Part shown: piece after piece, positions 1 through 64,000 of the stretch
How the letters are laid out: every line of letters starts with the position of its first letter
Position numbering within the stretch: the stretch's first letter is position 1
Assembly: GCA_964019135.1 (NCBI GenBank)
Contig: OZ025257.1
Location: forward strand, 19,805,971-19,869,970
Direction: 5' to 3'
From: Arenicola marina
Lineage: Eukaryota > Annelida > Polychaeta > Arenicolidae
Length of the DNA: 64,000 bases
The notes under the pieces: generated by a model
Told to the model about the DNA's origin: nothing
Seen by the model: only the letters and a program-made list of their open reading frames with translations
Databases searched by the model: none
Position numbers and translations under genes: made by a program

Positions 1-1889
1 ATTGACAAGGCAACCATCGATCTTTACGAGGTTGATTTATAATGGGGACATGTCAGGAAGGCGGTGGGAATTAGGTCGAGTAGAAATTCGTTTACTGCCC
101 CAGTTCATTGCTGACAATAAACAATAGACCGACAACGCAGATTAATACTTATTATATAAAAGCGCTAATTATCGTCCAGAGCACGGAGCACAGGCAGACC
201 GTTATGTTCACGTGACCACCATGCATTCACCATTCGGAACAGGACAAAAGCGACCCCAGTTGCAAGGACAGCGGTCGGGTTCAAGCGAAGCGAACGGAAC
301 GTAAGCATGCATCCTGTCATGGTTACCTTTTTCAGGTTTGCTACTTTTAGTGCAAGCGTAATGTGTCGCTGTGTCAAGTGTCCTTTCCATCAAAATAAGA
401 ACGAAAATCCAATGCATCTAGAAGCTAGTTCACGATCAACAACAACTCAACAACTATGTGACAAGACTCGAGCCGAACCTGTCAAAACACTCTCCATATA
501 TAAGACCTGCCATATCGATTTTCATGACTCGCAACTCATAATTAGAGCATAATTATCCGAATTGATTATAAACGAGAGGCTCATCCGTTATCATATTAAA
601 TTACGTAGTAAAAATATATCTAAAAGATAAATTATCTAAAGTATAAAATACACAACATTCAATTCATGTTGACAGATAATTTTGCAAGTTGCGATACGGG
701 CCTCTCAGGGAGGGAGGTCACTATATTACTACGGTGGTGGGGGGGGGGGAGTGTGCCGCAGAGCAACAGAGGGCATATATGAAGAACGAGAGAATAATGC
801 GTGATTTCGTGGTTAAAAAAGGTTTCTAAAGTAGTCACTGATAGTCATTGCAAAGTATACGTAGGTCCACGTGCACCTACCTGTATTCCTCGCTCTCAGT
901 TCACACTCTTCAAGATTCGTGACGCATATCTTTCAAGCACGGACGTAGGAATACATCATTTCAAAACTGCTTTGACCTGTGTACGATACCATTTCATTTA
1001 CGAGTCATATTGAGTGACGACATTTCGTTTTCATTAAAGTTAAACATCTTATTGAATAAGGAATCATTACTGATAACGTTCATTTGTGTTAATCAAAGGA
1101 GGAGGGTATTAATGGTTTATAGTTTAATAAAAAGGCATCAACATCAAATGAACTGACCACTTAATACTTTATGTATTGATGCCTCTTAATTTATACACAT
1201 CTGGTGTGAGATCTGTATTATCTTTCATTATATCTGTAACACGGTTTATGTAACACATCATGAGGCATAAATTAAATAAACCCCTGCGCTATCGGGGCAA
1301 TCTTATCGAAAGTTGCCTGATTAGGCGAAAGCTATGGCAGAAACCCCGACCCTTGGCTTTGGACTTAGTTCACATAATTCAAGTTTGTACAGACCTAATC
1401 ACGGTCACTGTACATATACCTTGTCGTAATTACCCGCCCAATCGTATAAAGTAACACAACAAAAAACGACCGAGGTGTGTGCTCCCCACCCCGTACCCGA
1501 AAAAATAGGGGGGCAAAGTTGACGGCCCAAACATATTCACCAAAGGACCGATAAGCCTGCGTATGTACCAAACTGGATTTTGCCGACTCAAACAAATACC
1601 AGATTACTCAATTACTCTCGCAGTTACCGGCCCTATCGGAAACGTCCGTAAACCTAAGCCATATATATATATATATATATATATGACACATGATAGACCC
1701 TCCCCCCCACCTCCTCCATTCCGCTCGCTCAATCGGCCGGTAAACTGTATGCGCTCTGTTTTCTCCATGGGTAGGAATACTATAGGATCTATGATTTGAG
1801 CTAGCTCGTTGCTAGCATTAGTGTCAACGGGCGCTATCCACCGGAAGATTCGGGGACGACATATAAAAATAAATGACGTAAACCGGAAG
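1..1889. other. Gene-free AT-rich stretch
   Basis: I see no supported gene here. All open frames are shorter than about 80 codons and none resembles a known family. Minor structure includes a G homopolymer at about 738-749 and an (AT)n microsatellite at 1661-1684. The stretch ends where the 3' tail of the minus-strand LINE begins. Confidence 0.6.
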
Positions 1890-1912
1890 TCAGATTCAGA
1901 TTCAGATTCAGA
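1890..1912 (-). repeat. Hexamer 3' tail of the minus-strand LINE
   Basis: On the plus strand this is three to four TCAGAT units. Read on the minus strand it is a TGAATC-type tail directly after AATAAA-like sequence. The tail places the 3' end of the LINE and argues for a CR1/L2-like element rather than a poly(A)-tailed Jockey or L1 element. Comparable tails occur at about 5820-5844 and 27440-27470. Confidence 0.7.
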
Positions 1913-2533
1913 CCTTTTATTTCCAATCTATAATGAATTAATACATTTTACATGTTATATTTGTACTACATATGTCGGAGGAGACCATCACTAAGGCATA
2001 AGCCGCTGGCATGAGGGCCACCCAGGGTAGAGCACATTCAGTATGTGTGTTTCATGAGGACGCACGATGCATGATTTACAAGTTCCTACCTAACTGGAAC
2101 GTATCAAATTATTATATTAACAAATACAAGTAGAAAAGAAAATGATAACATAGAACAATGACAACAAAAGGGGATAAAGAAAAGGAAAAAAAAAGTGTTC
2201 ATTAAATAAAACAACCACGTCCATGCCACTGAATAATACGTTTGCAACGTTATTAAAACTAACGATATACAATCAATACTAATTCAATACATTGTCAGAT
2301 ACATTTTTACAAAAATAGAATACGTATCGAGATAAAGCAAAGAAAGACAACACTGCATTTATGGTAATAATGTCTACGCCAACCGATTACAAATATAGCA
2401 GTTACGCAAGTTACAATAAATCTGGTAGTTTTCTATAGCAGTATGTTTCACACACTTTACAAAACTGTCTAGACTGTGGGTATATATTTTGTCTAAGATA
2501 ATCGGTGGTTCGACATTGAGTGTTGATATGACA

Positions 2534-3900
2534 CTATGTCGGATACACTATGTGGCAAAAAACATGACGCACTTTTGCGGTTTGTACATGTGTTTGATTT
2601 CTTATGTTATAGTCATGTCTGTCAGAGGGATATTGTATAGAAATTCCATCAACATAGTTTGGTAAGTGATTATTTTTTAACTTAAAAACGAATTTTAGTA
2701 TTTGCACACGGTGAAGATCATGAGGCTTTAGGAGTTTGCGATTTTTAAATAGAGGTTCTGTATGGGCGTTGTATCGGCTATGAGTAATAATTCTCACAGC
2801 CTTTTTCTGCAGTAGCATTAACTTTTCCAATCGGTATCCCCAGATAAGAATCCCATAGTTCAAATGTGTAAGCAACAATGAATTGTACAATATGAGAAGC
2901 GTAGTTTCGGGGAGGGTGTGCTTGAATTTGTTTAAGATGCCTACAGTTTTTGAAATTCTTCGACCCAGTTGATCTGTGTGTTTGTGCCAAGATAAGTGTT
3001 TATCGAGGGTTATACCTAGTAATTTAAATTCATCAACACACACTAACGTTTATTTCCTACGACAAGGGGCGGAATTTCTACCTTTCTCGGTGGTGTATGG
3101 AACACCATGAATTTAGACTTATCCGCATTTAAGACGAGGCTATTTAATGACAGCCACTCATTTATTTTACCCAGTTCACTTATTAATTCATGCGCGTTAT
3201 TCGTACCAGATAAACTTAGTGTGCTCAACAATGTCGTGTCATCAGCATAAATGATCAAGTGGAACAATTTGCTGGCAGAGGTAATGTCATTGATATAGAT
3301 AATGAAGAAGAGAGGGCCCAGGATAGAACTTTGCGGGACCCCCATATTGAAATGTTTTTGCTCTGAATTAACATTTTCAAGACATACGAATTGCTTAGGA
3401 TTAAAGAAATAATTTTCCATGAGATTCAAGGACATTCCATTTACACCATAGTATTTTAATTTTGTAATAAGGATTTCGTGGTTAATGGTATCGAAAGCCT
3501 TAGAAAGATCGAGGAAAATATTTATGGGTATTGTTTTGTCCACTATTTCTAGCACGGCAAGTTCAGTGGAGTGTTTGGCTCTAAATCCATATTGACTCTC
3601 ATTTAATAACTTGTTACCCGTAACATAGTCATATAATTGCTTAGCCATGACCTTTTCAAAAACTTTGGATACTGCCGGTAATAATGAGATAGGGCGATAG
3701 TTATTAAACAGAGAGCTGTCACCAATTTCAAGAACTGGCACAACTTTCGCCACCTTTAATCTATCCGGGAAAACCCCAGTCTTCAGTGATTGGTTGATGA
3801 TTATTGACAAGGGTTCCGATATCACATGTTTTGCCAATTTTAACAACTTTGCTGATATCCCATCATGACCGCAGCTGGTACTCGGGAAATGTTCTTTTAT
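2534..3900 (-). pseudogene. LINE reverse transcriptase and C-terminal region, frameshifted
   Basis: The reverse transcriptase would copy element RNA at the nicked target. The frame running 3846-3043 (open further upstream to about 3900, with GHDGISAKLLK) shows RT blocks in order: YRPISLLPAVSKVFEK, QYGFRAKHST, FLDLSKAFDT, MGVPQSSILGP and the catalytic IYADDT. The usual GVPQGSILGP has one Gly replaced by Ser. A few residues before FLDLSKAF are missing compared with the nested LINE. Near 3043 the frame stops and the protein continues in another frame (CVDEFKLLGITLDKHLSWHKH, then the C-terminal region to 2534), so there is at least one frameshift. The copy is not functional. The plus-strand LINE carries the same C-terminal block, which supports the assignment. 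Confidence 0.85.
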
Positions 3901-4050
3901 TACGAGAGTGATTTAACACGTCTTTCAGTACCATCCATGTTTGTTTAATATCATTTTTGCACATATTTAATCGTGAATGATAGTATTTCATTTTGGATCC
4001 CTGAATATTTTCTTTCAGTATTTTGTTGTAATTAGCTAGATTCTCTTTCT

Positions 4051-5530
4051 GTTAACCTTCTAAAATTGATTAAAGATGAAATCTCTGTAGCTCTGACCTT
4101 TATTGTGAATCAATCACTGGCAACAAGCATCTTTCCGTCTAAACTGAAAATTGCCAAAGTTGTACCAGTTTATAAGAAGGGTAATGAAAATGATATTAGC
4201 CACTGTCGTCCAATATCCATTTTGCCGGCCATGTCTAAGGTTTTTGAGAAAATAATTGCTAACCAACTCTACAATTACTTTGACATAAATAAACTGTTTA
4301 GAAATAGTCAATACGGATTTCGCTCCAAACATTCGACTGACCTAGCTGTATTAGAGGTTGTAGATCGTGTCCTTATATCAATGGATCAAAACCAACTTCC
4401 CGTTAGTATTTTCCTTGATCTTTCTAAGGCTTTCGACACTATTGATCATGACATATTAATCAAAAAAATAAATCATTACGGAATCCGCGGAATGGCCCTG
4501 AGTTTGCTGGAGAATTATTTAACAAATAGATCGCAATGTGTTTGTCTGGATGACGTCACGTCAAACATGACGAACATAACGACAGGTGTACCACAAGGTT
4601 CCATTCTAGGACCATTATTATTCATAATTTATATTAATGACATAGAACAGTGTAGTAAATTCTTTAAATATATAATATATGCGGATGATACCACGCTTTT
4701 CTTTTCATTTAACTACAACTGGAACATCCTCTATTATTATAAATGCAGAACTTAGAAAAATAAATGAGTGGTTCTCTGCAAATCGGCTAGTTCTTAACAT
4801 AGAGAAATCTAAATATATGCTTTTTTATACGCCACAAAGAAAAGTAAACCCAATAGAGTTGTCAATTAACAATACGCATTTGGAGTGTGTTGATGAATTC
4901 AATCTGTTGGGTATCACCATAAACAAACATCTTAAGTGGCATAATCATGTAAGAAAAATTGCAAACAAAATAAACAAATCCATTGGCATTATGCATAGAC
5001 TGAAACATATCCTTCCCCAACACGTTTTACTAAGCCTGTATAATTCATTGATTCTGCCTCATATAACAACAGGGGTCCTGCTATGGGGTTATGACAACAC
5101 CAGTTTGTTTAGATTGAGGGCTATTACGCTAAGTAAATGGAATGCGCACTCCGAGCCTCTGTTTAAACAACTGCGATGCCTAAAGATAACAGACATACAT
5201 AAACTACAGCTGCTAAAATTTTATTACAAACAAAAGAAGGGAATTCTTCCAGAATACGTTTTGAATCTACCGCTTACTTCGCTTTGTGATATACACCATC
5301 ATAATACCAGACGTAATTCGTATGTCTTTACCAGTAGAGCCAGACATTCCTTTGCCCTTAAATGTATCAGACATAGTCTTGTTGATCTAATTAATAATGA
5401 GCCCACCAGTGTTCTCTCTAAAATAGACACGCACAGCATACATGGATTCGCAAACTACAACAAAATCATTATTCTAGATAATTACTCCTACGACTGTACC
5501 ATTGAAAACTGCTACATATGCCAGTATTAA
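4051..5530 (+). pseudogene. LINE reverse transcriptase fragment (nested copy)
   Basis: Truncated reverse transcriptase. The first frame (about 4051-4755) has CRPISILPAMSKVFEK, QYGFRSKHST, FLDLSKAFDT, GVPQGSILGPLLFIIYINDI and IYADDT, all intact. Between about 4697 and 4735 the reading moves to another frame, which continues with ELRKINEWFSANRLVLN, ECVDEFNLLGITINKHLKWHNH and the C-terminal region ending at 5530. That makes one frameshift. A short deletion is also likely near LFRLRAITLSKWNAHSEPL, where the minus-strand LINE has a longer stretch. With no 5' part and a frameshift the copy is inactive. Confidence 0.85.
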
Positions 5531-5838
5531 CATTTATTTATGGAGGGGTAAGTGTTTGTTTTGGAGAGGGGGGGTCTAAGGATGGGGGGTGGTTCGTTAA
5601 AATTTAGTCCAAACGTTTACCCTCTGTATGATACGTTTTGTTTGTTTTTATGTTCTATTTGCGTGTTCCGCCATCTAAGCATTTTTTTTGTGTGAACTGA
5701 TATGATAAGGTGGCCAGGCGTTAGCGATTAATTAATCTTAGCCTGTGTCTCCTAACCTGCAATACCTCTGTAATGCGTATGTATTCATGTAACAACAGAT
5801 TTATTTGTTTTGGTTAAATAAATGAAATGAACTCTGAA
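4051..5838 (+). mobile_element. 5'-truncated CR1-group LINE nested in the minus-strand LINE
   Basis: A second LINE in opposite orientation, starting abruptly inside the RT (NLLKLIKDEIS) and running through the C-terminus to a 3' UTR that ends with AATAAATG and CTGAACT-like units. Endonuclease and ORF1 are absent, which is the typical 5' truncation of target-primed reverse transcription. Both flanks are parts of the minus-strand LINE, so it inserted later. Its protein is clearly diverged from the host LINE, so this is a different family and not an inverted duplicate. I see no exact target-site duplication; left flank TTCTCTTTCT and right flank CTCTTGTCTT are only loosely alike. Confidence 0.87.
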
Positions 5839-5839
5839 C

Positions 5840-7039
5840 TCTTGTCTTATACGTATTGTATTCAGGCGACTCAGGTACACATAGCTTTAATTTTTTACAT
5901 AACTTATCGCGGAATTTAATTGATCGAATAATTCAACTAGTTATCCAAGGGGTTCTTTTGTGTTTATATTTCTTAAATTTTACAACTTTAGTGGGGAGAT
6001 GTGTCTTTTTGGCCTTGAATAAAATCTCTTCAAAGACATTATACTTCTCATTAGCATTAAAATCCCCATTTTCTGTAATACGGACTACAATGTTCACGGA
6101 CCTTAGTTCATCAATGAGCCGGTTGACTGAGTCTGGGTCATTTGAACTAATAGAGATTACACGAGGCGACCTTGATAGGGGATTTCTGGTCAACTTTAAG
6201 CAAACGAAGTAGGGGAAATGATCTGACATACCTTTAATAAATATCCCAGCCGTTGCATCTATGGTAATAGGAGACATCTTGCAATAACAATTATCAATCA
6301 GTGAAGCTCTGTGTCGTGAGATTGTGGGTAAGGTAATCTTGGGGATATAACTCGAGGACGTCACAGCATCATAAAACTCATTTACCTTTCTATTTTCTTT
6401 AATCTTTAGTAAGTCAATATTAAAGTTTCCTGTTAGGAGGACTTCATGGTTCGCTACGTTTAGATGTTCTAGGGTTTCATGTAGTTCTTCGGTGAACAAA
6501 GTATAGCTCTCGGTCGTTTCATTTGGAGGTCTGTATATATTTCCAAGTATAATTTTACGTGTCAGATAACCCGATATTTCAATTAATTGCAATTCCCAAC
6601 CTGTTTTGTCCGTCCGAGTGGGTATTACAGTACCGTCAAGATTTTTATCTAGGTAGATGAACAGACTACCGTGGGCACAACACGTTTTACTCTGAGATAT
6701 TGAAACATAACCCGGTATTTGGAACAAATCTATATCGACGTCCTCTGAAAGCCAACTCTCTTGCAAGCATATAGCTGTAAAATGTACACCCCTTGCTGTC
6801 ATAGTTTCTGGAAATTTCTTGTTTAAAGAGCAACAATTCAGGCGCAGAACGGAGAAGTTATCTCTATCTTTGAGATTTTTATCGGGCGCTATGTCCTCAG
6901 GATAATACAATGAACGTTTTATCAAAGTTGGCTCGTTAAAGTCTATAAAATCTTGATTTTCTGAGACTATTTCGGTTAACGAATTACACCCTATCCCGAC
7001 ATAATTTTCGAGGATTTCTCGAGCAGTTTGATCACACAT
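5840..7039 (-). pseudogene. LINE APE-type endonuclease domain
   Basis: Endonuclease/phosphatase-fold domain that nicks target DNA. An ATG at 7039 opens a 368-codon frame ending at 5933; the homologous reading continues past that stop to about 5840 (RSIKFRDKLCKKLK, ESPEYNTYKT). Visible motifs are RLNCCSLNKKF, ICLQESWL (catalytic Glu), GNIYRPP, LTGNFNIDLL, SLIDNCY and GMSDHFPY (catalytic Asp-His). The usual GDFN appears as GNFN, so a catalytic Asp is replaced by Asn. With the downstream stop this indicates a dead copy. The C-terminal stretch KKYKHKRTPWIT is the linker toward the reverse transcriptase, which lies beyond the nested LINE. Confidence 0.85.
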
Positions 7040-7494
7040 ACGCTAACACATGCCAGGTATGAATTAATAATACAGCATAGACGCGTGTCAAAAACAAGTG
7101 CAAGTTAACAAATAACTGAGTGAATACAAAAATAACTATTGACACAATACTAAGTAGATTTTCACAGGTTCGAACATTCAGCTGGTTTTGTGAACTCCAG
7201 CTTTTACGACAATGAAGGATACATATAAGTGTATATCCATACACCGTCTCATTTAGGTACATCACCATTCTGATTTGCGAGCAACGTGTAGCATATTCAA
7301 GTTCAATTGAAACACATTTGAGCTATGATATAAGTTACAGACCAATCGTACGAGATATGATACCACTTATTCATATTTATAGCAGTGTACATAGGTCAAC
7401 TTGTCCGTATGGTTAAAGTCCTTATTGATCACAATTTGATCTGGATATTCGCTCTTACCAAGACATATACTTGGTAGCCAGCGAGCACCGATAA

Positions 7495-7839
7495 TTAGTC
7501 CGCCTGATTGTGTTTTTGAAGCGCGGCTTCAATGGCCGATTCGAGGACATTAAAGCGGTTGAAGTTGGCCGCTCTGTCGCTAAAACGCCTTGTGACGATG
7601 ATCGCGATGTTGTCCAGTCCACGTCGCTTTATGATGAACTTACTGTGACGTCCTGAACCGTGGTCCCCATCGTCAAGCCATCCTTCTTGCTTATCGGCGA
7701 GGCGGTAAGCCAACACATTGTGTGCAACTTTGGCTCTGTCTGGATCTAGCATTAGCCGCTTGTAGTTTATCCGCACATCCTGTAAAGTTTGCACGGGGAT
7801 GATGGTCGCGTAGTCTCGTCCTCGTCTCGTAGCCGCGAT
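7495..7839 (-). CDS. IMPACT/YigZ (UPF0029) domain-like open frame
   Basis: A minus-strand frame open from 7839 to the stop at 7495-7497. It has no ATG near its start; the region before a GTG at 7794 still reads in frame (RDYATIIPVQTLQDVR). The order of blocks resembles the IMPACT/YigZ domain: an AxIxPV-like start, HNVLAYRLADKQ (family: HNIYAYR), DDGDHGSGRHSKFI (family: DDGE followed by small residues), NIAIIVTRRF (family: NVMVVVSRWYGG) and FNRFNVLESAIEAAL (family: DRFKHINNCARNIL). In known proteins this domain acts with ribosome/GCN1-linked translational control, but no role can be claimed here. The GG of the core motif is missing. It could be an exon, a retrocopy or a decayed copy. It lies on the same strand as, and upstream of, the LINE endonuclease, but no physical link is shown. 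Confidence 0.45.
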   Translation of the reverse strand: MAATRRGRDYATIIPVQTLQDVRINYKRLMLDPDRAKVAHNVLAYRLADKQEGWLDDGDHGSGRHSKFIIKRRGLDNIAIIVTRRFSDRAANFNRFNVLESAIEAALQKHNQAD

Positions 7840-7844
7840 TTACC

Positions 7845-8143
7845 GGTCTGTGGCATGAGCTGTAGATCTGCTTGAAGTGCCCCTACGCCACTCCCACAAG
7901 ATCCCACTAAGGCGCTTATCCAGGATATTAAGAAAAGAGAAACTTTGAGGTATCATACAACTATAAAAAAGAGAGATGGGGGAGGCTAAGAATAAGATGA
8001 CCTACAGTTGCCTTAGAAATGGACATCCTGGCTCAAACAGCCACAGGGGGTGGGTGGGTGGGGTTTGGGCTCGAGGGGCGGGGGGGGGGTCCGGACCCTG
8101 AAAAACAAAATGGCACCACTCGTTCATTCCGCCACTTGGTTGA
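7845..8143. other. Gene-free, G-rich spacer
   Basis: No gene is supported. A G-rich tract with GGGTGGGTGGGTGGGG-like runs lies at about 8045-8095 and could form a G-quadruplex on the plus strand. Confidence 0.5.
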
Positions 8144-8150
8144 CTAGCAT

Positions 8151-8454
8151 ATGGGGGGGGGGGAGGGTACCTTTTCCGATCTCCGAGATTGGCATCCGGG
8201 AATTCTTGGAGATTCACGATCAGCTGTTGGCAATGTTTGGAGATCGTTATCCGTACAATTCCTGGTTTCAACGCGAAGACCCTTTCCTTATTTACCGCGA
8301 TCCGTTACAGCAGTCTGTAAGTTCCTCGATATTCGCACATTTTTTCTCGCCCAGCTTTAAAATGTCATAATCTTAGAGATTCGATATTGCTCTCATTAAT
8401 TCTTGGGGATTAGCGATTTAGAGCGGGTATCCCCCCCCCCCCCCCACACGGCCT
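8151..8454. mobile_element. MITE with poly-G/poly-C ends (copy 1)
   Basis: A 304-bp element bounded by a 7-bp direct repeat CTAGCAT at 8144-8150 and 8455-8461. The left end is AT, a G run, then AGGGTACC. The right end, read inverted, is a G run followed by GATACCC, so the two termini are inverted repeats dominated by homopolymers. The inside has no coding capacity. It has the same plan as the elements at 30523-30838 and 33531-33724. Confidence 0.6.
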
Positions 8455-8975
8455 CTAGCATTAACTTCACCTACATACGCCGGTGTAACATAAAAAACCT
8501 GTTCTAAGCCTAACCAGAACCCAAATCCTCACAACCCTAAGCCTGGTTAAACCTAACATACATACGCAACCCCATTCGCTGCGCATGCGCACATGTCACG
8601 TCGGACAGGTTGTCATGCTACACCGGCCTCAATCCATGGCATTGGTCCTGTCAGACTTATACTGTTAAAGTTTTATATCCAAAGCCACTATGTTTGATCA
8701 GACTTACCATAAGGGTATACTCATGATACTGGCCATGATTCACGTCACTGGTGGATATTTCATTGCCCGCAACAAGTGACAGCGGCAGGGCAATTGCCAC
8801 CAAGAAGATCGGCTCACTGACATCACACATGCCAATATGAATGACAATATGAATCCAGCCCCCCTGTGGTTATAAAGCAAATGAGCGTGTCAAGGCCTTG
8901 GTTCCCCCCAAATTAGCATGTGCACGCGCTGTCTGCGAAATATAATTTGTGACGCCATAATCAGTGCGTTGTTCT

Positions 8976-9932
8976 ATAGGGCTATAGGGTTCTCGCGATC
9001 GGGGCGCGAGACTTCAGTTTTGGGGACAAACAAACACACGTGCTCCATGTTGAAGTATAGGCAGCTACAAGTCAATTTCTTTCCAGGTTTATTCTAAAGA
9101 CTATGAGTACCATTTCACTAAACATGGTTATGCGAGATATACGTTAAAATATTTGGAGGCGATGAAGCGCAGAACTTTGGGAATATACAAGGAAAAATCC
9201 GTCTTCAAAACACTCGAAAGCTAAAAATAACGTTCTAAATTTAGGCCTGCACACGGCCTTTCGCAAGGTCACCAAACAGCGAGTGACGTCACAGAGTTTC
9301 GCGTGCCTCCGCGGTAACAAAAATGGCGAGAGCAAGTGATCGACTTAACCATTCCGCTGTCAAAATGTGCAGTGCATGGAGTAACAACACACGGGTGCGT
9401 CATTAAACCACATGGTAAATATAAAATAAGACCAGTTGGATGTTTTCGTATCACCTTTGAATCACGAAAAGACCAAGTTTCTTATTTGTGTTTTCTGTTT
9501 AAATCTTTGCGCCAACGTTGTCACCGATGAGAATCCGTGTGACGTCATAATGCCTCGTTTTCGTAGGAAATGCAAAAAAAACGTTAGTTTCTCAGTCGTA
9601 TTGTCCCGTCGTAACAAATATTCGTCATTGTGATGGCGCAAACGAATAAAAAATATGTCATTTATCCGTTTTGTGAGGATATATTTCTTAAATATTCTTA
9701 ATCATAGCGCCAGGCCTTCCGCAATGGACCCACCCCTCGGCGCCTGGCTTTTGCGCAGGTAGTCTGGTTCCCAGACTCTCTCTTTGCCTAACATACACGT
9801 CACCCCTACGTCACAGATAGTCAGGATACCAGTGTGCGCAGATTCTAAACGCGTTCCGAACACGTGCTTCGTTTGTTTGTCCCCAAAATGAGTAAACCGG
9901 AAGTCTAAGCGAACGAGACTTTATAGCCCTAT
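8976..9932. mobile_element. Non-autonomous DNA transposon with ~70-bp terminal inverted repeats (copy A)
   Basis: The left end (8976-9046) and the inverted right end (9862-9932) both read ATAGGGCTATA, then a TCTCG-like block, then TTTTGGGGACAAACAAAC and ACGTG. The interior carries no recognisable transposase. A second copy in opposite orientation lies at 46831-47480 and a diverged end at 46437. The superfamily is not clear, and no clean target-site duplication is visible. Confidence 0.75.
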
Positions 9933-12400
9933 TATCAGAAATTATCAATATATGTAGTGCATATGTAGTGCATGACATTTCTCCCATTTTCGCTCAGAAT
10001 CCCGGGGATATGCCGTGTATTCGTTTCTGAGCATTATAAAAGCAGAATTTTCCAGTTTTCAAATTTCAGGTTAAGGATTTCGGCAATTTCTTGCCCATTA
10101 CCGTTTTGAAACATGAATTTCATATCAAAAAGGTAAAAGTCATGAGAAACCGTTTGCCTTATTGAAGTCAGCAAAACGAAAATAGGTAACATTCGCGCGA
10201 TACCTTTAACTTTTTTGTAGGGGGGTACGGGGGGAACCCACTGAACCCCCTGCTCACCGAATAAGTTAAAATTTGCTTTGTGAAGCTAATAGTTGAGATT
10301 ACATTTATATAGGTTGGTGGGTCACTGTTGCCCTAACTGGTGCAGTTTTTTCAGCTCTACGGGGCACAGCCGATATATACATGTCCAACCCATACTGAGC
10401 CGAAAAATACTTTTGTTTTCTCTTTGATATTCATCCCAGACACCGTGCGGGAACACCAAACATGCCACAGTTTGCAATGGTAATGAATAATAGCGCTCGG
10501 GGCTGGCAAAATAATCGTTATGCCGCGGCAGGCCACGCAGAGAAGCAGACACGGTAGCGCCACCTATATAGAGAATCTCATAAATCTGTCTCGTGGAGGA
10601 TTTAGCTGATCCCCAATGAAGGTAATGGGCAAAAAACTAGGAGGTGAATGTGTGGTCACGTAGCTCACATTTTCCACCTCTTTGGAGATTTATGCCTAAA
10701 AGACCTCGACTAGCATTCCACCCAGTGACCGACTGTTTTACCGTGTCCACTGGATGGTCTTTGACGTTGTCAACACCATATAGGCGTGAGGGGTATGCAA
10801 ATCCGCAAAGCTACCCCGCTAAGAGTGGTCGGGGGTCGAAAAGGGAACAAATCGAGGGGTTTTCCGGGTGGGTTGATTTTATCGTGTGGCGCGAATTAAT
10901 TATACTTTCATTTCGTATTTAGCAATATATATATATATATTAGGCCTCCGTATTCAGATTTGTTTTCACATAGCAAGATAACTTTACATTTTATATGTAG
11001 CGACAACGTTTCTGAAAGTTAAATTATGTTTAATAATTTGCTGTGAAATAACTAGAGTATGAAGTGACACAATATTGCGGCTACTAAAATCCAGATTTTG
11101 GCCCAGACGCAGGTGAATGTTAACTAGCTACCCCATTACAGGCTTATAAGCTTATAGATACACACACGTATGTCTTAGCCTCTATCGATACCCATTCGCT
11201 TAGCCATGAGCATGGAACATTTTCCTTTTGCACTTGGCCTATTTCGCACAATATAGCATGTATGCACGTAGGATATTCCTATGTCGGTGGTCGGTGAAGC
11301 CAGGAATAGTTCAGGGACACCGTTCTGAGACCCTTGTTGCTTAGTCCGTAACTTAATGAAGCCTATAGTCGTCCTCTCATCCAGGCCCAGGGCCAAAGTT
11401 TAGCTGATAGAGCCAGGCCCCTTGCATTAATTATCTCACCAGCCTCTGCGGCTCTGGGCCCGTGGTACAATGTCTAAGGTCTCTCATAGGCAAGTCACGT
11501 TTTAACGAGATTTTACCCCACTAAGCTTGAGAGACGGGCTGGTTTAGCAAAAAAATCACACATCCACCAGAAAGTTATGGATTTTATAGTGGTTGACCGA
11601 TATTAAATGTGGAAAATTCTGTGGGAAAAGTTGATATGTAACTTACATGACCCATTTTGTACACTAATCTTCTGGTGTTACATCCTACATCATAGGCCTA
11701 TATACCTTCCTCTCCCCTCTATGCACTACAGCTTGGCCCTCAAAGTAAGTACTTCGCTTTCTCGTCTGTATAGATGACCAGGGGCACTTCGGCGTGACAG
11801 CCTAAAAATTGGTCCGTATATTTTGAGCCCGTAGCACTCTGTTTTTTCCCGCAGAGTGTGTATATTATTCATGCCCCGCAAACCGGTTTCATTGCCTGGC
11901 GGAATGTTAATAAATATTAAATAAATCTCCCAATTATGAATATCGTTACATGCGTCGATCAGTCTTGGGTTCGCTGGGTGGTGACGTCATCATTGTTACA
12001 CTGTCTATCATACCGTAAGTACCCTCCAAGTTAACTATTCTAAAGCCAAAGTGGTTCAGTCTCATACACCCGAGCGTTTCTCAAGATAAACATATATTTT
12101 TGCACACATATACAAACAACTTTAAGTATATCTTTACATTAAGGGTAACATTTGCATGAAAATTGTCATATTGGAACGCAGATTGTCGTCTTTGCCCAAG
12201 CTAATTAAGTATGTCACCTTGCACCTCCTGATGATTGTAGGTATTGAGCCCAGACAAGTCATCAGTAGATTAAAATAGCGAGAAAAATCTGTATCAAATC
12301 GAACAAAGCAGACGAAATGAGTATCCATCACTCCATCTGAGTCTAATAAATAATTAATCAAAGCCTTTGTTCTCTCTATTTCTCCCTTTTTCTGCCGAGT
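9933..12400. other. Gene-free stretch
   Basis: Nothing is convincingly coding. A short (AT)n lies at 10925-10942. The small open frames near 10322-10563 and 11175-11396 have no family resemblance and overlap on the same sequence in different frames, which argues against coding. Confidence 0.55.
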
Positions 12401-13045
12401 TGACTCTTCTGCCCTCGACAATCCCCCCGTAGGTCCCGCCCCTGACGGATATTGGTGGGTGAAGATGTGAGGAGGGGAGACTTGAGGCGGTGTAGAGTGG
12501 GCGCGGGAGGGGGGGTGGGGATCGCAAGGGGGTTTTGCACACCACCTTCGCACCTCACCGTTTGTGTACAACGTGACTTTTACCCACCCCCACACCTACC
12601 CCGCCTTCCCGTCGACTTCTGTCATTTCGCCCCCCTGCAAACGCACCCACCTTGACACTCCGCCCCCCCCCCCCACCCCTGTATTCTCGGGCGCAGCCAG
12701 TCCGGGCTGTCGAGCCTCCTTCGGCCCCCCCCCCCCCCCTCCCCCGACCGCCTCCACTACCACTCGACCACTCAGACATACCTCACCACGTGACAGGACG
12801 TTTGGAGGTTCCATACCTACCAAAGACTTTCTCTGCCTGTCTGTCTCTCCCTCTCTCTGCTTATGTCTTTCTCTCTTTCCTCGCTCTGTCCTCTCTCTTT
12901 CCTCGCTCAGTCTCTCTCTTTCCTCGCTCAGTCTCTCTCCTTCCCTCTCTCTCTCCTCATATCTCTTCCTTCTTCTCTCAGTCTCCCTCACTTTGCCCGC
13001 CTCAGCCAACTCAGACAACGGCTCCACCAACAACTGACTCAAGAG

Positions 13046-13083
<38 letters not shown>

Positions 13084-13335
13084 ACACCCACAAACCCTTC
13101 TCTCTCCCTCTCTTCGTTCCTCCCCCCCCCCCCGCCCGGCAACAGGGGTCACATTGACTAGGACTGCCGATAATGACCCCGTGTATTTTGGCACGTAGAC
13201 TATTGGCCTTGACACGCTCCGGCCTCCACCACCAGCCCGCCAGACACCCGCCCCCCCCCCACCCTCAGCCCCCCACCCCCGTACTCCTCAGCCCACTCGC
13301 CACTTCCCACTCCCCACTCCCCACTCCTCACGCCC
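12400..13335. repeat. Low-complexity poly-C / CT-rich block
   Basis: Several poly-C tracts occur, including one of nearly 40 C at about 13046-13083. A (CT)-rich segment at 12838-13000 contains about three copies of a ~22-bp unit with TTTCCTCGCTCAGT. Overlapping open frames on both strands here (Pro/Ser-rich or Gly/Arg-rich) are consequences of composition. Confidence 0.75.
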
Positions 13336-13499
13336 GCCTGTCTAGCTCTCTATCCCTCCATTCGCCCTCCATCTTGCGCCTTTGGTTCTAATTAGGTGTC
13401 GAGCGACGGGGTAAGTTCGACTCCACAGATACGCGTTGTTACCGGAGCTACAGAAATAACTGTAGTCTGCCAATTCCAGAACCACTTCAGTCTATAGTT

Positions 13500-13647
13500 A
13501 TTCGCCTTTGTTTCAGCTGATGATGAAGGGATGAAACTCGCCCCAGATTAGTTGCCCGAGGGGCCCGGATTCTAACCCAGGACCTGTTTATCTGCGGATT
13601 CTAGAGACTAGTGCGCCAGCGACTACACCAAGACCCATATGAGGCCC
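13500..13647 (-). mobile_element. tRNA-derived SINE, degenerate
   Basis: Read on the minus strand from 13647, the sequence has an A-box-like TTGGTGTAGTCGCTGGCGC and a B-box-like GGGTTAGAATCCGGG. These are followed by a CTGGGGCGAGTTTCATCCC block shared with the two other SINEs. It is diverged, and its 3' end is not sharp. Confidence 0.55.
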
Positions 13648-13989
13648 CCTGTGAAAGCAAACCATGACCGTCCAGTCCAGTGGGAACCACATCAGGGTAT
13701 ATTATAAATGTGACTTAATATTCCGATCGCTCGGTTATTTCTGTCATACACAGCGGTGCTTGGTAGACATCTTTATAAATCACATCACATCTATATCTAC
13801 AGGACTAGTCACTTTTCGACAACGGCTCCCATTAAAAGCAGTATGAAATAGTGGCTCCCTCTAGTGTTCACTTTCGTAGCCAACCGATGAATTGTGCGTC
13901 TACGTAATGAAGTAACACAAATATTGCACCGGTGCTACGAGAAAGTACCGTCCGGCATAGACAGCCATCATATTGGGATATCATCAGTT

Positions 13990-14188
13990 ATATAGCTGTC
14001 TTGTATTTCTGACCGAAGGAAAGAAATGAATGTTTTGTGCCGTGGGGTTTGTGCCGGAACTATAAGGAATAAATGAATGAAATATGTCCCAGACTAGGTG
14101 TCCAGACGCTAGGTGCCTGGGCGCGGTTGCGAACGCAAGATCTATTGGTCTGCGGTCTAGTGCGCTGACCACTACACCAAGACGGCCC
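13990..14188 (-). mobile_element. tRNA-derived SINE
   Basis: The minus-strand head GGCCGTCTTGGTGTAGTGG contains an RNA polymerase III A box, and GCGTTCGCAACC looks like a B box. Downstream comes CACCTAGTCTGGGACATATT, a core also found in the plus-strand copy at 19119. An open frame lies antisense to the promoter head but is not a gene. Confidence 0.65.
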
Positions 14189-14199
14189 ATAAAGGTACG

Positions 14200-15905
14200 T
14201 TTTTCTAGTGACCTACGTTCTAGTCCCCTTCATAGTGATCTACGGTGTGGTATCGTACAATGTGACCTTCGACTTAGTCTCTCTTATAATGACTGGTTTA
14301 GTTTTTGTTATATGTTAAAACCGTTAAGACGATTTAGTGTCTCTTATAATGACCTGCGGTTTAGACTCTTATAATGACTTGCAGTTCAGCCTTTCTTATA
14401 ATGACCTGCGGTTGAGGCTTTCTTATAATGATCTGCAGTTTAGCCTCTTATAATGACCTGCGGTTTAGCCTCTTATAATGATCTGCGGTTTAGCCTCTTG
14501 TAATGACCTGCGGTTTAGCCTCTTATAATGACCTGCGGTTTAGCCTCTTATAATGACCTGCGGTTTAGCCTCTTATAATGACCTGCGGTTTAGCCTCTTA
14601 TAATGACCTGCGGTTTAGGCTTTCTTATAATGACCTGCGGTTTAGGCTTTCTTATAATGATCTGCAGTTTAGCCTCTTATAATGACCTGCGGTTTAGCCT
14701 CTTATAATGATCTGCGGTTTAGCCTCTTGTAATGACCTGCGGTTTAGCCTCTTATAATGACCTGCGGTTTAATCTCTTATAATGACATGCGGTTTAGCCT
14801 CTTATAATGACCTGCGATTTAGCCTCTTATAATGACCTGCGGTTTAGGCTTTCTCATAATGACCTTCAGTTTAGTCTCTCATAATGATGTGCGGTTTAGC
14901 CTCTTATAATGACCTTCGGTTTAGCCTCTTATAATGACCTGCGGTTTAGCCTCTTATAATGACCTGCGGTTTAGGCTTTCTTATAACGACCTTCAGTTTA
15001 GTCTCTCTTATAATGACCTGCGGTTTAGCCTCTTATAATGACCTGCGGTTAAGCCTTTTATAATGACCTGCGGTTTAGCCTCTTATAATGACCTGTGGTT
15101 AAGGCTTTCTTATATTGACCTTCAGTTTAGTCTCTCTTATAATGACCTGCGGTTAAGCCTTTTATAATGACCTGCGGTTAAGCCTTTTATAATGACCTGC
15201 GGTTTAGCCTCTTATAATGACCTGTGGTTTGGCCTCTAATAATGACCTGCGATTTAGGCTTTCTTTTAATGACCTTCAGTTTAGTCTCTCTTATAATGAC
15301 CTTCAGTTTAGTCTCTTATAATGACCTGCGGTTTAGCCTCTTATAATGACCTGCGGTTTAGCCTCTTATAATGACCTGCGGTTTAGCCTGTTATAATGAC
15401 CTGCGGTTTAGCCTCTTATAATGACCTGCGGTTTAGGCTTTCATATAATGACCTTCAGTTTAGTCTCTCTTAAAATGACCTTCAGTTTAATCTCTTGTAA
15501 TGACCTGCGGTTTAGCCTGTTATAATGACCTGCGGTTTAGCCTCTTATAATGACCTGCGGTTTAGGCTTTCTTATAATGACCATCAGTTTAGGCTTGCTT
15601 ACAATGACCTTCAGTTTAGTCTCTCGTATAATGTCCTGCGGTTTAGCCTCTTATAATGACCTGCGGTTTAGTCTTTCTTATAATGACCTTCAGTTTAGTG
15701 TCTCTTATAGTGACCTCCAGTTTAGTCTCTCTTATAATGACCTGCGGTTTAGCCTCTTAAAATGACCTGCGGTTTAGGCTTTCTTATAATGACCTTCAGT
15801 TTAGTCTCTCTTATAATGACCTTCAGTTTAGTCTCTCTTATAATGATCTGCAGTTTAGCCTCGTATAATACCTGCGGGTTAGTCTCTCTTATAAAGACCT
15901 AGAAG
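14200..15905 (+). repeat. Minisatellite, ~25-28-bp unit
   Basis: Roughly 60 units are built on TTATAATGACCTGCGGTTTA followed by GCCTC. A longer variant carries TTCAGTTTAGTCTCT in place of the second half. The two variants alternate irregularly. The first ~130 bp and the last ~60 bp are degenerate. No conserved reading frame is seen. Confidence 0.92.
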
Positions 15906-16009
15906 TTTGTCTATTTGATTGGTAATGGCATTGCTGATTGAGAAATGTATAGTATTTTTGATGCTGAAAAAAGGTAACTGCTAATTATTTATATCGTACC
16001 TAAGACGAA

Positions 16010-16878
16010 TTGCAGCCTCCTACTCCTTGCTCGCTGCCCCGGCCGCTCAGCTTGCTCCGACCGCCCAGCTTGCCTCGGCCGCCCAGCTTGCCCCGACTGC
16101 CCACCTTGCCCCGGCCACCCAGCTGCCCCGGCCGCCCAGCTTGCCCCGACCGCCCAGCTTGCCTCGGCCGCCCAGCTGCCCCGGCCGCCCAGCTTGCCCC
16201 GACCGCCCAGCTTGCCCCAGCCGCCAGCTTGCCCCGACCGCCCAGCTTGCCCCGGCTGCCCAGCTTGCCCCGACCGCCCACCTTGCCGCGGCCGCCCAGC
16301 TGCCCCGGCCGCCCAGCTTGCCCCGGCCGCCCAGCTTGCCCCGGCCGCTCAGCTTGCCCCGGCCGCCCAGCTTGCCCGCCCAGCTGCCCCGGCCCGCTCA
16401 GCTTGCCCCGACCGCCCAGCTTGCCCCGACGGCCCAGCTTGCCCCGGCCGCCCAGCTTGCCCCGGCCGTCCAGCTTGCCCCGACCGCCCAGCTTGCCCCG
16501 ACCGCCCACCTTTCCCCGGGCGCCCAACTTGCCCCGGCCCGCCAAGCTTGCCCCGGCCGCCCAGCTTGCCCCGGCCGCCCAGCTTGCCCCGGCCGCCCAG
16601 CTTGCCCCGACCGCCCAGCTGCCCCGGCCGCCCAGCTTGCCCCCCGGCCCGCCCAGCCGCCCCGGCCGCTCAGCTTGCCCCGACCGCCCAGCTTGCCCCC
16701 GACGGCCCAGCTGCCCCGGCCGCCCAGCTTGCCCCGACCGCCCACCTTGCCCCGGCCGCCCACCTTGCCCCGGCCGCCCAGCTTGCCCCGGCCGTCCAGC
16801 TTGCCCCGACCGCCCAGCTTGCCCCGACCGCCCACCTTGCCCCGGCCGCCCCAGCCGCCCAGCTTGCCCACGGCCGTA
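16010..16878 (+). repeat. GC-rich minisatellite, 18-bp unit
   Basis: Close to 48 tandem units of about 18 bp, typified by CTTGCCCCGGCCGCCCAG, with units that vary by a few bases. All three plus frames and some minus frames are open (PAQLAP-, RPPSLP- and GRGKLG-like products) because the unit is a multiple of three and lacks stops. I do not call a gene. Confidence 0.92.
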
Positions 16879-17060
16879 TTAATAAACCACACTTAGCTTT
16901 CATACAAAAGTTACTTTTCGTTGTGATGCTGCGCATGGTCAGGAAATCATATATAATATTATTTTAGCATTTTCTTAATTCAGATAATTCACCTCTTGGT
17001 TATATACTTTGAACCCGATAATCGTTCGAGAAATGTTCCACGCCTAAATGCGGTTTACCA

Positions 17061-17213
17061 AGGGCGGATCCAAGGGAGTCTTGGCCCCCCCACCCTTGGA
17101 AGAATGCCATCTGAGGCAGCATGGATCCTCACCCGTCGCGAGTTTTTATTGGACCCCCCCCCCCCCGGTCCCAAGTCTCTATGGACCCCCCCCCCATTCC
17201 TGGATCCGCCCCT
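17061..17213. mobile_element. Short MITE with GGATCC-containing ends
   Basis: The left end AGGGCGGATCCAAGG and the inverted right end AGGGGCGGATCCAGG form terminal inverted repeats about 153 bp apart. The inside carries two poly-C runs and a duplicated TGGACCCCC motif. No coding sequence is present. I could not see a clear target-site duplication. Confidence 0.6.
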
Positions 17214-17833
17214 ACTTATGAATACCGGCCTTGGTCCCACATCTTATGCACGTTGCATCCATTGTAACGTAAGGAGCTATAGACGCCCTGGACAAAAGCA
17301 CGAGATCGTTTGTTTGGTCACCAAAGAGACAGGCCGGAAGTAGAACTGGCGAGGGCTGACATACTTTATTTGGCTATGACGCTTCTCTTACTCATCGTAA
17401 TAATTTGTAGATGACCTATTTAACGTCTGTTAAAGCTATTTATATTTCATATATAGGCCACGCGGTAGAGACAGATACCGCAATTTTTTGCAATTCTAGC
17501 GCACTAAATCATCAAAAGATGTAGTTTGCGATAGATTAAAACACTTTTGTCCTCTTTCAGTATAATTTGCTCCACATATTCAGGACCAGCGCAGGAATAA
17601 AAACCTACAAACTGCGTGTTTTATACAACGCGGACGCCGCCTGATCATTTAGAGGAATTTCTCTGACATTGAGTTGGGCCTTATAAGGGCTTCCGTAGCT
17701 GGCAGTCTACCCTTTCGATCGGCGACAACAATGGAGGCCATCAGGAGCACTTAGGACCTACCGTCCATTCACGCTGTAATGTACCGCTAGGCCGGGGACG
17801 ACGATCTCAGGGCTATTGGTATGTACCCTGAAC

Positions 17834-17836
<3 letters not shown>

Positions 17837-17882
<46 letters not shown>
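17837..17882. repeat. (AT)n microsatellite
   Basis: About 22 uninterrupted AT dinucleotides followed by an imperfect ATAC/ATGT tail. The flanking stretch 17214-18010 contains no supported gene. Confidence 0.95.
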
Positions 17883-17887
<5 letters not shown>

Positions 17888-18029
17888 CATGTATATATGT
17901 CTATCTTGCTCTTCTCAGATTTTGTTTTTCATTTTTCTCGCCCTGATAAAAATCGTTACCGCCATGAGGAATTTGACATCTATCCGGCAGAACGCTGAGG
18001 GGGGAACAATCTCATCATGCAGACTTGTC

Positions 18030-18295
18030 TGTTTGACTGTGGTGGGTGGGGTGGGGTGGCGTGGGGTGCGGTGTGGTGGGATGGGGTCGGGTGGGGTGGG
18101 GTGAGGTGCGGTGGGATGGGGTGGTGTCGGGTGAGTTTGGGTGGGGTGGGGTGGGGTGGTGTCGGTGGGTTAGGGTGGGGTGGCGTGGGGTGGTGTAGGG
18201 TGGGTTATGGTAGGGTGGTGTCGGGTGGGTTAGGGTGGGGTGGGTTGGGGTGGTGTAGGGTGGGTTAGGGTGGGGTGGGGTGGGATGTGGTGGTA
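18030..18295 (+). repeat. G-rich (GGGGT)-type array
   Basis: An irregular array of TGGGG pentamers with GTGTCGGGTG and GTAGGGTGGG variants, strongly G-rich on the plus strand and a candidate G-quadruplex former. From 18296 to 19118 I see no gene. Confidence 0.85.
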
Positions 18296-19118
18296 AAGGG
18301 CGCGGTGGTGACGCTGGAGTTGGGCCAGGGGATACAGCCCTAAGTGGGAGACCTCAGCTGCGGGGAAAGCGACACGGGTGAGGGCTATCATGTTAAGGGC
18401 CTGGATAGGGGTAGAGGTGGCCGGGAAGGCGGGTGGGCAACAGATTGGGTCGCAGCAAGCTTGCCGGTTGGGGTTGATAGCGGTACCTAACTGAATTCCT
18501 CGTCTCGGGAAGAAATCATTGAGATCCCGAATGCTTTTATGCGCCTCCACGTGGGAGGGGATACAGGACTCCCTGGTCAACGTCTCTTTGACGGTTTTTG
18601 ATAGGCTATTTGGCAGCCCAGCTTACAAGAAGCCTGCCGTACCCCATTGCCCATATGTATATATTTTCATGCACACACGTGACATTGACGTTGTAATTTA
18701 CCATCAATTGCCATAAAGTAACGTGTCATCGAAAGTTTCCTGCTCCAATTTGCAATAAAATGTAGTTAAAAATATCATTTAGTTTAGGTTTAGGACATTT
18801 ATTAATGTAATAATATAGATCAAATTTGGATTTATGTATTGTGTTTGTATGTCTGTATTCTCGTAAGTGACTCTAATAAAAGAATATGCAATATAATCTA
18901 AATTATTATACTGTCCTTATTCCACTTTATTTTGGCCCTAGGTGTATGTTGCAAGTAAAGCCTAACGGGTATATCTTAATATACCAAATGGGAAAGATAA
19001 AATGGGTTTAATACGGGTCTTCGAGTCCTCGGAGGTTCGCGCAGCGTATCGCTTCGGCAGGCGATAATTGCTCCTGCTGCCATTCTAAAGGTGGTGATGC
19101 TTCTTACGTCCCGGTACT

Positions 19119-19312
19119 GGGGCCTCCTTAGTGTATTGGTTAGCCGGCTAGGCGACAGATCAATTAGCTTATGGGTTCGAATGCTCGCCCATGCACCTAG
19201 TCTGGGGCATGTTTCATCTATCCTTCATCGGGTCTGATGGTTTATTGGCCCAGTTTAGCCCTTGTGTGGACAAAAGCGAAATAGAACACCAGCATTTAAT
19301 TTTATTTCCAGC
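19119..19312 (+). mobile_element. tRNA-derived SINE
   Basis: The head reads GGCCTCCTTAGTGTATTGG with an A-box-like segment. A B box GGTTCGAATGC follows, then the shared core CACCTAGTCTGGGGCATGTT. The 3' part is AT-rich, with TTTAATTTTATTTCC near its end. It belongs to the same family as the minus-strand copy ending at 14188. Confidence 0.65.
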
Positions 19313-19359
19313 TTCATGACAGAATATATGACATGGAATCAGTGATGATATTTGTGTAT

Positions 19360-19445
19360 TATAGTTTCATAGTGATATATATGTATCATAGTTTCATAGT
19401 GATATACATGTATCATAGTTTCATAGTGATATGTATGTATATACA
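19360..19445 (+). repeat. Three-copy ~27-bp tandem repeat
   Basis: The phrase GTATCATAGTTTCATAGTG followed by ATATACAT-like bases is repeated about three times and grades into a TATG-type microsatellite. Confidence 0.75.
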
Positions 19446-22400
19446 TGTATGTATATGTAGTTATACCTGAAGCTATAGACAGATTATGATATCATGTAAC
19501 TTTCATCATCTGTGTAATCCAATTCGAGATACTAGAGGACAGAGAATTATCTTAAATTATTAAAACATCAAAATCAGCTGGATTGATACATGTCATCAGA
19601 GTATATGATGAAGTTTGTTATAGGACGAAATATTTATAATCTTCGTCATAACTGACCAAAGAATCGTCGAGAACATGATTTCCACCATAAAGCTGTCAGA
19701 GGCAGATTCTAGATCAGTAAATATTCCAATAATGGCCAAAGTGTGCTGTGTGGGTCCCGGGTACACCGTCTACGAACAACATGAGGCCTCCAATTGACCG
19801 ACACATTAGACCACTGAATGTAAATACACGAATACACATGTTTGACTTAACATAACATTTATTGAATACACCCAATCAGTCAGATTCTTGATGACACCCT
19901 CCAAGCATGCGCACAGAGGGCGCATCTATTGAGGCATGTATCTCTCGACGCCCCAGATCAGTCAGATTCCTGCGGCTGTTGGGCCACGTCGTTCAGATCT
20001 GTGAAACACAATATACAATCTGTCCGCCAAGATGCATTTAGGCCAGACTCACTCTCCTTGTAGTGAGCCAGGCCTGGTTATGCCCGCGCCACGGCTGTGA
20101 AGAGAGATCAAAAGCATCAATGGACATGTTATCCTTTGACTAAAGCTCATTAGAATTCAGAAGATGTTATCCGATGCAGTCGATCATTATACGTTACGGC
20201 TGACATGATTTAGTATTTCAAACGACCTTACCGTTGTTGGAAAAGAAGTGAAAATATGCCGATATGCAGAGAAACACCGTTCTCAAACACCTACAGAAGG
20301 TGAAGTTCGTTGTTTCCTAGCTCACTCGCCAGATGGAGCAACGCGCAGTGAAAAAAAAAACCTTGCTTGCAGAATCGAACAAACGCTGAGCCATCGTTGG
20401 CAAGCCACCTGCAACCGTCCCAACTATAGCCGGCGTTGGGCCTACATCGTTGTGCTATCTGGGTAGCCACATTTTCGCTGGGCTGTGCTGATTGCGTATC
20501 ACGGTAGAAGTGTGGTGGAGGTCAAGGTCGATGTCTTCATTCTTCATTGACACGAATGCGGCGCCCGAGTCTAATTACCGAATCAGCACAGTATATCCGA
20601 CACCTAATTTTCCCCTTGATGCCTATTTTTATTTTGTTTCAATTCAGATTGATGAGTTTTCCCGACAGGGGTTCAAGGTGCGGTCGACCTACTGACGCGG
20701 GGCCTGGGCCAGTAGCCGACTTAACTCAGTTAACAAGGCCGGGAATGGGACATATTTTTCATATTCAACACATGGGCCCTGCATGTAATAATGTTTTGCG
20801 GTTTTCTAGTCTTAAATGCATTTTGTTATTATGTAGGCATGTATTAGAACATTCTATAGCCATCTCATGGAAAGTATTACAGTCTTACAGGATATATTAT
20901 CGGAACTCCCTGGTCCACGGCGTGAGAGAGCTTGGCATGTATAGATACAACATTGCCATCTCTCCTATACATCGCGCACAGAACACTCAATGGCGGTCAG
21001 ATAGCGTTCTTCCTAAAAAGGGGGGGGGGGGAGAGGTATCCCCGCCTCGGATGCCTAAATTAGGCATTGAAAAACTTCTTGGGGAGGGGGGTTAGGACTC
21101 CCTGGATCCACCCCCCGCGTCGATTCTCCCATGGGAAACCATCGCCAAGTTACGCGGCCATTTCATTCGTCTCTTACGCTGAAATGTTCTCGAAGCCTGA
21201 CAAAAATGTTGGGGCGAGTTTGTGAAGCATATTACAACATAAGGTAGCGTCTAAATGTCACGTAAAAAATATTCAAAATGTGTGGATTTATTTTAATTTG
21301 TTATTTAGTCTGAAAGGCGCTTGATATTATGATACGACTTAAACAAAAGCCCACAAAATGATTGGCAGCAATTGTTTGCACTTTCTCGATTTCTCGATTG
21401 TTGGTTTACCAGGGCATACTGTGCCAGAGATCTCCCTTACCTTCCTAGAGTATTGAGACTTGGGTGATAACTCGATAGTAGCGTATTGATTAGCATAAAG
21501 GAAATCGCCATTTTATGTTAGCCAAGCTTGGCAAACATTACGCAAATGCCGATAGCCATGCCAAACACTGTGACACCTAATAGATCTGAACAAACTATGA
21601 GCAAGGTTGTAGACTGTGAGGTTATAGATTCGAGCCCGGAAATTGTCCCCAACGGGTTAGGATGCGAGGCACGCTACATGGGCGATAATATGGATTCGCG
21701 TTGCTAAGGTTTCTTTTTCACATGCAAAAATCTTAACGTTGATTGATAATTGCCGACGGCAATCCCGCGACTGGCGGTGAGCGCGTTTTTACCAAGTCAT
21801 CATCATTACATGGAGACTGCAGGTGTGGTTTACAGGGAAATCGCTTGAGAAAACGTCATCGTCGGTCACCGCAACAACGCGATCAGCGGGTCACGTGACA
21901 CCACGTGGCTGGCCAGACTCGATCGGGAGCTGACTTGGGGAGCATTCTCGACCTTGAGCTACCACCTGGCGGGTAATGATGTCATTTGTGTTGACGCCAT
22001 CGTAGGCCGTGACGCGAGTACCTGGGTCTGGTCACGTGATACTTCGCACTCGACGACCCCCCACACGGGGGTAGGTAGGGGAGTTCTCCCGCCCACGCAT
22101 GTTTTGGGCAGCGTCCCTCACGACACGGAGAAACATCCTCTTGTCGAATGTTTCAACTTGAAATATGATGACAGCGCGACGATTTAATACGTCTTATGAT
22201 CGATATGGCAATCGTTATAGTCGTGTGGTGGACGTCGGTTATAAGACGAGTTTGTATTATAGTTCATGTCACTGCCACAACGAGGCTGGCTGTAGATAAA
22301 GTGAGGCCAGGCAACCAATGTTTTGAGAAAATGTAATTCGGAATTCGTCTTGCTGTGATGGACAGTGTCATGTTAGTTGCCAATAACTGATACATAATAT

Positions 22401-22920
22401 TGTCATCAATATGAGGAGGCATAGGCCTATATCCATTCTCGTAGTCGGCATTGACGAGCAAGTAAAATCAAATTAGATCTATGTATTTACAAAATATCAA
22501 CTATAATGGCGGTTCCCCAGACAAAGAATGTTAATGCGGTCGTGGCTTCTGCAGCTCTTCGCAGCAAGAATTGATGTAAACTGACGTTATATTATCAAAT
22601 AAATTGCATGATTTATAATACAATAATATCCAATCCAATAATATATAAAATTGTCAATGATCATCAATTGTCATAACTCGTGCGTTCGGAACGTCCTGGG
22701 AACATTCTGACTGCCTCATAGAAAGCGTTCTGTCATCACTATAGGGAAGAAGTAATAAGAAGAAAGGAAACACAACCACATACAAATACCAGAGCCATGT
22801 TTTAACACCAATAGTTAATATGCAGTCACACTCCAAGTACATGTATCACTATTATTTAGAGCAGTAGATAAGAATTGTTGAGAGCAATCTGTAAATAAAT
22901 ATAAAAATACTATGAATATA
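19446..22920. other. Gene-free stretch with minor repeats
   Basis: I find no convincing gene. A possible degenerate MITE lies at about 21018-21115 (G run, GAGAGGTATCCCC, and a right end CTGGATCCACCCCCC). A tRNA-like patch with GATTCGAGCCC at about 21625-21640 could be a SINE remnant. Open frames are short and without similarity. Confidence 0.5.
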
Positions 22921-22924
22921 TATA

Positions 22925-23045
22925 TATAATATTCCATTATCTACATATGAATAGATTTCATTATCTATATATGAACAGATTACATTATCTATATATAAAT
23001 ATATACATGATCCATTATCTATCTATGGATATATTATATATGTAC
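22925..23045 (+). repeat. Degenerate ~25-bp AT-rich tandem repeat
   Basis: Four variants of CATTATCTATATATGAA occur in a row, ending in ATATATGTAC. No other function is apparent. Confidence 0.7.
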
Positions 23046-26000
23046 GGGCATAATATATATCTGAACATATTAGACAGTGTCTCAGTAATCATATATTTGC
23101 ATAATAAAATGTTGGCGCCGTGCAACATGTGTCTGGTTTGCCAGCCTCTGTTTTCCCGTCACAGCGACACGTGTTTTCCATTGGCAAGGCATGTTATTTC
23201 ACGATTAGCTTGCCTGGCTGACCCCGCCACTGCTTGCCGAGAGAATGGAAGCGCCGGATTAGATTTGGCGGCCGTAGGATGATGGTGGGAGAGAGCATGC
23301 AGGAGAGCGGGAACGGAGAGGGAGCGGAGAGGGAGCGAGACAAACACCGTTCCATTTTGCACCGGCAGGAAATAAAACATTAAGCTTGTAGGCTACATGT
23401 TCATGGAGATGGGAATGCATAATTCACCTTGTTGTGTAGTGTGGTGTGGCTCTAGTGTAGCATCTTTCTTCGGCCAAATGCAAATGCTTCAAAACCTCGG
23501 CCACTTTTCCCCCAGCCCCATTTTCCCCCTCCACCCCCCCCCCCACCCCCTCCCAAGCTCCGCCTCCCGTCCTGGGACCAAATCGAATCCTGTGTCGGCC
23601 TGATGTGGCAGCTGATGCTGGTTAAAGATCAATAGGCAACGAAGGTGGCGTGGACGCGGTCCTGCCACGTCTCACACGGCATCCGTATGCAATATCCGCC
23701 AATATGGCCACCTGGGAACCCTGTTGCCGATACATCCCGAAAACCTGTAGATCCTAAACTAACTTTAGGCCGTATATCTGCTCCAAACAATGTGGCTGCT
23801 AGCAGCGGAGTTGGGGCGGGGGGATTAAACGTTTTTTTGGCAATTTGGTGAATTTTCTCGAGGATGTGTGTGGTATTAACATTGAATGATATTATAACTT
23901 ACCGTTGCCATTTTTCTTTTTCCTGTTGTTTCACTTTGCGACAACCTTGGCTTTTTTTAGATAGTTAATCAGCACCAATATGATATATATATATATATAT
24001 GTTAGATTGCACGTATTTTTCTCGCACCTGCACATGTATCTTACGATGCAGGCCTTCATGCAGGCTATGCAAGGAAATACCACCAACCTTCACCCGACAG
24101 ATCAATGGTGCAGGTTATCCGTGTGTGTTTGAATGGAGACCTGTCATCCATGTGCATGTAAACTGTTGACGCAGTGGATGCATGTACGTAATACTTCCTC
24201 CCCGCCGCTTGACCCCGGGATCACGTGACCGCTTCCTTAACCCCCCGGCGAACCGCCATCCGCCCATTATGCACCTTCGTCATTCAAAGTGGTCCCTTCC
24301 CTATCCACCCCCATCCCCATCTTCACACCTACCCGCCCGCCATGTACCTCATACAGGAATCATCCCGCTCTCATCCCTTACTCCCCCACCCCCCATCCCC
24401 TGCTCCCGCCCCGTATCATCCCCTACTCTCTGCCCTTCCCCGATCTTGCCCCGATACCCCCCCCCCTCCCCGCACCCCCCCTCGTCCCTTTCTCTGCCGA
24501 CAGGTCTAAGAAGCGGATCTCATTTTCCCGTTCTTCTTTATCCCGATGTCGCCACCTAGCGGAGCGTTAAGCGGGCTGTTCAGTTCAAGGTCGATCGGCC
24601 GACAGGCGGCGCTGCAAAGCCGAGAAAGGACATTGATTTCGTCAACCGCGGTGGCCATGGAAACACGCGTACGTATGACGCATACTTCCGGTTTCCACGG
24701 ATTGCTGACCGCCGTATACCTCCTAAGACCTCAGATTACCGACACCCTGCAGTCTGACAGTGATAAATAGGGGGGAACCGCTTAAAACACAGTCAATTCT
24801 TCCTGCGTGACAAGTGAGTTACAAACCATCGGTCATCAGATATGGTGTGATAGATACCGCGTTTGATTGTTATGGTAATAGACGTGTTGAGTCGGTGTCA
24901 TGGCCTTTACCCGTATTGTGACGCCGTGGAGGGGCATTTACTCCACTGGTCGGTGATGGCCGCGTCACGGGATAATGCCATGGACACGGGTGACATCAAC
25001 AGGTCCACTTGTCGGGCGTCATCAACTGACACGGGAGATACACGTAGTATTATTAATACCTTTCTGATGCGTGATGCACACAGAGGAGGTCTTGGCATCA
25101 GAGGGGAATAAATTATAACCGCGCCCTCCATACCCTCGGCTTCAACGTGAAAGAGTAAGGGTGGCATATGGTAAGGGTTGGGGGGGGGGGGGTGAGGGAA
25201 TATATTCTGAATAAATCTAAACCCTCTTGGGTAACCGTGTGATTAGTGTACAACACGTACTTAAATAAATAAAGCGCAAGCAATTCTGATAAGAAGCATG
25301 GTTCGAGGCCTACTCATGCGAATTTCTAAGCTTGGGGCCCAGGTCTATCTTCACAAAGAGTAGAGGAGTTAGCCCTAGCTCCCGAAGACATGGCTCTTCT
25401 CTACTTTAGGCATTCTCAATGCCGTGATATATGACGACAGAGGTTAAGGCATGCTACTGACAAACCAACCATCCAACCAAGTGTAACCCAATTATGATAA
25501 TGTGATGCATGCTCGGTGCCACATTTATCGGAAATTTAACAATTTAATAGACGTATACGGGTTAAGTGCAAAATGTCAAACAAAATGTGCCTCTTTTAAA
25601 GATCACTTTGCAAGGGTTTCTTAACCAAGCGACATGGGACTCATACATTGTAAAAATGTGTACAATGTACGGTGTGTTTTCGTTAATTTGTTGTGCAATG
25701 TAAATTTAACTTTTTTATTTATCAACAGCTATGTTATTATACGCGTATTAAATTGTCTATGACAATGAACATTTTAGCCCCCTTCCCAAAAAAAATCGAA
25801 CCAAGTGTCACGGCCCTAGAGGTCATGCTCCCGCGTGTCACCGTTTTATTCATGTCATAGTCTTGGGGACCGGCACGGCAAGATCGCCATTTTGACGCCT
25901 CTGACCACCTCTCCCGTGGCGGAAGGCGCCGCCTGGCGGGACGCCGCCGCTGCCATTCAAGACGCCATCTAGCGGACGGAGCACCAGAGGTAAGATACCC

Positions 26001-27250
26001 ACTAAGGTTGAAAGGCAAGGTCCCGCGAGACAGGGCAATGAGAAGTGGGAGGAGGAGGATGGGAGGAGGCGGGCGTTGGGGGGGGGGGGGGGTGGGGGTG
26101 TAAGGGGGAGGGCAGCTTTGTTGGGTGTCGTGGCATCATTTGGATGGGAAGTAACGGTTTACAAGGGGACCAGGGCGCAGGGCCAGGGTGGAGGGGAGAG
26201 AAACCTGACAAAAGCGAGCCAGCGGGTATATCATAGAGAAAGCTGGAGGATCGTAATGGCGAGATGGGTTTGAATCCGTGTGGAGTAGGGTGGGGAGCAA
26301 CTGGGGACCACACACACACACGGGTAGATACGGCCACACACACATGCTGACACACACGCACACACGCGGGGGAGCGGGTGGGGGGGGGTAGGGGGGGGTC
26401 GACTCATAGTGCCGACAAGAGATTCGCTTACTATGGGTTCGGTTTTCTTCCACCAAAGATCACAGAGACAAACCAAGGAAGGACAGTAAGTCCGTAGGAA
26501 CAAGGTTTCCGCACTACGCAACGAGGAAACGAAGGGTTTGATGCCGGCTGAGTGGTGACAGGCGGCGGGGGGCAACTGCTGTGTGGAGGGGAGGGAGGTT
26601 CGATGAGTGCATTTAACAGACATGAAACAAGACATGAATCCGCTCAGCCACAGATCCGCCGATGGTGGGTTTTTAATTCAAAAGAAAATAAGAAGAAGTT
26701 ATGAGGCGGACGGGGCTGGCGCAGCACGGCGTATGGTAGAACCCAAAACGTCAAAGTGACGAAAACGCCAGCGCTTGATGGAATGAAATATAGTTTAAAG
26801 TTTGACTTCAACCATCCAGGTTATCGCTCATACAATCCTGTGTGACGTTTCTAAAAGAGACGGGGCGGGTCCACTTGGGGCTGAACAAGTGTTTGACCAT
26901 TTATTGACCGCCACGTCTGCCTCACAACACGGCGATCGAGGCACAACGTAAAACTGAACATTTGCTCCCAGATGGTGCATGCCGTGTGGTATGACGTCTT
27001 CGTCACTATGACCTTTTTCGGTTCTAACAGGCATAGGGGTCAGGGCCGGTGTTGGCACCGCTGTAACACTGGAGGAATACCGGAAGTAGGAAATCCTAAT
27101 GGTACGATATGGCTGATCTCGTAACCAAGCCAAATAAGTATAACACTTTCTATTTCAGGCGAAAGTACATTTAAAAATTTAGACGTCGTGTCAGCGAAGG
27201 TCGCGTTATATATGTTACGACGCGGAGACAGCAAATCCCTCGGCTAATAA
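23046..27250. other. Gene-free stretch, partly CpG- and C-rich
   Basis: No gene could be supported. It holds poly-C patches (about 23537 and 24461), an (AT)n at about 23980-24000, a G run at 25180-25192, a G-rich tract at 26045-26120 and (CA)n at 26305-26370. Overlapping Pro-rich open frames at 24182-24570 and 26002-26361 are compositional. A box-B-like GGTTCGAGGCC near 25300 may be a SINE remnant. Confidence 0.5.
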
Positions 27251-27254
27251 TACT

Positions 27255-27470
27255 TGATCCTTCGGGATCTTAACGACAGGCACCCTTAGGGCTTGGTAGC
27301 ATACGTCATACTACTACAAGTGATATGAACAAATGCTGTATGCGTTTTTTTGTGGGTGGTCCACGCGATAGCGACAATATGTCTCCTAACCTGATAGGTT
27401 TTATGAATGTATTTATGTATGATCGAGTTATTATTCTGGTTGAATAAATGCAATTGAATCTTGAATCTTG
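27255..27470 (+). mobile_element. LINE 3'-end fragment
   Basis: The segment ends with GAATAAATGCAATTGAATC and TTGAATCTTG, a tail like those of the LINEs at 1890-7270. It also contains GTCTCCTAACCTG, identical to sequence just before the 3' end of the nested LINE (about 5747-5760), with comparable spacing to the AATAAATG. This looks like a dead-on-arrival copy holding only the 3' UTR. Confidence 0.65.
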
Positions 27471-27520
27471 TATGTATCATCACATTATAAATAAATTAAC
27501 ACTGCTTTTATATATTAATT

Positions 27521-27575
27521 TAATCTTTGGGGATTCTAACAACAAAAACCCTTTGGGCTTGGTAGCATGATAGTG
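27521..27575 (+). repeat. Second copy of a ~45-bp motif
   Basis: GATTCTAACAACAAAAACCC followed by GGGCTTGGTAGCAT resembles 27255-27305 (GGATCTTAACGACAGGCACC then GGGCTTGGTAGCAT). This is probably another LINE 3'-UTR piece of the same family next to the first. Confidence 0.55.
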
Positions 27576-27711
27576 ATAGCATTGGTCTGAATACATCTTT
27601 TGTGGTTTCTTAGTGTATGTTAAAAACAAACAAAAACTGCTTTTACGGGGCTTGCCATATGTATCGTCCATATAACACCCAATGACCCAAAGATAATACG
27701 TTATGTTAAGG

Positions 27712-28045
27712 AGAGTGCGCCAGGGGCAGGCCGTGTGTCAGGGGCAGGCCGTGCGCCAGGGGCAAGCCGTGCGCCAGAAGCAGGCCGTGCGCCAGGGACA
27801 GGCCGTGCGGCAGGCCGTGGGCCAGAGGCAGTCCGTGCGCCAGAGGCAGGCCGTGCGCCAGAGGCAGACCTTGTGCCTGGCGCAGGCCGTGCGTCAGCAG
27901 AAGGCTGTGTGTGAGGGGCAGGTCGTGAGTCAGCTTAAGGCCGTGCGCCAGGGGCAGGCTGTGTACCTGACAACATCCCACGGTAACGGAAGCTGTTTAG
28001 CTCATACCCGACAGCATCCCACGGTAATGAAAGCTGTTTAGTTCA
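27712..28045 (+). repeat. 18-bp minisatellite followed by a 44-bp duplication
   Basis: About 14 units of GCCGTGCGCCAGGGGCAG run from 27712 to 27962. They are followed at 27967-28045 by two copies of a ~44-bp phrase with CATCCCACGGTAA and GAAGCTGTTTAG/GAAAGCTGTTTAG. The open frames through it (RQGQAV repeats, or LAHGLP on the other strand) reflect the 18-bp period. Confidence 0.85.
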
Positions 28046-28223
28046 TACTCGGTAGTCATGACCTGCGAAACATTGATGCCGCAGCCGCATAGATATAGAT
28101 ATACAGCATTTGTTGTGATTCAAAGGCAGAACCATGGATAAAATTACCGCCATTCGGCTGCTGAACTATAGTCTATGTATCATCGGGGCTAATGTACAAT
28201 TCGTTCATAATTATGATTGCATC

Positions 28224-28383
28224 ATCATGGTATCTGTTTAAAATGAATTGATATAAGATACAAACGTGCGAAAGGTCAATTTATTTCATCAAATGCGCCA
28301 TTGGTATTTCGTTTCTTGCATCTTCATGGTATGTTTAAAATGAATTGAAATAAGATGCGAACGTACGAAAGGTCAATTAATTT
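28224..28383 (+). repeat. Direct duplication of ~65 bp
   Basis: The stretch at 28224-28288 recurs at 28318-28383 with several substitutions. Both contain AAAATGAATTGA, TAAGAT and GCGAAAGGTCAATT or TACGAAAGGTCAATT. The spacing is 94 bp. No coding sequence is present. Confidence 0.75.
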
Positions 28384-30516
28384 GCGACTGGTTTCAGTTG
28401 GTTCATGACTTGTTTGTTGCTGGGGTAGGTCCGAGTCGGGGTAGTCACCGGTTGAGAAGTCACATCGTTTCACTTGTGACATGTAGGCCTATAGGTAAAT
28501 GGTAGCGCCAAGAAGACCTTTGTTCTCACGTTACACGATCCAGCCCATACACTTAATTGTTATAACGAACACCATGTATCATAAAGCGTTGGCAGTGATT
28601 GACGGCCGGTGGGTCAAATAATTGAGGCCTGGTGAAAGGGCTACAACAGTGGGCTGGCGAGGTGGAAAATATCGGACCGCTACCGTGACGTCATCATCAG
28701 CGGCAATGGGGTACCCATGAATGCGGCAATGGTTAGCGTTCTCCTTTGGTTTCATAATTTCAATAAAAAGTCATTCATCGCTGGTCTTGGCTTTCCCTTT
28801 AAGCGTGAGCATGAAATTGACAATCTTAGCGGATGTTGGGTACAAGTGAGAAATGGTCATCTCTGAAACTGACAAGAAAGTGACATGCTGCTTTGTTTGT
28901 CCGAAGTTTTTTGTCGGACATAATGTGCGTGTAGGAGCTTTTTGTCGCCACATGATTGGATAAACGCAGCAGTGACGTCAGTGAATGGTTGACAGCCTGG
29001 ATCTTTCAATTGGACGCCTGCTGTCACAACTGTCGCGGAATATCGTTTTGTTTCTCACTGAATCATTTCATCTAAGATTCTACCATGTATTAAACTTGAC
29101 ATGGCATCAGTAACAGGAGTAAACTATAGTACGGATGAAGTGTCCTAACCAAGAAGCATGGATTTACGCGTGGATAATCCCCCGACTTTTCGCCGCAGCG
29201 CGCAGGGAAGGCGTTTTACCCTTTAGTCGACCTTGGAGCCAATGAAGGTTCATGTGTTATCAAGCCTCCGCAGGTGCCCCAGCTTAGGGGCCCACAGATT
29301 TAACGGTTTGCCCGCGAGGTCGGGCGTGACTCAAATCGACCGGCGCTAGCGGTGGCCGGATGTTGCCAAATCAGGCGGTCTCCGTCCCGTATGGTGCGTT
29401 CCCCGGTTGGTCGCCATTATAGGCTGGTGCCCTTGTACACCATGCCGTGCGAGATTGGTCCCCGGAAACAAGCCGCCGGCCATCCAATTGCGAGGTTTAC
29501 CGTGGCATACGGAGTCACATACTGGCATTGGGTGAGGGGAAGCGAACAAAAAAAAAGTGTAGGCGGAATTGGTACGAACAGTTTCTGTCGGACGCGGCGA
29601 TTTGACCTTACTCGTATCGGTGTGTGACAGATGGTTTCTTCGCGGCGCGCTAGAAGGGATATCTAAGTACTGCATACCACGATAGACACGACAGAATGAC
29701 ATCACAGACCCTCGCAGTGAAAAAATAAAATGACGGCAAAGAATCTCCTTCGATTCTTCTCCAACATGCCATCTACCCAATCAAACTATCCAGTACAGTA
29801 GAGAGAAAAAAAAGGGCCTTACAAAAAAAGAAACCGAGGAACTACAGAAAAAAAAACTTATTTCGCTGGGATGACTGCGACTGGGAACCGCAGCCGCCAA
29901 CATTGTCCATTGAACGCCCGAGTAGACACGTTAAGGAGCCGGTGGGACGGACGTCTGACGACCATTGACTAGGGACGTTTGGCATGACGACTTGACAGCC
30001 GGGCTTTAGTGGTCGGCCAGGGCGCTACTCCCCGTCGCCTTCCCCTTATGGTCAGTCATTGATTACTTCGCCGCTCGGATTAGTCACAGAGATACCCGGC
30101 AGCCCGGTAACCCGTGTGCTAGCCTAGCGCGACCGGTTAAACACCCGTCTGTAAGTATATATCTCACTTTCTGCGTACATATGGCCGCAGAGGTGATGAA
30201 GATACAGGTCATCAGCTGGGCTATACGCTTTGCTCCCGCCGATAACATGAATGAAAAATGTTGAGCCATCCAACGGCTGCCCGCCCCGAGGGATTAATAC
30301 TATTGCGTCCGTGCGGTAAGTGTTTGTAAACCCCGTCTCATCATCGTGCCAGTTACATTGGCTCAAAATGGAGGAATGATTTTTTTGTATATGTGTCCAT
30401 CATCCATGTCAGTATGGCGTCATAGTATCAAGTCTCATGGTGAATGTGTTTTTACGACTGAACAGCAAAGGACCGGCATCAAAAATGATGCATGATAAGT
30501 TCATTCATGTGCTTTT
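28384..30516. other. Gene-free stretch
   Basis: No supported gene. The longest frame (29780-29346, minus, 144 codons) has a second open frame on the opposite strand and no recognisable motif, so I leave it uncalled. Confidence 0.45.
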
Positions 30517-30522
30517 ATACAA

Positions 30523-30838
30523 GGGGTGAGGGGGGGGGGGGGGGCAAGGGGTATCTGTGTTCCTCGGGATTGGGCTTTTCATTTCACCGTTTTCGTGAAC
30601 TGGGAATGGGGTATTAGCCGACCGCCGTGATCAAGGATTTTCATTAATTGTGAACTAGGAATGTTAATATTAAATAACCGTGAATCGGGATATTGTCAAT
30701 TTAGTATCGTGTATCAGTCCTTCCATTGCATGCGGAGAGTTCTGCTTTTAATTCATCGTGATCTGGGAAGAAGGAAATTTATTCTTCGTGATCTGGGAAC
30801 ACGCCCCCCCCCCCCTTGCCTCCCCCCCCCCCCCATCC
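30523..30838. mobile_element. MITE with poly-G/poly-C ends (copy 2)
   Basis: A 316-bp element flanked by the direct repeat ATACAA (30517-30522 and 30839-30844). The left end is a G run (30530-30544) then CAAGGGGTATCTGTGTTCC. The right end, inverted, is a G run, GGCAAGG, a second G run, then CGTGTTCCCAG. The inside is built from degenerate CGTGATCTGGGAA-like phrases. Its right part matches 33545-33625 in inverted orientation. Confidence 0.65.
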
Positions 30839-30844
30839 ATACAA

Positions 30845-33524
30845 CGCGGATATCATCACCTCCTCATTCAGTAACGTTTATCGGTCCTCACCATGCGTTG
30901 TCACAATGGTGTTATTGTCATTAATATAACCCACTAACATGCAATGTATCCCCTGTGTCCGAGTGTAGATTCAGTAGCTCCTCTGGACGGCTCCGGCATC
31001 GATGAATGCGGATAAAACCTAACCTGGGACTTGGAGGTTGATGCAAATTATCAATTGCGCACACGGGAGGTTCAACGTCGCACTGTTGGAATATATTTCC
31101 GAAACGTTTTTTTGTCACATAGAGGCAAACATTAAATTCGGTGGCCCCCGTCTCAAATGCTACTATTGCATACTTCTGTGAGGAGTTGTCAAGCAGTACT
31201 TATCCTGATATCTGCTTACGCTCTCAGTTCAACGTCCAGGCAAATTTACCGCTGATTGGTTTGAATCGTCAATAGCTGGTTAATATTGCTAGTTTTGTTA
31301 TAGACAATAGAAGTAATGAGAAGTCCGTGGATTATGTTGACGTGTTATGATTGTGATATGCCACATTGCGCAGGCTGGTTCAATTATAATTACCATGTTA
31401 AAATGTGTCTGCTCTTTAGTTTTTCAGATGACTCGATGAATGGCGGTTAAAAAAGGTAAAATTTAATCATCCATAGATGTTGGTTTTCATCAAGGTGACG
31501 GATCCATGAATCAAATGGCGTAAGTAATAATGTTGTAAATTCTAAACCGTGTTAACTGACAAACGATTAAAGGGATGTTAATATTTTTTTTTGGAAAAAA
31601 AGCCAACATAACTTTCCATTGACGAGGTTGGTATAACCTTAACACTACTTGACACACTATCGTTGATGAACGTTTGTAATGGTGCTTCGACATGAATGGT
31701 ACCTGATATGGCATCCATGATCATTGTTAGACTAATGACTAATAACAGAAAACCGGGTATGGGAGAAAATGCATTCTTTGCATAATTCAATCAGTAATGT
31801 ACAATGGCGGGGCGGAGTATACAAGACGCTCATTCTGGTTGTTCCTTATAAGAGCCTCTCTCCACCCTCCACCCCACCCGCTTGATCGACAGCTTTTGCA
31901 CAATCGCGAGTCATCCGATGAGTGCCACATACCCCTTCCTCCTTGACACCCCCCACCCCCCTTTCCTCATTCCACAAGTCACACATGCCGAATCTACACC
32001 AAAAGATGTTTCAATATCAAGAATGCTTTTTGAGACATTATCTATTAGCCAACTAAATAAACCAATTTTGCAATTGTTTACACCATGACCCTTTTGTCAT
32101 GATCGTCATAGTTATTCGACATATTTTGTCGCACTAGTTTCTGTTTGCGAATATCCTTGCATTATTATGTAGTAAGCTTATAGGCATGTATTCGCAATAG
32201 ACGATTTGATTGTGGACACATGATCGAGCTGCTTCGCTGAGCTTATGACTTAAATGGCATACATTTAGCCTTGACCATGAAGTCTTCTCAAGGCGTCGTG
32301 GCTCTGTGATAAAATTCATCCGCGGCCGCAATCGTAGTGATGACAGCTAAGGGCCCGACCAGGTAACGATAGCGCTGAGACAGAGAGTAATGGCAGTCGT
32401 CACGTGATCGCAGCTCCGTGAACATCGCTTGCTTGCCAGTCGCTTCCTCCATGTCCATGGAGTTCGCTTCGTTCTTATACTGGCCTGCAGGCGGCGGCAG
32501 CAGCGATTCGCCTCCGCCGCCTCGCTGGTAATCCCCCCAACGGACTGGGACCGACCGTTACTCTCACAGGAGGCACATGCAGTCAGGGCACAAAGCGGAG
32601 AGAGCCAGACTGGGGCTGTCGGAATCTGTCTGGCCCTAACCCGCCATCCAGAGAGCAGAGGATGCCGTTCTGTGGTACACTGACAATGGATGGCGCCAGG
32701 GCTGTTCACCACGCCTTTTTTTCTTTGGCAGACCCCTTGACCCCTCCCCCGCCTAATAATCTTCCGTTTGGGACTTAAATGGTAGACAGCACCTGTACCT
32801 AACACTTCCTGTGCGGAATGGAAGAGATGTCGCTACGGGAGGCTGACTCGTGGTCGGTTGAAGGCCTATAGAGTTCGGTAAAATCTTAAGTGGTAGCTAG
32901 AAAGAAAATACGAATTTATTCGACTGGGCATTCACATAAAGTGGAATTCCGCATCAATCAATTAGGCAGTATTACCAGGTCAAAGCTGCGTCTCTCAAGT
33001 AGATTTATCCTGATGGGTTTTTTGACCATACATTTATAAAGTGATTCTACGTGATGTCTTGCTAGTTATTATTAACGTTACAAAGCTACATAAGCAAGCA
33101 TTTGGCAAATATAAATAATATCGAATTTAACACAGTAGATTAGGAAAACAATCGAATGTAAAAGTTTTTTAAATTGGGTTCAATATTGCGGTGTCAGCTA
33201 TTAATAATGCTCAAAGTAATGAGCGGAAAATAATTAAATTTGAGCCCATTTTTTTAGATCAAATTATACGCACTTTAAGCTGATGTATATCATAACGTTC
33301 GTTGATAGCTTGTTACCGGTTATACCGGTCCGTCCGGTTTAGATTTAGTCCTTCGCACCCGCGGCTATGATGTTACAACACGGACATGGCGGCATGGGAC
33401 TCATGCTTATGCAATGAAGCTGCTTTAATGGGATGGAGTGCGCTGCAGGCGACATAATTAATGAGATAATGATGTTTTTTGTGGCGAGGGGATGGGGTGG
33501 GGGCTGGGGGTGGGTGGGACGTAC
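30845..33524. other. Gene-free stretch
   Basis: Nothing is convincingly coding. A minus-strand frame at 32805-32347 (152 codons) and a plus-strand frame inside it compete, and neither shows a motif. The 32350-32700 segment is GC-richer than its surroundings and might include an unrecognised exon. Confidence 0.45.
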
Positions 33525-33530
33525 ACGTAT

Positions 33531-33724
33531 GGAGAGAATGGGGGCAAGGGGGGGGGGGGCGGGGTCGTGTTCCAAGATAACGAAGAATAAATTTCTTTAT
33601 CCCCAGGTCACGATGAATTAAAAAGGATAACTCCGAGCATACATAGGAAAGACGGATGTATGATATAAATCAGCGATTTCCGAGAAACGGAAATACCCCT
33701 TTGCCCCCCCCCCCCCCATCCCCC
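33531..33724. mobile_element. MITE with poly-G/poly-C ends (copy 3)
   Basis: A 194-bp element flanked by ACGTAT at 33525-33530 and 33725-33730 (extendable to CACGTAT). The left end has GGGGCAAGG, a G run and TCGTGTTCC. The right end, inverted, is a G run, CAAAGGGGTATTTCCG. It shares GAAGAATAAATTTC and TCACGATGAATTAA with the inverted right half of copy 2, so both are members of one family. Confidence 0.68.
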
Positions 33725-34153
33725 ACGTATTAGCGACAGCTAGCGGCGGGTGGGGGAGGGGAGGAGAAGTGGGACGGGGGTAGCGGTGAGTGGCAGCATT
33801 GGGCGAGTGGGAACGATAGAGGGTGGTGGGGGGCGTGGGGGTGAGGTAGCGGTAGGGGAGGCGGGTGTTGATTCCCGCTCGTTGTGTCTGCACACCAATC
33901 CGATTTGAGCGTTAACTTAATGCACGACTATATTAAACGCTCTCAGGTTTTTTGGTTCACTTCGGTCGTTTCAAAGCCCATATGTAATTTATAGATAGGG
34001 ACTCAAGGAGGAATATGTGACATCTTCTTCGGGTGGGCCGTAGATTTTTGCAACTCAGATCGTAGGAACGTCCGATAAAGTTTGGAACCCCTCTACTTCA
34101 AGCAGAGCTCTTTGCAATGGCGTGAAACGCACAGAAAACCAGCGTCTTTCGAT

Positions 34154-34588
34154 TCAAAACTAGTATAAGTATGAAGGTACACCCCTAAATATTTACTCTG
34201 TATGGTTGTCCACTCTCAAAGTGCATTCATATCTAAAACATCAAAACTAGTATAAGTATGAAGGTACACCCCTAAACATTTACTCTATATGGTTGTCCAC
34301 TCTCACAGTGCATTCATATCTAAAACATCAAAACTAGTATAAGTATAAAGGTACACCCCTAAATATTTACTCTGTATGGTTGTCCACTCTCAAAGTGCAT
34401 TCATATCTAAAACATCAAAACTAGTATAAATATAAAGGTACACCCCTAAATATTTACTCTGTATGGTTGTCCACTCTCAAAGTGCATTCATATCTAAAAC
34501 ATCAAAACTAGTATAAGTATAAAGGTACACCCCTAAATATTTACTCTATATGGTTTTCCACTCTTACAGTGCATTCATATCTAAAACA
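34154..34588 (+). repeat. Satellite of exactly five 87-bp units
   Basis: Units start at 34154, 34241, 34328, 34415 and 34502, with constant 87-bp spacing and no indels. Each reads TCAAAACTAGTATAAGTAT, then AAGGTACACCCCTAAA, then TTCATATCTAAAACA. Units differ by a few substitutions. The stretch before it (33731-34153) has no gene. Confidence 0.95.
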
Positions 34589-34737
34589 TCACTGAGTCTA
34601 ATTTGAGGCCCATGCGAAAGTACAGGGACCAGCTGACGCGTTGTACCCAGAATGGTTGTTTCTAGAGGTGAGCGCGCTGTGACGTCACTTACAGACCCTT
34701 ATTTCAGTTTCTATACTGTTTATACTATATTTCAGTA

Positions 34738-34776
34738 TATATATATCGCATATATATATATATATATATATATATG
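34738..34776. repeat. (AT)n microsatellite
   Basis: Imperfect AT dinucleotide run interrupted by one CGC, next to further TATATATA patches up to about 34800. Confidence 0.9.
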
Positions 34777-34815
34777 AAGTAATTTATATATATATTATGA
34801 TTATGTTTATATTAT

Positions 34816-36260
34816 ATGAGAGAGCTGGGTGGGAGGGGGTGCCGGTGTGGGGCCGTTAGACTTGTGCCACGCCCCAGACAGCGCCCTATACCCCGAGGCT
34901 GTCACGGCCTTAGGGCGACAGTCCAACTGTGGCGCCACCGCTCACTTCCTCGGCAGGAGACACATGTCCAGCGCCGCCAGCCCTATGTGCGGGCCGCCGC
35001 AGCCTGCCCGCCTGGCTCTCACACCCAACCCTCTCACAGCCACAACTGACTGAGGGAGGGTAGACTCCCCATCCTCCTCTTCCTTCTACCCCTCCTCCTT
35101 TCCCTTCTGCTCCTCCTCCTCTTCCTCTTCTCTTCAGCCTCCTCTCCTCCCCCTCACTCTCCCCACCTCCTATTCCACCTCTTCTTCATCCTCCACACCT
35201 TCCGCCTCCTCCTCACTCTACCCCTTCTCCCCTTCCTTATTCCCCTGCTCCTGCTCCTTATCCTTATCCTCCTGCTCCTTACACCACCTCTCCTCCCCTC
35301 TTTACTCTACCCTTCCTCCTCCTCCTTCTCCTCCCCCTCCTCCTCCACCTCACTACACCCCTCCTCCCCTCCTTACTCTACCCTTCCTCTTGCTTCTCCG
35401 CCTCACTCCCCCCCCCACTCTTCTCTCGGACCGCTCCCCCCGCCGCCGGGCTGCCCGAGGCAGACCACTCCTTGCCTCCTCCGCCCCACCAAGCCGCTTC
35501 ACCATACCGCTGGTGGTTCTGCATGGCGGCGCGCACCAAGTAGTCTTCACCCGCCTCTGTCTCGCCACCCTTTGCCTGCTGCTGCCTTCCCCCCCGCCCG
35601 CCGACCCTGCCTTGTTCCCTGAGGCGCGCTGGCTGGACGGGCAAGCCTTGACTTCTCGCTGGACGTGTCTTCAGCCAGCAGCGGCAGCATCCCCGGCCAG
35701 TCTACCGCGCCGTCACTAGGGTCGGTCGTACCGCAGTCACCCGCACCTCAGCCCGGCGCGCAACCCACTCACGAACAGCCATCCGTCGTGCAATCACCAC
35801 TTCCGGCACTCGAGACGGACAATGTCCGTCTCCATTAGACCCGGGCCTGAAGACCACACGCGAGGCCCCCTCGGCCAAACTAAGCTTACCATTAACTAAA
35901 TTGCCGTAAAAGTTTCTGGCCTGAACGGAAAGAGAAAAATAGGGAGCAAGAATTGGCGCCAACAGGGCCTTTTTAGTCATGCTTCAATTTTAGGGTTTCG
36001 TAGTTTGGAAGTCGTGCCGTGAAGTTTGGTGTGATACCGCTGGAGGTTCTATTGGCAGGACGGACTTACCCGCAGACAACCCAAACCAACGAGGACGTGT
36101 ATCGCGAACTAGTGGATCACGCATCCACAGCGCCCACCTGCTGCACGTAGTACATGGACATTCTCGTCATCACGTGGAGTCACCTTGCAGGAGGAGTACG
36201 TGCCGCGTGGCGGCCTCTAGCCCACCGTGATAACCGCTGATCCCTCTGTGCCTTCGGTGA
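34816..36260. other. GC/CpG-rich segment with a polypyrimidine tract
   Basis: A GC-rich stretch, interrupted at about 35055-35400 by a CT-rich tract of CCTCCTCCT-type repeats. Short open frames occur in several overlapping registers (34816-35053, 35353-35719) without recognisable domains. At about 36250-36267 CTTCGGTGAGTAC fits a splice donor. The segment could be a CpG-island promoter with a 5' exon, but no coding content supports that. Confidence 0.35.
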
Positions 36261-37425
36261 GTACATTTATGGCTATTTATGCATGTTTTGCTTTTGATTT
36301 TTTCGGCTGCGATTGATTTTTATCATGACATTTAGCTAATCATAATTCCTACAATTTAATTTTGACTGTATTTTCTTCCAATTGTCTTACTTTGGCATGC
36401 TTGCGAAAGTGGCTACTAATATTCTTTATGTGCGCACATATTCTTAAGACGATACTGTACGTTGTGAACGCACCCGCGCCTAAAATCATCTTCAGGCGTG
36501 AGTTTAGCTTTCGTTTCTAACCCGCCAAGAAGATATCTCTGGTGAAACGAAATCCTATATTTTTACACCTACCTTGATTTTCCGTTTCATATCTTCTCTT
36601 ACATTTAATCTAAATTGTTTTATTGGGGTACCTTCAGTGTATCCCTCATCATAATTGGCAACCAAAGAATACATATAAAGACAATTAGCATGTTCGTTAT
36701 TATTATTATAATTCGATGACTGAATATTGTATCTACTTTATAATATAACAGCCACATACTAAAACTACAATACGTTAAATATCAAAATAAAACCACTTTT
36801 ATATCTATGCTTTAACTTTGTATAATACACGCACGTGACACGCAAATTAATGTAACCAACAAAATACCACAGGCCTTAAGGTCACGTCTGCAGGTGTCGA
36901 CAGACAACCTTTAATGTGTGCTGTCATGTGTGCTATCAACACCGAGAACGTTGAACGCAAACGCCTGTAATCAAAGACGGAATCTCTTGTTGAGTTTTCA
37001 CTGATTCACTCAGACATCGTCAGCAAATAGAAAAACGCATAATTGTGTTGCTTTTAAGGGGTAAGCATCCTACACGCGCTGACTTCAAATGACAGAGAAA
37101 TGGACATTTTATCTATCTAATGGATAAGCCGGATTCCCGCCCTTATCCCAAGTGTGTTACCTCACGCGATTTCGTGGAATAATCAAGACGCAAAAAGCGA
37201 CGTTGGCTTGCAGTTCCCATGGAAGAGCCCATTGTCCCATTGTTAACCTTTCTGAGAATAAAGTGGGTACTTATCACTCGAGGCCATGATCTAATAATTC
37301 CGCTATTATCACCCAGCTCAGCCACCCTCGCCTAATTGAATATCATTCCAGCCCTGGATCTGTGGCTAATGCGCTGCCATATCACATCATTTAACCATTT
37401 AGTGAGGTATCGCAGACCGAGGCGC
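36261..37425. other. Gene-free AT-rich stretch
   Basis: No open frame of note and no repeat family recognised. It separates the GC-rich segment from the 40-bp minisatellite. Confidence 0.5.
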
Positions 37426-37429
37426 GTTA

Positions 37430-40400
37430 GAGTGGCCATGTTGTACCATAGGATGTCAGGGCGGACACCGAGCGGCCATGTTGTACCATAGGATGTCAGG
37501 ACGGACACCGGGCGGCCCTGTTGTACAATAGGATGTCAGGGCGGACACCGAGCGGCCATGTTGTACCATGGGATGTCAGGGCGGACACCGAGCGGCCATG
37601 TTGTACCATAGGATGTCGGGGCGGATACAGAGCGGTCATATTGTACCGTAGGATGTCAGGGCGGACACCGAGCGGCCATGTTGTACCATAGGATGTCAGG
37701 GCGGACACCGAGCGGCCATGTTGTACAATAGGATGTCAGGGCGGACACCGAGCGGCCATGTTGTACAATAGGATGTCAGGGCGGACACCGAGCGGCCATG
37801 TTGTACAATAGGATGTCAGGGCGGACACCGTGCGGCCATGTTGTACCATAGGATGTCAGGACGGACACCGGGCGGCCCTGTTGTACCATGGGATGTCAGG
37901 GCGGACACCGAGCGGCCATGTTGTACCATAGGATGTCGGGGCGGATACAGAGCGGTCATATTGTACCGTAGGATGTCAGGGCGGACACCGAGCGGTCATG
38001 AACCATAGGATGTCAGGGCGGACACCGAGCGGCCATGTTGTACCATGGGATGTCAGGGCGGACACCGAGCGGCCATGTTGTACCATAGGATGTCGGGGCG
38101 GACACAGAGCGGTCATATTGTACCGTAGGATGTCAGGGCGGACACCGAGCGGTCATGAACCATAGGATGTCAGGGCGGACACCGAGCGGCCATGTTGTAC
38201 GGTAGGATGTCAGGGCGGACACCGAGCGGTCATGAACCATAGGATTTCAGTGCGGACACCGAGTGGTCATGTTGTACCATAGGATGTCTGGGCGGACACC
38301 GAGCGGCCATGTTTTACCATAGGATGTTCTCGCACACATTGAGCGGCCATGTTGTACCATAGAATGTCAGGGTGGACACCGAGCGGCCATGTTGTACCAT
38401 GTGATGTCAGGGCGGACACCGAGCGGTCATGTTGTACCATAGGATGTCAGGGCGGACACGGATAGGCCATGTTGTACCATAGAATGTCTTGGCGGACACA
38501 GAGCGGTCATATTGTACCATAGGATGTCAGGGCGGACACTGAGCGGCCATGTTGTACCATGGGATGTCAGGGCGGACACCGAGCGGCCATGTTGTACCAT
38601 AGGATGTCAGGGCGGACACAGAGCGGTCATATTGTACCATAGGATGTCAGGGCGGACACTGAGCGGCCATGTTGTACCATAGGATGTCAGGGCAGACGCC
38701 GAGCGGCCATGTTGTACCATGTGATGTCAGGGCGGACACCCAGCGGTCATGTTGTACCATAGGATGTCGGGGCGGACACAGAGCGGTCATATTGTACCGT
38801 AGGATGTCAGGGCGGACACCGAGCGGTCATGAACCATAGGATGTCAGGGCGGACACCGAGCGGCCATGTTGTACGGTAGGATGTCAGGGCGGACACCGAG
38901 CGGTCATGAACCATAGGATTTCAGTGCGGACACCGAGTGGTCATGTTGTACCATAGGATGTCTGGGCGGACACCGAGCGGCCATGTTTTACCATAGGATG
39001 TTCTCGCACACATTGAGCGGCCATGTTGTACCATAGAATGTCAGGGTGGACACCGAGCGGCCATGTTGTACCATGTGATGTCAGGGCGGACACCGAGCGG
39101 TCATGTTGTACCATAGGATGTCAGGGCGGACACGGATAGGCCATGTTGTACCATAGAATGTCTTGGCGGACACAGAGCGGTCATATTGTACCATAGGATG
39201 TCAGGGCGGACACTGAGCGGCCATGTTGTACCATAGGATGTCAGGGCGGACACCGAGCGGCCATGTTGTACCATAGGATGTCAGGGCGGACACAGGGCGG
39301 TCATATTGTACCATAGGATGTTAGGGCGGACACTGAGCGGCCATGTTGTACCATAGGATGTCAGGGCAGACGCCGAGCGGCCATGTTGTACCATGTGATG
39401 TCAGGGCGGACACCCAGCGGTCATGTTGTACCATAGGATGTCGGGACGGACACTGGGCGGCCATGTTGCACCATAAGATGTCGGGGCGGACACTGACCAG
39501 CCATGTTGCACCATAGAATGTCGGGGCGGACACAGAGCGGTCATATTGTACCATAGGATGTCAGGGCGGACACCGAGCAGCCATGTTATACCATAGGATG
39601 TCATCGCGGACATCGAGCGGTCATGTTGTACCATAGGATGTCAAGGCAGACACTGAACGGCTATGTTGTACCATAGGATGTCAGGGCGGACACCGAACGG
39701 TCATTTGTACCATATGATGTCAGGGCGGACACTGAGCGGCCATGTTGTACCATGTGATGTCAGGGCGGACACCGAGCGGTCATGTTGTACCATAGGATGT
39801 CATGGCGGACACTGTGCGGCTATGTTGCACAATAGGACGTCCGGGCTGACACTGAGAGGTCATGTTGTACCATAGGATGTTAGGGCAGACACTGAGCGGC
39901 CATGTTGTACCATAGGATGTCAGGTCAGGACACCGAGCGGTCATGTTATACCATAGGATGTCAGGACGGACACTGAGCGGTCATGTTGTACCATAGGATG
40001 TCAGGGCGGACACCGAGCAGCCATGTTGTACCATAGGATGTCAGGCCGACACTGAGCGGCCATGTTGTACAATAGGCTGTCAGGGTGGACACTGAGCGGC
40101 CATGTTGTACCATAGGATGTTAGGGCGGCCACCGAGCGGCCATGTTGTACCATAGAATGTCAGGGCGGACACCGAGCGGCCATGTTGTACCATAGGATGC
40201 AAGGGCAGACACTGATCAGCTATGTTGTACCATAGGATGTCAGGGCGGACACCGAGCGGCCATCTTGTACCATAGGATGTCAGGGCGGACACGGATAGGC
40301 CACTTTGTGCCATAGGATGTCAGGGCGGACACCGAGCGGCCATGTTGTACCATAGGATGTAAGGGCGGACACCGAGCGGCCATCTTGTACCATATAATGT

Positions 40401-40808
40401 CAGGACGGACACCGAGCGACCATGTTTTTGTACCATGGGATGTCAGGGCGGACACGGATAGGCCACGTTGTACCATAGGATGTCAGGGCGGACACCGAGC
40501 GGCCATGTTGTACCATAGGATGTCAGGGCGGACACCGAGCGGCCCTGGTGTACCATAGGATGTCAGGACGGACACCGAGCGGCCATGTTGTACCATAAGA
40601 TGTCAGGACGGACACTGAGTGGCCATGTTGTACCATAGGATGTCAGGGCGGACACCGAGCGGCCATGTTGTACCATATAATGTCAGGACGGACACCGAGC
40701 CACCATGTTTTTGTACCATAGGATGTCAGGGCGAACACCGAGCGGCCATGTTGTACCATAAGATGTCAGGACGGACACTGAGCAGTCATGTTGTACCATA
40801 GGGCGTCA
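37430..40808 (+). repeat. Minisatellite, ~40-bp unit, with a 674-bp higher-order repeat
   Basis: About 84 tandem units of roughly 40 bp, built on CCATAGGATGTCAGGGCGG, then ACACCGAGCGGCCATG and TTGTA. Variant units such as TTCTCGCACACATTGAGCGG, GTACGGTAGG and GGTCATGAACCATAGG recur 674 bp apart (38091 and 38765; 38321 and 38995; 38693 and 39367). The block 38085-38758 is thus duplicated in tandem. The period is not a multiple of three. Short frames on both strands are shadows. Confidence 0.95.
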
Positions 40809-42692
40809 CAGCGTGTATGTACCATGTGGTAAAATCTGAAAAATATATATACTACTTTAACAAGCGATAAGTAACCAGTGTCATATAGTTCAGAGAGAAA
40901 AGCCAAACGGCAGGAGAGCGAGGCGCAAAAATAGAAAATATTTAAGCAGACAATGATAGCATCAGAAGGACGAGTGTAGACTGAAATGAAAACAATTCGG
41001 AGGTAAAACATCTGGCGATGATGCATACCGGCGGAGTTTCACGGTGCCCGCATGTGGAAATTTATCACAGAACATACCTTGGCCCCTGGTACTGCAAGAT
41101 AAATGTCATTAGGCGTGCGCTGAACTCTGTTTACATCAGTCTAGGTGCCCTTGAGAGGTATAGGCGGAGGCGTTGGACGGGAGATGGGCGTGGGGAGCCT
41201 GAGGGCCAACTGCCCCATTGACCTAGCGCTGCACATAGCATGGTCGGCAGGATTACCGGGTCAATATCAGAGTTCTCTTCCTGTGAAGCTTTCGAAAATG
41301 CACGATCTGTCGTGTGGCCGGACAGGAAAATGTGCGTGTAATTTATAATAAGAAATTGGAAGATAAATCATCAAATAAAACATTTGATATCATGTCAGTT
41401 TGAACCAAATAAGGACGAACATTTGTATTTTAGCAAATTAGTAGTATCAGAATATTATCTATGAATACATTTTCAAATGGACGTTGCGATTATAGCATTA
41501 TTCAGTGTAATAAACATTGACAAACGTTATTTCAGCGGAAACACAATTATCCTCAGGATCAGGGTATAGTGCCCAATGTGATGTATGAATGCGAACAATT
41601 GTCCTCGAGCACTTTCGAATTTGTTTTGGGTAAATTCCTGGTACTTGATAATTGAAAATAACACGCATAGAAAAGAACAGCATGCCGGCCTACTCATAAT
41701 TGTCATGAACCAGGGATTCTGACGTCTCCTGGTACCAGCAGATGGCGCCACTGTTTGTCTCATTGTCTCTACATCAATCACCTCGTCTAAAGGCCCTGCC
41801 ATCTCGTAAACAGATTGCATTTGACAATCATCAGCGGACAGTTTTGACGGATGTTTCTATTTGAGTCGTGCTGCCCATTCATAATGACTTCTCCGCCTTC
41901 AATTGCAGACGCTTGGGACTCCAGATGCGACCGAGAGCCTGATACAAGCTGAAGGAGGCGACGTCTTCCTTCGCTCTCCACGCCATTCAGTCATTCAACC
42001 AGCGCCGGACAGGACCTGGAAGCAGATGAAAGGCGGGGTGGAAAGAACCAACTCGACATCCGCTAGACGATTTCAATGGCCGAATAGTCCGTGCGTGGGA
42101 TCTCAATAGAAGACATCCCGCAGCAGACGACCTGTCGCTTTTTGGCGCTGAAATAGATGACTGTTTGTCCTCATTGCGCTGTCAAAAATAGATACGCGGA
42201 AGTGGATGAAGCCTGTTGCATCTTTGGAATTGACGCCAACGTTTCGCAGCTGATGACATCATCATCCTTGGCTAGCGGCTGTCCCGTTAACAACCTCATG
42301 GGATTCTCTCAACACTAGTAAAGGTAGATTGTTGTTTGTGGAGCGCAGACTATTTATTTTTAGGTGTGGCTCCTAGGTGTGGTGGAGTGGGGAGACACGC
42401 TAAGCCCTCGGTGGCTATCTGTCCGTGGCGAGAGACACCCATTCATGCAGCGACGCATTGACAGCATGTGAGGCGGGGGCGACGGACAACAGACCGCCTG
42501 TCGCACAAAAGGATCCCGGCTACAGCACCGTCGCTAAGTACTACTCGGCATCCGGAAAGAGCGATATTGGGGGCGATTGCGGCACGTGGGTGGAGGAGTC
42601 ATAATCTCTCCCACACAGACTGACCCGTTTTCCGACTGACGTGCTATTTACATGAGCCGCATCGATTAACCGATTACCCAGCGACACTGACA
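40809..42692. other. Gene-free stretch upstream of the GPCR
   Basis: No coding exon is recognised. A good splice-acceptor-like site (CTCCGCCTTCAATTGCAG, ending at 41908) precedes a frame open to about 42109. This might be part of a 5' untranslated exon, but there is no further support. From about 42000 the sequence becomes GC-richer toward the receptor gene. Confidence 0.4.
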
Positions 42693-42698
42693 TATAAA
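42693..42698 (+). promoter_or_regulatory. Possible TATA box upstream of the GPCR
   Basis: TATAAA within ACATATAAAGACGACCCG, about 265 bp before the receptor start codon and in GC-rich surroundings. The spacing would leave a 5' UTR of about 235 bases if the receptor is intronless. The match is by motif only. Confidence 0.3.
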
Positions 42699-42959
42699 GA
42701 CGACCCGTATTCGTGCCGTTCCTGGTAGCGCGCGGCGGCCGCGATGGGAACGGCTGACCACTGGATGTGCTGAGAAGTTCTGGATATATTTAGCGAATAT
42801 TATACGTTAATTAATTCACGCCTCGTATTTGGAAACGGAACCCTCCGCGTGCAGTCCGATTTTCATTGTGGCGATGTCAATGGCGATTTGAAGAGGATTG
42901 TAGGATCTGACGAGTGGGCGGGCGTGTGTTGTGAGTGAAGGTCAAGGATCAAGGTCACC

Positions 42960-44171
42960 ATGGGCAGCGGCGATGAGCTTCACCTGTACAATGACTCGTA
43001 CCTTCGCTATGGCGACCCGTTCTACCACGGGACCAATGACAACCTGGCTGGGGGAGACGGGGAGGGTGCAATCAAGGCGCGGGGGGAGGGAGAGTCCGAC
43101 TACGGGGCCTTCGGCGACCTTAGCCCCGAATTCTGTTTCAACGGGATCATGATACCCATCATCGGAGTCTTCGGTATCCTTGGCAACGCCCTGAACCTGG
43201 GGGTGTTGTCATGGCGATGCAACAAGAGAGAGATTGACGTGCTGGAGCGCGGGGCGTTGCTAGGGCTCATCGCCCTGGCGCTGTCCGACCTGTGCTTCTG
43301 CATCGGCGTCACCCCGAACGTGGCCTTCTACGAGGAGAAGAACTACTTCGAGTCTAAAGGATTCCACTACTATTTCCAGATCTACCGGCTGTACCTCTAC
43401 AACGTCTTCATCAAGATCAGCACGTGGCTCACGATGATTATCGCCACCGCGCGCTACGTCGCCATCTGCCACCCGCTGCGCGCACGAATATTCGCCGGAC
43501 TATTCGCCACGAAGGCCGCCATCTTGGCCACGTACCTCATGTGGCTGGTGCTGCACGCGCCGCTCCTGTGGATGTACCAGGTGCATGAGTACGACTTGAA
43601 ACGCCCCGACAAGAAGGTGGTTTACGTCCTCGACTTAGGACCGTTCCAAACCAACAGGTTCTTGAAGCTTTTTTTCACTTATATGTGGGCCTTGGTCGGT
43701 TACTTCATTCCAATCATGGTGTTAACGTTCTGCAATATCAACCTCATCCGGGCATTGAGGGAGTCCAGCAAATGGCGGGAGGCATCGACGCGTAGCAACG
43801 CCCCCAGCGGCAGGGACGCCAACCTGCGGATAACCTTGACCTTGATCGCGTTGATTCTCATGTTTCTTATTCTGGTCTCGCCCTCCGAATTGCTACATTT
43901 CTACGCGGAGGTTGTCCAGTCGGATACATTCCCAGCGTTCAAACTGGCCATCATCTGTACCAATGTTCTGCAGGCGGTCAACTTCGCCTTCCATTTTGTC
44001 CTCTACTGCGCCGTCAACGTGACCTTCAGAAAGACGATCATAAACAGCGTCTACGCTTTGCTGAACAAAGTGCGCCGCACCCCTAACCAGAGAACACTCT
44101 CCTACCGTAGGTCTATGTCCATCACCAGAGGGGGCAACGCAAGCTTCAAATCAGTTGAAACCCATGTGTAA
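42960..44171 (+). CDS. Rhodopsin-family (class A) GPCR, invertebrate neuropeptide-receptor type
   Basis: Seven-helix plasma-membrane receptor of 403 residues in one exon. The start has an excellent Kozak context (GTCACCATGGG). The extracellular N-terminus (about 60 residues, acidic/Gly-rich) has one N-glycosylation site, Asn11. TM1 about 63-85 carries GN (75-76); TM2 98-118 has Asp110; TM3 about 140-165 ends ARYVAICHP; TM4 185-205; TM5 237-262 with Pro251; TM6 290-315 with SPSELLHFY (Pro308); TM7 327-352 with NFAFHFVLYC. A short Arg/Ser-rich tail follows. Departures from the class pattern: Ala164 replaces the acidic residue of D/ERY, the NPxxY position reads HFVLY, TM6 lacks the CWxP Trp, and I see no Cys at the TM3 top or in loop 2 for the usual disulfide. 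It resembles FMRFamide/TRH-receptor-like invertebrate peptide receptors. The ligand is unknown. Confidence 0.9.
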   Translation: MGSGDELHLYNDSYLRYGDPFYHGTNDNLAGGDGEGAIKARGEGESDYGAFGDLSPEFCFNGIMIPIIGVFGILGNALNLGVLSWRCNKREIDVLERGALLGLIALALSDLCFCIGVTPNVAFYEEKNYFESKGFHYYFQIYRLYLYNVFIKISTWLTMIIATARYVAICHPLRARIFAGLFATKAAILATYLMWLVLHAPLLWMYQVHEYDLKRPDKKVVYVLDLGPFQTNRFLKLFFTYMWALVGYFIPIMVLTFCNINLIRALRESSKWREASTRSNAPSGRDANLRITLTLIALILMFLILVSPSELLHFYAEVVQSDTFPAFKLAIICTNVLQAVNFAFHFVLYCAVNVTFRKTIINSVYALLNKVRRTPNQRTLSYRRSMSITRGGNASFKSVETHV

Positions 44172-46436
44172 ATGGCATGGCTACATGCACCTCTGCGCAG
44201 CCGGTTTGTGCAACCACGATAACTCTATTAACATCCCAGTAAACTACAACTTGTACGGTCTCTGTATTGATTGTATTCTTATTAATACCCATATCCATAC
44301 CATGGCTACGTTATATCTTGTAATGGCAACCATTAACTATCACGTTTCACAAATCGGTTTTTAATTAATGATAAGTTCATCATTTTAATGAAAAAAATTA
44401 TACTATTCAAATTCGTTTGGCATTATGTTTTGTTAATATTGCACAGGTAAAGGTGTTATTTACATTGGTTGCCAGGCAAGACACAACGTGTTATGGATGC
44501 ATGGTTCTCTGCGCATGCGCGACAAAAAAAACGGATATTGGATGCCAGACGCATAGCGCGCAGAACCATGTAATGAACGCGTCGCGTTTTTCTTTTCTTT
44601 TCCAGATTGTTGACAACTAGGATTTATGCCACGCCAAGTCCTTCTCCTGATAATCAAAGATAAAAAGAAAACGTGTAAAACTATAAGTTATCTGATATAG
44701 CAAAACTACTATACGTCTGACTAGTGCTCAGTGGCAGCAAATCGTGTTATTTTTATGAACATGGTTAATTGGCATTGAGTCTGCGTGGTAGCGACGAAAA
44801 GCAATTGAAGGAGAAAAGTTGCGGATGTCGTTGTTGATAATCAGATACATTGTTTTGTTGTTTTCACCTTTGTGATTTCCTGCAATACCCCAACATTGTG
44901 ATGTGCTTTGTGGCCTGGTAGTTTTGTCAGTCACGTGTTTCATGGTCATTTAGTCCCTTGTGTGTTAAAACTAGGGAGTTGTTGTGCTGACCGAATAGGT
45001 ACCTGTTAGTTGTTAGAGAAGCTAATCAATAGCAGTGGCGGGGAAAATATTTTTTTTTTTATTTCCTCGGTAAGACACGCACTATGAGACGATAAACGAT
45101 GGGATCTTTGCTAGCATTTGTTGATTGAGACAATAACAAGTTGGATGGTCGACGTCATGAGTTATCTGTACACTATATGTGCATTAGCCCGATGTACATG
45201 CCTCTATCTTCATCTATCTAAGTCATTCCTTCAGATTTCGAATTTGTCATTATGAATATCCAACCAACGGGAGAAGTCTCTTGGACAATTATATCGTCCG
45301 GTGAAACACGCGAATGACGTCACGATATGGTTATCTGATTCTTGCGCGATAATGTCGAAGGTAATCAGTAACCATGGCATTGCTCATTGCGCTATTGTTA
45401 TAATTGTTATTGGGAATATTGATACTTTTGCCGACATACATAGCTCACTGGCTTAGGTCTGCATGTGACCTGGGAACGATGCTTCATTCCAGAATTGATT
45501 TGGACGAAATTAGGATTAATCATGTACCAATTGAAAATGAGTGGCTGACTGTCATGGTTACTGTGAAGATGCCCAGTTGTACATATGCTGATATATATAT
45601 ATACAACGAAACTGCAGTGTGTGTGATATAAATAAGGCTATATTTACCTTGCAGCATGAATTGCATAAGTGTCGCGACAACATGTCTGCAGTGTGTATGA
45701 TATAGTTCATTATATGTCGACAGAGAGCTATTTTCGTGTAATTTAAAGAGCATGTGATGACACTTGAAAGGAGTGTTCCGTGTAAGCACTGTGATGGTTA
45801 TGAAGGTCTCAGAGAATGGCAATTATTGTTCGTATTTTGTACATACATATGAATACAATACCAGAGCACTGTACTGATACTAATTATTGTACAAAAGAAG
45901 CGAATTAAAATTGTTGAGATGTGATGTACAGTAAATGGCGGCTTGTTCTTTCGTTCCAACAAAAAATCAACTGCGAAAGCATATGTTTCGCTCTGTTTTC
46001 GCAATCTCTCCCCGAGGCCTGCAGTCCCGATGGTACAAATCACCGGCAGGTGCTCACATCTCGTTTCCACATCTCGTTCTCATCTTAACCACGTCTTGGC
46101 CTCAACCAGGAGTCGTCACCGTCTAGTGGCCAAAGACTCTCCGTAGCAAGATCAGCCCTTCCCGTTGAGTCAGGGGAGGGTGCCGATAAAAAGCCGTACA
46201 CCCTTATTCCCCTAATGCATCCCCTTAGCAAGTCGATGACGGTCCTTATAGGACTCCCCATCGACTCTAATTTAAAAGAGCCTGGTTCGCCGACAGGGGC
46301 AAGGCACTCGTCGGGGAACCAGGTGCTTTTCTTCCCATGACGCCGCGTGATGGTTCCGGCGGTAATGGTATACACAGACATCTGAGTCCTTACTCAGCCA
46401 TACAGCCATACAGCCATTTCATATTGCATACATTTA
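44172..46436. other. Region downstream of the GPCR, no supported gene
   Basis: It probably includes the receptor 3' UTR, though I see no clear AATAAA. At 44500-44570 CATGGTTCT and its inverse AGAACCATG bracket a ~71-bp foldback with GCGC-rich inner arms. An open frame on the minus strand at 46381-46085 (98 codons, from MSVYTITAGTITRRHGKK) resembles nothing I know; it may be chance. Confidence 0.45.
46281..46323. other. Strong stem-loop
   Basis: The arms CCTGGTTCGCCGAC and GTCGGGGAACCAGG pair over 14 positions with a single mismatch, around a 15-base loop. This is stronger than expected by chance for the surroundings. No T run or other terminator-like sequence follows, so function is unknown. 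Confidence 0.55.
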
Positions 46437-46600
46437 ATAGGGCTGTACAGTTCTCGCGGGTTCTTTTGTCGGTTTAGGTGTTTTGGAGACCAACAAAAAA
46501 ACACTCTTAGAACGAGTGCGCATCACGCTGGTGTCTTGCTACTGCTGCCTGAGGCGCACTCATTGTAGTCAACGTTTGAGCGTTGGGAACAGGCCGGCTG
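46437..46600 (+). mobile_element. Diverged end of the TIR transposon family (copy C)
   Basis: The terminus ATAGGGCTGTACAGTTCTCG, followed by GGTTTAGGTGTTTTGGAGAC and CAACAAA, lines up with the terminal repeat of copy A and copy B. Similarity continues weakly (GTGCGCATCACGCTGGTGTC against CTGCGCACACTGGTATCC) to about 46600. It is older than the other two copies and incomplete. Confidence 0.55.
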
Positions 46601-46830
46601 CGCGGTTTCTGCGTGAAGAATCCAGCGGGTGTGAAATTATTTTTTGTTTGCTTTGGTCCAGGCATTGCTAACTATAAACTCATAATATAGCTAAAGATAA
46701 GACATGTATCTCTCCATAATGCATGTGGTCCGTTCGAGACTGTTGGAAGCGTTGTATTTTAAGGCAAATTATCGATATTTACATTTTTGCGACAAACTGA
46801 GCACCAGTGTCTTGGCCTGGCCAGTCCATA

Positions 46831-47480
46831 CAGGGCTATAAATTCTCGTTCGCCAAGACTCCTGGTTTACTCATTTTGGGGACAAACAAACGAAGCACGT
46901 GTTCGGAACGAGTCTAGAATCGCTGCGCACACTGGTATCCTGACTATCTGTGACGTAGGCGTGACGTATATGTTACGCAAAGACAGAGACAGGGAACCAG
47001 CAAGAGCCAGGCGCCGGTGGGGTCGGTCCATTGCGGAAGGCCTAGCGATATAGGTCAGAATATTTAAGAAATATAGCTGCGCAAAACGGATAGCGGACAT
47101 GTTTTTATTTTATTTGCGCCATCACATGCAATGACGGCGTTTTTTTGCATTTCCTACGAAAATTAGGCATTATGACGTGACAACTTACAAAGAATGAAGA
47201 ACCTTTGTCTTTTCGTGATCCAAAAGTGATACGATAACATCCAACCGGTCTTATTTTAGGTAGAATATTAGGTATTTTAGTCTTAGCGGAAAGGATAAGT
47301 CGATCGCTTGCTCTAGCCATGTTTGTTACCGCGGAGGCCCTTGAGACTGTAACGCCACTCGCTATTTGGTTAACTCGCGAAAGCCCGGTTGCAGGGATAA
47401 ATGCAGAAACTTATTTTTAGCTTTCGAGTGTTTTGAAGACGGATTTTTCCTTGTATATTTCCGAAGTTCTGCACTTCGGT
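46831..47480 (-). mobile_element. TIR transposon family, truncated copy B
   Basis: Inverted relative to copy A at 8976-9932. It starts CAGGGCTATAAATTCTCG and shares TTTTGGGGACAAACAAACG, GCGCACACTGGTATCCTGAC, TCCATTGCGGAAGGCCT, AAGAATGAAGAACC-type internal sequence, TTACCGCGGAGG and GAGTGTTTTGAAGACGG. Similarity ends near TTCTGCACTTCG, so the far ~170 bp, including one terminal repeat, are missing. It has no coding capacity. Confidence 0.75.
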
Positions 47481-48282
47481 CTCGTTACAGCACTTATGGC
47501 GAAGGGAATATGATCGTGCAGAGGGGAGAGTTTGGAAGGGCCAGAATTATTCTGAACCATGTTGACGCGAAATGGCCCTGGCCAATAAGCTCCGAGAATA
47601 TATAGCAGGCTGGTTCTCGCGAAATGTTTTAACTGACATGCAGCGGCAGCGTTTACTGGGGAATAAGCTTCATATAGGCTGGGTCAGTCTGCTGATGTCA
47701 CCACAGAATACAGTTTTTTATGGACGCAATTCGCTTTAGATCCAATTGGCTTTTCTCTTGCCTCATAGCTAAACCGATGAGCCTTCGCGCCAAGCTGATA
47801 AAAACAGCTAACGAACGCATTTACATTTATGATTACACCCTAGTATTTTAAAACAATACTACAATTCTATTTAATTAGCTTCATGGATTGTTTTTTTAAG
47901 TTTGTCTTATTAATGTAGTTTCCATATGTAGCGTCAGAACAACTTACACATTCTGACATAACCGGAATCAATCTCAAGATACACAGTTTTGAAATAAGCA
48001 GAATCAATCTTTATAGTACGCATTCCAACCTGATGGACTTCAGTGATTAGCTTCATGTAATCGAGAAGCCGGTAATGGTAATGCCACACTCGTATGTATG
48101 CCACCTGTAACGTAAGCTGAGGGGGTTGGCATTTGGAATCTGGGCCAGTACAGGCAGCGAGATGGGGGTATGTGGGCGAGTTCATGACCCATGGGATGTG
48201 TCCGTCGTGTGTGTGCGTGTGCCTGACTCCCCTTGGTGTGGCTCACGCTCCTTGATCCAACGGATCCTTACCCCAATAGGGT
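47481..48282. other. Gene-free spacer before the large satellites
   Basis: No gene or repeat family is recognised. Near 48120-48280 the sequence becomes G/T-mixed, then enters the 27-bp array without an obvious boundary element. Confidence 0.5.
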
Positions 48283-51060
48283 TCCACCCAGTCCACCGTC
48301 ACCAGCCCCACTACCTAGTCCACCTTCGCCAGCCGCACCACCCAGTCCACCGTCACCAGCCCCACCACCCAGTCCACCGTCACCAGCCCCACCACCCAGT
48401 TCACCGTCACCAGCCCCACCACCCAGTCCACCGTCATCAGCCCAACCACCCAGTCCACCGTCACCAGCCCCACCACCCAGTCCACCGTCACCAGCCCCAC
48501 CACCCAGTCCACCGTCATCAGCCCCACCACCCAGTCCACCGTCACCAGTCCCACCACCCAGTCCACCGTCACCAGCCCCACCACCCAGTCCACCGTCACC
48601 AGCCCTATCACCCAGTCCACCGTCAACCAGCCCCACCACCCAGTCCACCGTCACCAGCCCCACCACCCAGTCCACCGTCACCAGCCATACCACCCAGTCC
48701 ACCGTCACCAGCCCCACCACCCAGTCCAACGTCACCAGCCCCACCACCCAGTCCACCGTCACCAGCCCCACCACCCAGTCCATCGTCACCAGCCCCACCA
48801 CCCAGTCCACCGTCATCAGCTCAACCACCCAGTCCATCGTCACCAGCCCCACCACCCAGTCCACCGTCACCAGCCCCAGCACCCAGTCCACCGTCATCAG
48901 CCCCACCACCCAGTCCACCGTCACCAGCCCCACCACCCAGTCCACCGTCACCAGTCCCACCACCCAGTCCACCTTCACCAGCCCCACCACCCAGTCCACC
49001 GTCACAAGCCCCACCACCCAGTCCACCGTCACCAGCCCCACCACCCAGTCCACCTTCACCAGCCCCACCACCCAGTCCACCGTCACCAGCCCCACCATCC
49101 AGTCCACCGTCATCAGCCCCACCACCCAGTCCACCGTCACCAGCCCCACCACCCAGTCCACCGTCATCAGCCCCACCACCCAGTCCACCGACGCCAGCCC
49201 CACCACCCAGTCCACCGACACAAGCCTCACTACCCAGTCCACCGTCACCAGCCCCACGTCCACCGTCACCAGCCACACCACCCAGTCTACCGTCACCAGC
49301 CCCACGACCCAGTCCACCGTCACCAGCCCCACCATTTAGTCCACCGTCACCAGTCCCACCACCCAGTCCACCGTCACCAGCCCCACCACCCAGTCCACCG
49401 TCACCAGCCCCACCACCCAGTCCACCGTCACCAGTCCCACCACCCAGTCCACCGTCACCAGCCCCACCACCCAGTCCACCGTCACCAGCCCCACCACCCA
49501 GTCCACCGTCACCAGCCCCAGCACCCAGTCCACCGTCACCAGCCCCACCACCCAGTCCACCGTCACCAGACCCACCACCCAGTCTACCGTCACCAGCCCC
49601 ACCACCCAGTTCACCGTCACCAGCCCCACCACCCAGTCCACCGTCACCAGCCCCACCACCCAGTCCACCGTCACCAGCCTCACCACCCAGTCCACCGTCA
49701 CCAGCCCCACCACCCAGTCCACCGTCACCAGCCCCACCAGCCAGTCCACCGTCACCAGCCCCACCACCCAGTAAACCGTCACCAGCCCCACCACCCAGTC
49801 CACCGTCACCAGCCCCACCAACCAGTCCACCGTCACCAGCCCCACCACCTAGTCCACCGTCACCAGCCCCACCACCCAGTCCACCGTCACCAGCCCCACC
49901 ACCCAGTCCACCGTCACCAGCCCCACCACCCAGTCCACCGTCACCAGCCCCACCACCCAGTCCACCGTCACCAGTCCCACGACCCAGTCCACCGTCACCA
50001 GCCCCATCACCCAGTCCACCGTCACCAGCCCCAACAACCACTCCTCCGTCACCAGCCCCACCACCCAGTCCACCGTCACCAGCCCCACTACCCAATCCAC
50101 CGTCACCAGCCCCACCACCCAGTCCACCGTCACCAGCCCCACCACCCAGTCCACGGTCACCAGCCCCAACACCCAGTCCACCGTCACCAGCCCCAACACC
50201 CAGTCCACCATCACCAGCCCCACTACCCAGTCCACCGTCACCAGCCCCACCACCCAGTCCACCGTCACCAGCCCCACCACCCAGTCCACCGTCACCAGCC
50301 CCACTACTCAGTTAACCGTCACCAGTCTCACCACCCAGGCCACCGACACCAGCCCCACCACCCAGTCCACCGTCACCAGCCCCACAACCCAGTCCACCGT
50401 CACCAGCCCCACCACCCAGTCCACCGTCACCAGCCCCACCACCCAGTCCACCGTCACCAGCCCCACCACCCAGTCCGCCGTCACCAGCCCCACCACCCAG
50501 TCCACCGTCACCAGCCCCACCATCCAGTCCACCGTCACCAGCTCCACCACCCAGTCCACCGTCACAAGCCCCACCACCCAGTCCACCATCACCAGCCCCA
50601 CCACCCAGTCCACCGTCACCAGCCCCACCACCCAGTCCATCGTCACCAGCCCCACCACCCGCTCCACCGTCACCAGCCCCACCACCCAGTCCACCGTCAC
50701 CAGCTCCACGACCCAGTCCACCGTCACCAGCCCCACCACCCAGTTCACCGTCACCAGCCACACCAACCAGTCCACCGTCACCAGCCAGCCCCACCAACCA
50801 GGCCACCGTCACCAGTCCCACCACCCAGTCCGCCGTCACCAGCCCCACCAATCAGTCCACCGTCACCAGCCACACCACCCAGTCCACCGTCACCAGCCCC
50901 ACCACCCAGTCCACCGTCACCAGCCCCACCACCCAGTCCACCGTCACCAGGTGGCCCCACACACCAGTCCACCGTCTCCAGCCCCACCACCCAGTCCACC
51001 GTCACCAGCCCTAGCACCCAGTCCACCGTCACCAGCTCCACCACCCAGTCCACCGTCACC
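48283..51060 (+). repeat. Minisatellite, 27-bp unit
   Basis: About 100 tandem units; each joins CAGTCCACCGTCAC to CAGCCCCACCACC. Because 27 is a multiple of three and the unit has no stop, all plus frames and several minus frames stay open: PPSPPSPAP, TTQSTVTSP and HHPVHRHQP on the plus strand, VDWVVGLVT and GGLGGGAGD on the minus strand. Single-base indels (for example near 48627) change the register without concern for frame, which speaks against coding. A Ser/Thr/Pro mucin-type exon in the TTQSTVTSP frame cannot be fully excluded. No signal peptide or flanking domain is seen. Confidence 0.93.
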
Positions 51061-54000
51061 AGCCCCACCACCTTCCTCACCTCTTACCCCCACCACCCTC
51101 TTCCTCACCTCTCATCCCCACCATCCTCTTCCTCACCTCTCAGCCCCGCCACCCTCTTCCTTACCTCTCACCCCCACCACCCTCTTCCTCACCTCACATC
51201 CACACCACGCTCTTCCTTACCTCTCAGCCCCACCACCCACTTCCTTACCTCTCAGCCCCACCACCCTCTTCCTTACCTCCCAGCCCCACCACCTTCTTCC
51301 TCACTTCTCAGCCCACCACCCTCTTCCTCACCTCTCAGCCCCACCACCCTCTTCCTCACCACTCAGCCCCAACACCTTCTTCCTTACCTCTCAGCCCCAC
51401 CACCCTCTTCCTTACCTCTCATTCCCACCACCCTCTTCCTCACCTCTCAGCCCCACCACCCTCTTCCTCACCTCTCAGCCCCAACACCCTCTTCCTTACC
51501 TCTCAGCCCCACCACCCTCTTCTTTACCTCTCATTCCCACCACCCTCTTCCTCACCTCTCAGCCCCACCACCCACTTCCTCACCTCTCAGCCCCAACACC
51601 CTCTTCCTTACCTCTCAGCCCCACCACCCTCTTCCTTACCTCTCATTCCCACCACCCTCTTCCTCACCTCTCAGCCCCAACACCCTCTTCCTTACCTCTC
51701 AGCCCCACCACCCTCTTCATGACCTCTCAGCCCCACCACCCTCTTACTTTCCTGTCAGCCCCACCACCCTCTTCCTCACCTTCAGCCCCACCACCCTCTC
51801 CCTTACCTCCTCAGCCCCACCACCCTCTTCCTCACCTCTCAGCCCCACCAAGCTCTTCCTCACCTCTCAGCAACACCACCTTCTTCCTCACCTCTCAGCC
51901 TCACCACCCTCTTCCTCACCTCTCAGCCTCGCCACCCTCTACCTCACCTCTCTGCCCCACCACCCTCTTCCTCACCTCTCAGCCTCACCACCCTCTTCCT
52001 CACCTCTCATTCCCACCACCCTCTTCCTTACCTCTCATCCCCACCACCCTCTTCCTCACCTCTCAGCCCCACCACCCTCTTCCTCACCTCTCAGTCCCAC
52101 CACCCTCTTTCTCACCTGTCAGCCCCACCACCCTCTTCCCCACCTCTCAGCCCCGCCACCCTCTTCCTCACCTCTCAGCCCCACCACCCTCTTCCTCACC
52201 TCTCAGCCTCGCCACCCTCTACCTCACCTCTCAGCCCCACCACCCTCTTCCTCACCTCTCAGCCTCACCACCCTCTTCCTCACCTCTCAGCCCCACCACC
52301 CTCTTCCTCACGTTTCAGCCCCACCATCCTCTTCCTCACCTCTCATCCCCACCACCCTCTTCCTTACCTCTTAGCCCCACCACCCTCTTCCTCACCTCTC
52401 ATTCCCACCACCCTCTTCCTCACCTCTCATCCCCACCAGCCTCTTCCTCACCTCTCAGCCTCGCCACCCTCTACCTCACCTCTCAGCCCCACCACCCTCC
52501 TCCTCACCTCTCAGCCCCACCACCCTCTTCCTCACCTCTCACCCCCACCACCCTCTTCCTCACCTCTCAGCCCCACCACCCTCTTCTTCACCTCTCATCC
52601 CCACCTCTCATTCCCACCACCCTCTTCCTCACCTCTCAGCCCCGCCACCCTCTTCCTCACCTCTCACCCCCACCACCCTCTTCCTCACCTCTCAGCCCCA
52701 CCACCCTCTTCCTCACCTCTCAGCCCCACCACCCTCTTCCTTACCTCTCAGCCCCACCACCCTCTTCCTCACCTCTCATCCCCACCACCCTCTTCCTCAC
52801 CTCTCATCTCCACCATCCTCTTCCTCACCTCTCAACCCCACCACCCTCTTCCTCACCTCCCAGCCCCACCACCCTCTACCTCACCTCTCAGCCCCGCCAC
52901 CCTCTTCCTCACCTCTCAGCCCCACCACCCTCTTCCTCACCTCTCAGCCCCACCACCCTCTTCCTTACCTCTCAGCCCCACCACCCTCTACCTCACCTCT
53001 CAGCCCCACACCCTCTTCCTCAGCTCTCAGCCCCACCACCCTCTTCCTCACCTCTCATCCCCACCACTCTCTTCCTTACCTCTCAGCCCCACCACCCTCT
53101 TCTTTACCTCCCAGCCCCAGCCCCCTCTTCCTCACCTCTCATCCCCATCACCCTCTTCCTCACCTCTCAGCCCCACCACCCTCTTCCTCACCTCTCAGCC
53201 CCACCACCCTCTTCCTCACCTCTCAGCCTCGCCACCCTCTTCCTCACTTCTCAGCCCCACCATCCTCTTCCTCACCTCTCCGCAACACCACCCTCTTCCT
53301 CACCTCTCAGTCCCACCACCCTCTTCCTCACCTCTCAGCCCCGCCACCCTCTTCCTCACCTCTCAGCCCGACCACCCTCTTCCTCACCTCTCATCCCCAC
53401 CACCCTCTTCCTTACCTCTCAGCCCCGCCACCCTCTTCCTTACCTCTCAGCCCGACCACCCTCTTCCTCACCTCTCAGCCCCACCACCCTCTTCCTCACC
53501 TTTCAGCCCCACCAACCTCGTCCTCACCTCTCAGCCCCACCACCATCTTCCTCACCTCTCAGCCCCACCACCCTCCTCCTCACCTCTCTGCCCCACCACC
53601 CTCTACCTCACCTCTCAGCCCCACCACCCTCTTCCTCACCTCTCAGCCCCACCACCCTCTCCCTCACCTTCAGCCCCACCACCCTTCCCCTTACCTCTCA
53701 GCCCCACCACGCTCTACCTCACCTCTCAGCCCCACACCCTCTTCCTCAGCTCTCAGCCCCACCACCCTCTTCCTCACCTCTCATCCCCACCACTCTCTTC
53801 CTTACCTCTCAGCCCCACCACCCTCTTCTTTACCTCCCAGCCCCAGCACCCTCTTCCTCACCTCTCATCCCCATCACCCTCTTCCTCACCTCTCAGCCCC
53901 ACCACCCTCTTCCTCACCTCTCAGCCCCACCACCCTCCTCCTCACCTCTCAGCCTCGCCACCCTCTTCCTCACTTCTCAGCCCCACCACCCTCTTCCTCA

Positions 54001-57000
54001 CCTCTCCGCAACACCACCCTCTTCCTCACCTCTCAGTCCCACCACCCTCTTCCTCACCTCTCAGCCCCGCCACCCTCTTCCTCACCTCTCAGCCCCACCA
54101 CCCTCTTCCTCACCTCTCAGCCCCACCACCCTCTTCCTCACCTCTCAGCCTCGCCACCCTCTTCCTCACTTCTCAGCCCCACCACCCTCTTCCTCACCTC
54201 TCCGCAACACCGCCCTCTTCCTCACCTCTCAGTCCCACCACCCTGTTCCTCACCTCTCAGCCCCGCCACCCTCTTCCTCACGTCTCAGCCCCACCACCCT
54301 CTTCCTCACCTCTCATCCCCACCACCCTCTTCCTTACCTCTCAGCCCCGCCACCCTCTTCCTCACCTCTCAGCCCCACCACCCTCTTCCTCACCTCTCAG
54401 CCCCACCACCCTCTTCCTCACCTCTCAGCCCCACCACCCTCTTCCTCACCTCTCATCCCCACCACCCTCTTCCTCACCTCTCAGCCCCACCACCCACTTC
54501 CTCACCTCTCATCCCCACCACCCTCTTCCTCACCTCTCAGCCCCACCATCCTCTTCCTCACCTCTCAGTCCCACCACCCTCTTCCTCACCTGTCAGCCCC
54601 ACCACCCTCTTCCCCACCTCTCAGCCCCGCCACCCTCTTCCTCACCTCTCATCCCCACCACCCTCTTCCTCACCTCTCAGCCCCACCACCCTCTTCCTCA
54701 CCTCTCAGCCCCACCACCCTCCTCCTCACCTCTCTGCCCCACCACCCTCTACCTCACCTCTCAGCCCCACCACCCTCTTCCTCACCTCTCAGCCCCACCA
54801 CCCTCTCCCTCACCTTCAGCCCCACCACCCTCTCCCTTACCTCTCAGCCCCACCACGCTCTTCATCACCTCTCAGCCCCACCAACCTCGTCCTCACCTCT
54901 CAGCCCCACCACCCTCTTCCTCACCTCTCAGCCCCACCACCCTCCTCCTCACCTCTCTGCCCCACCACCTTCTACCTCACCTCTCAGCCCCACACCCTCT
55001 TCCTCAGCTCTCAGCCCCACCACCCTCTTCCTCACCTCTCATCCCCACCACTCTCTTCCTTACCTCTCAGCCCCACCACCCTCTTCATTACCTCCCAGCC
55101 CCAGCACCCTCTTCCTCACCTCTCATCCCCATCACCCTCTTCCTCACCTCTCAGCCCCACCACCCTCTTCCTCACCTCTCAGCCCCACCACCCTCCTCCT
55201 CACCTCTCAGCCTCGCCACCCTCTTCCTCACTTCTCAGCCCCACCACCCTCTTCCTCACCTCTCCGCAACACCACCCTCTTCCTCACCTCTCAGTCCCAC
55301 CACCCTCTTCCTCACCTCTCAGCCCCGCCAACCTCTTCCTCACCTCTCAGCCCCAACACCCTCTTCCTTACCTCTCAGCCCCACCACCCTCTTCCTTACC
55401 TCCCAGCCCCACCACCTTCTTCCTCACTTCTCAGCCCACCACCCTCTTCCTCACCTCTCAGCCCCACCACCCACTTCCTCACCTCTCAGCCCCAACACCC
55501 TCTTCCTTACCTCTCAGCCCCACCACCCTCTTCCTTACCTCTCATTCCCACCACCCTCTTCCTCACCTCTCAGCCCCAACACCCTCTTCCTTACCTCTCA
55601 GCCCCACCACCCTCTTCATGACCTCTCAGCCCCACCACCCTCTTACTTTCCTGTCAGCCCCACCACCCTCTTCCTCACCTTCAGCCCCACCACCCTCTCC
55701 CTTACCTCCTCAGCCCCACCACCCTCTTCCTCACCTCTCAGCCCCACCAAGCTCTTCCTCACCTCTCAGCAACACCACCTTCTTCCTCACCTCTCAGCCT
55801 CACCACCCTCTTCCTCACCTCTCAGCCTCGCCACCCTCTACCTCACCTCTCTGCCCCACCACCCTCTTCCTCACCTCTCAGCCTCACCACCCTCTTCCTC
55901 ACCTCTCATTCCCACCACCCTCTTCCTTACCTCTCATCCCCACCACCCTCTTCCTCACCTCTCAGCCCCACCACCCTCTTCCTCACCTCTCAGTCCCACC
56001 ACCCTCTTTCTTACCTGTCAGCCCCACCACCCTCTTCCCCACCTCTCAGCCCCGCCACCCTCTTCCTCACCTCTCAGCCCCACCACCCTCTTCCTCACCT
56101 CTCAGCCTCGCCACCCTCTACCTCACCTCTCAGCCCCACCACCCTCTTCCTCACCTCTCAGCCTCACCACCCTCTTCCTCACCTCTCAGCCCCACCACCC
56201 TCTTCCTCACGTTTCAGCCCCACCATCCTCTTCCTCACCTCTCATCCCCACCACCCTCTTCCTTACCTCTTAGCCCCACCACCCTCTTCCTCACCTCTCA
56301 TTCCCACCACCCTCTTCCTCACCTCTCATCCCCACCAGCCTCTTCCTCACCTCTCAGCCTCGCCACCCTCTACCTCACCTCTCAGCCCCACCACCCTCCT
56401 CCTCACCTCTCAGCCCCACCACCCTCTTCCTCACCTCTCACCCCCACCACCCTCTTCCTCACCTCTCAGCCCCACCACCCTCTTCTTCACCTCTCATCCC
56501 CACCTCTCATTCCCACCACCCTCTTCCTCACCTCTCAGCCCCGCCACCCTCTTCCTCACCTCTCACCCCCACCACCCTCTTCCTCACCTCTCAGCCCCAC
56601 CACCCTCTTCCTCACCTCTCAGCCCCACCACCCTCTTCCTTACCTCTCAGCCCCACCACCCTCTTCCTCACCTCTCATCCCCACCACCCTCTTCCTCACC
56701 TCTCATCTCCACCATCCTCTTCCTCACCTCTCAACCCCACCACCCTCTTCCTCACCTCCCAGCCCCACCACCCTCTACCTCACCTCTCAGCCCCGCCACC
56801 CTCTTCCTCACCTCTCAGCCCCACCACCCTCTTCCTCACCTCTCAGCCCCACCACCCTCTTCCTTACCTCTCAGCCCCACCACCCTCTACCTCACCTCTC
56901 AGCCCCACACCCTCTTCCTCAGCTCTCAGCCCCACCACCCTCTTCCTCACCTCTCATCCCCACCACTCTCTTCCTTACCTCTCAGCCCCACCACCCTCTT

Positions 57001-60000
57001 CTTTACCTCCCAGCCCCAGCCCCCTCTTCCTCACCTCTCATCCCCATCACCCTCTTCCTCACCTCTCAGCCCCACCACCCTCTTCCTCACCTCTCAGCCC
57101 CACCACCCTCTTCCTCACCTCTCAGCCTCGCCACCCTCTTCCTCACTTCTCAGCCCCACCATCCTCTTCCTCACCTCTCCGCAACACCACCCTCTTCCTC
57201 ACCTCTCAGTCCCACCACCCTCTTCCTCACCTCTCAGCCCCGCCACCCTCTTCCTCACCTCTCAGCCCGACCACCCTCTTCCTCACCTCTCATCCCCACC
57301 ACCCTCTTCCTTACCTCTCAGCCCCGCCACCCTCTTCCTTACCTCTCAGCCCGACCACCCTCTTCCTCACCTCTCAGCCCCACCACCCTCTTCCTCACCT
57401 TTCAGCCCCACCAACCTCGTCCTCACCTCTCAGCCCCACCACCCTCTTCCTCACCTCTCAGCCCCACCACCCTCCTCCTCACCTCTCTGCCCCACCACCC
57501 TCTACCTCACCTCTCAGCCCCACCACCCTCTTCCTCACCTCTCAGCCCCACCACCCTCTCCCTCACCTTCAGCCCCACCACCCTTCCCCTTACCTCTCAG
57601 CCCCACCACGCTCTACCTCACCTCTCAGCCCCACACCCTCTTCCTCAGCTCTCAGCCCCACCACCCTCTTCCTCACCTCTCATCCCCACCACTCTCTTCC
57701 TTACCTCTCAGCCCCACCACCCTCTTCTTTACCTCCCAGCCCCAGCACCCTCTTCCTCACCTCTCATCCCCATCACCCTCTTCCTCACCTCTCAGCCCCA
57801 CCACCCTCTTCCTCACCTCTCAGCCCCACCACCCTCCTCCTCACCTCTCAGCCTCGCCACCCTCTTCCTCACTTCTCAGCCCCACCACCCTCTTCCTCAC
57901 CTCTCCGCAACACCACCCTCTTCCTCACCTCTCAGTCCCACCACCCTCTTCCTCACCTCTCAGCCCCGCCACCCTCTTCCTCACCTCTCAGCCCCACCAC
58001 CCTCTTCCTCACCTCTCAGCCCCACCACCCTCTTCCTCACCTCTCAGCCTCGCCACCCTCTTCCTCACTTCTCAGCCCCACCACCCTCTTCCTCACCTCT
58101 CCGCAACACCGCCCTCTTCCTCACCTCTCAGTCCCACCACCCTGTTCCTCACCTCTCAGCCCCGCCACCCTCTTCCTCACGTCTCAGCCCCACCACCCTC
58201 TTCCTCACCTCTCATCCCCACCACCCTCTTCCTTACCTCTCAGCCCCGCCACCCTCTTCCTCACCTCTCAGCCCCACCACCCTCTTCCTCACCTCTCAGC
58301 CCCACCACCCTCTTCCTCACCTCTCAGCCCCACCACCCTCTTCCTCACCTCTCATCCCCACCACCCTCTTCCTCACCTCTCAGCCCCACCACCCACTTCC
58401 TCACCTCTCATCCCCACCACCCTCTTCCTCACCTCTCAGCCCCACCATCCTCTTCCTCACCTCTCAGTCCCACCACCCTCTTCCTCACCTGTCAGCCCAA
58501 CCACCCTCTTCCCCACCTCTCAGCCCCGCCACCCTCTTCCTCACCTCTCATCCCCACCACCCTCTTCCTCACCTCTCAGCCCCACCACCCTCTTCCTCAC
58601 CTCTCAGCCCCACCACCCTCCTCCTCACCTCTCTGCCCCACCACCCTCTACCTCACCTCTCAGCCCCACCACCCTCTTCCTCACCTCTCAGCCCCACCAC
58701 CCTCTCCCTCACCTTCAGCCCCACCACCCTCTCCCTTACCTCTCAGCCCCACCACGCTCTTCATCACCTCTCAGCCCCACCAACCTCGTCCTCACCTCTC
58801 AGCCCCACCACCCTCTTCCTCACCTCTCAGCCCCACCACCCTCCTCCTCACCTCTCTGCCCCACCACCTTCTACCTCACCTCTCAGCCCCACACCCTCTT
58901 CCTCAGCTCTCAGCCCCACCACCCTCTTCCTCACCTCTCATCCCCACCACTCTCTTCCTTACCTCTCAGCCCCACCACCCTCTTCTTTACCTCCCAGCCC
59001 CAGCACCCTCTTCCTCACCTCTCATCCCCATCACCCTCTTCCTCACCTCTCAGCCCCACCACCCTCTTCCTCACCTCTCAGCCCCACCACCCTCCTCCTC
59101 ACCTCTCAGCCTCGCCACCCTCTTCCTCACTTCTCAGCCCCACCACCCTCTTCCTCACCTCTCCGCAACACCACCCTCTTCCTCACCTCTCAGTCCCACC
59201 ACCCTCTTCCTCACCTCTCAGCCCCGCCAACCTCTTCCTCACCTCTCAGCCCCACCACCCTCTTCCTCACCTCTCAGCCCCACCACCCTCTTCCTCACCT
59301 CTCAGCCTCGCCACCCTCTTCCTCACTTCTCAGCCCCACCACCCTCTTCCTCACCTCTCCGCAACACCGCCCTCTTCCTCACCTCTCAGTCCCACCACCC
59401 TGTTCCTCACCTCTCAGCCCCGCCACCCTCTTCCTCACGTCTCAGCCCCACCACCCTCTTCCTCACCTCTCATCCCCACCACCCTCTTCCTTACCTCTCA
59501 GCCCCGCCACCCTCTTCCTCACCTCTCAGCCCCACCACCCTCTTCCTCACCTCTCAGCCCCACCACCCTCTTCCTCACCTCTCAGCCCCACCACCCTCTT
59601 CCTCACCTCTCATCCCCACCACCCTCTTCCTCACCTCTCAGCCCCACCACCCACTTCCTCACCTCTCATCCCCACCACCCTCTTCCTCACCTCTCAGCCC
59701 CACCATCCTCTTCCTCACCTCTCAGTCCCACCACCCTCTTCCTCACCTGTCAGCCCTACCACCCTCTTCCCCACCTCTCAGCCCCGCCACCCTCTTCCTC
59801 ACCTCTCATCCCCACCACCCTCTTCCTCACCTCTCATCCCCACCACCCTCTTCCTCACCTCTCATTCCCATCACCCTCTTCCTCACCTCTCAGCTCCGCC
59901 GCCCTCTTCCTCACCTCTCACCCCCACAACCCTCTTCCTCACCTCTCAGCCCCACCACCCTCTTCCTCACCTCTCAGCCCCACCACCCTCTTCCTTACCT

Positions 60001-63000
60001 CTCAACCCCACCACCCTCTTCCTCACCTCTCATCCCCACCACCCTCTTCCTCACCTCTCATCTCCACCATCCTCTTCCTCACCTCTCAACCCCACCACCC
60101 TCTTCCTCACCCCCCAGCCCCACCACCCTCTTCCTTACCTCTCAGCCCCACCACCCTCTTCCTCACCTCTCATCCCCACCACCCTCTTCCTCACGTCTCA
60201 GTCCCACCACCCTCTTCCTTCCCTCTCAGCCCCACCACCCTCTACCTCACCTCTCAGCCCCACACCCTCTTCCTCACCTTTCAGCCCCACTACCCTCTTC
60301 CTCACCTCTCAGCCCCGCCACCCTCTTCCTCACCTCTCAGCCCCACCACCCTCTTCCTCACCTCTCAGCCCCACCACCCTCTTCCTCACCTCTCAGCCCC
60401 ACCACCCTCTTCCACACCTCTCAGCCCCACCACCCTCTTCCTCACCTCTCAGCCCCACCACCCTCTTCCTCACATCTCATCCCCACCACCCTCTTCCACA
60501 CCTCTCAGCCCCACCACCCTCGTCCTCACCTCTCAGCCCCACCACCCTCTTCCTCACCTTTCAGCCCCACCACCCTCTTCCTCACCTCTCAGCCCAACCA
60601 CCCTCTTCCTCACCTCTCAGCCCCACCACCCTCTTTCTCACCTGTCAGCCCCACCACCCTTTTCCTCACCTCTCATCCCCATCACCCTGTTCCTCACCTC
60701 TCAGTCCCATCACCCTCTTCCTCGACTCTCAGCCCCACCACCCTCTTCCTCACCTCTCAGCCCCGCCACCCTCTTCCTCACCTCTCAGCCCCACCACCCT
60801 CTTCCTCACCTCTCAGCCCCGCCACCCTCTTCCTCACCTCTCAGCCCCGCCACCCTCTACCTCAGCTCTCAGCCCCGCCACCCTCTTCCTCACCTCTCAG
60901 CCCCACCACCCTCTTCCTCACCTCTCAGCCCCACCACCCTCTACCTCACCTCTCAGCCCCGCCACCCTCTTCCTCACCTCTCAGCCCCACCACCCTCTTC
61001 CTCACCTCTCAGCCCCCCCACCCTCTTCCTCACCTGTCAGCCCCGCCACCCTCTTCCTCACCTCTCAGCCCCGCCACCCTCTTCCTCACTTCTCAGCCCC
61101 ACCCCTCTCTTCCTCACCTCTCATCCCCACCACCCTCTTCCTCACCTCTCAGCCCCACCACCCTCTTCCTCACCTCTCAGCCCCGCCACCCTCTTCCTGA
61201 CCTCTCAGCCCCACCACTTTCTTCCTTACCTTTCAGCCCCACCACCCTCTTCCTTACCTTTCAGCCCCACCACCCTCTTCCTTACCTCTCAGCCCCACCA
61301 CCCTCTTCTCACCTCTCAGCCCCACCACCCTCTTCCTCACCTCTCAGCCCCACCACCTTCTTCCTTACCTTTCAGCCCCACCACCCTCTTCCTTACCTCT
61401 CAGCCCCATCACCCTCTTCCTCACCTCTCAGCCCCACCACCTTCTTCCTTACCTTTCAGCCCCACCACCCTCTTCCTTTCCTCTCAGCCCCACCACCCTC
61501 TTCCTCACCTCTCAGCCCCACCACCCTCTTCCTCACCTCTCAGCCCCGCCACCCTCTTCCTCACATCTCAGCCTCACCACCCTCTTCCTTACCTCTCAGC
61601 CCCACCACCCTCTTCCTCACCTCTCAGCCCCACTACCCTCTTCCTCACCTCTCATCCCCATCACCCTCTTCCTTACCTCTCAGCCCCACCACCCTCTTCC
61701 TCACCTCTCAGCCCCACCACCCTCTTCCTCACCTCTCAGCCCCACCACCCTCTACCTCACCTCTCAGCCACACCACCCTCTACCTCACCTCTCAGCCCCA
61801 CCACCCTCTACCTCACCTCTCAGCCCCAACACCCTCTTCCTCACCTCTCAGCCCCACCACCCTTTTCCTCGCCTCTCAGCCCCACCACCCTCTACCTCAC
61901 CTCTCAGCCCCACCACCCTCTACCTCACCTCTCAGCCCCACCACCCTCTTCCTCACCTCTCAGCCCCACCACCCTCTACCTCACCTCTCAGCCCCACCAC
62001 CCTCTACCTCACCTCTCAGCCCCAACACCCTCTTCCTTGCTTCTCAGCCCCACCACCCTCTTCCTTACCTCTCATTCCCACCACCCTCTTCCTCACCTCT
62101 CAGCCCCAACACCCTCTTCCTTACCTCTCAGCCCCACCACCCTCTTCATGACCTCTCAGCCCCACCACCCTCTTACTTTCCTGTCAGCCCCACCACCCTC
62201 TTCCTCACCTTCAGCCCCACCACCCTCTCCCTTACCTCCTCAGCCCCACCACCCTCTTCCTCACCTCTCAGCCCCACCAAGCTCTTCCTCACCTCTCAGC
62301 AACACCACCTTCTTCCTCACCTCTCAGCCTCACCACCCTCTTCCTCACCTCTCAGCCTCGCCACCCTCTACCTCACCTCTCTGCCCCACCACCCTCTTCC
62401 TCACCTCTCAGCCTCACCACCCTCTTCCTCACCTCTCATTCCCACCACCCTCTTCCTTACCTCTCATCCCCACCACCCTCTTCCTCACCTCTCAGCCCCA
62501 CCACCCTCTTCCTCACCTCTCAGTCCCACCACCCTCTTCCTCACCTGTCAGCCCCACCACCCTCTTCCCCACCTCTCAGCCCCGCCACCCTCTTCCTCAC
62601 CTCTCAGCCCCACCACCCTCTTCCTCACCTCTCAGCCTCGCCACCCTCTACCTCACCTCTCAGCCCCACCACCCTCTTCCTCACCTCTCAGCCTCACCAC
62701 CCTCTTCCTCACCTCTCAGCCCCACCACCCTCTTCCTCACGTTTCAGCCCCACCATCCTCTTCCTCACCTCTCATCCCCACCACCCTCTTCCTTACCTCT
62801 TAGCCCCACCACCCTCTTCCTCACCTCTCATTCCCACCACCCTCTTCCTCACCTCTCATCCCCACCAGCCTCTTCCTCACCTCTCAGCCTCGCCACCCTC
62901 TACCTCACCTCTCAGCCCCACCACCCTCCTCCTCACCTCTCAGCCCCACCACCCTCTTCCTCACCTCTCACCCCCACCACCCTCTTCCTCACCTCTCAGC

Positions 63001-64000
63001 CCCACCACCCTCTTCCTCACCTCTCATCCCCACCTCTCATTCCCACCACCCTCTTCCTCACCTCTCAGCCCCGCCACCCTCTTCCTCACCTCTCACCCCC
63101 ACCACCCTCTTCCTCACCTCTCATCCCCACCACCCTCTTCCTCACCTCTCAGCCCCACCACCCTCTTCCTTACCTCTCAGCCCCACCACCCTCTTCCTCA
63201 CCTCTCATCCCCACCACCCTCTTCCTCACCTCTCATCTCCACCATCCTCTTCCTCACCTCTCAACCCCACCACCCTCTTCCTCACCTCCCAGCCCCACCA
63301 CCCTCTACCTCACCTCTCAGCCCCGCCACCCTCTTCCTCACCTCTCAGCCCCACCACCCTCTTCCTCACCTCTCAGCCCCACCACCCTCTTCCTTACCTC
63401 TCAGCCCCACCACCCTCTACCTCACCTCTCAGCCCCACACCCTCTTCCTCAGCTCTCAGCCCCACCACCCTCTTCCTCACCTCTCATCCCCACCACTCTC
63501 TTCCTTACCTCTCAGCCCCACCACCCTCTTCTTTACCTCCCAGCCCCAGCCCCCTCTTCCTCACCTCTCATCCCCATCACAATCTTCCTCACCTCTCAGC
63601 CCCACCACCCTCTTCCTCGCCTCTCAGCCCCACCACCCTCTTCCTCACCTCTCAGCCTCGCCACCCTCTTCCTCACTTCTCAGCCCCACCATCCTCTTCC
63701 TCACCTCTCCGCAACACCACCCTCTTCCTCACCTCTCAGTCCCACCACCCTCTTCCTCACCTCTCAGCCCCGCCACCCTCTTCCTCACCTCTCAGCCCGA
63801 CCACCCTCTTCCTCACCTCTCATCCCCACCACCCTCTTTCTTACCTCTCAGCCCCGCCACCCTCTTCCTTACCTCTCAGCCCGACCACCCTCTTCCTCAC
63901 CTCTCAGCCCCACTACCCTCTTCCTCACCTTTCAGCCCCACCAACCTCGTCCTCACCTCTCAGCCCCACCACCCTCTTCCTCACCTCTCAGCCCCACCAC
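51061..64000 (+). repeat. 28-bp-unit satellite with nested higher-order repeats, continuing past the window
   Basis: Around 460 units; each joins CTTCCTCACCTCTCAG to CCCCACCACCCT, with frequent variants (CCTTACC, CTCATCCCC, GCCTCGCC, CCCCGCC). Variant order repeats over long distances. CTTCATGACC occurs at about 51715, 55614 and 62144. The CAGCTCTCAG variant occurs at 53021, 53747 and 55005, and again exactly 3,899 bp later at 56920, 57646 and 58904. So there is a 3,899-bp higher-order unit containing 726- and 1,258-bp sub-blocks. Frames of 1,556 and 1,860 codons exist because the unit has no plus-strand stop. Since 28 is not a multiple of three, they run through all registers and are not genes. 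Confidence 0.96.

Follow-up and report, generated by a model that had tools for sequence, protein, structure and literature searches.

A 27-kb single-locus minisatellite in the annelid Arenicola marina that very probably grew by tandem duplication of ever longer monomer blocks

Minisatellites are described as arrays of 0.5-30 kb (PMC8122249), and at variable-number loci such as human MSY1, MS32 and CEB1 the order of variant monomers along an array is reported to record its mutation, with intra-allelic duplications and deletions among the events (PMC2599865). A comparable copying of whole monomer blocks is described for longer satellites, including alpha satellite and the dimers and trimers of Chrysolina (PMC8122249), and likewise for grasshopper satellites, as indicated by the title of a work cited in PMC8822648. 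Here, we describe an array of 28-bp units from the polychaete Arenicola marina in which a history of this type can be followed over several kilobases. The window, meaning the whole stretch of 64,000 nucleotides first considered, is C10:19805971-19869970 (contig OZ025257.1 of assembly GCA_964019135.1, which comprises 867 Mb in 762 contigs). The downstream 100 kb were added to give a 164-kb region for analysis, and positions are given in window numbering throughout.

The array is made up of the plus-strand unit CAGCCCCACCACCCTCTTCCTCACCTCT, and was delimited by TRF, monomer density and segmentation as extending from 51060 to the end of the window at 64000 and on to about 78453 (C10:19884423), 14,453 bases past the window end. 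Its right end was set by eye (TRF gives 78433), for a total of 27,394 bp. With a 28-bp unit and a length of ~27.4 kb, it lies within the size range of minisatellites (unit ~9-100 bp, array 0.5-30 kb). Segmentation of the whole array yielded 982 monomers of 144 types, 42 of which occur once, and 213 monomers are identical to the consensus. Monomer length is 27-29 bp in 972 of the 982, the ten exceptions being the monomers at the two array ends and those of one odd pair, which is present four times. When the genome was searched for the unit, allowing up to two mismatches, 783 places were found, all on one strand, while the reversed unit, used as a control, had no genome match. The array itself holds 783 such copies, and because the two counts are equal we take it to be a single-locus minisatellite rather than a dispersed or shared centromeric satellite, an identification that rests on this equality and applies to copies with at most two mismatches. 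Other genomic DNA matching the array was 64-74% alike, and those matches that were scanned with TRF proved to be arrays of other units.

Comparing the array with itself at all lags revealed four block copies, with starts near 51535, 55434, 61964 and 70003 and thus spacings of 3,899, 6,530 and 8,042 bp, so that the multimer unit is not constant. Copy 1 (51536-55434, plus strand, 3,899 bp, seen at lag 3,899) is equivalent to the initial portion of the longer block found in copies 2-4. Copy 2 (55435-61963, plus strand, ~6,530 bp) was identified at lags 3,899 and 6,530; copy 3, found at lags 6,530 and 8,042, occupies 61964-64000 on the plus strand in the window and has a full length of 8,042 bp; copy 4 lies outside the window, running from ~70003 for 8,451 bp up to the array end. 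Relative to copy 4, copy 3 contains ~1.1 kb of additional sequence. Nested within these blocks are smaller duplications on the same strand: a 726-bp pair (52944-53440 and 53670-54166, 97.8% identity) and, in copy 2, a 1,258-bp pair (57569-58633 and 58827-59891, 13 mismatches in 1065) that is found again in copies 3 and 4. The odd pair of monomers, 17 bp and 24 bp in length, serves as a marker of the blocks; it was located by monomer segmentation at 52596-52636 (plus strand) and recurs at 56495, 63025 and 71067, reproducing the spacings of 3,899, 6,530 and 8,042 bp.

These results bear out much of the original prediction, which was made from the letters of the window. The nine marker pairs on which it was based (six at 3,899 bp, one at 726 bp and two at 1,258 bp) are present and lie within exact runs of 116 to 1,431 bp, and the third copy that it placed at an offset of 6,530 bp is found there (55434-57635 against 61964-64165, 99.1%). 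The nested higher-order structure it proposed is likewise evident from the nested block copies and from the longest repeated run of monomer types, which is 51 in the array and 3-6 in ten order shuffles. Furthermore, blocks are ~0.1-0.9% apart, whereas monomers inside the array differ from the consensus at an average of 1.4 of 28 positions; the blocks are thus more alike than the monomers within them, as in a higher-order repeat. However, the regular three-level satellite with a 3,899-bp unit that had been envisaged is not what we see, since the spacings vary and 3,899 bp corresponds to one young duplication.

The order of events was examined through divergence, using ungapped columns only and taking as block limits the stretches with at least 98% identity. 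Divergence is 2.15% for the 726-bp pair (10/466 on the part compared), 1.22% for the 1,258-bp pair (13/1065), 0.82% between copies 2 and 3 (40/4899), 0.22% between copies 3 and 4 (11/4896) and 0.12% between copies 1 and 2 (4/3366). Each of the two young levels (copies 1/2 and copies 3/4) is separated from each of the three older levels (Fisher p <0.00007); the ages of the 726-bp and 1,258-bp levels are not separated (p 0.18), nor are those of the 1,258-bp and copy 2/3 levels (p 0.21). Block A shows 3/2152 differences between copies 1 and 2, 8/2149 between copies 3 and 4, and 9 to 16 for cross-group pairs, copy 4 being nearer to copy 2 (9/2149) than copy 3 is (16/2152). In block B, there are 3/2747 differences between copies 3 and 4, 24 between copies 2 and 3, and 23 between copies 2 and 4. 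Among two-state informative sites (columns with gaps were left out, as were two sites showing three or more states), all those in block A (6/6) and block B1 (7/7) fit the tree ((1,2),(3,4)), and all 17 informative sites in the 1,258-bp alignment are compatible with a single tree. The pattern of duplication and the order of its young events follow from these alignments, and the recent amplification that had been predicted is seen in the divergence of 0.1% for copies 1/2 and 0.2% for copies 3/4.

Ongoing homogenisation by conversion finds little support: three of the four block alignments are free of conflict, and in the fourth, the 466-bp p/q/r alignment, there are 14 informative sites, of which 2 are at odds with 4 others. 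In the same stretch, copies 1 and 2 differ by 6 mismatches, of which 5 fall within 55356-55409. Taken together, the p/q/r conflicts and the clustered mismatches indicate either a certain amount of conversion or a patch at a breakpoint. Across the 3,899-bp pair as a whole there are 16 mismatches, 4 inside 51536-55355 and 12 at either end of the matching stretch. Array edges are expected to be homogenised least, and the edges observed here agree in part with this expectation: types found once account for 8 of the first 15 monomers, 32/952 inside the array and 2/15 at the right edge, and mean differences from the consensus are 1.93 at the left edge, 1.41 inside and 2.67 at the right edge.

The very small divergence of copies 1 and 2, with only 4 mismatches in 3.8 kb, is of a size that could be allelic. 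Repeat arrays are difficult to assemble, and the copy number given here rests on one assembly. We nevertheless consider it improbable that the long copies are an artefact created by joining alleles or reads of a single array end to end, since the four copies differ in length and content, have internal duplications of their own and possess a common phase marker, and since the array has no Ns and lies inside one 43-Mb contig. Block copies are also found in other arrays of the assembly (see below), which again argues against an artefact, although the same would be expected of a systematic fault of the assembler. The high similarity of the multi-kb copies might also be produced in one step by rolling-circle amplification, through the copying and re-insertion of an excised circle of monomers, and re-inserted rolled circles are a proposed source of satellites (PMC8122249). 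Under this process, the copies should be equal in unit length and in divergence, whereas the spacings here are 3,899, 6,530 and 8,042 bp and divergence is nested, which makes it a very unlikely origin for the array.

We therefore favour, with considerable confidence, the reading that this is a non-coding minisatellite at a single locus that has grown by in-register tandem duplication of ever longer blocks of monomers. Growth would have begun with an array beside a 27-bp array, perhaps arising from its edge, and block duplications of 726 bp and 1,258 bp would have come next. A block of several kilobases would then have been duplicated, giving an ancestor of copies 1/2 and an ancestor of copies 3/4, and recently, in two separate events, blocks of 3,899 and 8,042 bp would have been duplicated. 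Each step might have occurred by unequal sister-chromatid exchange, or by template misalignment during break repair, between similar monomers. Unequal exchange, already suggested as the likely cause in the original prediction, accords with the keeping of monomer phase (972/982 at 27-29 bp), and the preservation of phase at the joins argues for homologous unequal exchange and against random end-joining. As to the molecular mechanism, unequal exchange or misaligned break repair is most likely, being the simplest reading of the pattern. Such a mechanism is ordinary, and the array is a clean and long example of it. Larger blocks show lower divergence, making the array a readable record of minisatellite growth.

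The 27-bp minisatellite that abuts the 28-bp array was found by TRF at 48284-51072 (plus strand, ~103 copies). The two units have 14 contiguous bases in common, an amount of sharing that was reached by chance in 3/20000 composition shuffles and 19/20000 Markov sequences, and the 28-bp unit may, as this resemblance suggests, have arisen at the edge of its neighbour. The 27-bp array has no excess monomer run (3, against 3-4 in shuffles). In one frame it reads as a nine-residue Ser/Thr/Pro-rich mucin-like repeat, QSTVTSPTT; a coding role was rejected, as stops and frame shifts interrupt the frame and silent changes are not in excess (36 observed against 44.2 expected in 101 monomers). The 28-bp array has long open frames of up to 2,941 aa. 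Here too a coding role was rejected: the unit lacks stop codons on the plus strand, so that several frames stay open over one stretch.

Strand asymmetry is marked in the 28-bp array (GC skew ~ -0.87), and this raises the question of whether it could be kept for a function of its sequence, either a splice-donor-like heptamer on the minus strand or two-quartet G4s on the G-rich strand. The minus strand carries AGGTGAG 713 times and AGGTAAG 119 times, and there are 6,619 overlapping two-quartet G4 patterns. Yet the donor-like heptamer is not singled out, ranking third among 22 windows of that length (85% kept; the best window, 87%), no three-quartet G4 pattern exists in the array, and no structure is predicted for two units of either strand, so that maintenance for either function seems hardly credible. 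We infer that the array is free of selection. Hairpins, considered as a source of instability, were likewise not predicted on either strand of a two-unit stretch, and the window gave no Rfam match at gathering score.

A chromosome-specific centromeric higher-order array, maintained by function, would also be nested in order, and the locus does lie near the middle of its contig (19.86 of 43.2 Mb). However, the array measures only 27 kb at one locus with no constant unit, and it lies among other minisatellites, with a GPCR open frame 7 kb upstream, leaving this reading exceedingly unlikely. On the right flank, some kilobases of non-array DNA are followed by more minisatellites. The idea that the arrays are carried by a shared mobile element was rejected for this locus: in an all-against-all comparison of masked sequence, matches ranged from 43 to 2,610 bases, with none immediately adjoining the 28-bp array and one group at 46.4-47.5 kb, upstream of the 27-bp array.

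Pfam matches were obtained for 3 of the 10 window ORFs tried (98 listed) and for none of the 10 tried in the downstream region (46 listed). The 410-aa frame at 42939-44168 (plus strand) encodes a rhodopsin-like GPCR (7tm_1, E 2.5e-19; Srw, E 1.3e-15), with its best matches among solved chains being prolactin-releasing-peptide and galanin receptors. Two RVT_1 frames on opposite strands, at 3046-3912 (minus) and 4036-4752 (plus), are probably parts of retroelements. In the wider sequence, we also noted a 3.1-kb interstitial array of the hexamer TTGGGC (L013:3274-6368), which resembles a telomere-type hexamer, and a 2.6-kb non-satellite tandem duplication at 99.8% identity (L017:5465-8073 against L017:8755-10000 plus L018:1-1360); relatives that have diverged further lie downstream. 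On the mitochondrial contig, C762, the genes nad3, nad2 (matched as Proton_antipo_M), cox1, cox2, atp8 and the start of cox3 follow one another in that order on one strand, read with code 5, the atp8 match being weak (E 0.011, below the cut-off). A position of nad3 between nad1 and nad2 is described as derived in annelids (PMC2639372), and the gene order, read from nad3 onwards, makes an annelid host probable.

We also looked for block duplication in other arrays, with each overlapping TRF group represented by one row, namely the shortest period whose score was half of the best or more. The main set comprised arrays of 1,200 bp or longer and leaves out the TRF-scanned segment L004, and a cut-off of at least 700 bp was applied in samples L032-L039, chosen by round coordinates before inspection. 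The arrays from C20, C10b, C705, L002, L006 and L007 are not a random choice, having matched the window array or lain beside such a match, and the C20 array was chosen also for its evenly spaced matches. In the main set, the longest run exceeded all five shuffles in 12 of 17 rows (including the window array, and with two rows overlapping) and did not in 5; in the pre-chosen samples, the same was true of 6 of 9 arrays, 3 of them with runs of at least 10, and not of the other 3. The 15-bp array on C20 (L028:3823-9743), with a run of 223 monomers and a 1,382-bp block present 4.3 times at 98%, is more regular than the window array, and rolling-circle amplification would suit it better. A 40-bp array 7 kb downstream (L011:1645-10000 plus L012:1-566) has a run of 41 and block copies at 2,038 bp; a 31-bp array on C705 has a run of 25 and block copies at 1,054 bp; and a 40-bp minisatellite within the window (37430-40802), the unit of which is unlike that of the downstream 40-bp array, has block copies at 674 bp. 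Most other arrays with runs are weaker than the window array. Block duplication is not peculiar to this locus. Since 15-, 40- and 31-bp arrays elsewhere in the genome carry block copies, the suggestion that nested order is unusual for a short monomer loses force here.

TRF cover was high in several of the eight pre-chosen 10-kb samples (97.7, 75.4, 42.7, 99.9, 11.2, 0, 29.9 and 40.0% for L032 to L039), and came to 49.6% over all eight, a small sample with a bootstrap range of 26-74%. One sample, L035, is occupied nearly end to end by a 63-bp array. In the 164-kb region, cover is 40%, or ~27% without the 27- and 28-bp arrays (35,918 bases). It is conceivable, though the balance is against it, that about half of the genome derives from very many unrelated locus-specific minisatellites, locally born and enlarged by in-register block duplication of up to several kilobases, with no dominant dispersed family; this wide reading is an extrapolation based on eight samples of 10 kb and a single unit examined for single-locus occurrence. 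If it were true, break repair or replication in this lineage would be biased across the genome towards tandem duplication. The genome's minisatellite load is a more interesting lead than the array itself and, if as high as the small sample suggests, would make this species a good system for studying what drives tandem duplication genome-wide.

High tandem-repeat loads like that of the sampled genome are described in Triatoma delpontei, in which more than half of the genome is satellite DNA with a few families overrepresented (PMC9957312), in Atlantic cod, with 10.9% tandem repeats by Phobos and dinucleotides as the largest class (PMC5241972), and in the earthworm Amynthas aspergillum, with 9.84% tandem repeats and minisatellites at 2.65% of the genome (PMC12130307). 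Unlike the situation in T. delpontei, the units of the arrays seen here differ by eye, the 28-bp unit being the only one tested for single-locus occurrence. In a search of open-licence literature, none of the titles and abstract openings listed described the window array or an annelid genome with such a load, which is weak evidence of absence.

Variable-number loci are among the nearest comparisons for the array. Like MSY1, MS32 and CEB1, it has a unit of 9-100 bp, informative variant monomers and duplicated blocks, and with up to two mismatches its unit is confined to one locus, as in a minisatellite and not as in a dispersed satellite family. It differs from MSY1, where length mutants gain or lose 1-3 units, in that single gains here reach ~139 or more monomers. 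In having blocks of monomers copied as one, it resembles the higher-order satellites of the alpha, beetle and grasshopper types, showing that nested higher-order structure can be found without a nucleosome-sized monomer; unlike arrays of the alpha-satellite type, it has no constant unit and occupies one interstitial 27-kb locus. The window array is a long single-locus minisatellite of a known kind, with a clear history of duplication.
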